Shown in pieces: positions 1 to 64,000 of a stretch of 64,000 nt of DNA. Each line of letters opens with the position of its first letter. The stretch's first letter is position 1. Source of the DNA: Siphonobacter aquaeclarae (GTDB lineage: Bacteria > Bacteroidota > Bacteroidia > Cytophagales > Spirosomataceae); the NCBI RefSeq assembly GCF_900103285.1, contig NZ_FNGS01000003.1:1-64000 (forward strand), read 5' to 3'. The notes beneath the pieces were generated by a model, which was not told the DNA's origin, ran no database searches, and saw only the letters and a program-made list of their open reading frames with translations. Both the position numbers and the translations under genes were made by a program.

Positions 1-81
1 GTTCGCTACTCTTGTTAAAACTTCAAAGCCAAATTCCGCTTTTCCGTTTTCTTTTTTTGGTCTTTCTTTCAAACCGGGCTG
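1..81 (-). other. Probable rRNA operon leader (5' transcribed spacer), partial
   Basis: This stretch lies immediately downstream, on the minus strand, of three rRNA-type promoters and has no coding capacity. Read on the minus strand it is purine-rich and contains TTTTAACA (14-21), which resembles the end of the boxA antitermination element. I infer the start of an rRNA leader, with 16S rRNA beyond the left edge. No rRNA sequence itself is present, so this remains an inference from promoter type. Confidence 0.5.
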
Positions 82-112
82 CAAAGTTACTACTTCGAAA
101 GCCGCTTGTCAA
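82..112 (-). promoter_or_regulatory. rRNA-type promoter P3 (closest to the left edge)
   Basis: On the minus strand TTGACA (107-112), a 17-bp spacer and TAACTTTG (82-89) match the Bacteroidota consensus TTG/TAnnTTTG. An A-rich tract just upstream (113-132) looks like an UP element. It is the third of three near-identical promoters spaced 103 and 119 bp apart. Confidence 0.85.
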
Positions 113-184
113 GAATTTTTGAAAGTTTTTTTTCGCCCTCGCCTCAACCCCACTCCCTTTTCCTTTCTTCCCTTAACCGGGTTG

Positions 185-216
185 CAAAACTAGTCATTTT
201 AACACCCCATTGTCAA
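185..216 (-). promoter_or_regulatory. rRNA-type promoter P2 (middle of array)
   Basis: Minus strand: TTGACA (211-216), an 18-bp spacer, TAGTTTTG (185-192). A long A/T tract (217-240) lies directly upstream. Both elements are perfect consensus matches. Confidence 0.85.
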
Positions 217-303
217 GAAAAATTTTAAATTTATTTTTCCTAACTCCCTCTCCCTCAATTACTTACACCAGCTTACATTCCCTCTTCCCGTCGTTTGGGA
301 GTG

Positions 304-335
304 CAAAGATGCAGCTTTTTACCCCCTCTTGTCAA
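304..335 (-). promoter_or_regulatory. rRNA-type promoter P1 (most upstream)
   Basis: Minus strand: TTGACA (330-335), an 18-bp spacer, CATCTTTG (304-311), which differs from the -7 consensus at one position. An A-rich upstream tract follows at about 340-362. It has the same layout as the two promoters downstream of it. Confidence 0.75.
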
Positions 336-411
336 CACTTCTACCAAACTATTTTTTCTTACTATCCACTCTAATCCCTTAACTCCTTACCCCTCAGGAG
401 CTTATACCTCG

Positions 412-438
412 AAAAAAAATGAGGCATAGATGCCTCAT
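412..438 (-). terminator. Rho-independent terminator of the trp/DUF2520 operon
   Basis: An 8-bp stem ATGAGGCA/TGCCTCAT with loop TAGA (419-438) is followed on the minus strand by eight T. It insulates the trp operon from the rRNA promoters that begin 77 bp downstream. Confidence 0.85.
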
Positions 439-558
439 CATTTGTTGTCTGTCTGCCGTCTTTTTACATTCAAAACAGAATAATATTCGGTATTTTGGCC
501 AAATACATTCTTATTTAGGCCCATATACTCCCGATGCAGCCCATATCTTCCAGCGAAC

Positions 559-1353
559 TCATAAATACCACCGCATTATACTTTCCGACAGTATCTGGTA
601 GATCCTCGCCAGATGCGGCTCGTCTTCCAGCAAAGAAAGGTGCCTGGACATCGTTCCCTGGTCCCCCCGGCGGGCCGGCCCCGTCTGCACATCAGCCGGA
701 TGATCCGCTTCCAATGCCTTCCGGAGCGTTTCCTTTATAATAGGCTTCAGCAAATCGAACTCGAGATTCTGCTGTTCCAATAGTTCTTTCGCTATCGCCC
801 ACAAGTGGTTCGGGAAGTTATTGGCAAACACAGCAGCCATGTGCAGTCGCAGCCTTTCCTCCGAATTCACCAGGTATACCTCCTCGCTGATCTGCCGCGC
901 CAGGTCTATCAATTGCGATTCCGCTTCCTCGTCCTCCGCCTCAATACATAAAGGAACTCCCTTCCAGACCAGCTCTATCTTCCGGCTGATACTTTGCAGC
1001 GGATACAGCACGCCGGCCTTCACCGGTACATCGCTATATATAGTAAGGAGCTTCCGGAGATCATCCAGGGGTTTGGCCCCCGAAGTATGCACAAGCAGTG
1101 CCTCTTCCGGCAATACCAGGCGTGCAACTACTTCGTCGATCGCGTCGTCCGACAGCGTCAAGAAAAACAACTGTCCTTCACTTTCCGAAAAATCGAGCTG
1201 GTCGGTAGGCATCGCCCCGCTCAGTAATTCGGCCAGCTCATCGGCATGAATTTTCTTCCGGCTATATACTGCCAGAATCTCGTGCCCGGCATTTTCGCAT
1301 TCCCGCGCGAGGTGATGCGCCACATTTCCCGCTCCCAGAAAGACGATTTTCAT
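559..1353 (-). CDS. Rossmann-like DUF2520 domain protein
   Basis: This 264-residue protein starts with a Rossmann nucleotide-binding motif (IVFLGAGNVAHHLA, residues 3-16) and has the architecture of the Rossmann-like/DUF2520 family: an N-terminal NAD(P)-binding domain resembling pyrroline-5-carboxylate or ketopantoate reductases, and a helical C-terminal domain. The substrate is not known. I chose the ATG at 1353, because the motif follows directly; an ATG five codons upstream is also possible. It is the last gene of the trpEGD transcript, 55 bp after trpD, and is followed by a hairpin terminator. Nothing shows that it acts in tryptophan synthesis, so the linkage may only be transcriptional. 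Confidence 0.85.
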   Translation of the reverse strand: MKIVFLGAGNVAHHLARECENAGHEILAVYSRKKIHADELAELLSGAMPTDQLDFSESEGQLFFLTLSDDAIDEVVARLVLPEEALLVHTSGAKPLDDLRKLLTIYSDVPVKAGVLYPLQSISRKIELVWKGVPLCIEAEDEEAESQLIDLARQISEEVYLVNSEERLRLHMAAVFANNFPNHLWAIAKELLEQQNLEFDLLKPIIKETLRKALEADHPADVQTGPARRGDQGTMSRHLSLLEDEPHLARIYQILSESIMRWYL

Positions 1354-1408
1354 GTCGCGTTCCGTCAAAGGGCTATATACTTGCAGCCCGTGTTTCCGGC
1401 AATATACT

Positions 1409-2395
1409 TTATGCCGACAACAAGTTCTTCAGAGACAGGTAGGCGCGGCCGCTCTCCAGCGACTCCTTCGCCCGGGCCAGGGACTCTTCCAGGGAAATTT
1501 CCTGCGCTACATGCAATGCCACGGCAGCATTCGCCAGTACTACTTCTTTCTGGGCAGGTGTCCCTCTGTTTTCCAGGATCTGTACGAGGATATCGGCCGA
1601 TTCCTGGAGGGAATTTCCTCCGGCCAGACTATCCGGCGACAATTTGGATAGCCCCATCTGGTCCGGGCTGAGCTGCCGGCTCTCTTTTCCATCAATCAGC
1701 AGAAAATCTCCCGTCAGCGATACCTCATCATATCCATCGTATGCATGCACAACCGCGAAGCGGACACCCGCCGATTTCAGTACCCCCGCATACAAATCCG
1801 CAATCTGGGTATTATACACGCCGGATAGCTGCGTCTTTACGTTCGCCGGGTTCATCAGCGGCCCGATCAGGTTAAAAAAGGTTTTGAAACCGAGCTCTTT
1901 CCGGATATTCCCCACGTGTTTCATGGCCGGGTGAAACAACGGCGCATGCAGGTAGCAGATATTACCGGCATCGAGCTGGCGGCGGAGTTTGTCGTAATCA
2001 TCTGTAAACCGATATCCCAACTGCTCAATTACCGTTGACGAGCCTACCGGCGACGATACCCCGTGGTTTCCGTGCTTCGCTACGGCCTGCCCGGCGCCGG
2101 CGACGACAAATGCCGACGTCGTGGATATATTAAAGGTATGCTTGCCGTCGCCGCCCGTTCCGCACACATCCATCGGGCTGTAATCGGAGAAATCCACCGC
2201 CCGGCAAAGCTCCAGCATCGCCTGGCGAAAGCCGTTTACTTCTTCCACCGTCAGGCCTTTAATAGCGTATGAAGTCAGAAAAGCAGCGATTTGAGAAGGG
2301 TTTACTTCCCCGCGGCCGATCGCCAGCAGGGCCTGGTAGGCTTGTTCGGTCGAGAGGGTTTGCTGGCTCAGCAGCAACGACAGGTATTCTTTCAT
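1409..2395 (-). CDS. trpD: Anthranilate phosphoribosyltransferase
   Basis: TrpD transfers the phosphoribosyl group of PRPP to anthranilate, the second step of tryptophan synthesis. The 328-residue product has the family signatures: the glycine-rich DVCGTGGDGKHTFNIST near residues 77-93, and AKHGNHGVSSPVGSS, which binds PRPP and anthranilate. The family motif is usually KHGNR; here it reads KHGNH. Start taken at the ATG at 2395 (MKEYLSLLL), typical of the family, rather than an ATG 7 codons upstream. It lies 44 bp after trpG in the trpE-G-D operon. trpC, trpF, trpB and trpA are not in the window. Confidence 0.96.
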   Translation of the reverse strand: MKEYLSLLLSQQTLSTEQAYQALLAIGRGEVNPSQIAAFLTSYAIKGLTVEEVNGFRQAMLELCRAVDFSDYSPMDVCGTGGDGKHTFNISTTSAFVVAGAGQAVAKHGNHGVSSPVGSSTVIEQLGYRFTDDYDKLRRQLDAGNICYLHAPLFHPAMKHVGNIRKELGFKTFFNLIGPLMNPANVKTQLSGVYNTQIADLYAGVLKSAGVRFAVVHAYDGYDEVSLTGDFLLIDGKESRQLSPDQMGLSKLSPDSLAGGNSLQESADILVQILENRGTPAQKEVVLANAAVALHVAQEISLEESLARAKESLESGRAYLSLKNLLSA

Positions 2396-2439
2396 TTTTT
2401 TGGATCCAATAGTCAAAACGGGAAGTATGGCAGCGGTCG

Positions 2440-3009
2440 TTATTTCAACCAGTTGATCAGCATTTCCTTTCCGAACTGAGTGAGGTAGGCCTCCGGGTGG
2501 AATTGCACCCCGCGTACATCATACCGGGTATGCGCCTCGGCCATGACATATCCTTTTTCATCTACGGCGGTGACTTTCAACTCTGCCGGCATGGTTTCCG
2601 GCACTACCGTCCAGGAGTGATACCGGCATACTTCGATTTCGGATGGTAATCCCTGAAAAAGTTTTTCGGAAGTATCCTGAATCAGGCATTTGGTTGTCAC
2701 GCCGTGGAGTACCTCTCCCATGTTCAGGAGTTTGGCGCCGAACGCCTCTCCGATGGCCTGATGCCCGAGGCATACGCCGAAAATGGACTTTGTCGGAGCA
2801 TATTCCCGGATCACGTCCAGCATGATTCCGGCTTCTTCGGGAATACCGGGTCCGGGAGACAGCAGGATTTTATCGTATTGCGCGACGTCCTCCAGGGCGA
2901 TCTTGTCGTTCCGGAACACCTCAACATCATGGCCCAGCTCCTTCAGCAGGTATACCAGGTTATAAACAAAGGAGTCGTAATTATCGAGAACTACTATTCT
3001 GGATTTCAT
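2440..3009 (-). CDS. trpG: Anthranilate synthase component II (glutamine amidotransferase)
   Basis: This 189-residue class I glutamine amidotransferase supplies ammonia to TrpE. It starts with the typical IVVLDNYDSFVYNL, carries the nucleophilic cysteine in FGVCLGHQAIGE, and the His/Glu of the triad in GVQFHPEAY near the C-terminus. Length is normal for a stand-alone TrpG (about 190). The start at 3009 (or 3015, two codons earlier) is 13 bp after the trpE stop, so the two subunits are probably translationally coupled. Confidence 0.96.
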   Translation of the reverse strand: MKSRIVVLDNYDSFVYNLVYLLKELGHDVEVFRNDKIALEDVAQYDKILLSPGPGIPEEAGIMLDVIREYAPTKSIFGVCLGHQAIGEAFGAKLLNMGEVLHGVTTKCLIQDTSEKLFQGLPSEIEVCRYHSWTVVPETMPAELKVTAVDEKGYVMAEAHTRYDVRGVQFHPEAYLTQFGKEMLINWLK

Positions 3010-3022
3010 GGTCATAATGGGG

Positions 3023-4429
3023 TTAAATCTCCTCTGCCATCTCCATGGCTTTTCTGAGAGCGGCCAGTTTGCTGTGAATTTCCTGCAGTTCGCTTTCGAT
3101 ATCCGATTTCGCAACTACACCCATTCCGGCCTGGTAAAACAGGGTATGGTTCTTGCTCAGGAACGTGCGGATAGCGATGGCGTGGTTGAAGTCGCCGTTG
3201 AAGTTCAAATGGCCGATCGCCCCTCCATAGATACTCCGGTTGGTCGTTTCGTACCGGTTGATGAGCGTCATCGCCATGTGTTTCGGCGCTCCGGAAAGCG
3301 TACCGGCAGGGAAGGTATCGGCTACGAGTTGCAGCGGATTTGTCCCGTTTGTCATCTTACCGACGACTTTCGATACCAGGTGAATAACATGGCTGTAATA
3401 CTGCACTTCCTTGAACGTTTCCACCCGTACATAGTCGGAGCTGCGGCTGAGATCGTTCCGGGCGAGGTCTACGAGCATTACGTGCTCGGCTGATTCCTTC
3501 GGATCGGCCAGGAGTTCATGCGCAAGCTCGGCATCGCGGGTGTCGTCGCCCGTCCGGCGGAACGTCCCTGCGATCGGGTGAATTTCCACCATGCCGTTTT
3601 TGATGAAAATCTGCTTTTCGGGAGAGGAACCGAAGATATGGTAGGTACCGAAATCGAAGTAGAACAGGTAAGGGGAAGGATTGATGGAGCGAAGCGCCCG
3701 GTAGACCTGAAAGTCGTCTCCTTCGAAGTGGCGGGAGAACCGGCGGGAAGGTACAATCTGGAAGACATCGCCCCGGAGGCAGTGACCGATGCACTTCTGA
3801 ATGACTTCGCGCATCTCGTCGTCGGTCCGGTTGGTTGCTTCTTCGCCTTCCAGCCTGAACTTCCCGGTGGATGTTTTCGGCGTCTGGATGATAAACTGAA
3901 GTTCATCCAGTCCTTTGGGCTCCGCATTTCCGTACTGGTGTTCGAACAGAAATACTTCGTTTTTGAAGTGGTTGAAGACGATGACGTAGCGGTAGACATA
4001 ATACACCAGCTGCGGAATCGCCGATTCTTCGCTTTTGGACTGAATTTCAATGTCTTCGAAATACCCGACCGAATCGTAGGTCATGTGCCCGAACAAACCG
4101 CCTGTCGGAAACGGAAAAGACGAAGGCCCTTCTTCGAAACTGGCTGCGAAATCCCGCAGGGCTCCTACTGCGTCTTTTCGTTTGGCGAGTGGAAAGGTTT
4201 CGGTCGTTCCATCCGGAAATTTTTGGGTGACGACGCCTTCGTCCAGCACAAAACTCGCCACCGGGTCGCAGCCGATAAAACTTAGGCTGTTTTGCATGGC
4301 GTGGTAGTCGGCGCTCTCCAGCAGGACTGAATTCGGAAACTGCCGCCGCAACCGCTGGTACGCACTCACCGGTGTCAGCATGTCTGCCAGCAGCCGGTGG
4401 GAATAGGTTGTAATGGGAAAATGTTTCAC
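3023..4429 (-). CDS. trpE: Anthranilate synthase component I
   Basis: TrpE converts chorismate to anthranilate, the first committed step of tryptophan synthesis, with ammonia from TrpG. The 468-residue protein has the LLES motif near residue 37 that is part of the tryptophan feedback site, the chorismate-binding core (IAGTFRRTGDDTRDAELAHE, LVDLARNDLSR), and the C-terminal FPAGTLSGAPK. The LLES motif and the adjacent trpG make anthranilate synthase a better call than aminodeoxychorismate synthase. It is the first gene after a Trp-codon attenuator (4573-4708), so it is expected to be controlled both by attenuation and by feedback inhibition. Confidence 0.97.
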   Translation of the reverse strand: MKHFPITTYSHRLLADMLTPVSAYQRLRRQFPNSVLLESADYHAMQNSLSFIGCDPVASFVLDEGVVTQKFPDGTTETFPLAKRKDAVGALRDFAASFEEGPSSFPFPTGGLFGHMTYDSVGYFEDIEIQSKSEESAIPQLVYYVYRYVIVFNHFKNEVFLFEHQYGNAEPKGLDELQFIIQTPKTSTGKFRLEGEEATNRTDDEMREVIQKCIGHCLRGDVFQIVPSRRFSRHFEGDDFQVYRALRSINPSPYLFYFDFGTYHIFGSSPEKQIFIKNGMVEIHPIAGTFRRTGDDTRDAELAHELLADPKESAEHVMLVDLARNDLSRSSDYVRVETFKEVQYYSHVIHLVSKVVGKMTNGTNPLQLVADTFPAGTLSGAPKHMAMTLINRYETTNRSIYGGAIGHLNFNGDFNHAIAIRTFLSKNHTLFYQAGMGVVAKSDIESELQEIHSKLAALRKAMEMAEEI

Positions 4430-4440
4430 GGTTTTTTGTT

Positions 4441-4566
4441 TAAAGGCTTCAGGCAGCAGGCCATAAGCGTTAATTTTTCTTTATAAAGCCGCCGGACAAA
4501 TGCCGCTGCGCTTGCTTCTTCCCGGACTGCGTGGCGTCTGTTCAGCGCTTACTGCCTAAGGCTTAA
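4441..4566. repeat. Imperfect inverted repeat in the trp leader (family C)
   Basis: The arm around 4443-4470 (AAGGCTTCAGGCAG, CATAAGCG) is an imperfect inverted copy of the arm around 4535-4566 (CAGCGCTTACTGCCTAAGGC). Words such as AAGCCT and TAAGCG recur in the other members at 18432-18530 and 31049-31147. It lies in the transcribed region between the attenuator and trpE. I see no function. Confidence 0.45.
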
Positions 4567-4572
4567 CGCAAC

Positions 4573-4610
4573 AAAAAAGCGCCCGCTGTTCGGTTGAACA
4601 GCGGGCGCTT
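4573..4610 (-). terminator. trp attenuator terminator hairpin
   Basis: A 14-bp perfect GC-rich stem (4577-4590 with 4597-4610, loop 4591-4596) is followed on the minus strand by T residues (4573-4578). It lies 26 bp after the leader peptide stop codon and before trpE. On the minus strand the 5' arm plus loop (CTGTTCAACCG) is complementary to the leader segment at 4652-4662, allowing a mutually exclusive antiterminator. Confidence 0.9.
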
Positions 4611-4636
4611 CGACTAAGTCTATTCAGACATTTCTC

Positions 4637-4708
4637 TTACGCATAACAAGGCTGCTCAACCGAAGATTCCGGTTGCCACCACCATGCTTGTGCGAAGGAA
4701 ATGATCAT
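4637..4708 (-). CDS. trpL: trp operon leader peptide with three Trp codons
   Basis: A 23-codon ORF starts at ATG 4708 and ends with TAA at 4637-4639. Residues 9-11 are Trp-Trp-Trp (TGG TGG TGG, 4676-4684), a density of Trp codons that is very unlikely by chance. The Trp codons directly precede segment 1 (CAACCG, 4670-4675), which can pair with segment 2 (CGGTTG, 4657-4662); segment 2 can instead pair with segment 3 in the terminator. Ribosome stalling at the Trp codons would free segment 2 and prevent termination. No Shine-Dalgarno is visible, as usual in Bacteroidota; the ATG follows an AAAA run. Confidence 0.88.
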   Translation of the reverse strand: MIISFAQAWWWQPESSVEQPCYA

Positions 4709-4730
4709 TTTCGTGCGATTTTTACGGAGG

Positions 4731-4738
4731 CAAACTTA
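4731..4738 (-). promoter_or_regulatory. trp operon promoter -7 element
   Basis: TAAGTTTG on the minus strand matches TAnnTTTG and lies 22 bp upstream of the leader ATG. A clear TTG -33 box is not seen; a weak TTAG lies 20 bp upstream. Confidence 0.6.
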
Positions 4739-4812
4739 TAAACAATTTCAGATTTAGGCTAAGACACCGGGATTTTTTTTGTGTTCCGGGCAATCCGGCC
4801 GACTTTTGATTC

Positions 4813-5235
4813 ATGAAACAGGGTCTTTTTCCATTCCCGGTACGCTACGCCCTCCGGTCGCTTCTGCTGTTCGTTTCTGCCCTATGGGTTACTTCCTGTA
4901 CGCACAAACCTGATCTTCAGGGATTTCCTGTCGATAAATGGCAGGCCGACAAGGGCGGTTGCCAGTCCGTTCGCATGGGCCTGCTACCGGAATTCAAGAA
5001 AATCCGGCATAACCTGAAGGGTACGTCGTCCAACGACTTCGTCGAGCTCTTCGGCCGGCCGGATATCAACGAAATCGCTGACCGGAACCAGGAGTTCTAT
5101 GTCTATTTCCTCGAACCTGGCCCGCACTGCCAGGATATCACAAAAAAATCCGACGCGGCTTCTGTGGCTATCCGCTTTTCGTCGGTAGGGCTGGCGGCAG
5201 AAATTACGTTTCAGAAAGGCGTTCCGATCAAATAG
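4813..5235 (+). CDS. Small lipoprotein of unknown function
   Basis: A 140-residue protein with a type II signal peptide: a basic start, a hydrophobic segment (LRSLLLFVSALW) and the lipobox VTSC with the lipidated Cys near residue 29. The mature part is about 110 residues, without recognisable motifs apart from a possible SmpA/BamE-like outline (a short fold around GTSSNDFVELFGRPD and a hydrophobic ending VAIRFSSVGLAAEITF), which resembles lipoproteins that check a folding step. This is a weak impression only. It is transcribed divergently from trp and ends at a bidirectional terminator. Confidence 0.75.
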   Translation: MKQGLFPFPVRYALRSLLLFVSALWVTSCTHKPDLQGFPVDKWQADKGGCQSVRMGLLPEFKKIRHNLKGTSSNDFVELFGRPDINEIADRNQEFYVYFLEPGPHCQDITKKSDAASVAIRFSSVGLAAEITFQKGVPIK

Positions 5236-5300
5236 GGTAGGAATCTGCCCATACAAGGCACAACCCGCACTTCTTCCTGAAAAAAGATATTCACAGCATA

Positions 5301-5338
5301 AAAAAACCCGCCGGGATCTGAGTCCCGGCGGGTTTTTT
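5301..5338. terminator. Bidirectional terminator between convergent genes
   Basis: A 16-bp perfect stem (5301-5316 with 5323-5338, loop TCTGAG) has A6 on the left and T6 on the right, so it works for the lipoprotein gene on the plus strand and the oxidoreductase gene on the minus strand. Confidence 0.9.
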
Positions 5339-5354
5339 ACTACTATAGAACCGA

Positions 5355-6833
5355 TCAGGAACCGAGCGACCAGCCGGCGCGGTACTCGCGCTTGACAAAC
5401 TGATTAGCCTCTTCGAAGTTCGTGATCTTCATGTTGGTACCATCCCAGAGGAGTTTCTTCCGGCCCGGGTAGGCGAATCCACGGCCATTGGCGTTCGGCA
5501 CGCGGACGTTGTAGCTGCGGATAGCGAGGTTACCCATGAGAACCGTTTCGGTGAGCGGTCCGGAGTAGTCGAACGAAGACGTAAGTTTCTTATGTGCTTC
5601 GCTGCCAAAACCTTCCTTGCAGGCGCGAACCCAGGACGTCTGGTGGCCGCTTTCAGGCATTTTTTGCAGTTCGGTTTCCGTCCACTTCAGCTTTTCCAGT
5701 TCCTTTTCACTGACTTTTTTGTTGCCAAAGTACAGTTTCGGGGTATGTCCGTAGGTACCGCAGGTCATGATGCCTTTAGAGCCGATCATGATCACACCGT
5801 TGGCGCTGTCCGCGTCGCCCAGGGGCTCATCGGCCGGAATCAGTTCCGGGTGGAAGGCACGAATGCCGCCGTCCGACCAGGTCATGGTTACTTCCGACTT
5901 GTTTTTAGCCGTTTCCGGGAATTTCAGCTGTACGTAGCTAGACGGCGGGCAGCCTTCGGGGATGTATTCCGGGTTCCAGTCTTTCACAAAAACGGAACCT
6001 ACTGAACATTCCACTTCCGTCGGATAACCCAAGCCGAGTACGCGGAACGGGGGATCGATGAGGTGGCAACCCATGTCGCCGAGCGCACCGGTACCGAAGT
6101 TCCACCAGCCCCGCCATTTGAAGGGGTGGTAGGCCGGGTTGTAATCCGTCCAGGCAGCAGGGCCGATAAACTGGTCCCAGGCTACTCCGTCGGGTACGTC
6201 AAATTTTCCACCGGGAACCGGAATACCTTGCGGCCATACCGGGCGGTTGGTCCAGACGTGCACCGTATGTACTTTCCCGATCAGACCGGCATTGAACCAG
6301 TTGACCATTTGCCAGCTGCCCACGCTGGAAGCGCCCTGGTTACCCATTTGCGAAACCACTTTATACTTGCGGGCCGCTTCGGTCATCGTACGGGCTTCAA
6401 AAATATCGTGTGCGAGTGGCTTCTGTACGTAAACGTGCTTGCCGGCCTGCATTGCCGCCATAGCAATGACAGCGTGCGTATTGTCAGGAGTGGAGATCGT
6501 AACGGCATCGATGTTCTTGCCTTCCTTATCCAGCATCTCCTTGTAATTCTGATACTTGCGGGCATTGGGGTAGCGTTTCACCGATTCGGCTGCTACTTTC
6601 CAGTCTACGTCACAAAGGGCTACGACATTTTCAGCACCGTTGTTATAGGCATTCCAGATATCGCTGGTGCCTTTGCCGCCGGCGCCGATAGCTGCCAGAT
6701 TCAATTTATCAGAAGGAGCAACAAAACCTTTGCCCAGGACATGGCGCGGAACGATGTAGAAAGCCGCCGCAGACATAGCGCCCTTCTTGATAAAGTCGCG
6801 CCGGGAGGAGGCGGACGATTCTGGTTTTTCCAT
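5355..6833 (-). CDS. Tat-exported Gfo/Idh/MocA family oxidoreductase
   Basis: This 492-residue protein begins with a twin-arginine signal (SSRRDFIKKGAMSAAAFYIVP), then a Rossmann domain (LAAIGAGGKGT near residue 48) and the family's conserved KP motif (HVYVQKPLAHD near residue 133). It belongs to the long, Tat-exported Bacteroidota branch of Gfo/Idh/MocA proteins, which usually act on sugars or sugar derivatives with a tightly bound NAD(P). The substrate cannot be read from sequence. It lies 38 bp after a Tat-exported sugar isomerase-like gene in the same orientation, so both are likely to act on the same carbohydrate in the periplasm. Confidence 0.92.
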   Translation of the reverse strand: MEKPESSASSRRDFIKKGAMSAAAFYIVPRHVLGKGFVAPSDKLNLAAIGAGGKGTSDIWNAYNNGAENVVALCDVDWKVAAESVKRYPNARKYQNYKEMLDKEGKNIDAVTISTPDNTHAVIAMAAMQAGKHVYVQKPLAHDIFEARTMTEAARKYKVVSQMGNQGASSVGSWQMVNWFNAGLIGKVHTVHVWTNRPVWPQGIPVPGGKFDVPDGVAWDQFIGPAAWTDYNPAYHPFKWRGWWNFGTGALGDMGCHLIDPPFRVLGLGYPTEVECSVGSVFVKDWNPEYIPEGCPPSSYVQLKFPETAKNKSEVTMTWSDGGIRAFHPELIPADEPLGDADSANGVIMIGSKGIMTCGTYGHTPKLYFGNKKVSEKELEKLKWTETELQKMPESGHQTSWVRACKEGFGSEAHKKLTSSFDYSGPLTETVLMGNLAIRSYNVRVPNANGRGFAYPGRKKLLWDGTNMKITNFEEANQFVKREYRAGWSLGS

Positions 6834-6871
6834 AGAATTTAGAGTATCAAATAGAGTAAGTAAAACGTTGG

Positions 6872-7801
6872 TTATGCAAACGCGACGCGCTCGAGCAGTT
6901 GTTTGGTCTTACGAATGCCCTCTTCTTCCGAAAGCTTGTCTCCTTCGTATTCGATCCCGATGTATCCTTTGAAACCGGATTTTTTGACGATTTCAAAAAT
7001 GCGGCTGTAGTCTGTCTCGACGCAGTTGCCGCTCGCATCGAAATCATATGTTTTCGCAGAAACACCCTTGGCAAACGGCAACAATTCCTGCGTTCCCTTG
7101 TAGCGGTCGTACTCTTCTTCGCAGACTTTCCAGTCGCCGGGCTTCCGCTTGATGCAGAAGTTTCCGAAATCCGGCAGGGTTCCGCAGTTTTTGCGGTTGA
7201 CTTCCTTCATGACGCTGGTCAGCCATTGCGCGTTGGAAGAATAGCCTCCGTGGTTTTCAACGATGACGTTGATACCGACCTTTCCGGCGAACTCGCTCAG
7301 GCGGCTCAGACCGTCAACAGCCTGCTTTTTCACTTCGTCAGCGGTACCTTGTCCGGCGGCGTTGACGCGGATGGTCTTGCAGCCTAGAAATTTTGCTGCT
7401 TCCACCCATTTATAGTGATTTTCAACGGCTTTGGTCCGCTTGGCTTCGTCCTTGTCGCCCAGCTCCCCTTCTCCGTCGCACATAATCAGGTGGTTTTTCA
7501 CCCCGTTATCGTTGCAGCGCTGGAGGAGATCCTTGAGATATGCCGTGTCGTTGGCCTTGTCTTTGAAGAACTGGTTGACGTACTCGACCGTACTGATGCC
7601 GAAGTCCTTTTTGGCAATAACCGGGAAATCGAGGTTGGTAATTTTTTTCGCAAAGAGCGCCCGGTGGAGAGACCACTCTGCCAGGGAAATTTCGAAGGCA
7701 GGTTTTTTGGCCACTGCGCCGGCCAGCAGATCAGCAGCCGGCACAGACGTCGCCGCGAGCAGACCCAGGTTCCGGAGAAAGGAACGACGGTTTTGATGCA
7801 T
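6872..7801 (-). CDS. Tat-exported sugar phosphate isomerase/epimerase-like TIM barrel
   Basis: A 309-residue protein starting at ATG 7801 with a twin-arginine signal ([20 protein letters not shown]). The body is an AP-endonuclease-2/xylose-isomerase-like TIM barrel: [15 protein letters not shown] after the signal, VNAAGQGT and [12 protein letters not shown], and [10 protein letters not shown] near the end. His and Glu residues in IVENHGG and IEYEGD are likely metal ligands. An upstream ATG (7873) would place the Tat signal internally and is unlikely. It probably forms an operon with the following Gfo/Idh gene. Confidence 0.9.
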
Positions 7802-8189
7802 AAGTTGAAATGATTTAGAGCCAGTGGCTTTCCGGGTGGGAAAATAGGGAAGAAATCTCAAAAAAAAATACAATTACGACGAAACACGATCCAGCTTTCC
7901 GCACCTCCGGATAGCCCGCTTCTGCTCTTTCCGGACACCTGTTCCTTCATTCGGAAACTTTCTCCCCTTCCACGCCGAAATTCTCTTTATTTTTGAATCC
8001 GGGAACAACGGATAAGTGGATCATTTTCAGAATTTTACGCATTTTGAATACGCCGGGTTCCTACCCTATCTGTCCCCAAACAGCCGGAATATTCCCCAAA
8101 AGTTCCGGAAACTGTTTCCCTTTAATCTTGTTTGACGAATGAGCAGTACAGTCCCGACGCTGCCAGAACGGGCAACGAAATTCAAGAAA
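7802..8189. other. Divergent intergenic region
   Basis: About 390 bp between two divergent genes. A weak -7 element, TAATCTTG (8123-8130), points toward ispH. Toward the isomerase gene I see no clear TAnnTTTG box. No RNA-like fold or further ORF was found. Confidence 0.4.
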
Positions 8190-9419
8190 ATGAAATCGTT
8201 TCAGATTCCCGATACATTCAGAAGTCCTGTCATCGGCGCCATCAAGGAATTCCGGCGGAAAGAAGACAAAATGAAGAAGGACTTCACGCCGACCGTCCTC
8301 GATTTCGGTCCGGTACGTTTACTGATCGCCCGGCATTTCGGGTTTTGCTATGGCGTCGAAAATGCCGTCGAAACCGCCTATCAGATCATCTCCGAATACA
8401 AGGGGCGTTCGATTTATCTCCTCAGCGAGATGATTCACAACCCCGAGGTAAATCAGGACCTGCAAAGCCAGGGGGTCCGGTTTATCATGGATACCTCCGG
8501 TAAACAGCTTATCCCCTGGGAAAACCTGAAGGCGGACGATGTCGTGATCATTCCGGCTTTCGGAACCACGCTGGAAATCCAGCAGAAGCTCGGAGAAATC
8601 GGTATCGAAACCCGGCAGTTTGATACGACCTGCCCCTTTGTGGAAAAGGTCTGGAAACGGGCGTCTTCCATCGGGCAAAGCGAGTATACTGTTGTTATTC
8701 ACGGAAAACCGACGCACGAGGAAACCCGCGCGACCTTTTCCCACGCCCGGCAGAACGCGCCGACGGTCGTCGTAAAAGACCTGGCGGAAGCCCGGAAACT
8801 GGCCGACTATATCCGCGGCGACAAGCCCGCTGATACTTTCTATCAGGAATTCAAAGGGCAGTATTCGGAAGGATTTGATGTTTCCAGGCATTTACAGCGT
8901 ATTGGCGTCGTCAACCAGACGACTATGCTGGCCTCTGATACGCAGGGCATTGCCGACTACCTCCGTCAGGTGATGATCGAGGTATTCGGTATTGAAGGAC
9001 CGGACGTTACCGCCCATTTTGCCGATACCCGGGATACCCTGTGCTACGCCACGAACGATAACCAGACGGCTACCTATGGTTTACTGCAGGAGCAGGCAGA
9101 TTTGTGCATTGTCGCCGGCGGATATAACTCCTCGAATACGTCTCACCTGGTAGAGCTTTGCGAAGCGAAACTTCCTACCTATTTCATCGCTAATGCCGAT
9201 AAGCTACTCGACCGCCGTCTCATCCGGCATTATGATCTCCATGAAAAAGTCGAAAAAGTAACGGAAGGCTATCTTCCGGAAGAGGGGCCGGTTACGGTTA
9301 TGCTGACCTGCGGCGCGTCGTGTCCGGATAAGGTTGTAGAAGATATTCTGTTGAGACTGTTGTCCTTTTTCCCCGGCAGCGCTCCGCTTGAGAGTGTGAT
9401 GGAACAGATTAATGGATGA
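8190..9419 (+). CDS. ispH: 4-hydroxy-3-methylbut-2-enyl diphosphate reductase
   Basis: IspH (LytB) makes IPP and DMAPP in the last step of the MEP pathway and holds a [4Fe-4S] cluster. The three cluster cysteines are in HFGFCYGVENA, DTTCPFVEKVWK and LTCGASCPDKV. I chose the ATG at 8190 (MKSFQIPDTFRSPV, 409 residues), which matches the Bacteroidota long form of the enzyme; an in-frame ATG at 8139 would add 17 residues but would sit almost on the expected transcription start. A strong terminator follows the stop. Confidence 0.95.
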   Translation: MKSFQIPDTFRSPVIGAIKEFRRKEDKMKKDFTPTVLDFGPVRLLIARHFGFCYGVENAVETAYQIISEYKGRSIYLLSEMIHNPEVNQDLQSQGVRFIMDTSGKQLIPWENLKADDVVIIPAFGTTLEIQQKLGEIGIETRQFDTTCPFVEKVWKRASSIGQSEYTVVIHGKPTHEETRATFSHARQNAPTVVVKDLAEARKLADYIRGDKPADTFYQEFKGQYSEGFDVSRHLQRIGVVNQTTMLASDTQGIADYLRQVMIEVFGIEGPDVTAHFADTRDTLCYATNDNQTATYGLLQEQADLCIVAGGYNSSNTSHLVELCEAKLPTYFIANADKLLDRRLIRHYDLHEKVEKVTEGYLPEEGPVTVMLTCGASCPDKVVEDILLRLLSFFPGSAPLESVMEQING

Positions 9420-9432
9420 TATATAAATGAAA

Positions 9433-9470
9433 GAAGGGCGGTCTCCAAAATCGGAGACCGCCCTTCTCTT
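9433..9470 (+). terminator. ispH terminator
   Basis: A 14-bp stem (9433-9446 with 9453-9466) with a short A/T loop is followed by TCTTTTT. Confidence 0.85.
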
Positions 9471-9471
9471 T

Positions 9472-9523
9472 TTCTGTGCTTTCTGTGAGAAAAAGAAAAT
9501 ATGTTCTCACAGAAAGCACAGAA
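9472..9523. repeat. Long perfect inverted repeat, family A (CTGTG words)
   Basis: Arms 9472-9491 and 9504-9523 are perfect 20-bp inverted copies rich in the word CTGTG, with an A-rich 12-bp loop. A tail with CACAG words runs to 9535. It lies between the convergent ispH and exonuclease genes. The same words occur at 16465, 50025 and 55209. Confidence 0.8.
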
Positions 9524-9542
9524 TACACAGAAAATATGTCCT

Positions 9543-10358
9543 TTACTTGACCAAGAGACTTCCTTTGAGCTTGAGCTCAGTAAGTTTCCGTTTGGTATCG
9601 AGGGTAAAATCGCCCTGCATCATCCATTCATAGTAACTCGGCTCCCGCTTCAGTACTTCGAGTACAGGCTTGCCGGTGTGTTTTCCAAAGTTGAAAACGA
9701 CGACACCGTCGTGGTTGAACTTCATACGTTGCGCGAAATCCACGAAGTTTCCTGTCGTAATTTCATGAAGCGCATCCATGTCGTTCTTAACAGGCGACCA
9801 GGCTTTGCCTTTGTCGTCCGTGATTTCCACACCGTCATACTTCTTCACCATCGCATCCAGGACTTCGAGGGTGGCAAGGGTATCCGCTTCGGCCGAGTGG
9901 GCGTCGATGAGCGTCTTTCCGCAATAGAAGCGGTAGGCGGCCCCCAGGTTACGGGGTTCCATGAGGTGGTAAATCCGCTGGGCATCAATGAGCCGGCGGT
10001 TACGGGTGTCGAATTCGATGCCGGCGCGTAAAAACTCTTCCACGAGCATCGGAACGTCGAATTTATTGGAATTAAACCCGGCCAGGTCGCAGCCTTCGAG
10101 AAACTGGGCGAGGGATTTGGCGACCTGCTTGAAGAGGGGTTTGTCGGCCACGTCGGCATCGTAGATTCCGTGAATCATACTCGATTCGATCGGAATAGGC
10201 ATACCAGGGTGGATCCGTTCTGTCCGCACCTGAACCGAGCCGTCGGGAAATGCTTTTGCGATGGAAATTTCCACGATCCGATCACGGACCAGATTGATGC
10301 CTGTCGTTTCGAGATCGAAAAAAGCAAGCGGCTTGCGGAGATTGAGACTGTGTTGCAC
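9543..10358 (-). CDS. DEDDh 3'-5' exonuclease (DNA polymerase III epsilon-like)
   Basis: A 271-residue protein with an N-terminal exonuclease domain: motif I FFDLETTGIN (residues 14-23), motif II around FNSNKFDVPML, and the HxAxxD-type motif III DAHSAEADTLAT. These provide the DEDD metal ligands and the catalytic His. Residues after about 200 (VVVFNFGKHTGKPVLEV, SYYEWMMQGDF) form a DUF3820-like C-terminal module found in other exonuclease-like proteins. Length exceeds a bare epsilon domain for this reason. It may act in DNA repair or RNA turnover; it is a single-gene unit convergent with ispH. Confidence 0.9.
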   Translation of the reverse strand: MQHSLNLRKPLAFFDLETTGINLVRDRIVEISIAKAFPDGSVQVRTERIHPGMPIPIESSMIHGIYDADVADKPLFKQVAKSLAQFLEGCDLAGFNSNKFDVPMLVEEFLRAGIEFDTRNRRLIDAQRIYHLMEPRNLGAAYRFYCGKTLIDAHSAEADTLATLEVLDAMVKKYDGVEITDDKGKAWSPVKNDMDALHEITTGNFVDFAQRMKFNHDGVVVFNFGKHTGKPVLEVLKREPSYYEWMMQGDFTLDTKRKLTELKLKGSLLVK

Positions 10359-10503
10359 GATGATCCTGTTACTGTGTCTTCAAAAGTACATCAAAACGCC
10401 GGAAGTCAGGCCGCACCCGGCAAATGATGTGTACTGTTTCTCAGTACTTTTGTTAATTTTCCGTTAAATCACCCCGATATTTTTTCAGCCCGGGAAAAAG
10501 TAG

Positions 10504-10511
10504 TAGTTTTG
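10504..10511 (+). promoter_or_regulatory. guaB promoter -7 element
   Basis: TAGTTTTG matches TAnnTTTG. It lies 32 bp upstream of the guaB ATG, giving a very short leader. The -33 region is T-rich but has no clear TTG at ideal distance. Confidence 0.6.
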
Positions 10512-10513
10512 TC

Positions 10514-10544
10514 TGGCAAATAATAATAGCACCGTTATTTGCCA
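10514..10544 (+). promoter_or_regulatory. Inverted repeat covering the guaB leader and start codon
   Basis: TGGCAAATAA (10514-10523) and TTATTTGCCA (10535-10544) are perfect 10-bp inverted copies; the last A is the first base of the start codon. The left arm begins about where transcription should start. It may be an operator or a hairpin that covers the start codon. Confidence 0.6.
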
Positions 10545-12013
10545 TGTTGGACTCCTCCAAGTTTCTCTTTGAAGCACTTACTTACGATGACGTGCTTCTG
10601 CTGCCCGCCTACTCCGAAGTTCTTCCCCGCGACACGCGCACTGAAACGTTCCTCACGAAAAACATCCGGCTGAATATTCCTCTGGTTTCTGCGGCTATGG
10701 ATACCGTGACGGAATCGGAAATGGCCATTGCCATGGCACAGGAAGGCGGAATCGGTATTATCCACAAAAACATGTCGATCGAGCGCCAGGCCGAAGAAGT
10801 CCGGAAGGTAAAACGTTCGGAATCCGGCATGATCCTCGACCCCGTTACGCTGTCGGAAGGCGATACCCTCGCCGATGCACACCGGCTGATGCGGGAAAAT
10901 AAAATCGGCGGTATTCCGGTCGTCGACTCTTCCAATAAGCTTATCGGTATTCTGACCAATCGCGACATCCGTTTCCAGACGAAGCTCAACCAGCCCGTTA
11001 CGGAAATCATGACGAAAGATCGGCTTGTCACAGCCCGGGAAGGTATCGATCTCCTCGCTGCGGAGTCTGTTCTTCAGGAACACCGCATTGAAAAGCTCCC
11101 GATCGTCGATGACAATCACAAGCTTGTCGGCCTGATCACGTACAAGGATATTCTCAAGAAGAAAAATCACCCGAATGCCTGCAAAGACTCCCGCGGCCGC
11201 CTGCGTGTAGGCGCAGCCGTTGGCGTGACGCACGATCTCCTCGACCGCGTCGCGGCGCTCGTCAAGGCTGGCGTGGACGTTGTCAGCATCGATACCGCAC
11301 ACGGTCACTCCCTCGGCGTCATCAATGCCCTGAAATCGGTAAAGGCTTCTTTCCCGAATCTGGATGTAATCGTTGGTAACGTCGCAACCGGTGAAGGCGC
11401 CAAAGCCCTTGCCGATGCCGGTGCAGATGCCGTGAAAGTAGGTGTAGGCCCGGGTTCGATCTGTACCACCCGCGTCATCGCCGGCGTTGGAATGCCCCAG
11501 CTCTCTGCTGTGTACGAAGCTGCGAAGGCCGTTGCAGGAACAGGCGTTCCCATTATTGCCGACGGTGGTATCCGGTATTCCGGAGACATCGTGAAGGCTA
11601 TCGCGGGCGGCGCCAGCTCCATCATGATGGGTTCGCTGCTCGCCGGTACGGACGAAGCGCCGGGTGAAATCATCATCGCCGAAGGCCGCCGGTTCAAGAG
11701 CTACCGCGGGATGGGTTCTGTGGAAGCAATGGAAGAAGGTTCGAAAGACCGCTACTTCCAGGATGCGGAAGATGACATCAAGAAGCTCGTTCCGGAAGGC
11801 ATTGTCGGACGTATCTCCTACAAAGGCCGCGTGAGCGATATCCTGTATCAGATGGTCGGTGGATTGAAAGCCGGTATGGGCTACTGCGGCTCAGCCAACA
11901 TCGACGCCCTGCAACAAGCCAAGTTTGTGAAGATCACCGCTGCCGGTGTCCGCGAAAGCCACCCGCATGATGTGGTTATTTCGAAGGAAGCGCCGAACTA
12001 CAGCGTGAAATAA
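10544..12013 (+). CDS. guaB: Inosine-5'-monophosphate dehydrogenase
   Basis: IMPDH oxidises IMP to XMP with NAD+, the rate-limiting step of GTP synthesis. The 489-residue protein has the full bacterial layout: the first barrel segment ([18 protein letters not shown]), two CBS domains inserted at about residues 95-205, the catalytic loop GPGSICTTR with Cys near residue 308, [15 protein letters not shown], and the flap region ending in [16 protein letters not shown]. Monocistronic, with a putative leader hairpin at its start and a word-repeat palindrome at its end. Confidence 0.97.
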
Positions 12014-12100
12014 ATCGGTTTACAGTTTTCGGTTTACAGTTTTCGGTTGCGAAACCCCAACTGAAAACTGTAAACCGAAAACTGTAGACTGTAAACCGAT
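12014..12100. repeat. Long inverted repeat, family B (GTTTACAGTTTTC words)
   Basis: The left arm (12014-12048) holds two copies of a 17-bp word (CGGTTTACAGTTTTCGG); the right arm (12059-12100) holds the inverted words with one small insertion. It fills the whole gap between the convergent guaB and der stop codons. The same words recur at 40471-40538. It may serve as a bidirectional terminator, although it lacks a classical T tract. Confidence 0.75.
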
Positions 12101-12103
12101 TCC

Positions 12104-13411
12104 CTACTTTTTCCGGAAGAACATCGTAATCGGCACGCCTTCGAAGCCGAAATGCGCCCGGAATTTCTTTTCCAGGTACCGCTCGTAGTTGTCCTTGATG
12201 TACTGCGGGTAATTGCAGAAAAGGACGAACGTCGGGCTTGGCGTCGGCAGTTGCGTCAGGTACTTGATCTTCACGTATTTACCGTTGATGGATGGCGGCG
12301 GGAAGGCCTCGATCTCCGGCAGAATCGCTTCGTTGAGCTGAGACGTCGGAACCCGGCGGGACCGCTCCTCGTATACTTCAGCAATCTTCTCGATTACCTT
12401 ATAAATACGGGTCTTTTCCAGTACGGACGTAAAGATGATGGGCATATAGTCCATCGGCGCCAGGCGTTGGTAGAGTTCCTTTTCCATCGTCGGCAGGGTC
12501 TTCGAGTCTTTCTCAATAAGGTCCCACTTATTGACCATCAGTACGATGCCTTTCTTGGCCCGGTCAGCCATTCCGATGATGTTGAGGTCCTGCGCTTCCA
12601 GTCCCCGCTCCGCGTCGAGAATAATAACGGCCACGTCGCATTCCTCCAGTGCCCGCATCGAGCGCAGGGTGGAATAGAATTCGATGTTGTCGTTGACGCG
12701 CGCTTTCCGGCGCATACCGGCAGTATCGGTAATGATAAAATCTTTTCCGTAAAGCGTGTAACGCGTGTGGATCGCATCGCGGGTGGTACCGGCAATATCG
12801 GTCACGATACTGCGCTCAGTGCCGAGCAATGCGTTGAGGAAGGAAGACTTACCGACGTTCGGCCGGCCGAGTATCGCAATGCGGGGAATGCCTTCTTCCG
12901 GATTTTCTTCACCGGTATCGGGGAAGTTGGCAACGACGGCGTCAAGAAGATCACCGGTATTGTTTCCGTTTTCAGCTGAAATGGGATACGGATCACCAAG
13001 GCCCAGTTCATAGAATTCCATGGCAGCGTAGCTCTTTTCCGTCGTATCGGCCTTGTTGGCTACGAGAATGACGGGTTTTTTCGAGCGACGGAGTACATCG
13101 GCGAAATCCTTGTCGAGGTCGGTCATTCCCGTGATACAGTCGACCACGAAGAGCACCACGCCGGCCTCTTCCATCGCGATCTGAACCTGCTCGCGGATAG
13201 CTTCCTCAAAAATATCTTCGGAACCGACGACATATCCTCCCGTATCAATAACGGTAAAGAACTTGCCGGTCCATTCGGCATACCCATAGTGCCGGTCCCG
13301 GGTTACCCCCGAGACGTTGTCCATGATGGCCTTCTTCTGCTCAATAAGCCGGTTGAATAATGTGGACTTACCAACATTAGGGCGTCCGACAATGGCAACA
13401 ATATTTGACAT
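12104..13411 (-). CDS. der: Ribosome biogenesis GTPase Der (EngA)
   Basis: Der helps mature the 50S subunit. The 435-residue protein has two tandem GTPase domains and a C-terminal KH-like domain. Each G domain shows the P-loop GRPNVGKS (residues 8-15 and about 180), G3 DTGG or DTAG, and G4 NKAD or NKWD. Start at ATG 13411 (MSNIVAIVGRPNVG), the conserved family start. It follows era by 76 bp in the same orientation, so the two ribosome-assembly GTPases may be cotranscribed. Confidence 0.97.
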   Translation of the reverse strand: MSNIVAIVGRPNVGKSTLFNRLIEQKKAIMDNVSGVTRDRHYGYAEWTGKFFTVIDTGGYVVGSEDIFEEAIREQVQIAMEEAGVVLFVVDCITGMTDLDKDFADVLRRSKKPVILVANKADTTEKSYAAMEFYELGLGDPYPISAENGNNTGDLLDAVVANFPDTGEENPEEGIPRIAILGRPNVGKSSFLNALLGTERSIVTDIAGTTRDAIHTRYTLYGKDFIITDTAGMRRKARVNDNIEFYSTLRSMRALEECDVAVIILDAERGLEAQDLNIIGMADRAKKGIVLMVNKWDLIEKDSKTLPTMEKELYQRLAPMDYMPIIFTSVLEKTRIYKVIEKIAEVYEERSRRVPTSQLNEAILPEIEAFPPPSINGKYVKIKYLTQLPTPSPTFVLFCNYPQYIKDNYERYLEKKFRAHFGFEGVPITMFFRKK

Positions 13412-13487
13412 AAAACACGGAGGCCTTCCAGTCAGAGGCCTCATTTAGAGATGATCAGCAGAACACTGTGTCTGCCCGGTAAAAAAA

Positions 13488-14387
13488 CTACTCCTGGATA
13501 TAGCCGAATTCCCGGAGTTTATTGGCTTTGCTGCGCCAGTCGGATTCGACCCGCACATATGTTTCAAGGTGAATCTGCTTTCCGAAGAAGGCTTCCATTT
13601 CCTTCCGTGATTCTATTCCCACTTTTTTGATCGAGGCGCCCTTGTGACCGAGCAGGATGGCCCGCTGGCTGGTACGCTCGACGTAAATTTCGGCCAGAAT
13701 CCGGATGATGTCATCGGTTTCCTTGAAAGAAGTGATCACAACTTCCGAACTATAGGGAATTTCCTTTTTGTAATTGAGGAAGATTTTCTCCCGGATGATC
13801 TCGGCGGCGAAAAAACGCTCGGGCCGGTCGGTCAGGGAATCCTTGTCAAAAAACGGCGGATGGAAAGGAATGGCCTTGAAAATGAGGGAGAAGATCTCCT
13901 CAAGGCCCGACTTGTGCAACGCCGAGATAGGCAGAATGGTTTGCGTGGCAAAACGGTTCCGCCAATAGGCGATTTTCTCTTCCACCTGCTCCTGGGTAGC
14001 CAGGTCTACTTTATTGATCAGGAGAATGACCGGGATGTCTTCGATCCGGGTAAGCTTTTCGATGACGTCGTCTTCGTCGTACTTCTCGAAGATATCGGTC
14101 ACAAAGAGAATCACGTCCGCATCCTGGAGCGAGCCTTTGACGAAGTTCATCATCGACTCATGGAGCTGATACTGGGGCTTGATGATCCCCGGGGTATCGG
14201 AATACACGAGTTGGAACGGAATATCGTCATGGACACCGTTGACGATTCCCATGATACGATGGCGGGTAGTCTGGGCTTTGGAAGTAATAATGGAAAGCCG
14301 CTCCCCAACCAGGGCGTTCATCAACGTCGATTTTCCCACATTCGGCTTGCCGATAATGCTGACATAGCCGGTTTTATGCTGCTCCAT
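13488..14387 (-). CDS. era: GTPase Era
   Basis: Era binds the 3' end of 16S rRNA and checks 30S assembly. The 299-residue protein has a GTPase domain (GKPNVGKSTLMNAL, G2 in QTTRHRI, G3 SDTPGI, G4 NKVD) and a C-terminal KH domain with GHKGASIKKVGIESRKEME. Its length and architecture are standard. It is divergent from the tRNA-Met gene and probably cotranscribed with der. Confidence 0.97.
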   Translation of the reverse strand: MEQHKTGYVSIIGKPNVGKSTLMNALVGERLSIITSKAQTTRHRIMGIVNGVHDDIPFQLVYSDTPGIIKPQYQLHESMMNFVKGSLQDADVILFVTDIFEKYDEDDVIEKLTRIEDIPVILLINKVDLATQEQVEEKIAYWRNRFATQTILPISALHKSGLEEIFSLIFKAIPFHPPFFDKDSLTDRPERFFAAEIIREKIFLNYKKEIPYSSEVVITSFKETDDIIRILAEIYVERTSQRAILLGHKGASIKKVGIESRKEMEAFFGKQIHLETYVRVESDWRSKANKLREFGYIQE

Positions 14388-14483
14388 GACTTTTTACTGA
14401 TTTTTTATCGGGACGATTTTACTGTAAATCAATACATTAGCACAAATCCTCCTCTCAGTCCCTCAATTTTTTTCACAAAGGTA

Positions 14484-14513
14484 TTGATTTCGCTCGATAG
14501 TGCCCTATATTTG
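14484..14513 (+). promoter_or_regulatory. Promoter of the tRNA-fMet gene
   Basis: TTG (14484-14486), a 19-bp spacer and TATATTTG (14506-14513) match the Bacteroidota consensus. The tRNA starts 17 bp downstream. Confidence 0.8.
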
Positions 14514-14529
14514 CAGTCCCAAACAACAC

Positions 14530-14602
<73 letters not shown>

Positions 14603-14604
14603 CT

Positions 14605-14636
14605 AAAGGCCGGTCGAACGAGAGCGGCCTTTTTCT
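14605..14636 (+). terminator. Terminator after tRNA-fMet
   Basis: Stem AAAGGCCG/CGGCCTTT (14605-14612 with 14625-14632) followed by TTCTT. It separates the two tRNA genes, but the next tRNA begins only 4 bp later with no separate promoter seen, so some read-through is likely. Confidence 0.75.
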
Positions 14637-14639
14637 TAG

Positions 14640-14711
14640 GGTTCCGTAGTACAACGGATAGTATGTGAGCCTCCGGAGCTCAAGATACAGGTTCGATTCC
14701 TGTCGGAACCA
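14640..14711 (+). tRNA. tRNA-Arg (CCG)
   Basis: A 72-base cloverleaf with acceptor GGTTCCG/CGGAACC, anticodon loop CTCCGGA (anticodon CCG, reading CGG) and a standard T arm GGTTCGATTCC. CCA is not encoded. Confidence 0.94.
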
Positions 14712-14719
14712 CGGAAAAA

Positions 14720-14757
14720 GAAAAGCCTCAGATGGACGTCTGAGGCTTTTTTGTTTT
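14720..14757. terminator. Bidirectional terminator between tRNA-Arg and fic
   Basis: Stem AAAAGCCTCAGA/TCTGAGGCTTTT with A-rich and T-rich flanks on both sides; it ends the tRNA transcript and the convergent fic gene, whose stop codon is at 14758-14760. Confidence 0.88.
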
Positions 14758-15906
14758 TTATTCGCCAAAAAGCGATAAATACGACTCGAAAGCGAATACC
14801 CGGTTTCTTGCAAATCCGGTCATTTCTTTCAGAATACCCATCTTCTCAAAATCAGAGACCAGATCGCCGGCGGCTTTCGCACTTAGCGAGCATATTCCCC
14901 TGACATCCTTAATATGGACAATGGGATGGTTAAACAATGCTTTTAACAACGCCTGGGCCGCGGGTGTCTTTCGTCCCAATTGCTGTCGGATACGTGTCTC
15001 AAGTTCTTCCTTGAGTTGCAGAATCTTCACCAGGGTGTCGCACGCCTGTCTGCTCGTTTTCTCAACACCAACGAGGAAGTATTTCAACCAATGTATCAGA
15101 TCATTTTGATCCCGGACCTTCGTGAGGTTATCGTAATAGAGAATCTTATTCTCTTCAAAAAACGAAGAAAGATAAAGCAGCGGCTTATTCAAATAATCCG
15201 TTGAGATCAGGTATAACGTTATTAACAAACGTCCTATACGCCCATTTCCATCGAGAAAAGGATGGATTGTCTCAAACTGATAGTGTGCTATTCCAATTCG
15301 TATCAGGGCTGGTACTTCTATGTCTTCGTTATGAAGAAAATTTTCAAGATCTCCCATCAACTCATGCACATACGCGTGACTTGGGGGGATAAATGCGGCG
15401 TCGGTAAGGGACGCCCCCCCGATCCAGTTTTGGCTGGATCGCAATTCTCCCGGAAGCCTGTGTTGCCCACGAACGCCTTGCAATAGAATTTTGTGTGCCT
15501 GCCGAAGTAACCGGGTGGATACAGGCAGCTTCTCCAATGCCGCCAAAGCCGCATTCATTGCATTGGAATAGTTTCTGACCTCATACCAGTCGTCGCGGCG
15601 TTCAGGGTCTATATCTTCCTCCTGCATGAGGGCTTCTTCCACATTCGTGCGGGTCCCCTCTATTCTGCTGGAAACAACCGCCTCTTTTGTGACATGCAGC
15701 TGGATAAAGAGATCGATATTGGGGACCAGACGAGCATACGAGTTAAGCTGGCCAACTTGAATGGACGCTTTTTCGAGCAATGTGTTCAATCCGGCGTCAG
15801 ACCAGGACCATTGCCGGTTCACTTTCTCCGGTACGAAGAAAGAGTACCCCGCCCCTCTCTCCCTCCTGCCGGAAACGAATTCTTCTATTTTCAACGGCTC
15901 TTCCAT
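14758..15906 (-). CDS. Fic family protein with C-terminal winged helix
   Basis: A 382-residue Fic protein, a family that usually transfers AMP to target proteins. The catalytic motif HPFLDGNGRIGR is complete near residue 218. The inhibitory motif SSRIEGT near residue 79 is N-terminal, which defines a class II, self-inhibited Fic enzyme. Residues after about 310 (RKTPAAQALLKALFNHPIV, GICSLSAKAAGDLVSDFEKM) form a winged helix-turn-helix, suggesting DNA binding. The gene sits alone next to two tRNA genes. Three 32-bp palindromes on a 40-bp period lie just upstream of its start and may be bound by that domain. No antitoxin gene accompanies it, as expected for class II. Confidence 0.93.
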   Translation of the reverse strand: MEEPLKIEEFVSGRRERGAGYSFFVPEKVNRQWSWSDAGLNTLLEKASIQVGQLNSYARLVPNIDLFIQLHVTKEAVVSSRIEGTRTNVEEALMQEEDIDPERRDDWYEVRNYSNAMNAALAALEKLPVSTRLLRQAHKILLQGVRGQHRLPGELRSSQNWIGGASLTDAAFIPPSHAYVHELMGDLENFLHNEDIEVPALIRIGIAHYQFETIHPFLDGNGRIGRLLITLYLISTDYLNKPLLYLSSFFEENKILYYDNLTKVRDQNDLIHWLKYFLVGVEKTSRQACDTLVKILQLKEELETRIRQQLGRKTPAAQALLKALFNHPIVHIKDVRGICSLSAKAAGDLVSDFEKMGILKEMTGFARNRVFAFESYLSLFGE

Positions 15907-15922
15907 ATGCTGGTTTTAGATG

Positions 15923-16034
15923 AAAGTAAAATAAGAGAATCCATATTTTACTTTACCACCCAAAACTAAAATAAAGGTTTCTGTATTTTAGTTTATTCCT
16001 AAAAAATAAAATAAGAGAATCTATATTTTACTTT
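15923..16034. repeat. Three 32-bp palindromic operators on a 40-bp period
   Basis: Units at 15923-15954, 15963-15994 and 16003-16034 each have the form AAAnTAAAATA ... TATTTTAnTTT with a 10-bp centre. They start exactly 40 bp apart. They occupy the fic promoter region, ending 17 bp before the fic start. The third unit has one changed base in its left arm. Confidence 0.85.
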
Positions 16035-16065
16035 CTCAACCCATCCTCTTTCGCTCTCCCAACAT

Positions 16066-16090
16066 AAAAAACGGCACATTCCTGCGCCGT
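16066..16090 (-). terminator. Terminator of the small membrane protein gene
   Basis: On the minus strand ACGGCGCA/TGTGCCGT forms an 8-bp stem with one G-T pair, loop GGAA, followed by six T (16066-16071). Confidence 0.75.
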
Positions 16091-16129
16091 ATCTTTCTAA
16101 AAATTCATCGACTCTCTCCAACGGAGTAA

Positions 16130-16357
16130 CTATACGTCGTTTTCTTTAGCCGCGTTTTTTGCTGCTGCCTCCGCCTCTTTCCGTCGCCTGCGGGCCACAA
16201 GTACAGCGATCAATAGTATAAAAAACGCTCCTGACCCGCCATGCGGTGCATAATGCGCCACCGGATGATGCGGTGTGGCAGATGTCAGAAAACCGGCAAT
16301 CATCAAAAGCACGGCAAATACGGTCAGAAGGGTGAATACCAGAGGCTTGCGTTTCAT
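16130..16357 (-). CDS. Small membrane protein of unknown function
   Basis: A 75-residue protein (81 if the ATG at 16375 is used) with two hydrophobic segments: PLVFTLLTVFAVLLMIAGFL and GAFFILLIAVLVA, joined by a His/Pro-rich loop, and a charged tail with RRRRKEAEAAAKNAAKE. It probably spans the inner membrane twice. The tail has the look of a coiled helix. It has its own terminator and a plausible start, but no recognised family. Confidence 0.65.
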   Translation of the reverse strand: MKRKPLVFTLLTVFAVLLMIAGFLTSATPHHPVAHYAPHGGSGAFFILLIAVLVARRRRKEAEAAAKNAAKENDV

Positions 16358-16464
16358 GTTGTACGTCGTTGACATGGCAAACCTAGCGGGTATACGTCAG
16401 TCACAAACTCCGTTCCGGATAGTGGGTTGAATACCTCTTTGAGCGGATCAAATTCGATCCTGGT

Positions 16465-16553
16465 CTTTTTTTGTCTGTGTATTCTGTGAAGTCTGTGAGA
16501 ACATACTTTTCCTTTTTTCTCACAGACTTCACAGAATACACAGACAAAAAAAG
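16465..16553. repeat. Long perfect inverted repeat, family A (CTGTG words)
   Basis: Arms 16465-16499 and 16519-16553 are 35-bp perfect inverted copies with three CTGTG words each and T7/A7 at the outer ends. The loop is T-rich. It lies between gcvT and the small membrane protein gene, both on the minus strand, and may terminate gcvT. Confidence 0.85.
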
Positions 16554-16601
16554 CTGTCCCATTTTCATGAGACAGCCTTATTTCAACCCAAACCAACCTT
16601 C

Positions 16602-17693
16602 CTACTTCAGAAACGGCATCTTCACGACTACCGCCTTCAGGTATTTATTCCGGATGTTGATATAGATTTCGGTACCGGTCTTCGCGTATTCCATTTGGAT
16701 ATAGCCCATTCCGATTCCCTTGTTCAGGCTCGGAGACTGGGTTCCGGAAGTGACTTCGCCGATGATATGCCCGGCCGCGTTCATGATTTCGTAGTGCTGA
16801 CGCGGAATACCCCGGTCAATCATCTCAAAACCAACCAGCTTCCGTACCACACCGTTTTCTTTCAATCCTTTGTGAAACGCGCTGTAGGTGAAGTCTTTCG
16901 TGAATTTGGTAATCCAGCCCAGTCCGGCTTCGATCGGCGATGTAGAATCGTCGATATCGTTTCCGTACAGGCAGTATCCCATCTCTGTACGCAGCGTGTC
17001 GCGCGCGCCCAGGCCAGTCGGCTGAATGCCAAACTCGGCACCGGCTTCCATAATTGCGTTCCAGATATGCACAGCGTGCTCGTTGGGCACATATATCTCT
17101 ACCCCTCCGGCGCCGGTATAGCCGGTCGTCGCCACGAGGATATTGTCGACTCCGGCAACCGTGCCTTCCGTAAATTCATAGTACTTCAGGTCTCCCAGCT
17201 TCAGATCCGTCAGTTTTTGTACCGTTGCGACACCTTTCGGTCCCTGAACAGCAAAAAGACACAACTGATCCGACAGGTTTTCCATCTCCACGCCTTCGGT
17301 ATTGTGTTGCTGAATCCAGTTCCAGTCTTTTTCAATGTTGGAAGCATTGACGACGACGAAATAGTCCGTCGCACTCCGGCGGTAAATCAGCAAATCGTCC
17401 ACGATACCGCCACGGTCGTTCGGCAGGCAGGAGTACTGCACTTTGCCATCTACCAGGACCGCTACGTCGTTAGAAGTAACCCGCTGAAGGAGATCCAGCG
17501 CTTTTTCTCCCCGGACGACGAATTCGCCCATGTGGGATACATCGAAAATACCCACCGCATTCCGCACCGCGAGGTGTTCCTGAATGAGCCCGGCATAGGA
17601 AACAGGCATTTCAAATCCGGCAAAGGGAACCATTTTAGCTCCCAGGGAAACGTGAACGTCGTGAAGAGGGAGGCGACGAAGTGTATCTGTCAT
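16602..17693 (-). CDS. gcvT: Glycine cleavage system T protein (aminomethyltransferase)
   Basis: GcvT transfers the methylene group from the H-protein-bound aminomethyl to tetrahydrofolate, releasing ammonia. The 363-residue protein begins at ATG 17693 (MTDTLRRLPLHDVHVSLGAKMVPFAGFEMPVSY, a typical N-terminus), has GIFDVSHMGEF, and the folate-binding region GLGARDTLRTEMGYCLYGNDI with the essential acidic residues. It stands alone: gcvH and gcvP are not in the window, and no glycine riboswitch is visible upstream. Confidence 0.96.
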   Translation of the reverse strand: MTDTLRRLPLHDVHVSLGAKMVPFAGFEMPVSYAGLIQEHLAVRNAVGIFDVSHMGEFVVRGEKALDLLQRVTSNDVAVLVDGKVQYSCLPNDRGGIVDDLLIYRRSATDYFVVVNASNIEKDWNWIQQHNTEGVEMENLSDQLCLFAVQGPKGVATVQKLTDLKLGDLKYYEFTEGTVAGVDNILVATTGYTGAGGVEIYVPNEHAVHIWNAIMEAGAEFGIQPTGLGARDTLRTEMGYCLYGNDIDDSTSPIEAGLGWITKFTKDFTYSAFHKGLKENGVVRKLVGFEMIDRGIPRQHYEIMNAAGHIIGEVTSGTQSPSLNKGIGMGYIQMEYAKTGTEIYINIRNKYLKAVVVKMPFLK

Positions 17694-17777
17694 GAAAGAT
17701 GGAAATAATAGACAGGCAAAAATAGCGGAAATTGCCCTTCCGGCCTGCATGGGAAGAGCACTTGCGGGAAACTTCCC

Positions 17778-18287
17778 TCAGGCAACGACAACAGAGGACG
17801 CCTCCCAGAGGCTGGATGTCAGCCATTCTGCCTTGGAAGGGGTCTCTTCCTGCGCGATCCGGATCGTCCGGACGCCGGCTTTATGCCCTGCCTGTACGTC
17901 CCGTTCCCGGTCGCCGATCATCCACGATTGAGCCGGGTCGATCGCATACTTGGCCATTGCCTTCTCCAGCATCAGCGAATCCGGCTTCCGGAGCAGGGAA
18001 TTGCTCGTATAATCCGGGTGATGCGGGCAGAAATACAGATCGTCAAGCAGGTTTCCACATTTTTCCTGCAGAAACTCGTGGCATTTGACGACGTCTTCCT
18101 TCTTATATAATCCCTTGGCAATACCTGCCTGATTCGTAATGACAATCAGCATGTAGCCGGCTTCTTTCATCTGCCGGAGGGCTTCGACGGTGCCTTCAGG
18201 AATAATCAGGTCCTCGGTACGAAACAGGTATCCTTCGGTATCCTGATTCAGTACACCATCACGGTCGAGAAAAACACATTTTTTCAT
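17778..18287 (-). CDS. HAD-IIIA phosphatase, GmhB-like
   Basis: A 169-residue HAD phosphatase starting at ATG 18287. Motif I is FLDRDGVLN with the Asp nucleophile and acid/base, motif II is ITNQAGIAKG, motif IV is MIGDRERDVQAG. A cysteine/histidine segment (CPHHPDY) marks the GmhB/HisB-N group, although only one of the usual zinc-loop cysteine pairs is visible. Likely substrate is D-glycero-D-manno-heptose 1,7-bisphosphate or a related sugar phosphate for LPS or S-layer sugar synthesis. It is 84 bp upstream of gcvT in the same orientation. Confidence 0.88.
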   Translation of the reverse strand: MKKCVFLDRDGVLNQDTEGYLFRTEDLIIPEGTVEALRQMKEAGYMLIVITNQAGIAKGLYKKEDVVKCHEFLQEKCGNLLDDLYFCPHHPDYTSNSLLRKPDSLMLEKAMAKYAIDPAQSWMIGDRERDVQAGHKAGVRTIRIAQEETPSKAEWLTSSLWEASSVVVA

Positions 18288-18370
18288 GGCGCTCGGGGTC
18301 ACGCTGGCAAAAGTTTCCAGGTTTTGGTTGTTCAGGCAAAAAATAGAATTATGTAAATATAAATTTGTAT

Positions 18371-18405
18371 AATTATTCGAAAGATAAGGAGTGATTCGAA
18401 TAATT
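18371..18405. promoter_or_regulatory. 11-bp inverted repeat upstream of the GmhB-like gene
   Basis: AATTATTCGAA (18371-18381) and TTCGAATAATT (18395-18405) are perfect inverted copies with a 13-bp centre, 85 bp upstream of the GmhB-like start. It could be an operator. A separate small hairpin CGGGC/GCCCG follows at 18414-18430. Confidence 0.45.
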
Positions 18406-18431
18406 TTCCATTTCGGGCGAAAAAAGCCCGC

Positions 18432-18530
18432 AGATAAAAGGCTTTAAGGGCTACAAGCAGTATGCTATAAGCTGGAAAGAACCTGCTATACGCACGCGGC
18501 ACCTCGCTTAACGCTTAAAGCTTATTGCCT
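18432..18530. repeat. Degenerate inverted repeat, family C
   Basis: Words such as GGCTTTAAGGGCTA, TGCTATAAGC and CGCTTAACGCTTAAAGC form imperfect inverted pairs, similar in vocabulary to the element at 31049-31147. It is more diverged than that copy. Confidence 0.4.
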
Positions 18531-18538
18531 ACCGCCCA

Positions 18539-18575
18539 CAAAAAAACCTGCCAGCAGTAACTACGCTGGCAGGCT
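18539..18575 (-). terminator. Terminator of the four-helix membrane protein gene
   Basis: On the minus strand GCCTGCCAGC/GCTGGCAGG forms a 9-bp GC-rich stem with a TAGTTACT-type loop, followed by six T or more. Confidence 0.88.
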
Positions 18576-18601
18576 CTCCGGTATTGTACCGGTTATCCGA
18601 T

Positions 18602-19051
18602 CTAACGGAACAGCGGACGATCCGTGAAGGGAATCCGGCTGAGCATCAGGAGCAAAGCGATTCCGAAAAAAATCAGCGCCGACTTATGCCGGGCCACGTC
18701 TACCGTTCCTTTTTTGGCTTTGCTGTAACCAATGTGTACCAGGGCAATGGCGATGATCATCATCACCGCATGCTCTACGGCGAAGTACCGGATACCGGCT
18801 TCCTTCATCGGGTTTACACCTTCCATTGAGAAGGCTGCGATGCCAAGCGGACTGGTCACGAAGTACATAATCAGTCCTACGAGCAACTGGATATCGCAGG
18901 AGATCATGAAGAACAGCCCTACTTTGCGATCACCGTCGGTATACGGCTTCTGACCGGTTACGCCGGCAGCGGCTTTGGCGATGGCTACGATGGCGAGAAT
19001 CAGGACAACCCAGCGGAGCCAGGAGTGGATCGACAGTAAAACAGTTTCCAT
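18602..19051 (-). CDS. Cytochrome-b-like four-helix membrane protein
   Basis: A 149-residue integral membrane protein starting at ATG 19051 (METVLLSIHSWLRW). Four hydrophobic helices are visible, with histidines in or near them (IHSWLRW, AVEHAVMMI, LVHIGYS, ARHKSALIF), a pattern that could bind heme. Bacteroidota homologues of this type are commonly labelled 'cytochrome B', but no function is established that I know of. It precedes no obvious electron-transfer partner; its upstream neighbour on the same strand is an FG-GAP protein. Confidence 0.78.
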   Translation of the reverse strand: METVLLSIHSWLRWVVLILAIVAIAKAAAGVTGQKPYTDGDRKVGLFFMISCDIQLLVGLIMYFVTSPLGIAAFSMEGVNPMKEAGIRYFAVEHAVMMIIAIALVHIGYSKAKKGTVDVARHKSALIFFGIALLLMLSRIPFTDRPLFR

Positions 19052-19185
19052 GTCGTTTGCTACGTTTATTCGTTTGAGTGGGGAGCCGGCGGTCCGGAAT
19101 CCGGCGGCAAACAAACAGCCAAACCGCCAGATCACCAAACTGTCCGGCACATTTTGCCCCGCTTCTCCGGTGTTCCGGGAGTTTA

Positions 19186-20292
19186 CTATTTCCCGTTCCA
19201 GAAGACGCTCAGGCCGTCTTTTCCGGCTGCAACGATCTCCGGTAGTTTGTCTCCGTTGAGGTCTACAATCTCCATGGCAATGCCCGTTCCTTTCGACTGG
19301 CCAGCCGGTCCGAAGATGATCGTATGCTTGTCAAAACCGGTACCGTTCCACGTGAAGTAAAACATACCATAGTCATCTTTTGCACCTGCATCATTATCAT
19401 TATGAGCCCGGTAGCGCTTGCCGGTGACGAGCTCCGGCTTGCCGTCTCCCGTAATATCCCGCCAATGCATTTCATGGTACTGGGAGTTTTTGTCGTCAAT
19501 TAGTTTCTTTTCCCAGGTACGCTGGCCGTTTGCGTCCGACTGCTTATACCAGAAGAGACCATAGTCATGCGCCGCGCCGACGATGAGGTCGTTTTTCCCG
19601 TCTTTATCAACGTCTGTCACCAAAATCGGGACGCTGGCCTGACCCAGTTTGAAATCTTCGTGAAACACCCATTTCTGGGCAAAGGGCTTCTCCGGCGCTT
19701 CCAGCCAGCCGTCGGCCAGAATGAAATCACCGCGGCCGTCCCCGTTTACGTCTCCGAAACCAAGACCATGCCCCTGTTTTTCCAGCAGTTGAAACTTGGT
19801 GAAACTTCCGTCTTTGTTGAGGCGGTACATTTTAAACGGCCGGCCGGGATTATTCGGAACGATCTCGGGCGTACCATCCCCGTCTACATCCCAGGCGCGG
19901 GTCGTTTCGACATTTCCGCAGGCATCGATGACATGTTCGGGCCATTCGGCGCCGAGTTTACCGGTGTTTTCTTTCCAGATCAGCGTTCCGCCGAACCAGC
20001 CGCCGGTGACGAAATCCATGCGCCCGTCTCCGTTCACATCCATCGGTATCGTCGAAAAATCATCGTAGTACTCCCCTTCTGCCCGGACCTTTCCGATGAA
20101 AAACTTCTTTTTGAAGGAAGGCCCTTCGTACCACCATTCGCCGGATACGAGATCCGGAACCTTGTCGCCGTTGACGTCGAACACGCCGACCGCCTCAAAG
20201 CGCTCTTCCGAAACTTTCTGCTGTTTGAAGGGGCGGTCTTTGACAAGCGGGGCGATCGCCGCTGCCAGAACCAACCAGAGACCTGTTTTCAT
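19186..20292 (-). CDS. FG-GAP/VCBS repeat protein (predicted seven-bladed propeller)
   Basis: A 368-residue exported protein with a short N-terminal signal-like segment (GLWLVLAAAIAPL). It has seven repeats of the form D-[VLI]-x-G-D-x-x-P/D-[DE]-[LIF]-V, for example DVNGDKVPDLVSG, DVNGDGRMDFVTG, DVDGDGTPEIV and DLNGDKLPEIVAA. Such repeats bind calcium and fold as a beta-propeller. The start is 6 bp after the stop of the GH172 gene, so the two are certainly cotranscribed and may be a secreted carbohydrate-handling pair. Confidence 0.88.
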   Translation of the reverse strand: MKTGLWLVLAAAIAPLVKDRPFKQQKVSEERFEAVGVFDVNGDKVPDLVSGEWWYEGPSFKKKFFIGKVRAEGEYYDDFSTIPMDVNGDGRMDFVTGGWFGGTLIWKENTGKLGAEWPEHVIDACGNVETTRAWDVDGDGTPEIVPNNPGRPFKMYRLNKDGSFTKFQLLEKQGHGLGFGDVNGDGRGDFILADGWLEAPEKPFAQKWVFHEDFKLGQASVPILVTDVDKDGKNDLIVGAAHDYGLFWYKQSDANGQRTWEKKLIDDKNSQYHEMHWRDITGDGKPELVTGKRYRAHNDNDAGAKDDYGMFYFTWNGTGFDKHTIIFGPAGQSKGTGIAMEIVDLNGDKLPEIVAAGKDGLSVFWNGK

Positions 20293-20298
20293 TGTCGA

Positions 20299-21456
20299 TC
20301 AGTTAATTTCCAGGGCGTCGCGGGCGGGCAGAGCCGGGAAGGGTGTATGTGGTTCGGTTTGATACCAAAAAATAGTTCCTGCAACATCGGAGCTTTGCGG
20401 GAGATACCGCCCGCCGCTCTTCCAGCCGAGGTCCTGAATGGTGACTTTCAGGTCTTTTTCGAAACGGACCGGATCGAGCAAATGCCAGCGGTACAGTCCG
20501 AAACGTTGCTGGGATTTGTAGGTACCATCCGGGCGAAGTACCTGCGGAAGGCCGGCATACGGCGTTGAAAATTCCGTATACTTTCCGTTGCGGTCAAAGT
20601 TGTAGCTCCCGCAGAAATAGTCTTCCGTGCCGGTACCGGCAATCGTCGGATATTCCTTGTCTCCATCCATAAAAAACTTGATTTCTCCTTCGCCCCACCA
20701 ACCATTATTATGCACACCCCAGGCAAGGTAGGTTCCGACGTACTGGCCTTTTCCTTTGATTCCGTCGATGAGCGTAATCGGCTGATTGACCGGATGGCCG
20801 TTGGCTCTCCGGAATTGAGCGTGGAAGTAGGCTGCGTCGTCAGGTACTTCTGTCAGGGTGTAGTCCACCTGGTAGTAGAGCCGCATTTCCCGGTCGTCGA
20901 GGTTTTCCATGGTGATGCGGCATTTTTTGCGGAAGGGCATCGGCCAGTAGCAATTGAAGGCACTGCCCGGGTTGACGCAAACCGCCAGGGAGTTAAGCGG
21001 CGCATATTCGCCCCATCCCATGCCGAAAAAATCTCCGACGGGTACTTCAACCGACGGCGTCTTTTCATCATCCCAGTAAAAACGAAGAATACTGAAACGC
21101 CAGTTGCCGGTAGGCGTCATCCAGATATGCTGAATCTGCCCGGAGCCGGAGATTTCAGCAAGGGTAAATACCTGCTTGGGCTTGATAATGACGAAAGGGT
21201 TGACCTTCCATCCTTTGCCCAGGTCCCGGGCCTCGCGCCGGGCATTGGCCTGATTGGCACGGGTATCGGAGGTATCGGCCATGCCGCCTTTGCCGCGCTC
21301 TCCGGTGAAGTTTTCCGGGCTGATGGAGCGGGTTTGCGCATTTGACAGGCGATAAAGGTTGCTCAGGCCAACGTCAAGCCCGTTCCAGGGCTTGTTCTGG
21401 GCGAAAAGCGTGGTACAGGAAAGCAATAGCAGTACCGGTGCTAAACGGAGGTTCAT
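20299..21456 (-). CDS. DUF2961 (glycoside hydrolase family 172) protein
   Basis: A 385-residue secreted protein; start at ATG 21456 gives a clean signal peptide (MNLRLAPVLLLLSCTTLFAQ). The body carries DUF2961 hallmarks: SGSGQIQHIWMT, YWDDEKTPSVEVPVGDFFG, NCYWPMPF, and GTGTEDYFCGSYNF. DUF2961 is glycoside hydrolase family 172, which includes fructofuranosidases and arabinofuranosidases; the exact substrate cannot be given. The conserved acidic residues in EVPVGDFF and GTGTEDYF are likely active-site residues. It heads a two-gene operon with the FG-GAP gene. Confidence 0.88.
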   Translation of the reverse strand: MNLRLAPVLLLLSCTTLFAQNKPWNGLDVGLSNLYRLSNAQTRSISPENFTGERGKGGMADTSDTRANQANARREARDLGKGWKVNPFVIIKPKQVFTLAEISGSGQIQHIWMTPTGNWRFSILRFYWDDEKTPSVEVPVGDFFGMGWGEYAPLNSLAVCVNPGSAFNCYWPMPFRKKCRITMENLDDREMRLYYQVDYTLTEVPDDAAYFHAQFRRANGHPVNQPITLIDGIKGKGQYVGTYLAWGVHNNGWWGEGEIKFFMDGDKEYPTIAGTGTEDYFCGSYNFDRNGKYTEFSTPYAGLPQVLRPDGTYKSQQRFGLYRWHLLDPVRFEKDLKVTIQDLGWKSGGRYLPQSSDVAGTIFWYQTEPHTPFPALPARDALEIN

Positions 21457-21524
21457 GCAGGATAGATTTAAGAGGTTCTGAAGGGAAATTTCGTCATTCC
21501 CCTGAAAAATCATACGTCCCGGAT

Positions 21525-21559
21525 AAAAAAGCCCCGACAACCGGTATGATTGTCGGGGC
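21525..21559 (-). terminator. Terminator of the ECF sigma operon
   Basis: On the minus strand GCCCCGACA/TGTCGGGGC (9 bp, 21531-21539 with 21551-21559) followed by six T. Confidence 0.9.
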
Positions 21560-21582
21560 GAAAACCAGAAAAATTTCTGAGG

Positions 21583-23160
21583 TCAGAATTCGTAAAGAGC
21601 ACGAATACGTAATCCAGCCGGTGTTTTCTCCAGGCGATAGTCACAATTCCGGAGAGACGGCGCCAGATAGGTTTCTACCTGGAAAGCCAGGTGGGCAAAC
21701 CGCTTCTCCAGCCCTACTCCTGCGTTGAAGGAGTTGATCAGCGGCTCCCGGGGCTGAAACGTTGTTTTGTCAGCGCTGAACTCCCCGGTAAACGGATTCC
21801 GGATAACGTTGAACTTATACTGCTGATCTACCTTGACATCGATCATGGTTCCCGCAGACGTCAGAAAAGCCCAGTTATCCGGCAGGTTGGTCCGATATGT
21901 GATATTCAAAGGAATACGAATCATGTCCGATTCCGTATTGATGTTGATAATCTTGAAGTTCGGCGGAACCTTCGGCGCGTGGCTCATCCGGAAATCCCGG
22001 TGATTTTTGTCGATAAACTTCCGCTCGCTGACGTAGCTTTCTCCGTTCACTTTGGCGATCGTCAGACCGCTATTGATTCCCCAGTGCTTACCGAGAATGA
22101 TGCCGACGGAAACAGATTTGGCTGCATAGTTCTTTTCCCACTCAAACCCTCCTCCGACACGGAAGGCCGTCGTCCGGGTTTTCGGCAGGCGTATCGACGG
22201 CGATTCCGCTGCGGGCGCCGCGAAGAATCGCCGCTTGACCGGTATAGCCGTTTTCACGGGAATTCCCTCCGGATACACATCAAAACCGGTATGTGGTCTG
22301 AGATAGGCTACTTCGGTTATTTTCCTTCCTTCCGAAACAGAAACGGACCGGTTTTCCGGCAGGTTGCCGGAAGCATAACCGGATGGACCGGGCTTCGTAT
22401 CCGTTCCGGCAAAACGGGTACCTCCGGACCGGGTCTCGCCGGACCGGGTCTCGCCAGACCGGGTCTCGCCAGACCGGGTCTCGCCAGACGACAAGACATT
22501 CTCTGTTTCCCGGCTGTTCGCGTTTTTCGTGCCGGCAGGTGTCGCATACCGGTCACCGCGTAATCCGTTTCCTGCTGTCTCAACGCTTTCCGAGAATTTC
22601 TCGCCGGACCGCAGGGACCGCGTAGCAGTCTGGCCGGCCCCCTCCCCTTCCGACGCAACGCGATTACCGTAGGTCGACTGCCGGGTCTGATCGGAGAAGC
22701 GGCGGTCGGCAGGTTGTGCCGGACCTGCGGCGTAATCCGGGCGGGTTTCGGCGGTTACTTGTCCGTCGCCGGTCAGGTCCGGACGGTTATCAGCAGGATG
22801 TATAGTTTTTCCATTCGTTGCGGTTAAGGGAGATTGACTGGAAGAAGCGGCGTTTCCGGGAGCGACGGAAGCGCGGGCAGCGGTCGAGCGGACCACCTGA
22901 ATCTCCCTGCGGAGCTCGGTGACCGTCTGCCGCAGGATGCGGTTTTCGCGGTACTGGATGATATTCGTCACCACGAGGATCGTCGCAACGAGTCCTGTAG
23001 CGCCATAGCCTACCCATTTGGCTCCGGTTCGGACCCACCAGGTTGCAGGCATCTGCTGTTTGTAAAAAGCCTGGAATTTCGACCACTCCTGCTCCTGGAA
23101 AGGTGGTTCGATTCCTTCCAACTTTCGTCGGACGGCTTCATTGAAACGATCCGTTTTCAT
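21583..23160 (-). CDS. Membrane-anchored sigma-factor partner ending in an outer-membrane barrel
   Basis: A 525-residue protein encoded 3 bp after an ECF sigma gene. Residues 1-45 are cytoplasmic and charged, 48-66 are one membrane helix (GYGATGLVATILVVTNII), then a helix with ENRILRQTVTELRREIQ. Residues about 95-290 are a low-complexity linker rich in Ser, Thr, Gly and Arg, with a run of SGETR repeats. The last 200 residues (from FRVGGGFEWEKNY) alternate polar and hydrophobic residues like a PorT-type outer-membrane barrel and end in Phe (IRALYEF). By position it is the likely anti-sigma factor. No canonical zinc anti-sigma or RskA motif is visible. The fold order would make it span the periplasm. 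Confidence 0.75.
   Translation of the reverse strand: MKTDRFNEAVRRKLEGIEPPFQEQEWSKFQAFYKQQMPATWWVRTGAKWVGYGATGLVATILVVTNIIQYRENRILRQTVTELRREIQVVRSTAARASVAPGNAASSSQSPLTATNGKTIHPADNRPDLTGDGQVTAETRPDYAAGPAQPADRRFSDQTRQSTYGNRVASEGEGAGQTATRSLRSGEKFSESVETAGNGLRGDRYATPAGTKNANSRETENVLSSGETRSGETRSGETRSGETRSGGTRFAGTDTKPGPSGYASGNLPENRSVSVSEGRKITEVAYLRPHTGFDVYPEGIPVKTAIPVKRRFFAAPAAESPSIRLPKTRTTAFRVGGGFEWEKNYAAKSVSVGIILGKHWGINSGLTIAKVNGESYVSERKFIDKNHRDFRMSHAPKVPPNFKIININTESDMIRIPLNITYRTNLPDNWAFLTSAGTMIDVKVDQQYKFNVIRNPFTGEFSADKTTFQPREPLINSFNAGVGLEKRFAHLAFQVETYLAPSLRNCDYRLEKTPAGLRIRALYEF
22424..22489. repeat. 15-bp tandem repeat encoding SGETR units
   Basis: About four copies of a 15-bp unit (core GACCGGGTCTCGCCA) in tandem within the anti-sigma-like gene. 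In frame they encode SGETR repeats followed by SGGTR. Copy number changes would not shift the frame but would alter linker length. Confidence 0.85.
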
Positions 23161-23163
23161 CCT

Positions 23164-23760
23164 TTAAAAAGGTGTATTACCCCAGTTTCGTTGTGATACA
23201 TAGGGATATGACTCGATAACCATTTGCTGGAGGAGCGCGCGGGCCCGCGCAAAATGCGAGCGGACGGTTCCTTCCTTGATATTGAATAAATCGGCGATCT
23301 CCCGGAGCTGATATCCGTCGACCACGTGCATCAGGAAAATAGACCGGTAGATTGGTTTCAGTTGCTGGACCAGCTGCAGGATTTCATCGGCCGAAATCTG
23401 ATCGACAATTCCTTCATCCAGCACGGGATCCGGGACGGCATCGTACCCGATCTCACTATGAAATTTCTGGTTTTTCCGGAAGTAGCTGATTGCCGAATTG
23501 ACCATGATCGTCCGCAGCCATGCTTTAAAAGGCAGTTGGGAATCATAGCGCTCAAGATTCCGGAATACCTTCAGAAAGCCCTCATTCAGTATCTCTTCGG
23601 CTTCCTCCGTGCTGGAAGAATAACGCAGGCAGATGCTCTTCGCGTAACTGAAATATTGTTGAAAAAGCACCCTCTGGGCGCGCTTGTCATCCGACAAACA
23701 CGCCTGTATGACCCCTTCGAGGTCATCGTCCGAAAAGGATGCTTTCTTTCGAAAAAACAA
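23164..23760 (-). CDS. RNA polymerase ECF-type sigma factor
   Basis: A 198-residue sigma-70 family protein with region 2 (QQYFSYAKSICLRYSSSTEEAEEILNEGF in part, FKAWLRTIMVNSAISYFRK) and region 4 (YRSIFLMHVVDGYQLREIADLFNIKEGTVRSHFARARALLQQ), but no region 1 or 3. It is a two-domain extracytoplasmic-function sigma factor. It probably responds to an envelope signal through the membrane protein encoded directly downstream. Upstream an inverted repeat AGGTTCC/GGAACCT (23777-23783, 23818-23824) lies in the promoter region. Confidence 0.93.
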   Translation of the reverse strand: MFFRKKASFSDDDLEGVIQACLSDDKRAQRVLFQQYFSYAKSICLRYSSSTEEAEEILNEGFLKVFRNLERYDSQLPFKAWLRTIMVNSAISYFRKNQKFHSEIGYDAVPDPVLDEGIVDQISADEILQLVQQLKPIYRSIFLMHVVDGYQLREIADLFNIKEGTVRSHFARARALLQQMVIESYPYVSQRNWGNTPF

Positions 23761-24112
23761 GTTATCTCACGGGTTAAGGTTCCCTTCTATCTTCCTCATA
23801 CGCAAAAGGAACCTGATTCGTTGCAGCCAATCTGTCTTTTATTGCCTCCGTCCGGAAATAGTTCCGACAAGACACCTTTCCCTGCCCGGAAGAAATAATT
23901 TCCTTCTCCCTCACGAAAATAGTTATTACTCTGATTTACAGACAAATAGCATATTCATTTTCTCGTTTTCGTTGAAAAAAAGAGATCAAACGCTTAAAAA
24001 AAGCGGCGTTCCTGCAACGCGCTTCCGGCACCCGGCGTAAGGGGTAATTGAATCGATTCACGGATTATTTTTCACTTAAAGCCTGATTCTCTCACTTCCA
24101 TTATATCTCCGT
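23761..24112. promoter_or_regulatory. Divergent region between sigma factor and PepSY-like lipoprotein
   Basis: 350 bp without an ORF. It holds the AGGTTCC/GGAACCT pair near the sigma start and a perfect 12-bp palindrome TGAATCGATTCA (24049-24060) 53 bp before the lipoprotein start. No good TAnnTTTG box is seen, which would fit control by an alternative sigma factor. Confidence 0.4.
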
Positions 24113-24715
24113 ATGAGAAAATACCTGCTTTTGTTTCTGCTGTTCACCGGAGGGCTCTACCTGACCTCCTGTACGAAAGACAGCTCTGCCGTGGCCGATT
24201 CCGAAGATGCACTCGACGCCGTAACGGCCACCGCCGCCCGGTACTCCGCCAGTGTCGATTCGGTAACGCACAAAAAATGTAAGGGAAGTTTAACAGATGT
24301 AGATGTTTCAAGCCTTTCCGCTACCATCACATCTTATATCAAGCAGAACTATTCTTCTGCGACGATCAAAATCGCGCTGAAAGACCAAGCCGGAAACACG
24401 ATCGTCGGTATCGAAGCCGACGGACAGCCGAAAGCGCTTCTTTTCGATGCCAACGGAGCTTTCGTTCAGGAACTTCAGCATTATAAGAAAGCGGCACGGC
24501 TGACGGCAGTCGCCGTGGCCGATCTGCCTGCGGCCATTTCATCCTACATCTCGGCTAACTATTCCGGCGCGACCATTCAAAAAGCCGGAAAAAATGCGGA
24601 AGGGAGCTACTTCGTGGCGATTTCCGTAAGCGGCTCAATTAAAGTACTGCTGTTTGATTCGGCAGGATCCTTTAAGCAGGAGCTTCCGAAACCACCGAGT
24701 CACAAACGTCACTGA
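24113..24715 (+). CDS. Lipoprotein with two PepSY-like repeats
   Basis: A 200-residue lipoprotein: signal peptide with lipobox LTSC near residues 17-20, then two homologous modules. Each has SSLSATITSYIKQNYSSATI or DLPAAISSYISANYSGATI, then a KALLFDANGAFVQEL or KVLLFDSAGSFKQEL strand. This is the PepSY-like (DUF2874) fold, often found next to sensor systems in Bacteroidota. Its position opposite the ECF sigma gene suggests that it belongs to the sensed envelope response. Cys 56 (KKCKGS) is the only other cysteine. Confidence 0.85.
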   Translation: MRKYLLLFLLFTGGLYLTSCTKDSSAVADSEDALDAVTATAARYSASVDSVTHKKCKGSLTDVDVSSLSATITSYIKQNYSSATIKIALKDQAGNTIVGIEADGQPKALLFDANGAFVQELQHYKKAARLTAVAVADLPAAISSYISANYSGATIQKAGKNAEGSYFVAISVSGSIKVLLFDSAGSFKQELPKPPSHKRH

Positions 24716-24780
24716 TCTCTTTCCCGGCGGCCGGATGGTCGCCGGGTTCATTCACCCACCATCAAACCGCTACTTTAACG

Positions 24781-25023
24781 ATGAAAACGACCTCCTTTCC
24801 ACCTGCTGCTGCTCCGGCAGATCGTCCGGATTTATTCTCATCTTCGGGTACGACATCTCCCCTTTTCCCGCTAGACAGTCTGGATATAACTACTCACACG
24901 CGGCGACCGGCTTCAATCGGTGGTAACGGAGAGCAATCGCCGGTTCAGACAGCCAATCTGGATTGGCTCATCGAAGTAATGGTAATGGGTGTGACTGTTC
25001 TGCTGGCGTACTCCTTTTTCTGA
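24781..25023 (+). CDS. Possible small C-terminally anchored membrane protein
   Basis: An 80-codon ORF 65 bp after the lipoprotein gene, with a Pro/Ser/Thr-rich N-terminal part and one C-terminal helix (WLIEVMVMGVTVLLAYSFF). It ends 15-25 bp before a strong terminator, which supports its being the end of this transcript. No family recognised. Coding status is uncertain because the N-terminal composition is unusual. Confidence 0.5.
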   Translation: MKTTSFPPAAAPADRPDLFSSSGTTSPLFPLDSLDITTHTRRPASIGGNGEQSPVQTANLDWLIEVMVMGVTVLLAYSFF

Positions 25024-25039
25024 CAATCAGAAGAATACA

Positions 25040-25080
25040 AAAAAAGAAACCCCTCTTTCCCACAGGAAAAGAGGGGTTTT
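25040..25080. terminator. Bidirectional terminator
   Basis: Stem AAACCCCTCTTTCC/GGAAAAGAGGGGTTT (25047-25060 with 25065-25079) with loop CACA, flanked by A8 on the left and T4 on the right. It ends the plus-strand lipoprotein unit and, on the minus strand, the structured transcript from 25082-25200. Confidence 0.85.
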
Positions 25081-25081
25081 G

Positions 25082-25200
25082 TCGTTATAGTGACACCACC
25101 GCCTTGGGTCACCTTACTCAAAAAGTACTTCCATGAGGGCTTCAGGTCGCCACTTTAGGCCCTTTGGTGAATCAAAGGTCCTACTTATTTTCAACAACAC
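25082..25200 (-). ncRNA. Possible structured RNA of unknown class
   Basis: On the minus strand, downstream of the NAD(P)-binding protein gene and before a terminator, three foldable elements follow each other: GGACCTTTG/CAAAGGGCC with loop ATTCAC (25158-25181), GTGAC/GTCAC (25090-25112), and the terminator stem at 25047-25079. A 6-codon ORF (MEVLFE) lies between. No RNA family is recognised. It could also be a 3' UTR. Confidence 0.35.
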
Positions 25201-25266
25201 GGACCGTATTCGACAATTGGTCAAAAATACCGGTTTTTCGGATACTACCTTACCCTTTTCGGGGGA

Positions 25267-25911
25267 TCAGTAGCCTACCGTAAACCGCTTACGGCTGAAT
25301 TGCGGATCCCGGACTTCGTCGACCAGCGCCACTGCGAGGTCTTCCACCGAAATGGCGCAATGCCCTTTTTCATCGAAAACAGGGCTGTCTGTGCCGGTCC
25401 GGAATACGCCGGTACGTTCGCCGGGAGCCAGGTGAATAGCCGGGCTGAGGAACGTCCAGTCCAGTTCGTTTTCTTTCCGGATCACATTCAGGAAATCCCT
25501 GGCTGCCAATGCTCCGGGCTTCCATTCAGCCGGAAAAGAATCGGTATCCACCAGTTGAACACCCGGCTGGATTTCGAGGCTTCCGGCTCCGCCGACCACA
25601 AGCAGGCGATTTACGCCGGCGGCCTTGGTTCCTTCCAGGATCGCATCAGAGCCTTTCAGAAAGTCTTCATAGATATTCGGGTTCGCCCAGCCGGGATTGT
25701 AAGCGCTAACCACGGCGTCGTGCCCGGCAACCAACGCTTTCACTTCTTCCGGATTCTGTACGTCTCCTGCCTTTATAGTAAGCGCTTCTGACGTTTCCGT
25801 GATTTTTTCCGGATGCCGGGCAATGGCCGTTACTTCCAGGCCCTGGGCCAATGCTTCTTTTAAAACGGCTGAACCGACAAAGCCGGTCGCTCCGATCAAG
25901 GCAATTTTCAT
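25267..25911 (-). CDS. NAD(P)-binding SDR-like epimerase/reductase
   Basis: A 214-residue atypical short-chain dehydrogenase starting with the dinucleotide motif ALIGATGFVGSAV. It resembles the YwnB/NmrA-like small NAD(P)-dependent oxidoreductases (INVIRKENELDWTFLSPAIHLAPGER is typical). The YxxxK catalytic pair of classical SDRs is not obvious. It is divergent from an HxlR regulator, and the intergenic region has a GTTAC/GTAAC palindrome overlapping its transcription start, so it is probably the regulator's main target, as in other redox-quinone stress pairs. Confidence 0.9.
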   Translation of the reverse strand: MKIALIGATGFVGSAVLKEALAQGLEVTAIARHPEKITETSEALTIKAGDVQNPEEVKALVAGHDAVVSAYNPGWANPNIYEDFLKGSDAILEGTKAAGVNRLLVVGGAGSLEIQPGVQLVDTDSFPAEWKPGALAARDFLNVIRKENELDWTFLSPAIHLAPGERTGVFRTGTDSPVFDEKGHCAISVEDLAVALVDEVRDPQFSRKRFTVGY

Positions 25912-25938
25912 GTTTCTTTGGTTATCAGTTGATCCTTG

Positions 25939-25953
25939 GTTACTTTTGGTAAC
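25939..25953. promoter_or_regulatory. Putative HxlR operator
   Basis: GTTAC (25939-25943) and GTAAC (25949-25953) form a palindrome with a 5-bp centre, directly downstream of the minus-strand -7 box of the oxidoreductase gene. A second GGTAAC half-site lies at 26007-26012, just before the regulator start. Confidence 0.6.
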
Positions 25954-25954
25954 T

Positions 25955-25985
25955 CAAAGATAGAATAAATATAACTGCCTGACAA
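25955..25985 (-). promoter_or_regulatory. Promoter of the SDR-like gene
   Basis: Minus strand: TTGTCA (25980-25985), 17-bp spacer, TATCTTTG (25955-25962), an excellent consensus match. The palindrome at 25939-25953 overlaps the start point. Confidence 0.82.
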
Positions 25986-26012
25986 GAAGGCATTTAAAAC
26001 ATACCCGGTAAC

Positions 26013-26429
26013 ATGGAAGTAACTAATGTTGACAATCAGCTGACTCCGGTTCAAAAAAAGATAGAAAAAATTTTCAGCCTGGAAGACGGCATCGGAATAT
26101 GCCCCGTTCGCGGCATTCTCGACCGCATCGGCGACAAATGGTCCTTTCTCACGATCATGCAATTGGGAGGCGCGGGAACGTTGCGGTTCAGCGAACTTCG
26201 GGCGCGCATCGGAGATATTTCGCAACGCATGCTTACGGTCACGCTGCGCAGCCTGGAAGAAGACGGTCTGATACGCCGTGTTTACTATCCGGAAGTACCC
26301 CCGCGGGTTGAGTACAGTCTCACTCCGCTGGGCGAGAGCCTCCTGGAGCGCATGCTTGACCTTGCCGAGTGGGCCAATTCCTATAAACGGGAAATTGTTC
26401 GTGCGCGGCAACAGTATATTGCCGGCTAA
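26013..26429 (+). CDS. HxlR family transcriptional regulator
   Basis: A 138-residue winged helix protein of the HxlR family, with a conserved N-terminal cysteine (GICPVRGILDRIGDKWSFLTI), RFSELRARIGDISQRMLTVTLRSLEEDGLIRR, and YSLTPLGESLLE. In relatives such as HypR or QorR this cysteine senses disulfide or quinone stress. It is divergent from the NAD(P)-binding oxidoreductase gene with a shared palindrome. Expected role: repression or redox-dependent activation of that gene and of itself. Confidence 0.93.
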   Translation: MEVTNVDNQLTPVQKKIEKIFSLEDGIGICPVRGILDRIGDKWSFLTIMQLGGAGTLRFSELRARIGDISQRMLTVTLRSLEEDGLIRRVYYPEVPPRVEYSLTPLGESLLERMLDLAEWANSYKREIVRARQQYIAG

Positions 26430-26465
26430 AGTAAAAAGGCGACCGTGCGGTCGCCTTTTTACTTT
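26428..26465. terminator. Bidirectional terminator
   Basis: A 17-bp perfect stem (26428-26444 with 26449-26465), loop GTGC, with A and T runs built into the stem. It overlaps the hxlR stop codon and faces the convergent lipoprotein gene. Confidence 0.9.
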
Positions 26466-26481
26466 ATGACTTGTCTTCTTC

Positions 26482-26859
26482 TCAAAACTTGAAAGAAGCA
26501 CTTGCGCTCAACGCTTCGCCACTGGAGGATCCTTCAGCTTTCAGTTGGCCGTCTACATAAATTTCGACTTTCAGTGTGGAAGACGTACCGGTGCCGATTC
26601 CGTTGACGACGACATTCGCCATCGTTGCTCCTGCAGGTACGCTTACTTCGGGGCTGGTCCAGGTTGCTCCGGAAAGGCTGGAGGCGGTGGTTACCTTGCT
26701 GTCATATCCGTAAATCGCGGTGTCCACATGCGCATCGGATGAGGTTTTTGCTTTGAAAACGATCGTGTGAGAAGATTTCGCCGGGTCATCTTTCTTCGAA
26801 CAGGAGGTAAAAACGAGGGTCGCCAGAACAGTCAGCGTCAGAAAAAAGTACTTCTTCAT
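26482..26859 (-). CDS. Small lipoprotein of unknown function
   Basis: 125 residues from ATG 26859: signal peptide with lipobox FTSC (MKKYFFLTLTVLATLVFTSC), then a beta-rich domain without cysteines (IVFKAKTSSDAHVDTAIYGYD, VEIYVDGQLKAEGSSSGEAL) ending in Phe. The outline resembles MmpS-like or Ig-like small periplasmic domains, but similarity is only visual. It is convergent with the HxlR gene and precedes (on its strand) the end of uvrB by 106 bp. Confidence 0.75.
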   Translation of the reverse strand: MKKYFFLTLTVLATLVFTSCSKKDDPAKSSHTIVFKAKTSSDAHVDTAIYGYDSKVTTASSLSGATWTSPEVSVPAGATMANVVVNGIGTGTSSTLKVEIYVDGQLKAEGSSSGEALSASASFKF

Positions 26860-26965
26860 GGATAGCGTTAACGTGGCGGCACTTTCAATAGGCAGGGGCC
26901 GGAATACCTGGCCCGGCAACTGCCGGGTCAGTATTCTTACGTAAGACAGGTCCGTTCCGGATGCC

Positions 26966-28993
26966 TCAAACCCGGGATTCCAGCATTTTTTTCAACCCGA
27001 GCATCTCGTCCCGCAGGCGGGCAGCATTGAGGAAGTCCAGTTCCTTTGCCGCCTGTTCCATTTCCTTCTGTACCTGTTTGATTCGTTCCTGGATCGACTC
27101 TGCGTCCATATACGCCATAACAGGATCCGCTGCGAGCGTTATTCCTTCCGGCTCCACGTAATAGTTTTTGCCCGGCTTGCCCATGACATCGGCGATACTC
27201 GTCTGGTCCAGAATAGCCTCTTTCGACTTACGGACAGTTTTCGGCGTAATACCGTTGTCGGCATTGTACTCCATCTGAATAGCCCGGCGCCGCTGGGTTT
27301 CAGAAATCGCCTTTTCCATCGAGCCGGTGATGCGGTCAGCGTACATGAGTACCTTCCCCCTGTCGTTCCGGGCCGCACGGCCGATCGTCTGGATCAGGGA
27401 GCGGATATCCCGGAGAAATCCTTCCTTATCGGCATCCATAATAGCAACGAGCGATACTTCCGGAAGGTCGAGTCCTTCCCGGAGCAGGTTCACTCCCACC
27501 AGTACATCAAAGACGCCCAGTCGGAGTTCCCGCAGGATTTCCACCCGCTCCAGCGCCTTTACCTCTGAGTGGATGTACCGGCACTTAACTCCTACCCGGT
27601 CCAGGTACTTCGATAGTTCTTCGGCCATGCGTTTCGTCAGCGTGGTCACGAGTACCCGTTCTTCCCGCTTGATCCGCCCGTGAATTTCATCGAGCAGGTC
27701 ATCAATCTGGTTCTGGCTGGGCCGTACTTCAATTTCCGGATCAAGCAGACCGGTAGGCCGGATAATCTGCTCAACGACTACCCCTTCGCTGCGCCGCAGC
27801 TCGTAATCAGCCGGGGTGGCAGATACATAGATCGTTTGATTGGATAGTTCTTCAAATTCCTGAAACGTCAGGGGGCGGTTATCCAGTGCACTTGGAAGCC
27901 GGAAGCCATAATCGACCAGCGCCTCTTTCCGGGACCGGTCGCCGCCCCACATGGCGCGTATCTGCGGTACGGTCACGTGGCTTTCGTCAATCACGAGCAG
28001 GTAGTCGTCCGGGAAAAAGTCAATTAAACAGAACGGCCGCTGCCCCGGCTTACGTTGATCGAAATAGCGTGAATAGTTTTCGATACCTGAACAGTAGCCG
28101 AGCTCCCGCATCATCTCCATGTCAAACTCCGTGCGTTGCTTGATGCGGTCGGCTTCAGCAAGGCGAACGTCTTTCTCAAAAAACTTGATCTGTTCGACCA
28201 GATCGTTCTGGATTTCATGCATGGCGCGCGTGAGCGTATCGCGGCCGGTTACGAACAGGTTGGCGGGGAAAATGGCGACCTGGTTTTCGTCGCCGATCTT
28301 CTTGCCCGTTACCGGGTTAATCCGGTGAATAGCCTCGATTTCGTCCCCGAAAAAAATAAACCGGTAGCCAAAATCCGCATAGGGCAGGTGAACGTCGACC
28401 GTATCGCCTTTCACCCGAAAGGTTCCGCGTGTAAAATCCGCTTCGGTCCGGGAATACAGAATCTCGACCAGCCGGTAGAGAAACTGGTTACGGGAATACA
28501 ATTCGCCAACTCCCACCCGCATAATACTCTTGCGAAACTCGTCGGGGTTACCCATACCGTATATACAGGAAACGGAAGCGACGACGATGACGTCCCGGCG
28601 GCCCGACATCAGTGCCGAGGTAGCAGACAACCGCAGCTTATCAATTTCTGTATTGATAGCCAGGTCTTTTTCAATGTACGTATTGGTGGAAGCGATGTAC
28701 GCCTCGGGCTGGTAGTAATCGTAATAGCTGATGAAATACTCTACCGCGTTGTTCGGAAAGAACTGCTTGAATTCGCCGTAAAGCTGCGCCGCCAGGGTTT
28801 TGTTGTGACTAAGGATCAGGACGGGGCGGTTGACTTCCTTGATCACGTTGGCGATGGTAAACGTCTTTCCGGAGCCGGTAACGCCAAGCAGCACCTGTGC
28901 CGGCTCGTCCCGGTGAAGGCCTTCGACCAATTGCTGGATGGCTTTGGGCTGATCGCCGGTAGGTTGGTATTCAGAGGTCAGTTGATACTCCAT
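26966..28993 (-). CDS. uvrB: Excinuclease ABC subunit B
   Basis: UvrB is the damage-verifying helicase of nucleotide excision repair. The 675-residue protein has the Walker [15 protein letters not shown] near residue 38, the beta-hairpin region [15 protein letters not shown]-like motif ([10 protein letters not shown]), helicase motifs ([19 protein letters not shown]) and the C-terminal UVR domain ([26 protein letters not shown], in part) that contacts UvrC. Length is standard. Single-gene unit. Confidence 0.97.
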
Positions 28994-29133
28994 AGTTTAG
29001 TCGGAATAGCCAGATGAGGGACAACACAAACAAATACCCAAATCATTCCGGAGGGAATTTAATTTTTATTCGTTTTTTCGGCTTACAACCTTTCAGACTT
29101 TTCTGTTGTCTGCAGGTTGTCATCCCGTCTGCT

Positions 29134-29979
29134 ATGAAATACGCGTACCTGCTGCCGCTGGCTTTGCTCGCCTCCGGCTGTGTCCAGACCTACCGCCTTG
29201 GTGCCGGACTGCATACCCATGATCTGTTTTACCAGGCGAAACCTCTCACTCCGCTTGACTCCACTATTGCCTCCGCAACCTACGTCGGAGGGCAGGTTGT
29301 TGCCGGAAGCGGCTATGGCGGCGGGCTGAAAGCCCAGCAGGACGAGCACTTTCTGGGCCTCCTTCAGGTATCCCGGGCACATAGCTGGCGGAACGGAGCG
29401 GTCAGCTACGGCGCCTTTGGGTATACAGGTTATTACCGCGTTGGCCAGTATACCTTTTCGGAGTATGACACAGGCGGCATGAAGTTGCCCAGTATCTATC
29501 AGGGTAGTTATTCATTTACCGGATGGGGCCTGCGCGGAAGCGCTTATTTTAATACCCAGCTGGATCCCAAATTTGCCTGGCGATTTTTGGGAGTGGAATG
29601 GGCCTATAGTACCGAATACGGAAATCTGACAGACTTGCGGCAACGTATCCCGCAAAAACAGATCAGGAACGGCAGCTATGTCACTGACAAGTGGCTGATC
29701 GTCAGTGATCAGTCGATGGTTACACTTGCGATCGCCACCGAAGCGGAGATTTCCAGTGACCGCGCCAAAGACAAGTCTTTCGTGATGAAATATGCTGTCG
29801 GACGTTCGTTATCAGGCTATTTGGGCGAAGGTTGGTTCAACACTGCCAATTTCACGGCGGCGTACCAATACCACCGGCATACCTTCCACCTTCATATTGG
29901 CAATATCAACCGCAAAGGTGCTTACCAGTTCGGCTATCAATTCCGGCTGGAGCAAAAAAGAAAACCACCCCGGCCGTAG
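29134..29979 (+). CDS. Lipoprotein with predicted beta-barrel-like repeats
   Basis: 281 residues from ATG 29134: type II signal peptide with lipobox LASGC near residues 12-16. The rest is rich in aromatic, alternating beta strands (RNGAVSYGAFGYTGYYRVG, YSFTGWGLRGSAYFN, GAYQFGYQFRLEQ), like outer-membrane barrels. No known family. The upstream in-frame ATG at 29014 would bury the signal peptide. Its last 17 bp contain the terminator stem of the convergent asd gene. Confidence 0.78.
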   Translation: MKYAYLLPLALLASGCVQTYRLGAGLHTHDLFYQAKPLTPLDSTIASATYVGGQVVAGSGYGGGLKAQQDEHFLGLLQVSRAHSWRNGAVSYGAFGYTGYYRVGQYTFSEYDTGGMKLPSIYQGSYSFTGWGLRGSAYFNTQLDPKFAWRFLGVEWAYSTEYGNLTDLRQRIPQKQIRNGSYVTDKWLIVSDQSMVTLAIATEAEISSDRAKDKSFVMKYAVGRSLSGYLGEGWFNTANFTAAYQYHRHTFHLHIGNINRKGAYQFGYQFRLEQKRKPPRP

Positions 29980-29990
29980 CCAGGGTGGTT
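29954..29990 (-). terminator. asd terminator, embedded in the convergent gene
   Basis: On the minus strand AACCACCC/GGGTGGTT (29983-29990 with 29963-29970) is followed by TTCTTTTTT. The right part lies beyond, and the left part within, the last codons of the plus-strand lipoprotein gene. Confidence 0.75.
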
Positions 29991-30012
29991 CGGGAAGTAA
30001 CCCCATCATCTC

Positions 30013-31005
30013 TTAAACCAGCTCGTTGTCCTTCAGGTATTCCGCGATCTGAACAGCATTCGTAGCAGCGCCCTTGCGCAGGTTGTCAGCCACGATCCAG
30101 AGGTTCAGGGTATTCGGTTGTGTTTCGTCGCGACGGATACGGCCTACAAACGTTTCGTCCTTGCCGTGCGCCGTCACAGGCATCGGGTAAACGAAGTTCT
30201 TCGGATCGTCCTGTACCACCACGCCCGGCGCTTTTTCCAGAATCGCACGTACTTCAGCCAGATCGAATTCATTTTCGAATTCAATGTTCACGGCTTCCGA
30301 GTGCCCGCCTACAGTCGGGATACGTACGGTCGTCGCCGTTACAGCAATAGCGTCGTCACCCATGATCTTCTTGGTCTCGTTGACCATCTTCATTTCCTCT
30401 TTCGTGTAGCCGTTATCGAGAAATACGTCGATGTGGGGCAGTACGTTGAGGTCGATCGGGTGCGGGTATACCTTCTGAACGGAAGTATCTCCGGCGCGTT
30501 CGGCAAAAAGCTGATCTACGGCTGCTTTTCCGGTACCGGTTACTGACTGGTACGTCGAAACGACGACGCGGCGGATTTTGTACTGTTGGTGCAGGGGGTT
30601 GAGCACCACCACCATCTGAATCGTCGAGCAGTTGGGGTTGGCGATGATTTTATCTTCCGTCGTCAGCGTATGTGCGTTGATTTCGGGTACGACCAGCTTC
30701 TTGGTCGGATCCATGCGCCAGGCAGAGGAGTTGTCGATCACCGTGATACCCGCCTCCGCAAAGCGCGGAGCGAGTGACAGGGACGTGCTGCCGCCTGCGG
30801 AGAAAATCGCAATAGCCGGCTTGGCTGCAATCGCGTCTTCGAAGCTGACAACCGTATATTCCTTACCCTTGAAGGTTACTTTTTTACCAACGGAGCGCTC
30901 AGAAGCGACCGGAATAAGTTCGGTGACAGGGAAGTTGCGTTCTTCCAGTACTTTCAGCATCTCACCACCGACCAATCCGGTGGCTCCAACTACAGCGACT
31001 TTCAT
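30013..31005 (-). CDS. asd: Aspartate-semialdehyde dehydrogenase
   Basis: Asd reduces aspartyl phosphate to aspartate semialdehyde, the branch point to lysine, diaminopimelate, threonine and methionine. The 330-residue protein has the NADP motif VAVVGATGLVGGEML, the catalytic cysteine in IIANPNCSTIQM near residue 128, and the substrate-binding RIPTVGGHSEAVNIEF with the catalytic His. Standard length. Its upstream region is a long palindrome and a 6S RNA gene rather than another operon member. Confidence 0.97.
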   Translation of the reverse strand: MKVAVVGATGLVGGEMLKVLEERNFPVTELIPVASERSVGKKVTFKGKEYTVVSFEDAIAAKPAIAIFSAGGSTSLSLAPRFAEAGITVIDNSSAWRMDPTKKLVVPEINAHTLTTEDKIIANPNCSTIQMVVVLNPLHQQYKIRRVVVSTYQSVTGTGKAAVDQLFAERAGDTSVQKVYPHPIDLNVLPHIDVFLDNGYTKEEMKMVNETKKIMGDDAIAVTATTVRIPTVGGHSEAVNIEFENEFDLAEVRAILEKAPGVVVQDDPKNFVYPMPVTAHGKDETFVGRIRRDETQPNTLNLWIVADNLRKGAATNAVQIAEYLKDNELV

Positions 31006-31048
31006 CGTTCAGTAAAAAATTATAGTTAAACAATCGTTTTTTGAATGG

Positions 31049-31147
31049 GAGCTTTTGGGCTGTAAGCTTTAGGCTATAGGCTATAAGCCATTGAATCTGT
31101 CCTGTTCTTTTCCGCTTACAGCTTAAAGCCTATAGCCCAATGCTTAC
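31049..31147. repeat. Long imperfect inverted repeat, family C (GGCTATA words)
   Basis: The arm at 31051-31089 (TAAGCTTTAGGCTATAGGC) and the arm at 31114-31147 (GCTTACAGCTTAAAGCCTAT) are imperfect inverted copies. The words GGCTATA and TAAGC are repeated within each arm. It lies between the 6S RNA candidate and asd. Confidence 0.65.
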
Positions 31148-31195
31148 ATCCTGATTACTAGCCAATTACACCGTCAACTCCTCTTCCATAGGCAC

Positions 31196-31322
31196 AAAAA
31201 AATTCGTCACCGCGAGGGAGAAGAACCGACAAAACAACTCTGGCAAACGAGGGTCGAGGCCCCGCTCACTCCGAGTGTTCTATTTGGTTTTCTTTGATTT
31301 CACAGTGACGAATTGTCAGAAT
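31196..31322 (-). ncRNA. ssrS: 6S RNA candidate (6S-Flavo type)
   Basis: On the minus strand a transcript of about 126 bases is closed by a perfect 10-bp stem AATTCGTCAC/GTGACGAATT (31305-31314 with 31201-31210) followed by seven T, so the closing stem doubles as terminator. Inside is a large unpaired bubble (about 25 + 22 bases) and a long interrupted terminal arm: AACACTCGG pairs with CCAGAGTTGTT, then AGCG/CGTT and GGG/CCC around loop CCTCGA. This is the 6S layout, an open-promoter mimic that binds RNA polymerase. It lies beside the 5-formyl-THF cyclo-ligase gene, the usual neighbour of ssrS. Family assignment is by structure only. Confidence 0.65.
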
Positions 31323-31327
31323 GGCCG

Positions 31328-31354
31328 CAAAGTAAGGCGTTTCCTTTCTTTCAA
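31328..31354 (-). promoter_or_regulatory. Promoter of the 6S RNA candidate
   Basis: Minus strand: TTG (31352-31354), 16-bp spacer, TTACTTTG (31328-31335), one mismatch to TAnnTTTG; an A/T tract lies upstream (31355-31380). Confidence 0.65.
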
Positions 31355-31402
31355 AAAAACGGATGGGGAATTTTTTTTAACTCCTGTCATAAAAGCGGGA
31401 TT

Positions 31403-31978
31403 TCACCGGAAATAGCAGCATCCTTCCGGCGTCACACAGGCATCCATCGGGATGTCGTAACGGTCGACGTCATCAATGCGATCAGACGGGCCGAAAAACG
31501 AAAACCCGACCTTCTGTACATCCTTTCGGCATTTGGCCAGAAAGCGATCGTAAAAGCCCATTCCGTATCCGACCCGGTATCCGGATCGGTCAAATGCCAG
31601 CAGGGGAAGTAATACCAGGTCGATCCGCTCCTCCGCAATCATTTCCTCTGCCTCCGGTTCGGGAATGCCCCAGGCATTTTCCACAACCGGCGTATCCGGC
31701 GTCAGTGGAAAATGCCGCATCTCCCTGGTTTTCAGGTCCGACACAGAAGTAACCACCTGAATATGTGGATAACTCCCCCAAATCCGGTGGATAAGTGGCC
31801 AGTTATCCACTTCTTTCTGTTTCCTGATGGGTAAAAACACGTGGAGAACCTGGATATCCCGCAGAAAATCAGCCTCCTGGAAATGTTGAATTATCGACAG
31901 GCTGTGGATAACCGCTTCTTCCGGCAAAAGATTTTTCCGCTGTTCCCGGCCCTGTTTACGCAGTTCAGCCTTCGTCAT
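31403..31978 (-). CDS. 5-formyltetrahydrofolate cyclo-ligase
   Basis: This ygfA/MTHFS enzyme converts 5-formyl-THF to 5,10-methenyl-THF using ATP. The 191-residue protein has the N-terminal KAELRKQGREQRK, LLPLLAFDRSGYRVGYGMGFYDRFL (the ATP/folate motif GYGxGFYDR) and a normal length. It starts 3 bp after a methyltransferase gene. The reading frame holds an unusual cluster of DnaA-box 9-mers at 31764-31911. On its 3' side lies the 6S RNA candidate. Confidence 0.95.
   Translation of the reverse strand: MTKAELRKQGREQRKNLLPEEAVIHSLSIIQHFQEADFLRDIQVLHVFLPIRKQKEVDNWPLIHRIWGSYPHIQVVTSVSDLKTREMRHFPLTPDTPVVENAWGIPEPEAEEMIAEERIDLVLLPLLAFDRSGYRVGYGMGFYDRFLAKCRKDVQKVGFSFFGPSDRIDDVDRYDIPMDACVTPEGCCYFR
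31764..31911. promoter_or_regulatory. DnaA-box cluster inside the cyclo-ligase gene
   Basis: Perfect boxes TGTGGATAA at 31764-31772 and 31903-31911, GGTGGATAA at 31786-31794, TTATCCACT at 31803-31811 and TTATCGACA at 31891-31899. The first two of the row and 31903 face one way, 31803 and 31891 the other. They are read through as codons in the gene. Confidence 0.65.
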
Positions 31979-31981
31979 GCC

Positions 31982-32713
31982 TTACATAATGGATAGGTTC
32001 TGCCCCGAATGCCGACACAGCACGGTATAGGCGCTGGGCTTGATACGCCGCAGAAAAGGAATCGCCCGCAAGACCGCAATTTTAGCTGAAACGACCGCTC
32101 TTTTGAAAGGACCCGGATAAATCTGTCTCAGGATTTCGGGCGAAAAGAACGAGAACCGTTCATCCAGTACTTCAAACCCTTCCGACTTGAGCAAAAACTT
32201 AAAAAGCGCCGGCGTATAGATGTTGATATGTCCGTAGGCGAGAAACCGGTCTACTTGTTCATCCACAAAAAAGCTGAAATCGATCGGTATTTCGAGTATC
32301 TGGTATTCCGATACCCGGGCGATTTCCCGAAGCAGCATACGCGGGTGTTCAACGTGCTCGATGACGTGTGAGCACGTAGCGAGGCGGAACTGCCGATCCG
32401 CAAAGGGGATATGGTACCCGTCAAACAGCCGTACTTCTTTCAGCCCGGGGATATTTCGGGAACGGATAGCGGCGGCTCCGCTTTCAGATATTTCAAGGGA
32501 AGTAAGGCTGCCCTTGTACCCGGTCCGGGTAAGTGCCTCCAACACGGCGCCGTCTCCGGAGCCCACGTCCACCAGCTCCTGAAAATCCGCCCGGAGCAGG
32601 CTCTGTATGTTGATGGCTTTCTGCCGGGCGCTGCTATCCCGCCAGGCCGAGGCTCCCCCGGCGTACTGGTCTTTGTACGTACTCAGCAGCGACTCTGAGA
32701 TCGTCTGACTCAT
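31982..32713 (-). CDS. Class I SAM-dependent methyltransferase
   Basis: A 243-residue methyltransferase: motif I ELVDVGSGDGAVLEAL near residue 47, motif II-like FRLATCSHVIEHVEHPRML. The family of methyltransferases with VIEH includes UbiE/tocopherol-like and glycan or lipid modifying enzymes. The C-terminal part has a hydrophobic basic stretch (RAVVSAKIAVLRAIPFLRRI), which may contact a membrane. It is directly upstream (3 bp) of the cyclo-ligase gene, but a shared pathway is not evident. Confidence 0.87.
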   Translation of the reverse strand: MSQTISESLLSTYKDQYAGGASAWRDSSARQKAINIQSLLRADFQELVDVGSGDGAVLEALTRTGYKGSLTSLEISESGAAAIRSRNIPGLKEVRLFDGYHIPFADRQFRLATCSHVIEHVEHPRMLLREIARVSEYQILEIPIDFSFFVDEQVDRFLAYGHINIYTPALFKFLLKSEGFEVLDERFSFFSPEILRQIYPGPFKRAVVSAKIAVLRAIPFLRRIKPSAYTVLCRHSGQNLSIM

Positions 32714-32885
32714 AGATCGATTGAAGTTTCGTCGTTTTTCCGGCTTCGTCCCGGATATATGCCTTCCGGCCCCCGATCCATCCGCTCATCCAGCGCCGTT
32801 AACGCGCCGTCTTTCCGCTTCATCTCCGTTACGAATCCGGTTCAGGATTCAAACAGGAACCCGAACTTCTAATTCCCTAATAGCC

Positions 32886-33584
32886 ATGAAACGCTTCGCC
32901 TTTACCCTGACCGCCGTTCTCGCTGCCACCGCAGCCTTCGCCCAAACTGACAGCCTGAACACTCCCCGCCCCCAAAACGACTGGATGCGGATGCACAAAA
33001 GCGATTTCGAAGTATCCATCGGCCTGAACACGTTTGCCGACCGCAATACCTCCGGAATCACGGGGTATGAACTCCGCCCGATAGGCAGCCGTTTCATCTC
33101 TCTCGGCAGTACGCACCGCTTCAAACTTGTTTCCGGCCGAAACGCTGCCTTAGCCCTGAAGACAGGCGTGGAAGTCTCCTGGAACAACTTTATGCTGGAA
33201 GGAAACCGGCAGATTACGGCAGACGGGCCGACTGTCCTGTTTCCTGAAACCGCTACTCCCCTCTCCAAGAGCAAACTGACGGCAGCATACCTCAATATTC
33301 CGGTGATGCCGACAGTCGTTTTCCGGAAAGGCGCCTTCACCCATATCAGCCTCGGCGGTTATGCCGGCATGCGGCTCGACAGCTACACCAAAGTAAAAGA
33401 GGAAGACGGCACAAAAGACCGTACCCACGGACGGTACTACCTCAGCAACTTCCGCTACGGCATCGGCTTGGATCTGGGTATCCGCGGCGTAGCGACGCTG
33501 TTTGCGCAGTACGACCTCAACACGGTATTCGACCGGAGCCGCGGTCCTCAGCTGAATACGATCAACTTTGGTATCCGGTTATAA
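32886..33584 (+). CDS. Outer-membrane beta-barrel protein
   Basis: 232 residues from ATG 32886 with a clean signal peptide (MKRFAFTLTAVLAATAAFAQ). The rest alternates as in small barrels: FEVSIGLNTFADRN, AALALKTGVEVSWNNFML, FTHISLGGYAGMRLDSY, NFRYGIGLDLGIRGVATL, ending in FGIRL. PorT/OmpW-type outline. An upstream ATG (32721) would precede the signal peptide and is not used. Alone between a divergent methyltransferase and a convergent thioredoxin-like gene. Confidence 0.85.
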   Translation: MKRFAFTLTAVLAATAAFAQTDSLNTPRPQNDWMRMHKSDFEVSIGLNTFADRNTSGITGYELRPIGSRFISLGSTHRFKLVSGRNAALALKTGVEVSWNNFMLEGNRQITADGPTVLFPETATPLSKSKLTAAYLNIPVMPTVVFRKGAFTHISLGGYAGMRLDSYTKVKEEDGTKDRTHGRYYLSNFRYGIGLDLGIRGVATLFAQYDLNTVFDRSRGPQLNTINFGIRL

Positions 33585-33600
33585 CGACCACCAAAGCCTA

Positions 33601-33630
33601 AAAAAGGGGAGCCGAGGCTCCCCTTTTTTA
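33601..33630. terminator. Bidirectional terminator
   Basis: A 14-bp perfect stem (33601-33614 with 33617-33630) with A6/T6 ends and loop GA, between convergent barrel and thioredoxin-like genes. Confidence 0.9.
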
Positions 33631-34260
33631 ATTATTTTCTTTCCAATGAATAGCACATCCGACCGACTTGGTCACGTTGAGCATCACCGGCTTTCCGGTG
33701 AGCAGGTTATTAACCGCATCTTCAACATACCTTTTCGTCACGCCTGACGGGTCCTGGGAGCTGTCGTCAATGGCGCCGATGTACTGCACCAGAAACCGTT
33801 CGCCCGAGCGATGCAGCACAAATACATGCGGTGTTCGCGTGGCGCCGAAAGCCTGGGCGACCTGCTGCGTTTCATCAAACAAATACGCAAACGGGTAGCT
33901 CTTCGCCCGGGCCCGGACTTTCATATTCTCGAAAGAATCTTCTTCGTATACGGAAGGATCGTTCGGATTGATCGCGAGTACCGGAAACCCGGCCGGCCGG
34001 TATTTGCGGTCGAGCGCGATAAGCCGGTCTTCGTATGCTTTCGCAAACGGGCAATGATTCGCCGTAAAGACGACGATCAGGCCTTTGGAGGACCGATAGT
34101 CACTCAGGCTCACCACGGAGCCTTCGGTGCTTTTCAGCCGGAAATCGGCTACGGCGTCCCCGATGTTGTAGCCCCGCTGATCGGCCGGGCGATCGGTTGC
34201 GCCGGCCCAGCCCGCCGCTGCCAGCCAGAAGGCAAGCAGGGCAACTCTGATGCGTGTCAT
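33628..34260 (-). CDS. Exported redoxin-domain protein
   Basis: A 210-residue protein with an N-terminal signal peptide (ALLAFWLAAAGWAGA) and a thioredoxin-like AhpC/TSA fold: FRLKSTEGSVVSLSDYR, FTANHCPFAKAYEDRLIAL, and TRTPHVFVLHR with the cis-Pro. The active site has a single cysteine, NHCPF, not CxxC; a second cysteine lies near the C-terminus (SVGCAIHWK), a feature of this redoxin subfamily. It may be a peroxiredoxin-like or thiol-handling enzyme in the periplasm. It overlaps the terminator by its stop codon. Confidence 0.88.
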   Translation of the reverse strand: MTRIRVALLAFWLAAAGWAGATDRPADQRGYNIGDAVADFRLKSTEGSVVSLSDYRSSKGLIVVFTANHCPFAKAYEDRLIALDRKYRPAGFPVLAINPNDPSVYEEDSFENMKVRARAKSYPFAYLFDETQQVAQAFGATRTPHVFVLHRSGERFLVQYIGAIDDSSQDPSGVTKRYVEDAVNNLLTGKPVMLNVTKSVGCAIHWKENN

Positions 34261-34374
34261 CGTTCCTGTTTTTTACGCGGCATAAATACGAAATCTAACC
34301 CACATTCCGGACCCCGGCCGTACGGTTCTCCCCGGATAACGACAAAACAGTCTCTTCCGGCATATCGTGCCCAA

Positions 34375-34412
34375 CAAAAAACGGGAGGCCCGGCCGGGTC
34401 TCCCGTTTTTTG
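34375..34412. terminator. Bidirectional terminator after the permease gene
   Basis: Stem AAAAAACGGGAG/CTCCCGTTTTTT with a GC-rich loop that can add pairs (GCCCGG/CCGGGT). Confidence 0.88.
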
Positions 34413-34428
34413 TTCGCCTGCAAAAGGA

Positions 34429-35916
34429 TCAGGCTGTTTCTTTTTCCTTGCGCTGGAGCTTGCTGCGCCGCATGCTGTAGCCGAAGTAAACAGCCAGACC
34501 CAGTGCCATCCAGACGATCAGACGCATCCAGTTTTCTCCGCCGAGGCCGTACATCATCAGCAGACAGGTAACAGCGCCGAGGACGGGAACAACCGGGGAA
34601 AACGGCGTCCGGAAAGGCCGCGGGGTATCCGGATCCGTTTTGCGCATGATAACAACGCCCAGTGATACAAGTACAAACGCGAAGAGCGTGCCGATACTGG
34701 TCATGTCACCGACGACGTCGCCGGGCACAAACGCAGCGAATACGCCGACAAACAGGAAGAAAAGAATATTGGAGCGGTACGGCGTCCGGAATTTCGGGTG
34801 CAGATCACAGAAAACCTTCGGAACCAGACCGTCCTTGGCCATCGAATAGAATACCCGTGACTGGCCCAGCAACATCACCAGAATAACCGAAGAGAAACCG
34901 GCCAGAATGGCCACCGTGATAAGGGTGCCGAGCCAGCCGTATCCGTGCATGTACTTTTCAATGGCATAGGCGACGGAGGCTTCCTTCCCGGCTGAACGGA
35001 ACTCGCTGAAATGCGCAACGCCCGTCAATACGTGTGCAAAAAGAATATACAAAACCGTACAAACGACGAGGGAAACGAGAATCCCGATCGGCATGTCACG
35101 CTTCGGATTCTTGGCTTCCTGAGCGGCCGTCGACACGGCATCGAATCCGATAAAGGCGAAGAACACCGTCCCGGCGCCTCCTACAATACCCCAGAAACCA
35201 CCGAAATCATGCGTCACACCGGCAGAATCGGTCACTTTCGATACTTCCGGAATGTAAGGCATGTGGTTGGCCGGGTTGATGAACTGCCAGCCCAGGGCGA
35301 TGAAGAGTATTACAATCGCCACTTTCACAATCACGATGATGGCATTGACCGTAGCCGACTCCTGTACCCCGCGGATCAGCAGGAGTGTCAGGGCCGCCAG
35401 AATAAACAGGGCCGGGATGTTCATGATGCCCTGCGTACCCAACTCGGATACCTGGAAGGGAGAGTGACACCACTGGTAGGGTATCTCTGTCCCGAATAAG
35501 GTGCCTAATAGCTTGTTGAGGTATTCTGACCAGGCGATCGAAACTGTCGCGGCGCCAAGCGCGTATTCCAGCACAAGATCCCAACCGATAATCCAGGCGA
35601 CAAACTCGCCCATCGTGGCGTAGGAATAGGTATAGGCAGATCCGGCGATGGGGATCATGGAAGCGAATTCGGCGTAGCACAAACCGGCGAGGGCACAACC
35701 CACGGCTGCCAGAATGAATGAGATCGTCACGGAAGCGCCTGCGCTCTCGGCAGCGGCGGCAGCGGTGCGGACGAAAAGCCCTGCCCCGATAATTGCCCCG
35801 ATCCCCAATGCGATCAGATTTCCGGCAGAAAGCGTCCGCTTGAGAGAGCCTTCTCCCGTTGCGTCCGCCTCGTGCAAGAGTTGTTTAAGCGGTTTCTTGA
35901 CCCAAATGTTTGCCAT
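34429..35916 (-). CDS. APC-family amino acid permease (CAT-like)
   Basis: A 495-residue permease of the amino acid-polyamine-organocation family, with about 12-13 helices. Helix 1 has the family motif LIALGIGAIIGAGLFVRT, and the sequence around FIGFDAVSTAAQEAKNPKRDMPIGI is the conserved loop of cationic amino acid transporter (YfnA/CAT1) relatives. Probable substrate is a neutral or cationic amino acid by proton or sodium symport; not decidable from sequence. A palindrome ATATTTG/CAAATAT lies 66 bp upstream of its start and a terminator follows. Confidence 0.93.
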   Translation of the reverse strand: MANIWVKKPLKQLLHEADATGEGSLKRTLSAGNLIALGIGAIIGAGLFVRTAAAAAESAGASVTISFILAAVGCALAGLCYAEFASMIPIAGSAYTYSYATMGEFVAWIIGWDLVLEYALGAATVSIAWSEYLNKLLGTLFGTEIPYQWCHSPFQVSELGTQGIMNIPALFILAALTLLLIRGVQESATVNAIIVIVKVAIVILFIALGWQFINPANHMPYIPEVSKVTDSAGVTHDFGGFWGIVGGAGTVFFAFIGFDAVSTAAQEAKNPKRDMPIGILVSLVVCTVLYILFAHVLTGVAHFSEFRSAGKEASVAYAIEKYMHGYGWLGTLITVAILAGFSSVILVMLLGQSRVFYSMAKDGLVPKVFCDLHPKFRTPYRSNILFFLFVGVFAAFVPGDVVGDMTSIGTLFAFVLVSLGVVIMRKTDPDTPRPFRTPFSPVVPVLGAVTCLLMMYGLGGENWMRLIVWMALGLAVYFGYSMRRSKLQRKEKETA

Positions 35917-35981
35917 ATAAATGCTCCGTTAGGAAAATTTTTTTGAATGATGTTTAGGTTTGTAAATGAAGCGGCGAAATA

Positions 35982-35996
35982 ATATTTGTCAAATAT
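35982..35996. promoter_or_regulatory. Palindrome upstream of the permease gene
   Basis: ATATTTG-T-CAAATAT is a perfect 15-bp palindrome in an A/T-rich segment upstream of the minus-strand permease; likely operator or promoter element. Confidence 0.4.
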
Positions 35997-36124
35997 GCAA
36001 AAAAACCGAGTTCGTCCGCAAACGCCGATTCAATTTTGACGTCTGCTAATCGGCAGAATGGGGTTTTCCCGAGACGCGCCAAACACGGGTCGGAAAGGCC
36101 GGAAAATTTTCCTGCGAAAAAGAC

Positions 36125-36156
36125 AAAAACGCCGCCGGACGCCTACTCTCCGGCGG
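36125..36156 (-). terminator. TerC gene terminator overlapping its stop codon
   Basis: On the minus strand CCGCCGGA (36149-36156) pairs with TCCGGCGG (36132-36139) and is followed by CGTTTTTG. The upstream arm lies within the last codons of the gene. Confidence 0.75.
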
Positions 36157-36916
36157 AATGACGTTTCGGAAAATTGAAGAGAAGAGAGGTAATCACCGGT
36201 CCTACAAACAATACCACCGTTCCCAGTGATACGTAGAGATCAGCCTCCTCGCTTTCGAGAAAACGGCAGAACGCCGACTCTTTGAAGAAGTGGCAGATAG
36301 CCGACGACGTCAGCTTCACGCCGAGAATACCGATGACAATAAACGCGACGGCTTCCATAAACGGAAAACGCTCCATCAGCTTCACGAAAGACTGTGCGAC
36401 AAACCGCATCGCCAGAATTCCGATAAAAACACCGGTACAGATCAGGTAAATATTGTCCGTAAACGCAACCGCCGCAAAGACATTATCAATCGAAAAGGCG
36501 AGGTCCATTACTTCCACCAAGGCAACCGTCGCCCAGAACTTTCCGAGCAGGCCGATGGAGTTTTTATAGAACCAGTTTTCCTTTTTATCGAGCAGATCGT
36601 CTTCGTGGCTCGGCGTGGATTCCCCCTTGAAGTAATTGAAACACAGGTAGAGCAGGTAGAGCCCTCCGACGGGCTTGAGCCACCATACTTTCACCAGCCA
36701 GGTGGCCGCCAGCAGACAGATTCCCCGGAAAAGATATGCACCGACGATGCCATACTTGAGTGCTTTCTTTCGCTGGTCCTGAGGCAGGTCCATCACCATC
36801 GTGGCGAGAACGGCCGCATTATCGACCGACAGCAGGCTTTCGATCAGAATCAGATTCAGGATGATAAATCCGGCTGTTTCGAGGTCTTCGCCCAGCAGGT
36901 GGTGCAGAAAATCCAT
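36143..36916 (-). CDS. TerC family membrane protein
   Basis: 257 residues from ATG 36916 (MDFLHHLLGEDLETAGF), which is preceded by a good promoter. About 7 helices, with the TerC signatures NLILIESLLSVDNAAVLATMV and VVALVEVMDLAFSIDNVFAAVAF in helices 1 and 5 (SVDNA, SIDNV). TerC proteins are linked to metal (manganese, tellurite) handling and may act in export of metals for secreted proteins. Two longer upstream ATGs would add a non-conserved tail. Divergent from the DsbD-like gene. Confidence 0.93.
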   Translation of the reverse strand: MDFLHHLLGEDLETAGFIILNLILIESLLSVDNAAVLATMVMDLPQDQRKKALKYGIVGAYLFRGICLLAATWLVKVWWLKPVGGLYLLYLCFNYFKGESTPSHEDDLLDKKENWFYKNSIGLLGKFWATVALVEVMDLAFSIDNVFAAVAFTDNIYLICTGVFIGILAMRFVAQSFVKLMERFPFMEAVAFIVIGILGVKLTSSAICHFFKESAFCRFLESEEADLYVSLGTVVLFVGPVITSLLFNFPKRHSAGE

Positions 36917-36961
36917 TGCGTCTTTTTGTCTATAGAAAAGTGGAAAGGTGCGTTGCGGCGG

Positions 36962-36969
36962 CAAAGGTA
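36962..36969 (-). promoter_or_regulatory. Promoter -7 element of the TerC gene
   Basis: TACCTTTG on the minus strand, a perfect TAnnTTTG, 45 bp upstream of the ATG at 36916. Confidence 0.65.
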
Positions 36970-37144
36970 AGTCCGGAAGCCGAATATGCCGCCTGCCTGT
37001 CGGCACGGCCGGAATCTTTCCCGCCGTCAAACTATCCGGCAGGAAATTGCGTTGCCCCACCAACGGCGGAAAAAACACGCAGCCGGTTGAGGCGTATTGA
37101 TTACTTTTGCCGCCAGTCTGAAGAGACCATTTTTATTCACTTCC

Positions 37145-39220
37145 ATGAAGAAAGCTGTCATTCTGATATTCCTGTTCTGGTCCGCTCTGGCGCAGGCACA
37201 GGTCCTTAAACCATATACCCTCCAGTTCTCTCTTTCCAGGAAAGAGGTGAAAGTCGGGGAAACCGTGGACGTACTCATCGACGCCCGCATGAACCCCGGC
37301 TGGCATATCTTCTCCTCCGACCAGGACCCCGATGTAGGGCCGCTGCCGGCCGTCGTCAAGTTCAAAAAGAACGGAACATTCGAGACGGTAGGCAAGCTTC
37401 GCCCGTCTTCCACCCCTACCGAAAAAATGGATGAAATTTTCGGGGGAAAGGTCCGGTACTTCGAAGGAAAAGGCGGCTTCAAACAAACCATCCGCATACT
37501 GAAAGAAGGAGCGAAAATAGAAGGAAGCCTGGGCGGACAGGTCTGCCAGGACGACGGACTCTGCATTGCCATCAACGACGGCGATTTCAGCCTCCCCAAC
37601 CTGAAAGTACTCCCAGGAGAAGCCCCGAAGGAAGAAAAAAAAAACGAGGCCATAACTGATACGGTTTCGACGGCGCCTCCGGTCTCCGTACCTACTGTTA
37701 CTGCTGATAATCAGAAAGATACCACTACAACAATCGCTTCCGCGGCGCCGGCGTCACCGGAACAACCCGAGGAAAAGAAGGACGGTATTTCATTCGGAGA
37801 CCTGGTACTTGCTTTTCTGGCCGGCCTCGCAGCAGTAGCCATGCCCTGTGTCTATCCGATGATTCCGATGACGGTGGCAATGTTCACCAAGCGGGTCGAC
37901 TCCCGGGCGGAGGGCATTACCAAAGCCCTGTTCTACGGTCTTTCCATCATTCTCATTTTTGCGTTTTTCGGGACGCTGGTTTCGGCCATTTTCGGAAGTG
38001 CATTTGTCAACTTCATCAGTACGCACTGGGCGCCGAACCTGTTCATTTTCGCGATTTTTGTTCTGTTCTCTCTGTCGTTTCTCGGAGCATTTGAACTGAC
38101 GCTCCCAAGTGCGTTTGTCAATAAAGTCGATGCTCAGGCCGACAAAGGCGGCTGGGGCGGTATCTTCTTCATGGCCTTCGCCCAGGCGCTGGTTTCATTC
38201 TCCTGCACCGCGCCGATCGTGGGCACCGCGGCGATCCTCGCCGCCAAAGGCAGTATCTGGGATTCGGCCTTGCTGAATGTCAGCTTCGGGTCCGCATTTG
38301 CGCTTCCGTTCGTGGCAGCGGCATTTATTCCGAGTTTCCTGAAGTCGATGCCCAAATCCGGCGGCTGGCTCAATACGCTCAAAGTACAGCTCGGTTTCCT
38401 CGAACTGGCCATCGCCCTGAAATTCCTCAGCGTACCGGATCAGACGTACCACTGGGGCCTTCTCAATCGGGATGTATACCTTTCGCTCTGGATCGTGATC
38501 TTTACGTTGATGGGCCTCAACCTGCTGGGTAAGCTCCGCATGTCGCACGATAGTCCGCTGGAAGCCGTCACCATTCCCCGGGCGCTGTTTGCCATTCTGA
38601 TTTTCTCGTTCTCGGTCTACCTGGTGCCTGGTTTATTCGGCGCGCCGCTGAAACCGCTCTCAGGTCTGTTGCCGCCGGAAACGTCTCAGGAATTCAATCT
38701 GTCTCACGCCAATGGCGCTGCTGCCGCACCGAAAGGTATCCTGCCGGCCGACCGGAAGTATGCCGATTTCCTGAAGCTTCCGCACGGGCTGGAAGGCTTC
38801 TTCGACTACAAGGAAGGCCTCGCTTATGCTCAGAAAGCAGGTAAGCCTATCTTCATCGACTTCACCGGCCACGGCTGCGTGAATTGCCGGAAAATGGAGG
38901 AAACCGTCTGGAGCCAGCCGGAAGTACTCAAGCGTCTCCGTGAAGACTACGTTATTGTTTCTTTGTATGTGGACGATAAAACGGAACTGCCGGAAAGCGC
39001 ACACTACGTATCGCGGGTAGACGGAAAGCTGAAGACGACCATCGGCGACCAGAACCTCGACTTCGAAATTGAGAAATACAACTTCAACGCGCAGCCGCTT
39101 TACGTACTGATAGACCCGAAAAACGACGCAAAACCGCTTGTCAAGGCCGTAGCCTATGAGCCGAACGTCGAAAAGTTCATCCACTACCTCGATGAGGGTA
39201 AAGCGAAATTCAATAACTAA
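37145..39220 (+). CDS. DsbD-family thiol:disulfide reductase
   Basis: 691 residues from ATG 37145 (signal peptide MKKAVILIFLFWSALAQA). Layout: a periplasmic N-terminal immunoglobulin-like domain (to about residue 160), a Pro/Thr-rich linker, an eight-helix cytochrome-biogenesis domain with two conserved cysteines (VAMPCVYPMIPMT, VSFSCTAPIVG), and a C-terminal thioredoxin domain with FTGHGCVNCRKMEE (CVNC). It moves electrons from cytoplasmic thioredoxin to periplasmic partners. The following L,D-transpeptidase gene starts inside its last codons, so the two are cotranscribed. Confidence 0.94.
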   Translation: MKKAVILIFLFWSALAQAQVLKPYTLQFSLSRKEVKVGETVDVLIDARMNPGWHIFSSDQDPDVGPLPAVVKFKKNGTFETVGKLRPSSTPTEKMDEIFGGKVRYFEGKGGFKQTIRILKEGAKIEGSLGGQVCQDDGLCIAINDGDFSLPNLKVLPGEAPKEEKKNEAITDTVSTAPPVSVPTVTADNQKDTTTTIASAAPASPEQPEEKKDGISFGDLVLAFLAGLAAVAMPCVYPMIPMTVAMFTKRVDSRAEGITKALFYGLSIILIFAFFGTLVSAIFGSAFVNFISTHWAPNLFIFAIFVLFSLSFLGAFELTLPSAFVNKVDAQADKGGWGGIFFMAFAQALVSFSCTAPIVGTAAILAAKGSIWDSALLNVSFGSAFALPFVAAAFIPSFLKSMPKSGGWLNTLKVQLGFLELAIALKFLSVPDQTYHWGLLNRDVYLSLWIVIFTLMGLNLLGKLRMSHDSPLEAVTIPRALFAILIFSFSVYLVPGLFGAPLKPLSGLLPPETSQEFNLSHANGAAAAPKGILPADRKYADFLKLPHGLEGFFDYKEGLAYAQKAGKPIFIDFTGHGCVNCRKMEETVWSQPEVLKRLREDYVIVSLYVDDKTELPESAHYVSRVDGKLKTTIGDQNLDFEIEKYNFNAQPLYVLIDPKNDAKPLVKAVAYEPNVEKFIHYLDEGKAKFNN

Positions 39221-39878
39221 GCAGCTATTCCTGCTGCTCGTACTCGGATGTACCTGTCCGGCGCAGGCACAGGAGCAACTATTGGTTGTCAAAACGCGTA
39301 ATACAGGTACCTCGGAAGGGGTACTCACCCGGTTTGAGCGGATAAAAGGCCACTGGAAGCAACGGGGAGTATCCTTGCCGGTCGCTATTGGTCGCACAGG
39401 ACTCGCTCCCGCAAACGGAAAGCGGGAGGGCGACGGAAAATCCCCTTCGGGGCTATTGCGGCTTGAAACGGCCTTCGGTACCGAGCCCAAACCCGCCGGT
39501 ATGAAGTGGCCGTATTTACAAACGGATGGGTCGTGCTATTGTGTGGATGATGTGCAGTCGGAATGGTACAACCGGATCGTCCATGCCGATACCGTTCGGA
39601 AAGACTGGCAGTCTGCCGAAAAAATGAAGATCGACGCCTACAGGTATGGCCTGGTCATCGGGTACAATACCGAGCAACCGGTTCCGGGCAAGGGCTCCTG
39701 TATTTTTCTGCATATCTGGGACGGTCCTGCCATTGGTACCGCCGGCTGTACGGCTCTTTCTGAATCCAACCTGCTGGCTATACTCAAATGGCTGGATCCG
39801 GCAAAAAAGCCGGTACTGATACAAGTGTCCCAGGCCGATTACCCCGCTTTCCGCACCCGCTATTCCCTACCCGATTAA
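39192..39878 (+). CDS. L,D-transpeptidase (YkuD) family protein
   Basis: 228 residues from ATG 39192 with a signal segment (KQLFLLLVLGCTCPAQA). The catalytic region IFLHIWDGPAIGTAGCTAL has the His and the nucleophilic Cys of the YkuD fold (HxxG...T-x-GC). It probably forms 3-3 peptidoglycan cross-links or attaches proteins to the wall, or trims it. Start overlaps the dsbD-like stop by 29 bp in another frame. A possible link is that the reductase keeps the catalytic cysteine reduced, because both proteins are periplasmic. Confidence 0.9.
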   Translation: MRVKRNSITKQLFLLLVLGCTCPAQAQEQLLVVKTRNTGTSEGVLTRFERIKGHWKQRGVSLPVAIGRTGLAPANGKREGDGKSPSGLLRLETAFGTEPKPAGMKWPYLQTDGSCYCVDDVQSEWYNRIVHADTVRKDWQSAEKMKIDAYRYGLVIGYNTEQPVPGKGSCIFLHIWDGPAIGTAGCTALSESNLLAILKWLDPAKKPVLIQVSQADYPAFRTRYSLPD

Positions 39879-39889
39879 CTGTTTTCACG

Positions 39890-40465
39890 ATGAATCTCGT
39901 TTTTGCTACCAACAACCGCCATAAACTCGAAGAAATCCAGCTCGCGCTCGGGTCTTCTTTTCATTTGCAGACACTTTCCGATATCGGCTGTACGGAGGAA
40001 CTCCCGGAAACGGGCCGGACGCTGGAGGCTAACTCCCTCGAAAAAACGAAGTTTCTGGCCGACTACTACAACGTCGACTGTTTCGGGGATGATACCGGCC
40101 TGGAGATTGACGCCCTTGGCGGAGAGCCCGGCGTAGATACGGCTTACTATTCCGGCAGCCGCGACGCCGACTCCAACAACCGGAAAGTACTCGAAGTGAT
40201 GAAAGGTATTGAAAACCGGTCTGCCCGGTTCCGCACCGTCATTACCCTAATCCTGAAAGGCGAAATCTATCAGTTTGAAGGTATTTGCGACGGCTATATT
40301 CTTGAAGAGGCCGTCGGCACACAGGGTTTTGGCTATAACCCTATCTTCCGCCCCGAAGGCTACGACCGCAGCATGGCCGAAATGACTATGGAAGAGAAAA
40401 ATGCCATCAGCCACCGGACGCGGGCGTTTGGGAAGATGGTGGCGTTTTTGGAGGAAAGACTGTAG
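39890..40465 (+). CDS. rdgB: RdgB/HAM1 family XTP/dITP diphosphatase
   Basis: This 191-residue enzyme hydrolyses dITP, ITP and XTP to prevent their use in nucleic acids. Signatures: VFATNNRHKLEEIQ, GDDTGLEIDALGGEPGVDTAYYS, and GYNPIFRPEG (FxYDPxF equivalent), plus SHR near the C-terminus. Standard length. It begins 11 bp after the transpeptidase stop and is the last gene of the dsbD-ldt-rdgB operon. Confidence 0.96.
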   Translation: MNLVFATNNRHKLEEIQLALGSSFHLQTLSDIGCTEELPETGRTLEANSLEKTKFLADYYNVDCFGDDTGLEIDALGGEPGVDTAYYSGSRDADSNNRKVLEVMKGIENRSARFRTVITLILKGEIYQFEGICDGYILEEAVGTQGFGYNPIFRPEGYDRSMAEMTMEEKNAISHRTRAFGKMVAFLEERL

Positions 40466-40470
40466 GACCT

Positions 40471-40538
40471 GTTTTCAGTTTACGGTTTTCTGTTAGCACC
40501 ATACTATAACTGAAAACAGAAAACCGTAAACTGAAAAC
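40471..40538. repeat. Long perfect inverted repeat, family B
   Basis: Arms 40471-40494 and 40515-40538 are 24-bp perfect inverted copies (core GTTTTCAGTTTACGG). The arms end exactly at the stop codon of the MCE gene and 5 bp after that of rdgB. It shares words with 12014-12100. Confidence 0.8.
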
Positions 40539-41492
40539 TCATTTCTGCCCATTCCCCAACGTATCCCCTGCCATCTTCTTGTCTTTTTTTCCGAAGACGG
40601 AGAAGTGAACATAGCGCTTGGGTTGCTGGCGGAAGTCGACCAGGAGCTTGTCCAGGTCTTTCATCATGAGGTTCAGGTTGGTGTAAAGCTGCTCGTCTTT
40701 GAGCAGTTTACCGGCGGTACCCTGTCCGCTTTGCAGGTCTTTCAGCAGGTGTTGCAGCTCGCCGACGGTCTGGTTGGCCTTCGCGACGGTTTTGCCGAGC
40801 TGCAGGGCATTCAGGGAATCTGCAAACGTATTGGCTTTGGCCATAAGAGGTTTGATGCCTTTTTCCGTCTCTACCAGTTGGGTCGACAACTGATTCAGGT
40901 TACCCATAATCGCGGCAATCCCTTTCCGGTTTTCATTGATGGTGGCGCGCAGGGTCAGGCCCGTTTCGTCCACGTTGGCCAGTAGTTGATTAAGGACATC
41001 GCCGGTTTGCTTGAAGCGGGACACCACCACATTCAGGTTCCGGATGAGGGAATCTGCGTCGGTCAGGATGGGTACTGCCTTGTCCTGCAACGCAGCGGTG
41101 AGGCCGGTTTGTTTGCTGGATTTAAGCGTATCTCCTTCGGCAATGGCGGCGCCCTTTCCAATCTGCAGCTGGATGGCTTTGCCACCGAGGAGGCCGTTAT
41201 CAGCAAGAAGTGCGACGGTATTATTGGTCAGCGGGACGTCTTTGTCGAGTGTCAGAACGACCAGGATCCGGTTATTCTGGTTGGCAAGAATGCGGGTTTC
41301 CTTGACACGTCCGACGGCAACCCCGTTGACGGTAATCTGATTGGAGGCGGTCAGGCCATCGACGCTGTCATAGATGGCATAGTATTCCCGGGAAGTAGAA
41401 AAGAGATCCGAACCTTTCAGGAAGTTAAAACCGAAGTACAGGATGATCCCAGAAATGAGGGTCATCAGTGCTACCTTAATTTCTTTAGACAT
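40539..41492 (-). CDS. MCE/MlaD domain protein
   Basis: 317 residues from ATG 41492 (MSKEIKVALMTLISGIILYFGFNFLKG), i.e. one N-terminal membrane helix, then an MCE domain (DGLTASNQITVNGVAVGRVKE, LLGGKAIQLQIG) and a long helical C-terminal region. MlaD proteins form ring channels that carry phospholipids between membranes. The usual partners, an MlaE permease and MlaF ATPase, are not adjacent. An in-frame ATG 13 codons upstream is unlikely. Confidence 0.93.
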   Translation of the reverse strand: MSKEIKVALMTLISGIILYFGFNFLKGSDLFSTSREYYAIYDSVDGLTASNQITVNGVAVGRVKETRILANQNNRILVVLTLDKDVPLTNNTVALLADNGLLGGKAIQLQIGKGAAIAEGDTLKSSKQTGLTAALQDKAVPILTDADSLIRNLNVVVSRFKQTGDVLNQLLANVDETGLTLRATINENRKGIAAIMGNLNQLSTQLVETEKGIKPLMAKANTFADSLNALQLGKTVAKANQTVGELQHLLKDLQSGQGTAGKLLKDEQLYTNLNLMMKDLDKLLVDFRQQPKRYVHFSVFGKKDKKMAGDTLGNGQK

Positions 41493-41631
41493 GGCTTGGC
41501 TGTTATCGATGGGCGTTTGGGAAGGGCCCATTTAGGCTTCCCAAAAGTAGGCGAAACTGCTGAAAATGCAGAACCTCTCCTCAAAAAGCGGCCTGCAGAC
41601 GGTTTCTGCCGCGCCGAGAGTTACCTTCCAT

Positions 41632-41662
41632 TTGGGAAGCTTACGAATCCGCCGTACCTTTG
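41632..41662 (+). promoter_or_regulatory. glyA promoter
   Basis: TTG (41632-41634), 20-bp spacer, TACCTTTG (41655-41662): good consensus. Transcription should start near 41668. Confidence 0.75.
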
Positions 41663-41669
41663 CGACTTC

Positions 41670-41729
41670 ATGGCCGGTGGGGGTTCTTTCGAACCAAAAG
41701 GCTGATCGTCAGCCGGTTTCCCGGCCCAT
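41670..41729 (+). promoter_or_regulatory. Structured glyA leader (three-way junction)
   Basis: Outer stem GGCCGG/CCGGCC (41672-41677 with 41721-41726), and two inner hairpins GGTTC/GAACC (41682-41686, 41691-41695) with loop TTTC, and GGCTGA/TCAGCC (41700-41705, 41709-41714) with loop TCG. It begins at the predicted transcription start, 33 bp before the ATG. No riboswitch class is recognised. Confidence 0.55.
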
Positions 41730-41761
41730 CGAATCATTCAAATAACCAGCAATTCCCAAAC

Positions 41762-43057
41762 ATGTCAACGGTCACCGCTTCCCGCATTGAACGCGACACC
41801 CAACTCTTCGATCTCATCGAGAAAGAAGCTCATCGTCAGGAGTATGGCATTGAACTGATTGCTTCCGAGAACTTTACCTCGAAGCAAGTGATGGAGGCTC
41901 AAGGCAGTGTCTTAACGAACAAGTATGCCGAAGGTCTTCCGGGCAAGCGTTACTACGGCGGTTGCGAGGTTGTTGACCAGGTGGAACAGCTGGCCATTGA
42001 CCGGGCGAAGGAATTGTTTGGTGCCTCCTGGGCCAACGTGCAGCCGCACTCCGGCGCGCAGGCCAACGCTGCCGTTTTCCTGTCATTCCTGAACCCGGGC
42101 GACAAGATCCTCGGCTTCAGCCTGGCACACGGCGGACACCTTTCACACGGATCTCCCGTCAACTTTTCCGGTAAGTACTTTCAGCCGTTCTTTTATGGCG
42201 TAGAACAGGAAACCGGCCTGATCGACTGGGACAAAGTAGAAGAAATCGCCCTGCGCGAGAAGCCCCGCCTGCTCATCTGCGGCGCGTCGGCCTACTCCCG
42301 CGATTGGGACTATGCCCGCCTGCGGTCTATCGCCGATCAGATCGGCGCGCTGTTGCTGGCGGATATTTCGCACCCCGCTGCGCTGATTGCCAAGGGGCTG
42401 CTTAACAACCCGATGGAACATTGCCACATCGTATCTACGACAACCCATAAGACCCTCCGCGGTCCCCGTGGCGGCCTGATCCTCGTCGGGAAGGATTTCG
42501 AAAACCCCTTCGGTATCAAAACCCAGAAAGGTGATATCCGGACAATGACCAGCCTCCTCGATTCTGCCGTATTCCCCGGCACGCAGGGTGGTCCGCTGGA
42601 GCACGTCATCGCAGCCAAGGCCGTTGCCTTCGGTGAAGCGCTGACCGACGAGTTCGCTGAATATGCCCTTCAGGTTCAGAAAAATGCGAAAGTGATGGCA
42701 CAGGCGTTTGTCGACAAAGGCTACAAAATCATCTCCGGCGGTACGGATAACCACCTGATGCTGATCGACCTGCGTCCGAAGGGTCTCTCCGGCAAACTGG
42801 CGGAGAATACCCTCGTCAAGGCTGATATCACGGTGAATAAAAACATGGTTCCGTTTGACGACAAATCCCCGATGGTCACGTCAGGTATGCGTGTCGGAAC
42901 GGCGGCTATGACGTCCCGCGGCATGAAGGAAAACGAAATGCTTCAGATTGTGGAGTGGATCGACGACGTCCTGATGCACAATGACAACGAAAGCTACATC
43001 GCCGACGTCAAGCAGAAAGTGAACACCTGGATGAACGAATTCCCGCTGTATCGCTAA
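41762..43057 (+). CDS. glyA: Serine hydroxymethyltransferase
   Basis: GlyA makes glycine and 5,10-methylene-THF from serine and THF with PLP. The 431-residue protein has [17 protein letters not shown], the LIASENF motif, the PLP lysine in [15 protein letters not shown], and [16 protein letters not shown]. Start at ATG 41762 gives the usual length; longer forms would run into the leader. It is monocistronic with a terminator, and is preceded by a structured leader. Confidence 0.97.
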
Positions 43058-43068
43058 GACCGGCATGA

Positions 43069-43126
43069 GAAAAAGATTGGGGTTTGTAAAGCGGGATGTC
43101 CCTCTTTTCAAATCCCAATCTTTTTA
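43069..43126 (+). terminator. glyA terminator
   Basis: Stem AAAGATTGGGGTTTG/CAAATCCCAATCTTT (arms about 43072-43086 and 43109-43123) with one mismatch, followed by TTAAATTT; also A-rich on the left. Confidence 0.75.
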
Positions 43127-43200
43127 AATTTTAATACGCATTCCCGAATCGCCGTGTCTTTCCTCATTACTTTTGATTTTTTCTTATAAAGACTAGTAAA

Positions 43201-44061
43201 ATGCCTCTGGATCAACTTTGGGACGACGACGAACAGGAAGGTAAAGGTGGAGAGATGACCTTCATCGAACATTTGGAAGAACTCCGCTGGCACATTATCC
43301 GGGCGTTGGCGGCGATTCTGGTGTTTACGGTTGCTGCCTTCATCTTTCACAAGGAGATCTTCAACTACGTTATCCTGGCCCCCAAGAACCCCGATTTCTG
43401 GACGTACCGCCAAATGTGTAAGCTGGCGACCCTCCTGAATGCACCGGATCTCTGTGTCAATAAAATCGATTTTATTCTCATCAGCCGGGAAGTGACCGGC
43501 CAGTTTATGATGGCGATGACCTACTCGGTCATCATCGGTCTTATTTTCGCGTTTCCCTATGCGTTCTGGGAAGTGTGGCGCTTTATCAAACCCGGACTGC
43601 ACGACATGGAAGTGAAAGCTTCCCGCGGGGCCGTATTCTGGGTAACATTCCTGTTTCTTCTCGGCGCGCTGTTCGGCTACTACATTGTCTCTCCGCTGGC
43701 GATTAACTTCCTGGCCAATTTCAAGGTCGACGAGTCCATCGCCAACCAGTTTGATATTTCCTCCTACATCGGTCTCCTGGCAATGATGGTACTTGCCTGC
43801 GGGCTGACCTTCCAGTTGCCGATGGTTACGTTCGTCCTGTCGAAAATCGGCCTGCTGACGCCCAAATTCATGCGGGACTACCGGAAGCACGCCTTCATCG
43901 TCATTCTCATCGTGGCGGCGATTATTACGCCTTCTCCGGATGTGTTCAGCCAGATGCTCGTGACGGCGCCCCTCCTCCTCCTGTACGAGATCAGTATTTT
44001 CGTTTCGGCGCGGGTCAATCGCCAGCGTCAGGCAGAATTAGATAAAACTCTGGGCGACTAG
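43201..44061 (+). CDS. tatC: Sec-independent protein translocase TatC
   Basis: TatC is the receptor of the twin-arginine export pathway. The 286-residue protein has the N-terminal EMTFIEHLEELRWHIIRAL and six membrane helices, with conserved loop residues in FPYAFWEVWRFIKPGL. It serves substrates such as the two Tat-signal proteins encoded at 5355-7801. A possible -7 box TACTTTTG lies 20-30 bp upstream. tatA/B are not in the window. Confidence 0.95.
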   Translation: MPLDQLWDDDEQEGKGGEMTFIEHLEELRWHIIRALAAILVFTVAAFIFHKEIFNYVILAPKNPDFWTYRQMCKLATLLNAPDLCVNKIDFILISREVTGQFMMAMTYSVIIGLIFAFPYAFWEVWRFIKPGLHDMEVKASRGAVFWVTFLFLLGALFGYYIVSPLAINFLANFKVDESIANQFDISSYIGLLAMMVLACGLTFQLPMVTFVLSKIGLLTPKFMRDYRKHAFIVILIVAAIITPSPDVFSQMLVTAPLLLLYEISIFVSARVNRQRQAELDKTLGD

Positions 44062-44086
44062 CGGAATTTTTTCTACAAAAACCCGG

Positions 44087-44114
44087 TTGCCTGAATTGAC
44101 AAATCGTACGTTTG
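44087..44114 (+). promoter_or_regulatory. Promoter of the next barrel gene
   Basis: TTG (44087-44089), 17-bp spacer, TACGTTTG (44107-44114), a perfect -7 match. The spacer is the left arm of the inverted repeat at 44094-44151. Confidence 0.75.
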
Positions 44115-44157
44115 CGCGTCTAATCCATGCGCATCATGCGATTTGTCAATTTTTTTT
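44094..44157. terminator. 13-bp inverted repeat overlapping a promoter; possible tatC terminator
   Basis: AATTGACAAATCG (44094-44106) and CGATTTGTCAATT (44139-44151) are perfect inverted copies followed by seven T. The loop of 32 bp holds the -7 box of the next gene, so terminator and promoter share sequence. Confidence 0.55.
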
Positions 44158-44197
44158 GTTCCCAACACAGCCCCACTGTGTCGTTTTTTCCCAAGCC

Positions 44198-45052
44198 ATG
44201 AAAAAAATTTATTACCTGACTACGTTTCTTTTTTCCCTCATTTTGTCCGCAAACGCCCAGAAACAACCTTACAGCCGCAAAGGCGAGTTTTATGTTCTGT
44301 GGGGATACAACCGATCAACATACCGGAATTCGGACATTCACTTTTACGGCAAAGGGTACGACTTTACCCTGTACAATGTCGTCGCGAAGGACAAACCCAG
44401 TCCGTTTGATTTCGAGACGTATTTCAATCCCACCGAATTTTCCATTCCGCAGTACGACCTCAATGCCGGCTGGTTTTTTGCCGATCACTGGGCGGTTTCC
44501 GTCGGCTGGGATCACATGAAGTACGTCATGGTGAACGACCAGGCAAGTACGATTTCCGGTCATATTTCAGGGACGGTTTCGAACCCGGATATTCCGGTGA
44601 ATCCCGCGTATGTCGGCGACTACAACAAGACGCCCATCGTCATCAACTCAAACGATTTCCTGACGTTTGAACATACTGACGGTTTCAACTATGCGAGCGT
44701 GGAACTCGATCGGTATGACCGGATCTGGAAAGCAAAAAACGGTATTCAGGGTCTTGACTGGCTCGTAGGCGTCGGCGCGGGCGCTATCGTCCCCCGAAGC
44801 GATGTACGGCTGTTTACGGTCGGAAAAAACAACGCCTTTAACTTCGCCGGCTGGGGTACTTCAGTGAAAGCCGGTCTCCGGTTTGACATGTCCCGTCGGC
44901 TGTTCCTCCAGGCCGATTTCAAACACGGATATACCCGTCTTTTCGACATTCATACCACCGGCCGCGGCAGCGACCACGCCAAACAGAGCATCTGGTTTAC
45001 CGAAGGCTACGTAGCGCTGGGGTATAAGTTCGGCAAACACCGGCCGCGATAA
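44198..45052 (+). CDS. Outer-membrane beta-barrel protein
   Basis: 284 residues from ATG 44198 (signal peptide MKKIYYLTTFLFSLILSANA). Strand-like segments with aromatic ends (FYVLWGYNRSTYRNSDIHFYG, WAVSVGWDHMKYVMV, WLVGVGAGAIVPRSDVRLFT, LFLQADFKHGYTRLF, GYVALGYKFG) suggest a small barrel. No family recognised. It has its own promoter and ends at a bidirectional terminator. Confidence 0.85.
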   Translation: MKKIYYLTTFLFSLILSANAQKQPYSRKGEFYVLWGYNRSTYRNSDIHFYGKGYDFTLYNVVAKDKPSPFDFETYFNPTEFSIPQYDLNAGWFFADHWAVSVGWDHMKYVMVNDQASTISGHISGTVSNPDIPVNPAYVGDYNKTPIVINSNDFLTFEHTDGFNYASVELDRYDRIWKAKNGIQGLDWLVGVGAGAIVPRSDVRLFTVGKNNAFNFAGWGTSVKAGLRFDMSRRLFLQADFKHGYTRLFDIHTTGRGSDHAKQSIWFTEGYVALGYKFGKHRPR

Positions 45053-45060
45053 CAGTAACA

Positions 45061-45101
45061 ACAAACAAAAACAGGCTTCTTACGGAGCCTGTTTTTGTTT
45101 G
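45061..45101. terminator. Bidirectional terminator
   Basis: Stem ACAAAAACAGGCT/AGCCTGTTTTTGT with matching A/T-rich ends, between convergent genes. Confidence 0.88.
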
Positions 45102-45146
45102 TTGGAATATGCCGTCTGTCCCTTTTCGGACCATCCGCCGGATAAC

Positions 45147-45518
45147 CTAAAACCGGACTGCCTTCACTTTCTGGTCGATCCGCATGACCGACTCCTGGTG
45201 AAAATAGAGGCAATATTTTTTCCGGATCAGGTCAATGGCCTGTGAGCGGCCTTTCGTCAGCGGAACGAAAGCCAGTACTACTTTCGAAGGTTCTGAAATC
45301 ACTTTTCCGGAAGCTCCCCGCCACTGCCCGCGCGCGTCGACTACCGAAAGCCCTTCCGGCAAAACCGGCGTGATTACGCTGTCAGAAAACGCCTGCCAGT
45401 CGGCCGGTGCAATCAGACTTCCATCAGGTCGGCTTTGCCCGAAATACAATTCAACACGGGTATACCGGCTGCAGCCGACGAGCGCCAGCGCCAGCAATCC
45501 GGTCAGTATACTTTTCAT
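45147..45518 (-). CDS. DUF3574 lipoprotein
   Basis: 123 residues: signal peptide and lipobox (LALALVGCSR). The body matches DUF3574: RVELYFGQSRPDGSLIAPADW, VITPVLPEGLSVVDARGQWR and SKVVLAFVP. Function unknown. It follows a glyoxalase-like gene by 16 bp on the same strand, so the two are probably cotranscribed. Confidence 0.85.
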   Translation of the reverse strand: MKSILTGLLALALVGCSRYTRVELYFGQSRPDGSLIAPADWQAFSDSVITPVLPEGLSVVDARGQWRGASGKVISEPSKVVLAFVPLTKGRSQAIDLIRKKYCLYFHQESVMRIDQKVKAVRF

Positions 45519-45534
45519 ACGTGCAAAAGAGGCT

Positions 45535-45918
45535 TTATTCTTCCTCCGCAGGCTCCCAGAGCTCTATTTTATTGCCTTCCGGATCCAGAATCCAGCCGAA
45601 TTTTCCGTAGGTTTCCTCCTGAATTTCGCCCACGACGGTTACGCCTTCAGCCCGAAGCTGTTCAATCAGTTCGGGCAGGTTTTCTACCCGAAAATTGAGC
45701 ATGAACGGCTTCTCGGAAGGAGCAAAATAGGTCGAGCCTTTGGAAAAAGGGCTCAGAACCGTCAATCCCGTACGCTCGGGCTGCTCTGCTTCGCGCCAGG
45801 TGAAGTTCAGTCCATAATCATCCGAAGGAATTCCCAGGCGTTCGGCGTACCATTTTCTAACGGCAGCAGGGTCTTCACACTTGAAGAACACGCCGCCCAG
45901 TCCGGTTACTCGTTTCAT
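45535..45918 (-). CDS. VOC (glyoxalase/bleomycin resistance) family protein
   Basis: A 127-residue vicinal-oxygen-chelate protein with two betaalphabetabetabeta modules: GGVFFKCEDPAAVRKWYAERLG at the N-terminus and YGKFGWILDPEGNKIELWEP at the C-terminus, the latter with the metal-binding Glu. Substrate unknown; such small proteins are often dioxygenases or drug-binding proteins. Confidence 0.9.
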   Translation of the reverse strand: MKRVTGLGGVFFKCEDPAAVRKWYAERLGIPSDDYGLNFTWREAEQPERTGLTVLSPFSKGSTYFAPSEKPFMLNFRVENLPELIEQLRAEGVTVVGEIQEETYGKFGWILDPEGNKIELWEPAEEE

Positions 45919-46079
45919 ACAAGGTTATAAGAATGTCTTTCGTTAAAGTACACGAAAGAACCCATACCCCCAAACTTCACTGCCAACCATCCAATCCACA
46001 CAATTTCTGACTAAACGCAACGCCGGGGGGTGCATCTGACGTAATGGAAAATATCCCTCTGCTTCGCTCTCTTCCGGAC

Positions 46080-49000
46080 ATGAGAAAACCACTATTATCT
46101 GTTGTCTTCCTGCTGGTTTCCGGCTGGGTATATGCCCAGCAACCACACCCGTTATACTCTTCCAAACAGACACAGCTGCTGGAGAAAAACGCCCGTCTGG
46201 CCGCAGACGGGGAAAAACAGTCGTACAGCAAAGCGCTGGAACTCGTCCAGAAACGCGGCTGGTTTGCCGACAAAGTCTTCGCCAATGGCCGGCGTGTACG
46301 TCTCCACGGTCTGGATGCGAAAGGTGAACCCGTTTATGTCACAACGTTTTCAAATGTCGCGTCGGCGGCTACGACGAAGACCAACTCCGTTCAGCCGGGC
46401 GGCAGTTTAGGGCTTGCCTTGTCAGGCAGCAGTGCGGGGCTTTCCGGCCGCCTGGGCGTGTGGGATGGCGGGGGTGTCCGCCTGGATCACGTTGAGCTGA
46501 CCGGCCGCGTCACGCAGGTCGATAACGTCACCACCAATAACGAGCACTCGACACACGTAGCCGGAACGATGATCGCCAGCGGTGTCAATGCCATTGCGAA
46601 AGGGATGTCGTTCGGTGCGTCGCTCCGGGCCTGGGACTTCACCAGCGACCTTTCGGAAATGACCTCCGCTTCTTCTACCCTGCTCATCTCCAATCACTCT
46701 TACGGGCAGCTCGCGGGCTGGGATCAGGATGAAGACGGTACCTGGCGGTGGTATGGTAACGACGCCGTCAGCGAAACAGAAGATTATAAATTCGGCTACT
46801 ACGATACCCGTGCCAGGGATTTCGACAAGCTTGCCTTCAGTACGCCTAACTACCTGATCTGCTTCGCCTCGGGCAACTCCCGCGATCCGGATAATACCTT
46901 CAAACCTGCTGACGGCGCCTCCTACAAACTCGGCTCCGGCACTACCACGAGCACCAAAAGCCGCAACAGCAACGGCTCTTTCGATAATATTTCGACCTAT
47001 GGAACGGCAAAGAATATCCTGACCGTCGGCGCGGTCTATGCTGTACCGAATGGCGTCAACCAGTCGTCCGATATTCAGCTGGCGTCCTTCAGCGGCTCCG
47101 GGCCGACGGACGACGGGCGTATCAAACCCGATATCATGGGCGTCGGGGTAAATGTCCTTTCCTCTTCTGCCAGTGCGAAAGACGCCTATGCGGTATTGTC
47201 CGGGACGTCCATGGCGACGCCCAATGTTTCGGGAAGTCTGTTCCTTCTTCAGGAACTTTATTCCCAGCAAAACAGCGGTAGCTTCATGCGGTCGTCTACC
47301 CTTAAAGGCATCGTCATTCATACGGCGACAGACGCCGGTAATGCGGGTCCTGATTACAATTTCGGCTGGGGACTTCTCAACATGGAGAAAGCCGCCAAAG
47401 TCATCCTCAATACCGATAAAAGCTACTCCGTTCAGGAGCGTGAACTGACTTCCGGGCAAACACAAACCATCGAGGTAGTTGCGTCGGGGCAGGGCCCGCT
47501 GCGCCTGACCATCGCCTGGATCGACCCGGAAGCGACGCCGCTGACCATTGCGACGACCGTCCTCAATAACCGTACCGCACGACTGATCAATGACCTAGAT
47601 CTTCGTATTTCAGACGGAACGACAACCTGGCAACCTTACCTGCTCGATCCCGACAAACCTACTCAGGCAGCTACCACGGGCGACAACGTCAAAGACAACG
47701 TCGAACAGATACTCGTTGCCAATCCGGTTCCCGGCAAAACCTATACCGTCACCATCTCCCACAAAGGCACGCTCGTCAACGGCAAGCAAGCTTATAGCCT
47801 CGTGGCGAGCGGCATCGGCGGGAAAGCCTACTGCGCTTCGTCGGCTACAGCTACCAACATCAGTAAAATCAGTCAGGTTGTTTTCGGGGGAATGACCAAT
47901 ACCCTGCCTGATGGCTGCGCAGCGAGCCAGTCGTTCCCCGACAAACAGGCCGATATCGGTCCGGGACAGACCGTTTCCTTCCAGATCACTGTCGCCAACT
48001 GCAACGGCCAGAATACCACTAAAACCGTCCGCCTGCTGGCCGATTGGAACCTGGACGGAGACTATGACGATACCGGCGAAACGCTTGGTACGTCCGGATC
48101 GCTTTCCAGCGGAGGTGTTTACAACGGTTCTGCGACGGTACCTGCTACCGTTGTGGAAGGGCAGCTGATTCCGCTGCGGATTATTTCAGCCGAAGGAACA
48201 ACCGTCGCCAATTGCGGAACCTATGCCGGCGGGCAAACGCAGGAATATGTACTGCGGGTCGTCAAGCCGGCAAAAGACGCAGGCGTAACAGCTATTGTTT
48301 CTCCCGAAAACAGCTTCTGCGCCGGAAATGCAGTGCAGGTGAAGCTCCGGGTACAGAACTTCGGAACCGAAGCCCAGTCGAACGTACCGTTAACGGCGAC
48401 GATCAAAGACGGATCATCCGTAGTAGCTACGCTCACCGGCCAAACCTCGCTCAGCGCGTTTGAAACGAAAGACGTATGGTTGTCGGGTAGTTTCAATGCT
48501 GAATCCGGTAAGAGCTATACGATCACCGGCGTTTCGGCGCTCTCGGGCGATCAGGTATCTTCCAATAACCAGACGGAAGTAACGCGGGCGGTAACCGTCG
48601 CCGTAATGCCTCAGGCAACGGCCATGACCTGCGGTTCGGATGGCAAAGTAACCCTGCGCAATGCCGCTTCAGGTACCGCCTTCTGGTATGATTCTCCCTC
48701 CGGCGGAAACCTGCTGGCGATCGGTAACGCAGCTTCCCTTGGCCAGAAACCTGCTTCCGGAACCGTCTATGCCAGCCTCAACGAGTACAGCGCCAGCATA
48801 GGGCCGGCCACAAAAAGCACGCTTGGAACGGGCGGTTATAACCAGTTTTCTCCCGGTGTAAACGTGCGGGCCACTATTCCGGTCGTTCTCGAAAGTGCCC
48901 GCCTGTACATCGGTAATTCGGGGAAAATCACGTTCACCGCCTATACTACGGCAGGTGTGCAGGTATCGACGGTGACGCTCGACGTCACCGCGACCCGTAA

Positions 49001-50021
49001 TCCGGCGGCGTCCGGATCGCAGGCGGACGACGGATCGGACCAGGGCGCCGTCTACCCCCTCGGGCTGGTTCTTCCGGCTGCGGGAGATTATGTCATTCAG
49101 ATTTCCTATGCCAACGGGGCGACGATCTTCCGGAACCTCGGCAGCTATACCTATCCATTCACGCTCAGTAATGTCTTTTCCATTACCGGAAATGGTGCCG
49201 GTACCAGTCAAAATTCATACTACTACTATTTCTATGACCTGAAAGTACGGGCATCGGGCTGTCCGAGCGCCCGCGTAGCGGTTCCGGTAACGGCCGGGTC
49301 TGTGACTTCTCCGGCGAAGATAACACCGGCCGACAGCGCCTTCCTCTGCTCCGGAGGTACGCTTACGCTCCAGGCCAATACCGGCACCGGGTTTACGTAT
49401 CAGTGGTATTCGGGGTCGACGGCGATTTCGGGCGCTACTAATGCCTCTCTGGCCGTTACAGCCGCCGGAAACTACACCGTTAAGGTATCGGAGCCTTCCG
49501 GATGTGAAACGACGTCTTCCGTGACGAATGTCTCGCTCCGGAATGTGGCTACGCCTACGATTACGCGTACCGAACTGGCGCTCGTCTCCTCCGAAGCCTC
49601 GGCGTATCAGTGGTTGCTGAATGGTGCTGCGATTTCGGGCGCTACGAAGCAGAATTACACCGTGACGCAGTCAGGTACCTATTCCGTCCGGATCACCAAT
49701 TCTCAGGGCTGTACAGCAGTTTCTGACGGGGTTACGGTGACGATCACGTCGGTTGCAACGGCGCCGGTATCCGTCAGCCTCACCTTACAGCCGAATCCGG
49801 CGACGGAGATGATCCGGATCGATTATCAATCCCCTGAGATGACCGGAGCTACGGCGTCGTTTTACGGGACGGACGGGCGCTTCCTTCAGTCGCTTTCCCT
49901 CACCAAATCGGGAGAGGTACTTTCGGGAGATTTCCGGCTCGACGGCCTGCCGGCTGGCCTGTACCTCGTGCGGGTATCCGACTCCCGCCGAACGCTGAGC
50001 CGCCGGTTCATCAAACAATAA
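46080..50021 (+). CDS. Secreted subtilisin-like S8 peptidase with T9SS sorting domain
   Basis: 1313 residues from ATG 46080 (signal peptide MRKPLLSVVFLLVSGWVYA). The catalytic triad is Asp in LGVWDGGGVRLDHVEL, His in NEHSTHVAGTM, and Ser in LSGTSMATPNVSG. After it come a GEVED-type domain (LLADWNLDGDYDDTGETLG), a CARDB-like domain (VTAIVSPENSFCAGNAVQV), a galactose-binding-like part, two Ig-like modules (TYQWYSGSTAISGATNASL, YQWLLNGAAISGA) and a C-terminal type A sorting domain (LQPNPATEMIRIDY, GLPAGLYLVRV). It is therefore a type IX secretion substrate, exported or attached to the cell surface. The preceding in-frame ATG at 46044 is less likely. A large single gene. Confidence 0.95.
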   Translation: MRKPLLSVVFLLVSGWVYAQQPHPLYSSKQTQLLEKNARLAADGEKQSYSKALELVQKRGWFADKVFANGRRVRLHGLDAKGEPVYVTTFSNVASAATTKTNSVQPGGSLGLALSGSSAGLSGRLGVWDGGGVRLDHVELTGRVTQVDNVTTNNEHSTHVAGTMIASGVNAIAKGMSFGASLRAWDFTSDLSEMTSASSTLLISNHSYGQLAGWDQDEDGTWRWYGNDAVSETEDYKFGYYDTRARDFDKLAFSTPNYLICFASGNSRDPDNTFKPADGASYKLGSGTTTSTKSRNSNGSFDNISTYGTAKNILTVGAVYAVPNGVNQSSDIQLASFSGSGPTDDGRIKPDIMGVGVNVLSSSASAKDAYAVLSGTSMATPNVSGSLFLLQELYSQQNSGSFMRSSTLKGIVIHTATDAGNAGPDYNFGWGLLNMEKAAKVILNTDKSYSVQERELTSGQTQTIEVVASGQGPLRLTIAWIDPEATPLTIATTVLNNRTARLINDLDLRISDGTTTWQPYLLDPDKPTQAATTGDNVKDNVEQILVANPVPGKTYTVTISHKGTLVNGKQAYSLVASGIGGKAYCASSATATNISKISQVVFGGMTNTLPDGCAASQSFPDKQADIGPGQTVSFQITVANCNGQNTTKTVRLLADWNLDGDYDDTGETLGTSGSLSSGGVYNGSATVPATVVEGQLIPLRIISAEGTTVANCGTYAGGQTQEYVLRVVKPAKDAGVTAIVSPENSFCAGNAVQVKLRVQNFGTEAQSNVPLTATIKDGSSVVATLTGQTSLSAFETKDVWLSGSFNAESGKSYTITGVSALSGDQVSSNNQTEVTRAVTVAVMPQATAMTCGSDGKVTLRNAASGTAFWYDSPSGGNLLAIGNAASLGQKPASGTVYASLNEYSASIGPATKSTLGTGGYNQFSPGVNVRATIPVVLESARLYIGNSGKITFTAYTTAGVQVSTVTLDVTATRNPAASGSQADDGSDQGAVYPLGLVLPAAGDYVIQISYANGATIFRNLGSYTYPFTLSNVFSITGNGAGTSQNSYYYYFYDLKVRASGCPSARVAVPVTAGSVTSPAKITPADSAFLCSGGTLTLQANTGTGFTYQWYSGSTAISGATNASLAVTAAGNYTVKVSEPSGCETTSSVTNVSLRNVATPTITRTELALVSSEASAYQWLLNGAAISGATKQNYTVTQSGTYSVRITNSQGCTAVSDGVTVTITSVATAPVSVSLTLQPNPATEMIRIDYQSPEMTGATASFYGTDGRFLQSLSLTKSGEVLSGDFRLDGLPAGLYLVRVSDSRRTLSRRFIKQ

Positions 50022-50024
50022 TCT

Positions 50025-50078
50025 TCTGTGCTTTCAGTGAGCAACGAAAATTGATTTTCTCACAGAATACACAGAAAC
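50025..50078. repeat. Inverted repeat, family A, degenerate
   Basis: TTCTGTGCTTTCAGTGAG and CTCACAGAATACACAGAA form imperfect inverted arms between the peptidase and the mre operon. Confidence 0.65.
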
Positions 50079-50080
50079 GT

Positions 50081-50117
50081 AAAAAGGCTACCCTGTCCGA
50101 TACAGAGTAGCCTTTTC
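50081..50117. terminator. Terminator at the end of mreD
   Basis: Stem AAAAGGCTAC/GTAGCCTTTT with inner CTGT/ACAG pairing; A5 on the left and T4 on the right. Confidence 0.8.
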
Positions 50118-50132
50118 TTCTTTCCGGGGAGA

Positions 50133-50636
50133 CTAATTTCTCCGGAAAAACTGGAGCAGGACAATGACAATCGTGGTATACAATGTGCTGCTGCCTATTT
50201 TGATCAATGTCGGGACAATCAGCGACAGATTAAGCGCTTCCAGGCTGAAAAGAATCGTATGGTGAAGCAGCGCCGACAAAAACACGTAGCTAATTACCCA
50301 GCGCAGGTTCATGACGGTAATGGTCGGTTCGTTTCGTTCTTCATAGCCTCGCGCCGGAGTCAGAATACGCAGGATAACCGGTCTCGCGAAAGCCAGAAAA
50401 ACAGTACTCGCCGCATGCAGGCCCAGGGTATTGTAAAAGAAATCCACAAATATCCCGGTCACAAAGCCCAGCAGCAGTACCTGTGTTTTAGGCGTATCAA
50501 AGGAAAACGACAGCGTACTGGCAATGTATACGAAGCAGAAAGCATGATCGAACAGAATCATGCTCCGGAAAAAGAATACCTGCAGCAGGAGGTAAATAAC
50601 TACCCAAAACGTCGTATTCAGAAAGTTGCGGTTCAT
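50133..50636 (-). CDS. mreD: Rod shape-determining protein MreD
   Basis: A 167-residue hydrophobic protein with four to five predicted helices (FWVVIYLLLQVFFF, FCFVYIASTL, TQVLLLGFVTGIFVDFFY, ASTVFLAFARPVILRIL, WVISYVFLSALLHHTIL). It follows mreC by 15 bp, and its features (GFVTGIFVDFFYNTLGLHA) are typical for MreD. Acts with MreB/MreC in the elongasome at the inner membrane. Confidence 0.9.
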   Translation of the reverse strand: MNRNFLNTTFWVVIYLLLQVFFFRSMILFDHAFCFVYIASTLSFSFDTPKTQVLLLGFVTGIFVDFFYNTLGLHAASTVFLAFARPVILRILTPARGYEERNEPTITVMNLRWVISYVFLSALLHHTILFSLEALNLSLIVPTLIKIGSSTLYTTIVIVLLQFFRRN

Positions 50637-50651
50637 GGGCTCTCTGTCCGG

Positions 50652-51500
50652 TTATTTGGTTTTGGGGTTGAGGGTACTTTCCAGCTGCTCCTGCTGGCTT
50701 TGAAGCCGGTTGTCAAGAATATACACGTATGACAGGTTCCGGAAGTCTGTTGCAAGCTTCAGGTCGATATCCCAGAAGGTCTGGTCTGCACTGATACCCA
50801 GTTTCTTAACAAACCCGACAAAGATACCGGCCGGAAAAACGGAGTTGAAATGGGACGTCACAATGGTATCGCCCATTTTGACCGACTTGTACCGCGAAAT
50901 ATCATACAGTTTGATCTTCTCGGTATTGTCTCCTTCCCAGCGACCCGAGCCGATTTCACCACTCCGCTTCACAGCAGAAGAAATGCGCATAGGCGGATCG
51001 ATGTGGAGCAGTGAGGTTACCAGCGAAAAGTCCTCCGAGCAACCCTTCACAATTCCGACGACGCCGGTGGGCGAAATAACACCCATCCCCGGCCTGACGC
51101 CGTCTTTGGTACCTTTGTCGAGCGTCAGGTAGTTGTTTTGCGCAACGAGAACCGAGTTTTTCACCACTTTGGCGACAATCGGCTGAAAGCGGGACGCTAC
51201 CGCCGAATCGGCCTTGTAATTCACCGCCTGAGGTACCTGCTTGTTTTTCAGGAAGGTAATCTCGGCGTTGAGGCGGGCATTCTCGACGGCCAGGGCGTGG
51301 TTGACTTCACCCAGGTTGAGATAATTCGTTATCGACGCCTGTAGCTGAAGACTGCGGGCAACGTAGTAGTTCGTCGTATGGAAATAAATAGAACTCGGAT
51401 AATTGTTGAACTTGAAGTAGCACCACAAGCTCAGCACTTCCAGCAGCACAAACAAAATAAACGCCCGCTGCCGGGCGATGAAGGCAAAGAGCTGGTTCAT
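50652..51500 (-). CDS. mreC: Rod shape-determining protein MreC
   Basis: A 282-residue protein: one N-terminal helix (AFILFVLLEVLSLWCYF), a periplasmic coiled coil (NHALAVENARLNAEITFLKN), and the beta-barrel domain with TLDKGTKDGVRPGMGVISP and GVVGIVKGCSEDFSLVTSLL. It links MreB and the cell wall enzymes. It lies 88 bp after mreB, in the order mreB-C-D. Confidence 0.94.
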   Translation of the reverse strand: MNQLFAFIARQRAFILFVLLEVLSLWCYFKFNNYPSSIYFHTTNYYVARSLQLQASITNYLNLGEVNHALAVENARLNAEITFLKNKQVPQAVNYKADSAVASRFQPIVAKVVKNSVLVAQNNYLTLDKGTKDGVRPGMGVISPTGVVGIVKGCSEDFSLVTSLLHIDPPMRISSAVKRSGEIGSGRWEGDNTEKIKLYDISRYKSVKMGDTIVTSHFNSVFPAGIFVGFVKKLGISADQTFWDIDLKLATDFRNLSYVYILDNRLQSQQEQLESTLNPKTK

Positions 51501-51588
51501 CCGGACAATGAAAATGAAGAGGGTGGAAAGCAGCCGCTACCGTCCGGCAAACCGGACGACACCTGCTTTCCCCCCTCCGCTGTGGCTA

Positions 51589-52620
51589 TCAGCTAATGAG
51601 TACCGCCTTGTACTTCTCCAGGTCCTTGAGTACCTCGCCCGTTCCGCGGACAACAGCCCGGAGCGGATCATCGGCAATGTGAATGGGAAGTTTGGTCTTG
51701 GCAGCCAGGCGTTTATCCAGACCGTGCAGGAGTGCTCCTCCGCCGGTCAGGTGGATACCGTTGTGGTAGATATCGGCAGAAAGCTCCGGAGGTGACGTTT
51801 CCAGGGCTTTCATCGTTGCTTCTTCGATCTTGGAGATGGACTTGTCGAGCGCGTAGGCAATCTCCGAATACGTTACCTTGATCTCTTTCGGAATACCCGT
51901 CATGAGGTCACGGCCACGGATTTCGAAGTCGGCCGGCGGGTTGTCGAGCTCCGGCAAAGCCGCTCCTACTTCAATTTTGATGAGCTCGGCCGACCGCTCC
52001 CCGATGAGCAGGTTATGCTCCCGGCGCATGTAGTCGACGATATCACGTGTGAAAACATCCCCCGCAATACGAACCGAAGCTTCGCAGACGATGCCCGAGA
52101 GGGCTATAACGGCGATTTCTGTCGTTCCGCCTCCGATGTCCACGATCATGGAACCGTTGGGTTGCTGGATATCGATTCCGATCCCGAGCGCGGCGGCGAT
52201 CGGTTCGTGAACCATGTAGACTTCTTTCGCTCCGGCGTGCTCGCAGGAGTCCTTGACAGCCCGTTTTTCTACTTCCGTGATGCCGGACGGGATACAGACC
52301 ACCATACGGTGGGACGGCGTGAAAAACCGCAGCCCCTTCCGCTCGTCGATCAGCTTGATCAAACCGCGGATCATGAGTTCTGCGGCGGTAAAATCAGCAA
52401 TTACGCCGTCTTTGAGCGGACGGATGGTTTTGATGTTTTCGTTGGTCTTTTCGTGCATCTGCATCGCCCGATGGCCGATTGCAAGCACTTTCCCGGTGGT
52501 TTTATCGAGGGCAATAATGGAGGGTTCATCCACCACAATCTTGCCTTTATGAATAATGAGCGTATTGGCCGTGCCTAAGTCGATCGCGATGTCGCTGGTT
52601 AGGAAATCGAATAATGCCAT
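51589..52620 (-). CDS. mreB: Rod shape-determining protein MreB (actin-like)
   Basis: MreB is the bacterial actin homologue that directs cell elongation. The 343-residue protein starts MALFDFLTSDIAIDLGTANTL (phosphate-1 motif), then SGITEVEKRAVKDSCEHAGAKEV, the nucleotide-binding VDIGGGTTEIAVIAL, and LTGGGALLHGLDKRL. Start at ATG 52620; an upstream ATG would add a basic tail that is not conserved. First gene of mreBCD. Confidence 0.97.
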   Translation of the reverse strand: MALFDFLTSDIAIDLGTANTLIIHKGKIVVDEPSIIALDKTTGKVLAIGHRAMQMHEKTNENIKTIRPLKDGVIADFTAAELMIRGLIKLIDERKGLRFFTPSHRMVVCIPSGITEVEKRAVKDSCEHAGAKEVYMVHEPIAAALGIGIDIQQPNGSMIVDIGGGTTEIAVIALSGIVCEASVRIAGDVFTRDIVDYMRREHNLLIGERSAELIKIEVGAALPELDNPPADFEIRGRDLMTGIPKEIKVTYSEIAYALDKSISKIEEATMKALETSPPELSADIYHNGIHLTGGGALLHGLDKRLAAKTKLPIHIADDPLRAVVRGTGEVLKDLEKYKAVLIS

Positions 52621-52668
52621 TGGAAGCCTCTGAGCGTCAGTTTTTTGGTTTCGTTTCTTAGGAATGTG

Positions 52669-52676
52669 CAAAATTA
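52669..52676 (-). promoter_or_regulatory. mreB promoter -7 element
   Basis: TAATTTTG on the minus strand, perfect TAnnTTTG, 48 bp upstream of the mreB ATG; upstream is a TTT-rich region at the -33 distance. Confidence 0.6.
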
Positions 52677-52843
52677 GAGAATCTTATCCAGAAACCCGTT
52701 TTAAAGATTTTTTTAACACAAGCATTCTCAGGGGTACGGTCTTTTAATACGCTTTCACGTATTTGCAGACCGGATTCTGCAGGTAGAGCGGTGGAACCAA
52801 ATTCGTCAACTGTCTGTTTATCAGTGGATAATATCAATTTTGA

Positions 52844-55174
52844 ATGAAGAAGAAAAAAACAACAGAAAACCATACCCTCACCAAAGAAGAACGTTTTATC
52901 TCCCAGCTGAAAGCGGAGATTCTTTCCTTTTTCGATGTCAACTACCGGGATTCTTTTTCCCTGCCCCAGGTATGGGAGCAAATGGATGTACGAGGAAAAT
53001 CCCTGCGCGAGATTTACCGGCTTCTGACGGATGAACTTGTAGAAGATAAAAAGCTCCTCCTTCGCGACGGCCGCTACCAGATTGATACCGGCCTCCGGTA
53101 TCGTACCGGACGTGTCGAACATGTCAATAAAAACTATGCATTTGTCGTTCCGGACGATAAAAAACCGGACGAAGACGATATCCGTATTCCGACCGAAAAC
53201 CTCAATGGCGCGCTCGACGGAGACCTGGTCAATATTTCCATCTGGAAAGGCAGTCGCCGCTCCGGCTACAAACCCGAAGGCGAAGTACTGGAAGTGACGC
53301 AGCGGAACCGTACTGAACTCGTCGGTACCTTCGAGCAGATGAGTCCGAAGTACGGGTTTGTCTATCCGGATAACCGCCGGATCTACAATGACTTTTTTGT
53401 CCGGGCCGAAGATTTCAACGAGGTAAAAGACGGGGAAAAAGTCATTCTCGAAATCACCAAATTCCCGGCAGAAGGCGTCCGGCCCGAGGGCAAAATCAAA
53501 ACGGTTCTCGGAAAGGCTGGGGAAAATGATACCGAAATGCACGCTATTCTGGCGGAATTCGGCCTCCCCTACGAATTTCCCGAAACCGTCGAAAAAGAAG
53601 CCAACGCCATTTCTGAAAAAATCCTTGTCAAGGAAATCAAGAAACGGAAAGACTTCCGCCAGGTACTCACTTTTACCATCGACCCGGCCGACGCCAAGGA
53701 TTTTGACGATGCCCTGTCTATCCGCTACCTGGAGAACGGAAACGTAGAAGTTGGCGTACACATCGCCGACGTAACCCACTACGTCCAGCCCGGAACGGCG
53801 CTCGAAACCGAAGCATACCTGCGGGCTACGTCTGTCTACCTGGTCGACCGCACCGTACCGATGCTCCCGGAAAAACTATCGAACCAGTTGTGTTCGCTCC
53901 GGCCGAACGAAGATAAGCTGACGTTCTCGGCGGTATTCGAACTCACTCCGGATGCGAAAATTGCGAAAGAGTGGTTTGGACGGACCATTATTCACTCCGA
54001 CCGCCGCTTCAGCTATGAAGAGGCGCAGGAACTACTTGAAAATCAGGAAGAAGGCATAGAACTTCCCTTCCGTGACGACCTTCACCTGCTCAACGATCTG
54101 GCGAAGAAACTCCGTACGGAACGGTTCCGGAAAGGGGCGGTCAATTTCGAGACGGTGGAAGTCAAATTCCGGCTCGACGAAAACGGAAAACCGCTGGAGG
54201 TCTTTCAGAAAATCCGGAAAGACGCGCACAAGCTTATCGAAGAGTTCATGCTGCTCGCCAACAAGCGGGTAGCGGAATTTGTCTTCCGGCTGAAACCCGA
54301 CGAACCGCGAAATACCATGGTATACCGGATTCACGAAGCACCCGACCCCGACAGGCTTAAAACCTTTGCGGATTTTGCCCTGCGGTTCGGGTATCAGATT
54401 CAGGTTGAGAAAAACATCGCAAAGTCATTCAACAAGATGATGGACGATGTCGAAGGAAAGCCCGAACAAAACCTGATCGAAAACCTCGCCATCCGGACAA
54501 TGGCCAAAGCGCGGTATTCCACCGACGCCATCGGGCACTTTGGCCTGGCGTTTTCGCATTACTCCCACTTCACGTCGCCCATTCGCCGGTACCCGGATAT
54601 GATGGCGCACCGTCTGCTGCAACATTACCTCGACGGCGGCAAGCCTGTCGAACGGAATGAGTACGAAGGTCGCTGCAAACACAGCTCCGAACGTGAAAAA
54701 CTCACCGCCGAAGCCGAGCGCGCCAGCATCAAGTACAAGCAGGTCGAATTCATGCAGAGCCGGGAAGGACAGGTATTCGATGGTATCGTTTCGGGTGTGA
54801 CGGAGTTTGGTCTCTTTGTCGAAATCACCGAAACCGCCAGCGAAGGCATGGTACGCCTGGCTGATCTGAAAGACGATTTTTATGATCTCGACGCGGCGAA
54901 CTACCGCCTCGTCGGGCAGCGCTCCGGCCGGATTATCAACTTCGGCGATGCTGTCCGGGTGAAAGTCCGGGAAGCGAACCTCAGTCGCCGGGTCATCGAC
55001 CTCGAACTGCTCGGTATTCTCACCGCCGGCGATTCGCCCCGGCTGAAGCCGATTCCGACCAATGGAAGCCGGGGCGGCAGCCGCGGAGGCTCCCGGGGAA
55101 ACAATAGTCGCTCCGGAAGATCTTCCTCCTCTCCGAAAGACCGAAACCGGTCTTCCAACCGGAAAAAACGATAA
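52844..55174 (+). CDS. rnr: Ribonuclease R
   Basis: RNase R is a 3'-5' exoribonuclease able to degrade structured RNA. The 776-residue protein has cold-shock-like domains (TGRVEHVNKNYAFVVPDD, ELVGTFEQMSPKYGFVYPDN), the RNB catalytic domain (FTIDPADAKDFDDALSI with the metal-binding Asps, HYSHFTSPIRRYPD), an S1 domain (IVSGVTEFGLFVEI), and a basic low-complexity tail (RGGSRGGSRG, SSNRKKR). It is divergent from mreB and ends with a terminator. Confidence 0.96.
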   Translation: MKKKKTTENHTLTKEERFISQLKAEILSFFDVNYRDSFSLPQVWEQMDVRGKSLREIYRLLTDELVEDKKLLLRDGRYQIDTGLRYRTGRVEHVNKNYAFVVPDDKKPDEDDIRIPTENLNGALDGDLVNISIWKGSRRSGYKPEGEVLEVTQRNRTELVGTFEQMSPKYGFVYPDNRRIYNDFFVRAEDFNEVKDGEKVILEITKFPAEGVRPEGKIKTVLGKAGENDTEMHAILAEFGLPYEFPETVEKEANAISEKILVKEIKKRKDFRQVLTFTIDPADAKDFDDALSIRYLENGNVEVGVHIADVTHYVQPGTALETEAYLRATSVYLVDRTVPMLPEKLSNQLCSLRPNEDKLTFSAVFELTPDAKIAKEWFGRTIIHSDRRFSYEEAQELLENQEEGIELPFRDDLHLLNDLAKKLRTERFRKGAVNFETVEVKFRLDENGKPLEVFQKIRKDAHKLIEEFMLLANKRVAEFVFRLKPDEPRNTMVYRIHEAPDPDRLKTFADFALRFGYQIQVEKNIAKSFNKMMDDVEGKPEQNLIENLAIRTMAKARYSTDAIGHFGLAFSHYSHFTSPIRRYPDMMAHRLLQHYLDGGKPVERNEYEGRCKHSSEREKLTAEAERASIKYKQVEFMQSREGQVFDGIVSGVTEFGLFVEITETASEGMVRLADLKDDFYDLDAANYRLVGQRSGRIINFGDAVRVKVREANLSRRVIDLELLGILTAGDSPRLKPIPTNGSRGGSRGGSRGNNSRSGRSSSSPKDRNRSSNRKKR

Positions 55175-55178
55175 AACG

Positions 55179-55210
55179 AAGGCCGTCTCCCAAACGAGAC
55201 GGCCTTTTTT
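55179..55210 (+). terminator. rnr terminator
   Basis: Stem AAGGCCGTCTC/GAGACGGCCTT (11 bp) with loop CCAAAC and six T. Confidence 0.9.
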
Positions 55211-55275
55211 CTGTGCAGTCTGTGTATTCTGTGAGAAATAAAATACAGCTCACAGAATACACAGACTGCACAGAA
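55209..55275. repeat. Long perfect inverted repeat, family A
   Basis: Arms 55209-55235 and 55249-55275 are 27-bp perfect inverted copies with CTGTGTATTCTGTG words and a 13-bp loop. It immediately follows the rnr terminator. Confidence 0.82.
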
Positions 55276-55402
55276 GTCGTCACTTGAGGGGTTCTTCCGA
55301 AAGAAACCCTTGAAAACGCACCCTATACGGCAAATTTTTCCTACCTTAACTCGTTACTTGGATCACTGCGGCGCCCGGCGCCGATGAACCCATACGACGA
55401 CT

Positions 55403-58400
55403 ATGAACGCCTCTCCCGTCGATTCTCTGCTCGTCCAGCTCGACGAGTACAAGCGGAAATACTATGCCAATCTTCTCCTGAAAGGAGTCATCTTTTCGGC
55501 GGCGGTAGTATTATCCGCATACCTGCTTTTCAATACACTGGAATATTTCGGTCATTTTGGAAAGACCTTCCGGACGCTGCTGTTTTTCGGCTTTCTGGGG
55601 GTCTTCCTGAGTTCGATGCTCTTCTGGGTCATCAAACCGTTGATATTCCTGTATGGACGGAAGAAACCGCTCTCGAATGAAGAGGCCGCCCGGCAGATCG
55701 GGCGGTTTTTTCCGGAAGTGGGCGACCGGCTGCTGAATACCCTTCAACTGGTCAGCCAGAGCCAGAGTGATCTAATTCAGGCATCCATCCGGCAGAAATC
55801 GCAGCAACTGGCAATCGTGAAGTTTACGGATGCGGTAAAGCTGGAGGAAAACCGGAAGCACCTGAAGTATGCGGCGGTGCCGGCCGTTGTTATCGCCGCT
55901 ATTCTCTTCGTTTTTCCTCAGTTTTTTACGAAGCCGACGACGCGCCTCGTTCAATTCCGGAATGAGTTCGCGGAGGAAGCCCCTTTTTCTTTTTTCCTGG
56001 AAAATAAGTCATTACAGGCCTTCCGCAACGAAGACCTGGTCGTGGAAATGACACTGAAGGGAAACGCAGTACCGGAGGCTGTATACCTCAACGTAGCCGG
56101 CCGGCGGTTTAAAATGGAGTCGTCGGATCTCCGGCATTACTCCTATACCTTCCGGAAACTGCAGCAGGATTTTGATTTTACCTTCGAAGCGGCAGGCTAT
56201 TTCTCGCCTTCCTATGACGTGGATATCGTTGCCCGGCCGAGCCTGACCGGTTTCGACGTATCCCTGCAGTATCCCTCCTACCTCAACAAACCTGCCGAGA
56301 CGCTTAAAAACACCGGAAACCTCACCGTGCCGGAGGGTACAGTGGTGGAATGGCAGTTTTCCGCAACGGAAACCGATGCCGTCAGCCTCTCCTTTTCCGG
56401 CAAACCGGAGCCCGCTGAAAAATCGATGCTCGGAGGTTTTCACCTGGAAAAGAAAGTGCGCACGTCAGGAGAATACCAGGTGTCGCTTCAAAATAAGTAT
56501 GCGTCCAACCTGGAGCCGGTCAGTTTCTTCCTGAACGTCATCCCGGATAAATACCCCGGTATCACGCTGGAACAGTACCGGGACTCGACGCTATACAACT
56601 ACCTGGTACTGGGCGGTAATATTTCCGATGACTACGGAATCTCCAATCTTCGGCTGTTCTACCGCATAATCCGCGAAAATGATACGCCGAAAAGCTATGC
56701 ATCGCTGGGTATCCCGTTCTCCAAAGGACAAACCATCCAGAGCTTCTATTACCAGTGGGCCACAGATTCGCTCAGACTGGCGCCGGGAGACAAAATCGAG
56801 TACTATGTCCAGGTGTGGGACAATGACGGCGTAAACGGCGCGAAATCGGCCAAAACGGGGCTGATGAACTACGCTGTTCCGTCGAAAAAAGTCATTGAGA
56901 AAGAAATCGAGAACGCCGTGGAGAAAACGGAGAACCAGCTCGACCGCTCTCTTTCCAAGGCACAACAGCTCAAAAAAGAACTGGCTGCACTCGAAGCCCG
57001 TCTCCGCAATAAGCGCGACCTCGATTACCAGGACAAAAAGCAGCTCGAAGAACTTATCAAAAAACGGGAGCAGTTGCAGGAAGAACTCCGCCAGTTGCAG
57101 GAGCAGAATATGTCGCTGACGCAGAAGCAGCAGCGGTTCAACGAGCAGCGACCGGAGTTGGCGCAGAAATTCGAGCAGCTGCAGAAGCTGATGGACGAGT
57201 TGTTGAAAAGCGATTCCGACAAGCTCTACGAACAGCTGAAGCAGATGCTCGAAAAGAATCAGGACGAGCGCCTGCTCGAAATGCTCGACCGTATGAAGGC
57301 AAAAGAGCGGAATACGGAGAAGGATCTCGACCGGGCTATGCAGTTGTTCAAACGTCTCCAGCGGGAGCAAAAGCTTGAAAAGTCGATCGACGAACTCAAA
57401 AAGCTCGCCGAAGAGCAGCAGAAACTCGCCGAGAAAACAGACCAGCAGAAAGACACCGCGCCGAAGGATACCAAAGATGCGAAGAAAAATGAAGCTGATT
57501 CATTGAAAAACGCTCAGAAAGACGCGAAAAAGAACGAGTCCGACTCCTTGAAAAACGACGGCAAAAACAACGAACAGAAGGACGGGAAAGACAACAAAGA
57601 CGGGAAGGATTCCAAAGACGGAAAAGAAAACAAGGACGGAAAGGACAGCAAGGACGACAACAAGGGCGAAGACAGCAAAGACCAGAAGGATTCAAACTCT
57701 CTGGAAAACGAGCAGCAAAAGTTGCAGGACGAGATGGAGGACATCAAAAAGAACCTCAACGACGTCGAAAACCTGAACAACGAGCTCAAGGACATGCAGG
57801 AGAAGGATATGGGCAAGAAAGAGCAGCAGGAAATCTCCGAGCAGCAGCAGCAGAGTCAGCAGGACATGAAGAGCGGCAAGAACCGCTCCTCTTCCCAGCG
57901 GCAGAAAAAAGCGGCGCAGCAGATGAAGCAACTCGCCCAGAAATTGTCAGACATGAAGCAGCAGGCGGAAATGGAAGAGAACGAGGAAAACATGGATGAC
58001 CTGCGGGATATTCTCGAAAACCTGGTTCGCCTCAGTTTCGATCAGGAGCGGCTGATGAAGGATTTCCGCGGCGTGCAACTGGCCGATCCCCGCTTTGTGA
58101 AACTGGCACAGGAGCAGATTAAGCTTCAGGACGACGCCCGGATTGTCGAAGACAGCCTTTACGCCCTGGCGAAGCGGGTACTGCAGATCCAGGCGTTCGT
58201 GACGCGGGAAGTCGGCGATATGAAGAAAAACATGGACGATGCTGCGCGGTTTATCCGCGAGCGGAAGCTGCCGATGGCCACTTCCAAGCAGCAGTTTGCG
58301 ATGACGAACATCAACAACCTGGCGCTGATGCTGTCGGACGTCTTGAAGCAGATGCAGGAAAACGCCATGAGTATGATGTCGGCGTCTCAAAAAGGCAAGA

Positions 58401-58933
58401 AAAGCAAGCGTCAGCCCGGCAACAAACCCAGCATGGGCAAGCAGCAGGAGCAGATGAACCAGCAGATGCAGCAGAGCCAGCAAGGGCAACGCAACGGTCG
58501 TGCCTACTCCGAGCAACTCGCGAAAATGGCGGCTGAACAAGCCGCGATCCGCAAGCAGCTCCAGGAGGCTATGGATAAGCTACGGGGCACGGAAGCCGGG
58601 AAAAAGATGCAGGGAGAGCTGAACGAGCTGATGAAGAAGATGGATCAGACCGAGGAAGACCTTGTCAACAAGCGGGTCACGCCGAATACCATCAACCGGA
58701 ACAAGGAGATTCTGACCCGCCTGCTCGAATCCGAAAAGGCCATGCAGGAGCAGGAAGAAGAGCAGAAGCGCAAAGGAGAAACAGCGAAGGAACAGCCCCG
58801 GAGGGTCCCTCCTGCTTTTGAACAATATGTGAAGGAAAAGCAAAAACAAACGGAACTGCTCCGGACGGTCCCGCCTTCCCTTTCGCCGTTCTACAAAAAA
58901 GAAGTAGACCAGTATTTCCGAAAACTGAAATAG
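55403..58933 (+). CDS. DUF4175 family large membrane protein
   Basis: A 1176-residue protein of the DUF4175 type known from Bacteroidota. Two N-terminal membrane helices (GVIFSAAVVLSAYLLFNTL, LLFFGFLGVFLSSMLFWVI) and a third near residue 155 (AAVPAVVIAAILFVFP), an Ig-like periplasmic part, then a very long coiled coil with Gln/Glu/Lys runs. At 57570-57690 the sequence is a KDGKD repeat of very low complexity. Glu/Gln repeats continue to the end. Function unknown; such proteins are thought of as envelope scaffolds, which is a guess. The end of the gene is 1 bp before the first DnaA box of the likely origin. Confidence 0.88.
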   Translation: MNASPVDSLLVQLDEYKRKYYANLLLKGVIFSAAVVLSAYLLFNTLEYFGHFGKTFRTLLFFGFLGVFLSSMLFWVIKPLIFLYGRKKPLSNEEAARQIGRFFPEVGDRLLNTLQLVSQSQSDLIQASIRQKSQQLAIVKFTDAVKLEENRKHLKYAAVPAVVIAAILFVFPQFFTKPTTRLVQFRNEFAEEAPFSFFLENKSLQAFRNEDLVVEMTLKGNAVPEAVYLNVAGRRFKMESSDLRHYSYTFRKLQQDFDFTFEAAGYFSPSYDVDIVARPSLTGFDVSLQYPSYLNKPAETLKNTGNLTVPEGTVVEWQFSATETDAVSLSFSGKPEPAEKSMLGGFHLEKKVRTSGEYQVSLQNKYASNLEPVSFFLNVIPDKYPGITLEQYRDSTLYNYLVLGGNISDDYGISNLRLFYRIIRENDTPKSYASLGIPFSKGQTIQSFYYQWATDSLRLAPGDKIEYYVQVWDNDGVNGAKSAKTGLMNYAVPSKKVIEKEIENAVEKTENQLDRSLSKAQQLKKELAALEARLRNKRDLDYQDKKQLEELIKKREQLQEELRQLQEQNMSLTQKQQRFNEQRPELAQKFEQLQKLMDELLKSDSDKLYEQLKQMLEKNQDERLLEMLDRMKAKERNTEKDLDRAMQLFKRLQREQKLEKSIDELKKLAEEQQKLAEKTDQQKDTAPKDTKDAKKNEADSLKNAQKDAKKNESDSLKNDGKNNEQKDGKDNKDGKDSKDGKENKDGKDSKDDNKGEDSKDQKDSNSLENEQQKLQDEMEDIKKNLNDVENLNNELKDMQEKDMGKKEQQEISEQQQQSQQDMKSGKNRSSSQRQKKAAQQMKQLAQKLSDMKQQAEMEENEENMDDLRDILENLVRLSFDQERLMKDFRGVQLADPRFVKLAQEQIKLQDDARIVEDSLYALAKRVLQIQAFVTREVGDMKKNMDDAARFIRERKLPMATSKQQFAMTNINNLALMLSDVLKQMQENAMSMMSASQKGKKSKRQPGNKPSMGKQQEQMNQQMQQSQQGQRNGRAYSEQLAKMAAEQAAIRKQLQEAMDKLRGTEAGKKMQGELNELMKKMDQTEEDLVNKRVTPNTINRNKEILTRLLESEKAMQEQEEEQKRKGETAKEQPRRVPPAFEQYVKEKQKQTELLRTVPPSLSPFYKKEVDQYFRKLK
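57570..57690. repeat. KDGKD-type low-complexity repeat in DUF4175 gene
   Basis: Short A/G-rich repeats encode KDGKDNKDGKDSKDGKE-like Lys/Asp/Gly runs. Codons are mostly AAG/AAA and GAC/GGC. Confidence 0.75.
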
Positions 58934-58949
58934 TTATCCACGTGAAACA
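58934..58949. promoter_or_regulatory. parS-like site overlapping a DnaA box
   Basis: The 16-mer TTATCCACGTGAAACA matches the parS consensus TGTTTCACGTGAAACA at 13 of 16 positions, with a perfect right half. The DnaA box TTATCCACG is its left part. Confidence 0.6.
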
Positions 58950-58979
58950 AAAGCCGGGGCATCGCTCCGGCTTTTTTAT
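58950..58979 (+). terminator. Terminator of the DUF4175 gene
   Basis: Stem AGCCGGGGC/GCTCCGGCT (one G-T pair), loop ATC, followed by six T. Confidence 0.85.
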
Positions 58980-59027
58980 TTTATGCTAGTAAATATCTAA
59001 TAATCAGCCTATTACAACTCAAATAAT
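58980..59027. other. AT-rich unwinding element candidate
   Basis: About 48 bp of mostly A and T (TTATGCTAGTAAATATC, CTAATAATC, CTCAAATAA) directly left of the DnaA-box array. It is the probable DNA unwinding element. Confidence 0.6.
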
Positions 59028-59095
59028 TTATCCACGCGTTATCCACTTTTCTATCAACACGGTTATCCTCCGGGTTATGCACAAAGTTATCCACA
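59028..59095 (+). other. Probable oriC: DnaA boxes on a 12-bp period
   Basis: Boxes in the same orientation start at 59028 (TTATCCACG), 59039 (TTATCCACT), 59051 (CTATCAACA, 7 of 9), 59063 (TTATCCTCC), 59075 (TTATGCACA) and 59087 (TTATCCACA, perfect). Steps are 11, 12, 12, 12, 12 bp. A further box is at 58934. With the AT-rich element and three parS-like sites, and beside ybeY-mnmG (gidA, a usual origin neighbour), this is a strong origin candidate. Confidence 0.85.
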
Positions 59096-59130
59096 TTCCA
59101 TTTCCCGTATGTCCTCCCGGGATTTGAGTG

Positions 59131-59138
59131 TATCTTTG
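59131..59138 (+). promoter_or_regulatory. ybeY promoter -7 element
   Basis: TATCTTTG matches TAnnTTTG 21 bp before the ATG. No good -33 TTG box at the ideal distance; DnaA may act nearby. Confidence 0.6.
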
Positions 59139-59158
59139 TGATTCTCAATGACTAAGCA

Positions 59159-59578
59159 ATGATTCGTTTTTTTACGGAGGATGTGGAGTTTGCCGTTCCG
59201 TTTCCTCAGAAGACCCGCAAATGGCTGAAGGTTGTAGCAGAAGCGGAAGGTACTTCCGTCGCGGAGTTGAACTATATCTTTTGTTCGGACGAGTATCTCC
59301 ATCAGATCAACGTCGAGTACCTCGATCACGATACCTACACCGACATCATAACATTTGATAATTCAGAAGACGAAAACGCCGGCCTGACCGGCGATATTTT
59401 CGTGAGCGTGGAACGAGTTACGGACAACGCCCGTTCTCTCGGCATTCCCTTTGTCGATGAATTGGCACGTGTTCTCGTCCACGGTATCCTGCACCTTTGC
59501 GGGTATAAAGACAAGTCGGACGAGGAAGAAAAAGCCATGCGCGAGCGGGAAAGTCATTACCTTCTTCTACGGAAATAG
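59159..59578 (+). CDS. ybeY: Endoribonuclease YbeY
   Basis: YbeY matures 16S rRNA and takes part in ribosome quality control. The 139-residue protein has the zinc motif HGILHLCGYKDKSDEEEK (HGxLHLxGYDH-type; the third His is replaced here by Lys, leaving two His and a further ligand to be supplied, an unusual point) near residue 110, and DIITFDNSEDENAGLTGDIFVS. It is short and monocistronic or linked with mnmG. Confidence 0.93.
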   Translation: MIRFFTEDVEFAVPFPQKTRKWLKVVAEAEGTSVAELNYIFCSDEYLHQINVEYLDHDTYTDIITFDNSEDENAGLTGDIFVSVERVTDNARSLGIPFVDELARVLVHGILHLCGYKDKSDEEEKAMRERESHYLLLRK

Positions 59579-59580
59579 TT

Positions 59581-59596
59581 TGTTCCACGTGAAACC
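59581..59596. promoter_or_regulatory. parS-like site, left of pair
   Basis: The 16-mer TGTTCCACGTGAAACC matches the consensus at 14 of 16 positions. Confidence 0.65.
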
Positions 59597-59617
59597 CGCC
59601 GGAATTTCTATTCTTCT

Positions 59618-59633
59618 CGTTTCACGTGAAACA
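59618..59633. promoter_or_regulatory. parS-like site, right of pair
   Basis: The 16-mer CGTTTCACGTGAAACA matches the parS consensus TGTTTCACGTGAAACA at 15 of 16 positions. Two parS-like sites lie 37 bp apart between ybeY and mnmG. Confidence 0.75.
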
Positions 59634-59717
59634 ACATTGAAACAATCAAAAATCTTTCGGATTCACTCCCCGTGCCCGGGAGGCCATGTGTTGAAAATGA
59701 GTGGGGTACATTAGGCT

Positions 59718-61580
59718 ATGTTCAGAGAATACGATGTTATAGTGGTAGGTGCCGGGCACGCCGGTTGTGAAGCGGCACATGCTGCGGCCACGATGGGTTC
59801 CCGCGTTTTGCTGATCACCATGAATATGCAGACCATCGCACAGATGTCCTGCAACCCCGCTATGGGAGGCGTCGCGAAGGGGCAGATCGTCCGCGAGGTC
59901 GACGCGCTCGGCGGCATGTCCGGTATCATTTCGGACAAGACCATGATCCAGTTCCGGATGCTGAACCGCTCGAAAGGACCGGCAATGTGGTCGCCCCGGT
60001 GCCAGTCAGACCGTGTTCGGTTTGCTGAAGAATGGCGGCTTGCATTGGAACAAAATCTCAACGTCGACTTCTGGCAGGAGATGGTTTCGGGACTTTTGGT
60101 GGAAGAAGGGAAGGCAGTCGGCGTCGTTACCCAACTTGGCATTGAAATTCGTGCGAAGGCCGTCGTATTGACCAACGGTACCTTTCTCAACGGACTTATT
60201 CACATCGGAGAAAAGCAGTTTGGCGGCGGGCGAACCGCGGAGCGGGCGGCGACGGGAATCACCGAGCAACTCGTTCGATTGGGTTTTGAAGCCGGCCGGA
60301 TGAAGACCGGGACGCCACCGCGGGTAGACGCGCGCAGCCTGGATTTCTCCAAAATGGAAGAGCAGAAAGGGGATGAGCAACCAGGAAAATTCTCCTACCT
60401 CGACACCCCCGTTCTGGCCGAACAACGCAGCTGCTGGATTACCTATACCAACGAAGAAGTCCATAGTATTCTCCGTACCGGGTTCGATAAATCACCCATG
60501 TTTGCGGGTCGTATCAAAGGGCTTGGGCCCCGCTACTGCCCGTCTGTGGAAGATAAAATCAACCGTTTCGCAGACAAAGACCGGCACCAGATCTTCGTCG
60601 AGCCCGAGGGTTGGAATACCGTGGAAGTCTATGTAAACGGGTTCTCCACCTCACTTCCGGAAGATGTGCAATACGAAGCGCTCCGACGCATACCCGGCTT
60701 TGAAAATGTTCGGATGTTCCGTCCAGGCTATGCGATTGAGTATGACTTCTTCCCTCCTACACAGCTAAAATCAACCCTCGAAACCAAGCTGGTCGACAAC
60801 CTCTTCTTTGCAGGGCAGATCAACGGAACGACGGGCTACGAAGAAGCTGCCTGCCAGGGACTCATGGCCGGTATCAACGCGCATAACAATGCGCATGAAA
60901 AAGCTCCCTTTGTTCTCCATCGTTCGGAAGCATATATCGGAGTTTTGGTCGATGACCTCATTAACAAAGGGACCGAAGAACCCTACCGGATGTTCACCTC
61001 ACGGGCGGAGTACCGAACCCTCCTCCGCCAGGACAATGCCGACCTGCGTCTTACCGAGAAAGCCTATGCCCTCGGGCTGGCGTCTCAGGAGCGATACGAT
61101 CGCGTTGTCCGGAAGAAGGAACAAACAGCAGAATTGGTTGGCCTGCTGAAGAAACACAAAGTCGCCCCTGAAGAAGTCAACCCTTCACTGGAAAATCAGC
61201 AATCTGCGCAACTCCGGGAAAAGACTACGCTTTATCACCTGCTTAAGCGGCCGGAGCTTGACATGCCGAAACTTCGGGAACTGAGTCCTTCTGTTGCAGA
61301 AGCCCTCGCTTCGTTTACCGACGAGATTCAGGAGCAGGCGGAGATCAATGTGAAGTACGAAGACTACATGGAGCGGGAAAGATTGCAGGTTGAGAAGCTG
61401 GAACGGCTCGAGAATCTTTCCATCAACCCTGGTTTTGATTACGAGAAACTGACGGCTCTTTCGAAAGAAAGTCGCCAGAAACTCAGCCGAATACGTCCCG
61501 AAACACTCGGTCAGGCGTCCCGAATCAGCGGCGTTTCACCGTCTGACATTTCGATATTGATGGTCCACCTTGGCCGTTGA
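59718..61580 (+). CDS. mnmG: tRNA uridine 5-carboxymethylaminomethyl modification enzyme MnmG (GidA)
   Basis: MnmG with MnmE forms cmnm5U34 on tRNAs. The 620-residue FAD protein has [60 protein letters not shown] and the C-terminal TRSEYRT-like [17 protein letters not shown]. mnmG/gidA neighbours the origin in many bacteria. Confidence 0.97.
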
Positions 61581-61599
61581 CCGCTCTGCGCGATTCTCA

Positions 61600-61626
61600 A
61601 GCCCTTCTCCGGAAGGGCTTTTTTGT
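61600..61626 (+). terminator. mnmG terminator
   Basis: Stem AAGCCCTTC/GAAGGGCTT with loop TCCG, followed by TTTTG. Confidence 0.88.
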
Positions 61627-61703
61627 TTACTTAAGGAAAATTAACGGGGAAATCCCCCGAAGGCAGGAGCCCTGCTTTCAAGACCATCGGCTATTTTTGA
61701 ACC

Positions 61704-62594
61704 ATGAAAATGGAAACCTTATGTACCTGCCCGGTTTGTCAGAGCAGCAGGTTGTCTCCCTTCCTGACGTGCAAAGACTATACCGTAAGCCAGGAAGAAT
61801 TTACTCTGGTCCGCTGTGATACCTGCGGGTTCGTGTTTACCAACCCCCGCCCTACAGAAGCGGAAATCGGAAGGTACTACCAGTCGACCGACTACATCTC
61901 CCACAGCAATACCAAAAGAGGTCTCGTTTCCCAGGTATACCACGCCGTTCGAAGAATTACCCTGAAGAATAAACTGACCCTGCTCAATCGTCTCGTTCCA
62001 GGCAAAGGCCGGTTGCTCGACGTTGGCTGCGGTACCGGCATGTTCCTCTCCGTTTGCCAGGAGGACGGCTGGAAAGTATCCGGTATAGAACCGGATTCAG
62101 GCGCTCGGAAGCTGGCCGAAGAGCAGATTACCCAGCCCGTCAGTCCGGAGATACTCGGGAGTTATGCGGGGGAAACCTTTCAGGCCATTACCCTCTGGCA
62201 CGTCCTCGAACACATTCACCGGCTGGAAGAAACCCTGGCCTGGCTCAACGAGCGACTGGCCGCTGACGGCCGGCTGATCATCGCTGTCCCTAATCTTGAG
62301 TCGTATGATGCCTCACGGTATGGAGCGCAATGGGCAGCGTATGACGTACCGCGACACCTCTACCATTTTGCTCCGAATACCCTTAAACCGCTGATGGGAC
62401 AGTATGGATTTGTGCTGGAGGAAACCCTTCCGATGCCATTTGATTCATTCTATGTCTCCATGCTCAGCACACGGTACCGGGATGGAAAAACCCGCTACCT
62501 GGAGGCTATCCGGGAGGGACTCAAGTCCAATAGCCTCGGTAAAGGCGAGCGCCCCAACTACTCCAGTCTGATCTACGTATTCAAAAAAAGGTAA
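61704..62594 (+). CDS. SAM-dependent methyltransferase with N-terminal zinc ribbon
   Basis: A 296-residue protein with an N-terminal zinc-ribbon (CTCPVCQSSR, CDTCGFVFTNPRPTEAE) followed by a class I methyltransferase domain (GRLLDVGCGTGMFLSVCQEDGWKVSGIEP). This ribbon-plus-UbiG-like arrangement occurs in enzymes that modify cell-surface sugars. It is 5 bp before a lipoprotein gene, suggesting an operon. Confidence 0.9.
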   Translation: MKMETLCTCPVCQSSRLSPFLTCKDYTVSQEEFTLVRCDTCGFVFTNPRPTEAEIGRYYQSTDYISHSNTKRGLVSQVYHAVRRITLKNKLTLLNRLVPGKGRLLDVGCGTGMFLSVCQEDGWKVSGIEPDSGARKLAEEQITQPVSPEILGSYAGETFQAITLWHVLEHIHRLEETLAWLNERLAADGRLIIAVPNLESYDASRYGAQWAAYDVPRHLYHFAPNTLKPLMGQYGFVLEETLPMPFDSFYVSMLSTRYRDGKTRYLEAIREGLKSNSLGKGERPNYSSLIYVFKKR

Positions 62595-62599
62595 CCGTC

Positions 62600-64000
62600 A
62601 TGCGGCATTTACTCTGGCTTTCCCTGGTCCTGCTTGTGGCAGGTTGCGCCCAGCAAAGCTCCCCTACCGGCGGCCCGAAAGACCTTACGCCTCCCCAGCT
62701 GATCCGCCAGACACCGGCCAATCAGACGCTTAATTTCACGGGAAAAACAGTCGAACTGGAATTCGATGAATACGTCAGCGTCGATAACCTGATGCAGCAA
62801 TTGCTGATCACGCCGGCGATTGAAGGGACCTATGATTTCAAAACGCAGCCTAAAGGGGTACGCATTACCTTCGACCAACCATTCCGTCCGAATACCACGT
62901 ACTCCCTCAATTTCCGGAATGCATTCAAGGACGTTACGGAGCGGAATCCGGCACGAAACGTGAAGATCGTTTTTAGTACCGGGAAGAGCCTGGACTCTCT
63001 CCGGATGTCCGGAAACGTCCGGGATATGATGACTGATAAGCCTGCTTTTGATGCGCTCGTTGGCCTCTACCAAATCAGCGATACCCTCAAGTTTTCCAAG
63101 AACAAACCCTACTACCTCACCAAGACTGATAGCTCGGGAAACTTTACGCTCGAGAATCTGGCGCCCGGGCAGTACCGTCTGGCTGCGCTGCAGGACGTCA
63201 ACAATAACCTGCTTTTCAATACCGAGAAAGAAAAAATAGCCTTCCATCCGAATCCGATAACGCTGCCCGGATTCACCGACACGCCTACCCTGAAGCTTGT
63301 CGCCGCGGATATGGCGCCCCAGCGCCAGCCTAAGTCCATGGTGACTTCCAAACAGTATACTCTCGCGTATCCGAGAGGTATTCAGGATGTACAGGTATCG
63401 TTCTGGAAACGGGAAGACAGCCTCACGTATGCGCAGGTAGACGACAAGCAACTGCGCTTCTATAACCGGGAAGCCCGGACGGATACCATCCGCGCGCGGA
63501 TCACCGTCACCGATTCACTCAATAGGACGTTTTCCCACGATCAGAAAATCCGATTCAAAGACCGGCCGAAAAAAGGGAACGATATCGTCGAAGCGATGGA
63601 GACGAAAGTACTCCCGAAAAGCAGTGACGACATGGAGCGGAATTTTCATTATCAGCTCCGCTTCTCCAAGCCCATCACAAGGTTTGCTCCGGAGAATATC
63701 CTGCTTCAGGAAGACACCATCCGGAACATAAAGCTGACCGATAAAGACTGGAAATGGAACCGGTATAAGACCGAGCTGCTGATCGATAAGCCCATTGAAT
63801 TCCGCCGGGACGTGCGGGTGATTATGCCAAAGGGAACCTTCATTTCGATCGAAGGAGATACCGCCCAGGCCGTACGGGCATTACACGCCCTCCGCGATCC
63901 GGAGAAATACGGTACCATCAGCGGGGAAGTGAAGAACGTGCACTCTGACTTTTTTGTAGAGCTGATCGGCGCGGCCGATTATAAAGTCGTCGCGACGATC
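62600..64000 (+). CDS. Ig-like (Big_5) domain lipoprotein, partial
   Basis: Open from ATG 62600 to the right edge (467 codons, no stop). Signal peptide with lipobox LLVAGCAQQSS, followed by the SPTGGPKDLTPPQL signature, then an SbsA-type Ig domain (VELEFDEYVSVDNLMQQLLI) and Ig-like folds to the end of the window. This GGPKD family is common in Bacteroidota and is of unknown role. The methyltransferase upstream is probably cotranscribed. The C-terminal end is missing. Confidence 0.85.
   Translation, partial: MRHLLWLSLVLLVAGCAQQSSPTGGPKDLTPPQLIRQTPANQTLNFTGKTVELEFDEYVSVDNLMQQLLITPAIEGTYDFKTQPKGVRITFDQPFRPNTTYSLNFRNAFKDVTERNPARNVKIVFSTGKSLDSLRMSGNVRDMMTDKPAFDALVGLYQISDTLKFSKNKPYYLTKTDSSGNFTLENLAPGQYRLAALQDVNNNLLFNTEKEKIAFHPNPITLPGFTDTPTLKLVAADMAPQRQPKSMVTSKQYTLAYPRGIQDVQVSFWKREDSLTYAQVDDKQLRFYNREARTDTIRARITVTDSLNRTFSHDQKIRFKDRPKKGNDIVEAMETKVLPKSSDDMERNFHYQLRFSKPITRFAPENILLQEDTIRNIKLTDKDWKWNRYKTELLIDKPIEFRRDVRVIMPKGTFISIEGDTAQAVRALHALRDPEKYGTISGEVKNVHSDFFVELIGAADYKVVATI

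Follow-up and report, generated by a model that had tools for sequence, protein, structure and literature searches.

A DnaA-box array beside ybeY-mnmG in Siphonobacter: probably an accessory cluster near the replication origin rather than its core

DnaA-box clusters have been described both at replication origins and elsewhere on the chromosome, in several arrangements. In Escherichia coli, DnaA prefers box pairs separated by 2- or 3-bp gaps, which correspond to 11- and 12-bp steps, and some of these pairs lie upstream of genes (PMC11317965). For Bacillus subtilis, one passage of a review reports that a strain lacking six DnaA-box clusters initiates early; elsewhere, the same review states that no clusters playing a significant part were identified in this species (PMC5295017). 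The bipartite B. subtilis origin, as that review describes it, has two box clusters separated by dnaA. Closely spaced boxes also characterize the Thermotoga maritima oriC, in which same-strand pairs are reported to work best 2 bp apart and the boxes flank the unwinding element (PMC10316083). Within the Bacteroidota, the program Ori-Finder put the Mariniflexile oriC beside mnmG, according to the text of that report; its figure legend, in conflict with this, marks mnmG as ter (PMC11278836). Among the literature matches listed, none presents, by title or abstract, an experimental origin map for the Cytophagales.

The 6.19-Mb genome of Siphonobacter aquaeclarae (Cytophagales; 19 contigs) carries a DnaA-box array that resembles each of these systems in part. 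The window, the whole 64,000-base stretch that was analyzed, comprises bases 1–64000 of contig C18 (789,697 bases); positions given without a contig are those of the window. A preliminary description had proposed the array, near the right end of the window, as the probable replication origin. Analysis of related genomes argues for the origin neighborhood but against the array as the origin: that description was correct to about 5 kb in its region, and probably misplaced the origin core. We put at roughly 60% the probability that the array is instead an accessory, origin-proximal DnaA-binding cluster of Siphonobacter, serving DnaA titration, promoter control, or both. The elements concerned are the following, in order along the contig.

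58934–58949, + strand: lone DnaA-box-like 9-mer TTATCCACG, overlapping a weak parS-like 16-mer with 3 mismatches (scans).
58949–58986, + strand: hairpin (arms 58949–58960 and 58964–58975) followed by a T-rich run, the terminator-like end of the DUF4175 gene (sequence).
58980–59027, no strand assigned: AT-rich stretch, 77% A+T, 5′ of the array (composition).
59028–59095, + strand: array of six DnaA-box-like 9-mers in 11- or 12-bp steps, of TTATCCACA type and directed at ybeY (sequence scan).
Array boxes 1–3, + strand: 59028 TTATCCACG, 59039 TTATCCACT, 59051 CTATCAACA (9-mer scan).
Array boxes 4–6, + strand: 59063 TTATCCTCC, 59075 TTATGCACA, 59087 TTATCCACA (9-mer scan).
59131–59138, + strand: TATCTTTG, matching the Bacteroidetes −7 promoter element TANNTTTG (consensus as given in PMC6847099).
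59159–59578, + strand: ybeY, endoribonuclease YbeY, PF02130 (domain match).
59581–59596, + strand: parS-like 16-mer with 2 mismatches, between ybeY and mnmG (scan against TGTTTCACGTGAAACA).
59618–59633, + strand: parS-like 16-mer with 1 mismatch, between ybeY and mnmG (scan against TGTTTCACGTGAAACA).
59718–61580, + strand: mnmG (gidA), PF01134 (domain match).
61704–62594, + strand: SAM methyltransferase-like gene, part of the shared origin block (domain match and gene-order comparison).
62600–64000, + strand: Ig-like-domain lipoprotein gene, extending to C18:64201 (domain match and gene-order comparison).
C18:64202–64741 (L112:6203–6742): 540-bp gap between the lipoprotein and TPR genes, starting 202 bases beyond the window; candidate oriC core.
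C18:64742 onward, past the window: TPR gene, following the Ig–TPR gap (gene-order comparison).

Like the E. coli double boxes upstream of purH, polA, and mutH/DARS2, the array has 2- or 3-bp gaps and lies upstream of a gene and probably outside oriC (PMC11317965); unlike those pairs, it has up to six boxes in a row. The DnaA-box clusters of B. subtilis likewise lie outside oriC (PMC5295017), whereas the predicted Siphonobacter clusters are a 12-bp tandem array at a promoter-like element and an intragenic one. The locus resembles the bipartite B. subtilis origin in that a single origin region contains two DnaA-box clusters (PMC5295017); it differs in that about 5 kb with four genes separates them, and in that one Siphonobacter cluster is restricted to the genus. 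The boxes are closely spaced, as in T. maritima (PMC10316083), but no unwinding element was recognized at the array. The link to mnmG recalls Mariniflexile, which belongs to another lineage and whose origin is a prediction (PMC11278836).

All six array boxes are on the + strand, with steps of 11, 12, 12, 12, and 12 bp and, in order, 1, 1, 2, 2, 1, and 0 mismatches to TTATCCACA. Taken from 59039, the five boxes that follow one another in 12-bp steps reach a score of 39 out of 45. The array's own overlapping registers excepted, no five-box chain with a step of 10–14 bp in 464 kb of the same genome does better than 27, and 40 Mb of random sequence matched to the region in base composition yields at most 30. 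The preliminary description was exact on the starts and steps of the boxes, and the six are very probably DnaA boxes. Its lone box at 58934 and the AT-rich element ahead of the array are also present as it had described them. Neither the hybrid of box and parS-like site at 58934 (five other Siphonobacter sequences aligned) nor the sequence of the AT-rich stretch is conserved within the genus. The 12-bp spacing, proposed as the mark of a special ordered filament, calls for no such explanation, since the 2- and 3-bp gaps that E. coli DnaA is reported to prefer (PMC11317965) make steps of 11 and 12 bp ordinary.

The array is, on comparison, a Siphonobacter feature. A 12-bp-step register occurs upstream of ybeY in all six Siphonobacter genomes, with one to six recognizable boxes: six in the source genome, and in G003 one good box with degenerate ones, so the constraint is modest. 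When whole genomes were searched for three boxes in 12-bp steps, the best-matching site was the one upstream of ybeY in four of the five other Siphonobacter genomes (G001, G002, G004, and G005); in G003, and in G006 from another genus of the same family, it was not. Outside Siphonobacter, the 250 bp upstream of ybeY hold one box in two of 84 loci and more than one in none. The 3-bp linkers differ between Siphonobacter genomes, which, with the array's constant place and step in all six, rules out a fresh tandem duplication as its source.

Just 3′ of the array lies a promoter-like element. The TANNTTTG consensus is that reported for the Bacteroidetes −7 element (PMC6847099), and each of the six Siphonobacter genomes has an element of this type ahead of ybeY (−28 to −30), with the variant TACCTTTG at that position in G001 and G004. 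In the source genome the element begins 35 bp past the last array box; among Siphonobacter genomes the distance from the last box, start to start, varies from 44 to 59 bp. The array's position is thus one that a regulator of ybeY-mnmG would be expected to occupy.

These arrangements suggest how an accessory cluster might work. DnaA would fill the array boxes cooperatively and head to tail, an arrangement that the 3-bp gaps fit, beside the promoter of the ybeY-mnmG operon. When oriC, presumably in the Ig–TPR gap about 5 kb away, fires, the array would be duplicated within seconds. Its proximity to oriC means that it would double right after initiation, and the doubled array could draw off newly available DnaA and so lower the free DnaA, an effect also proposed for the extra-origin clusters of B. 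subtilis in the review that elsewhere questions their importance (PMC5295017); it might also, or instead, switch ybeY-mnmG transcription along with initiation. We infer from the boxes and their setting that DnaA binds here, and that titration, promoter control, and initiation timing follow from it.

Where, then, does the core lie? Many of the compared loci share the gene order ybeY, mnmG, (methyltransferase), Ig-like lipoprotein, gap, TPR; the succession of ybeY and mnmG after the array had already been noted and agrees with the domain matches. Boxes were counted at no more than one mismatch to TTATCCACA, after removal of three duplicate genomes (L032–L034 being counted only as G002, G005, and G003); loci without a matched TPR gene were scanned over a fixed 550 bp beyond the lipoprotein match. 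Outside Siphonobacter, 55 loci were testable, and the gap has at least three boxes in 42 of them and at least five in 38, with a mean of 13.8 per kb. The 13 low-box loci are 12 from Pontibacter, all scanned over the fixed 550-bp stretch, and L123 from G045. Among 30 loci fetched by the TPR protein, six of them from Siphonobacter, the 650 bp before the TPR gene contain at least three boxes in 27, a count in which one stretch is off by 24 bp and one locus is incomplete, with an effect confined to those rows; of the three loci below three boxes, one is incomplete. The gaps of the six Siphonobacter genomes hold four to ten good boxes together with several other conserved blocks. The source genome's own gap, with four boxes, is the poorest of the six; it includes a 12-bp-step box pair at C18:64337. 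Among boxes with at most one mismatch, the commonest same-strand spacings across 61 gaps are 12, 20, and 21 bp.

The 12 Pontibacter loci carry a perfect parS 16-mer between ybeY and mnmG but have zero to two TTATCCACA-type boxes in their 550 bp, and they may differ in box sequence or in origin site.

Skew was taken from C18:1–184000 in full plus 14 spaced 20-kb stretches further along, and from 20 spaced 20-kb stretches in each of five relatives (G040, G008, G006, G025, and G030); plain GC skew was used, third-codon-position skew being noisier. In the source genome, plain skew is negative in the window's four 16-kb parts and positive in 18 of 20 stretches to the right, with the change of sign between the 48–64 kb and 64–84 kb samples. 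The G−C walk over C18:1–184000 is lowest at 64703 (−1071), inside the Ig–TPR gap, and stands at −945 at 59028, with a resolution coarser than 5 kb in either direction. The preliminary description had expected the minimum at the array itself; the minimum does fall in this region, but the lowest point of the walk is 5.6 kb off.

Sampled minima in the five relatives adjoin the same gene block or lie within about one sampling step of it. In G040 and G008 the sampled skew changes sign to the left of the block, at distances of up to about 0.48 and 0.45 Mb (sampling steps of 0.45 and 0.33 Mb, respectively); G006 has its local minimum in a sample 70 kb to the block's right, amid small mixed signs. In two relatives the ends of the block lie far apart: ybeY and TPR are separated by 278 kb in G030, and by 1.67 Mb, the shorter way round, in G025. 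For G030, where 18 of the 20 stretches lie between 2.2 and 3.2 Mb, sampled skew is −0.011 at 2.74 Mb and +0.039 at 2.78 Mb; TPR is at 2.786 Mb and ybeY at 2.508 Mb. Exceptions are slightly positive samples on the left, at 2.38 and 2.50 Mb, and a negative one on the right, at 2.88 Mb. For G025, cumulative sampled skew, irregular through a positive excursion at 1.6–1.9 Mb, is lowest at 4.06 Mb, with TPR at 4.16 Mb and ybeY at 0.45 Mb. Short-range walks over the 16- to 20-kb loci of eight relatives, five of them Siphonobacter, behave otherwise: each has its lowest point at the ybeY-side end or close to it (positions 52, 2958, 2, 46, 2, 1009, 1, and 1), never in the gap. Gene-level composition may dominate these short walks.

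Given the conservation of boxes in relatives and the sampled skew minima by TPR in G025 and G030, the shared oriC core, and with it the unwinding that we infer, is most likely to lie in the Ig–TPR gap, about 5 kb to the right of the array. The same evidence, a box cluster shared by relatives and skew minima at the TPR side and not at ybeY, speaks against the earlier equation of array and origin. If the core is indeed in the gap, the array would count as an origin-proximal DnaA-box cluster.

The parS-like sites fit this neighborhood. The parS consensus was taken as TGTTTCACGTGAAACA, against which the window contains three 16-mers, at 58934, 59581, and 59618, with 3, 2, and 1 mismatches (0.27 expected), in agreement with the 13, 14, and 15 matches of 16 first reported. 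The 59618 site is the best match in the whole genome, and 59581 is among three sites with 2 mismatches; the 58934 site was set aside, having 3 mismatches and lacking conservation. A parS-like site with at most 2 mismatches occupies the ybeY-mnmG gap in 42 of the 63 loci where the two genes adjoin, Siphonobacter included. The sole ParB-domain match of the genome is parB, at C18:761338. As consensus matches near the origin region of a genome with parB, 59581 and 59618 are candidate ParB sites. Together, the skew sign change, the walk minimum, the relatives' sampled minima, and the parS-like sites beside mnmG indicate that the window neighborhood is, broadly, the chromosome's origin region.

The dnaA gene lies on a different contig (C11:146513). 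A dnaA-linked box cluster elsewhere had been named in advance as a finding that would count against an origin here; in the 3.2 kb around the gene there is none, just a single box within dnaA, and a dnaA-linked origin was rejected on that ground.

A second genus-specific cluster lies further left in the window.

31403–31978, − strand: 5-formyl-THF cyclo-ligase gene (domain match).
31764–31911, − strand: second genus-specific DnaA-box cluster; boxes 31764, 31786, and 31903 recur in six Siphonobacter genomes.

Six boxes with at most one mismatch lie at 31677–31911, inside the gene. Three on the gene strand, spaced 117 and 22 bp apart, recur with no more than one mismatch in all six Siphonobacter genomes; their positions in the gene are identical in five, and in G002, where the match to the gene is split in two, the first box is offset by one base. 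The other five cyclo-ligase proteins are 51–55% identical to that of the source genome. None of 24 loci from other genera has boxes at the three places, as far as the loci cover them (three cover the gene only partly), and three of the 24 have one box elsewhere in the gene. Codon usage was compared in five of the six genomes, with G002 omitted for its split match. Of 73 identical residues with a choice of codon, 15 keep the identical codon: six of the seven in boxes versus nine of the 66 elsewhere (Fisher p = 0.00018). This concentration in the boxes suggests that selection acts on the DNA itself. Taken with the array, the cluster at 31.7 kb also suggests that several such clusters near the origin form a set in Siphonobacter.

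How else might the array be read? That the array and its AT-rich stretch form the origin core in S. aquaeclarae would accord with the skew sign change, with the nearby AT-rich element and parS-like sites, and with the short-range walks; moreover, the 250 bp upstream of ybeY contain five boxes with at most one mismatch, 58934 included, versus four in the genome's own gap. However, relatives keep their boxes in the Ig–TPR gap, and the sampled skew minimum of G025 and G030 is there and not at ybeY. The AT-rich stretch is also on the wrong side: it lies 5′ of TTATCCACA, whereas in the E. coli oriC the AT-rich unwinding region is on the 3′ side of the box. A simplified form of the published DnaA-trio rule, applied to array and gap, gave weak box-plus-trio matches that overlap the array itself. 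The rule found none in the source genome's Ig–TPR gap, so it does not discriminate between the sites in this genome; in some relatives, such as G030, the sequence immediately ahead of the TPR gene has a box and then CTA-like triplets. On balance, the array is quite improbable as the core. A bipartite origin, in which the array and the Ig–TPR gap are two halves and DnaA bound to both loops out the mnmG block, seems unlikely. Both clusters are present in six of six Siphonobacter genomes, and B. subtilis offers a precedent (PMC5295017), but there a single gene, as described, separates clusters that here are 5 kb and four genes apart, and the array is nearly lost in G003 and absent outside the genus, apart from the single boxes in two of 84 loci.

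A purely transcriptional role, with DnaA regulating the ybeY-mnmG promoter and taking no part in initiation there, overlaps the accessory reading, which leaves both roles open; by itself it is a tentative proposal. The array is directly upstream of the conserved −7 element, and E. coli DnaA is reported to bind such box pairs upstream of genes (PMC11317965); yet the distance to the element is not constant, and a coding gene rather than a promoter holds the second genus-specific cluster, suggesting that selection also acts on titration or timing. Somewhat more speculative is the extension that dispersed clusters over about 33 kb (the 12-bp promoter array, the intragenic folate-gene cluster, and oriC) jointly control Siphonobacter initiation by looping or titrating DnaA; selection on the DNA would then maintain the folate-gene cluster, and the genus would have acquired the set while oriC stayed put. 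Chance or decaying sequence without function is very improbable: box number and quality do differ between species, but the array's score is far outside the controls, and its place and step are the same in six of six genomes with differing 3-bp linkers. Against the accessory cluster itself stand the larger number of good boxes in the array region than in the genome's own gap, the relatives' short walks, the weak array of G003, the variable distance to the −7 element, the box-poor Pontibacter loci, and the doubt that the B. subtilis review casts on such clusters (PMC5295017).

The comparison points to an oriC between the Ig-like lipoprotein and TPR genes in many Cytophagales, with parS-like sites in the same block. 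Genus-specific DnaA-box clusters around such a stable core would make the evolution of initiation control testable. They also urge caution, because the most regular box array of a window need not be its origin.

Two smaller observations concern the surroundings. In the DUF4175 protein encoded ahead of the array, a long segment of low complexity is rich in Lys, Asp, and Gln (window 57400–58000); the AT skew is strongly raised over it. Three other Siphonobacter genomes have weaker 12-bp-step box pairs about 18–22 kb right of ybeY (G001:C8:73821, G004:C84:26814, and G003:C8:92751), which are perhaps a further origin-proximal cluster.
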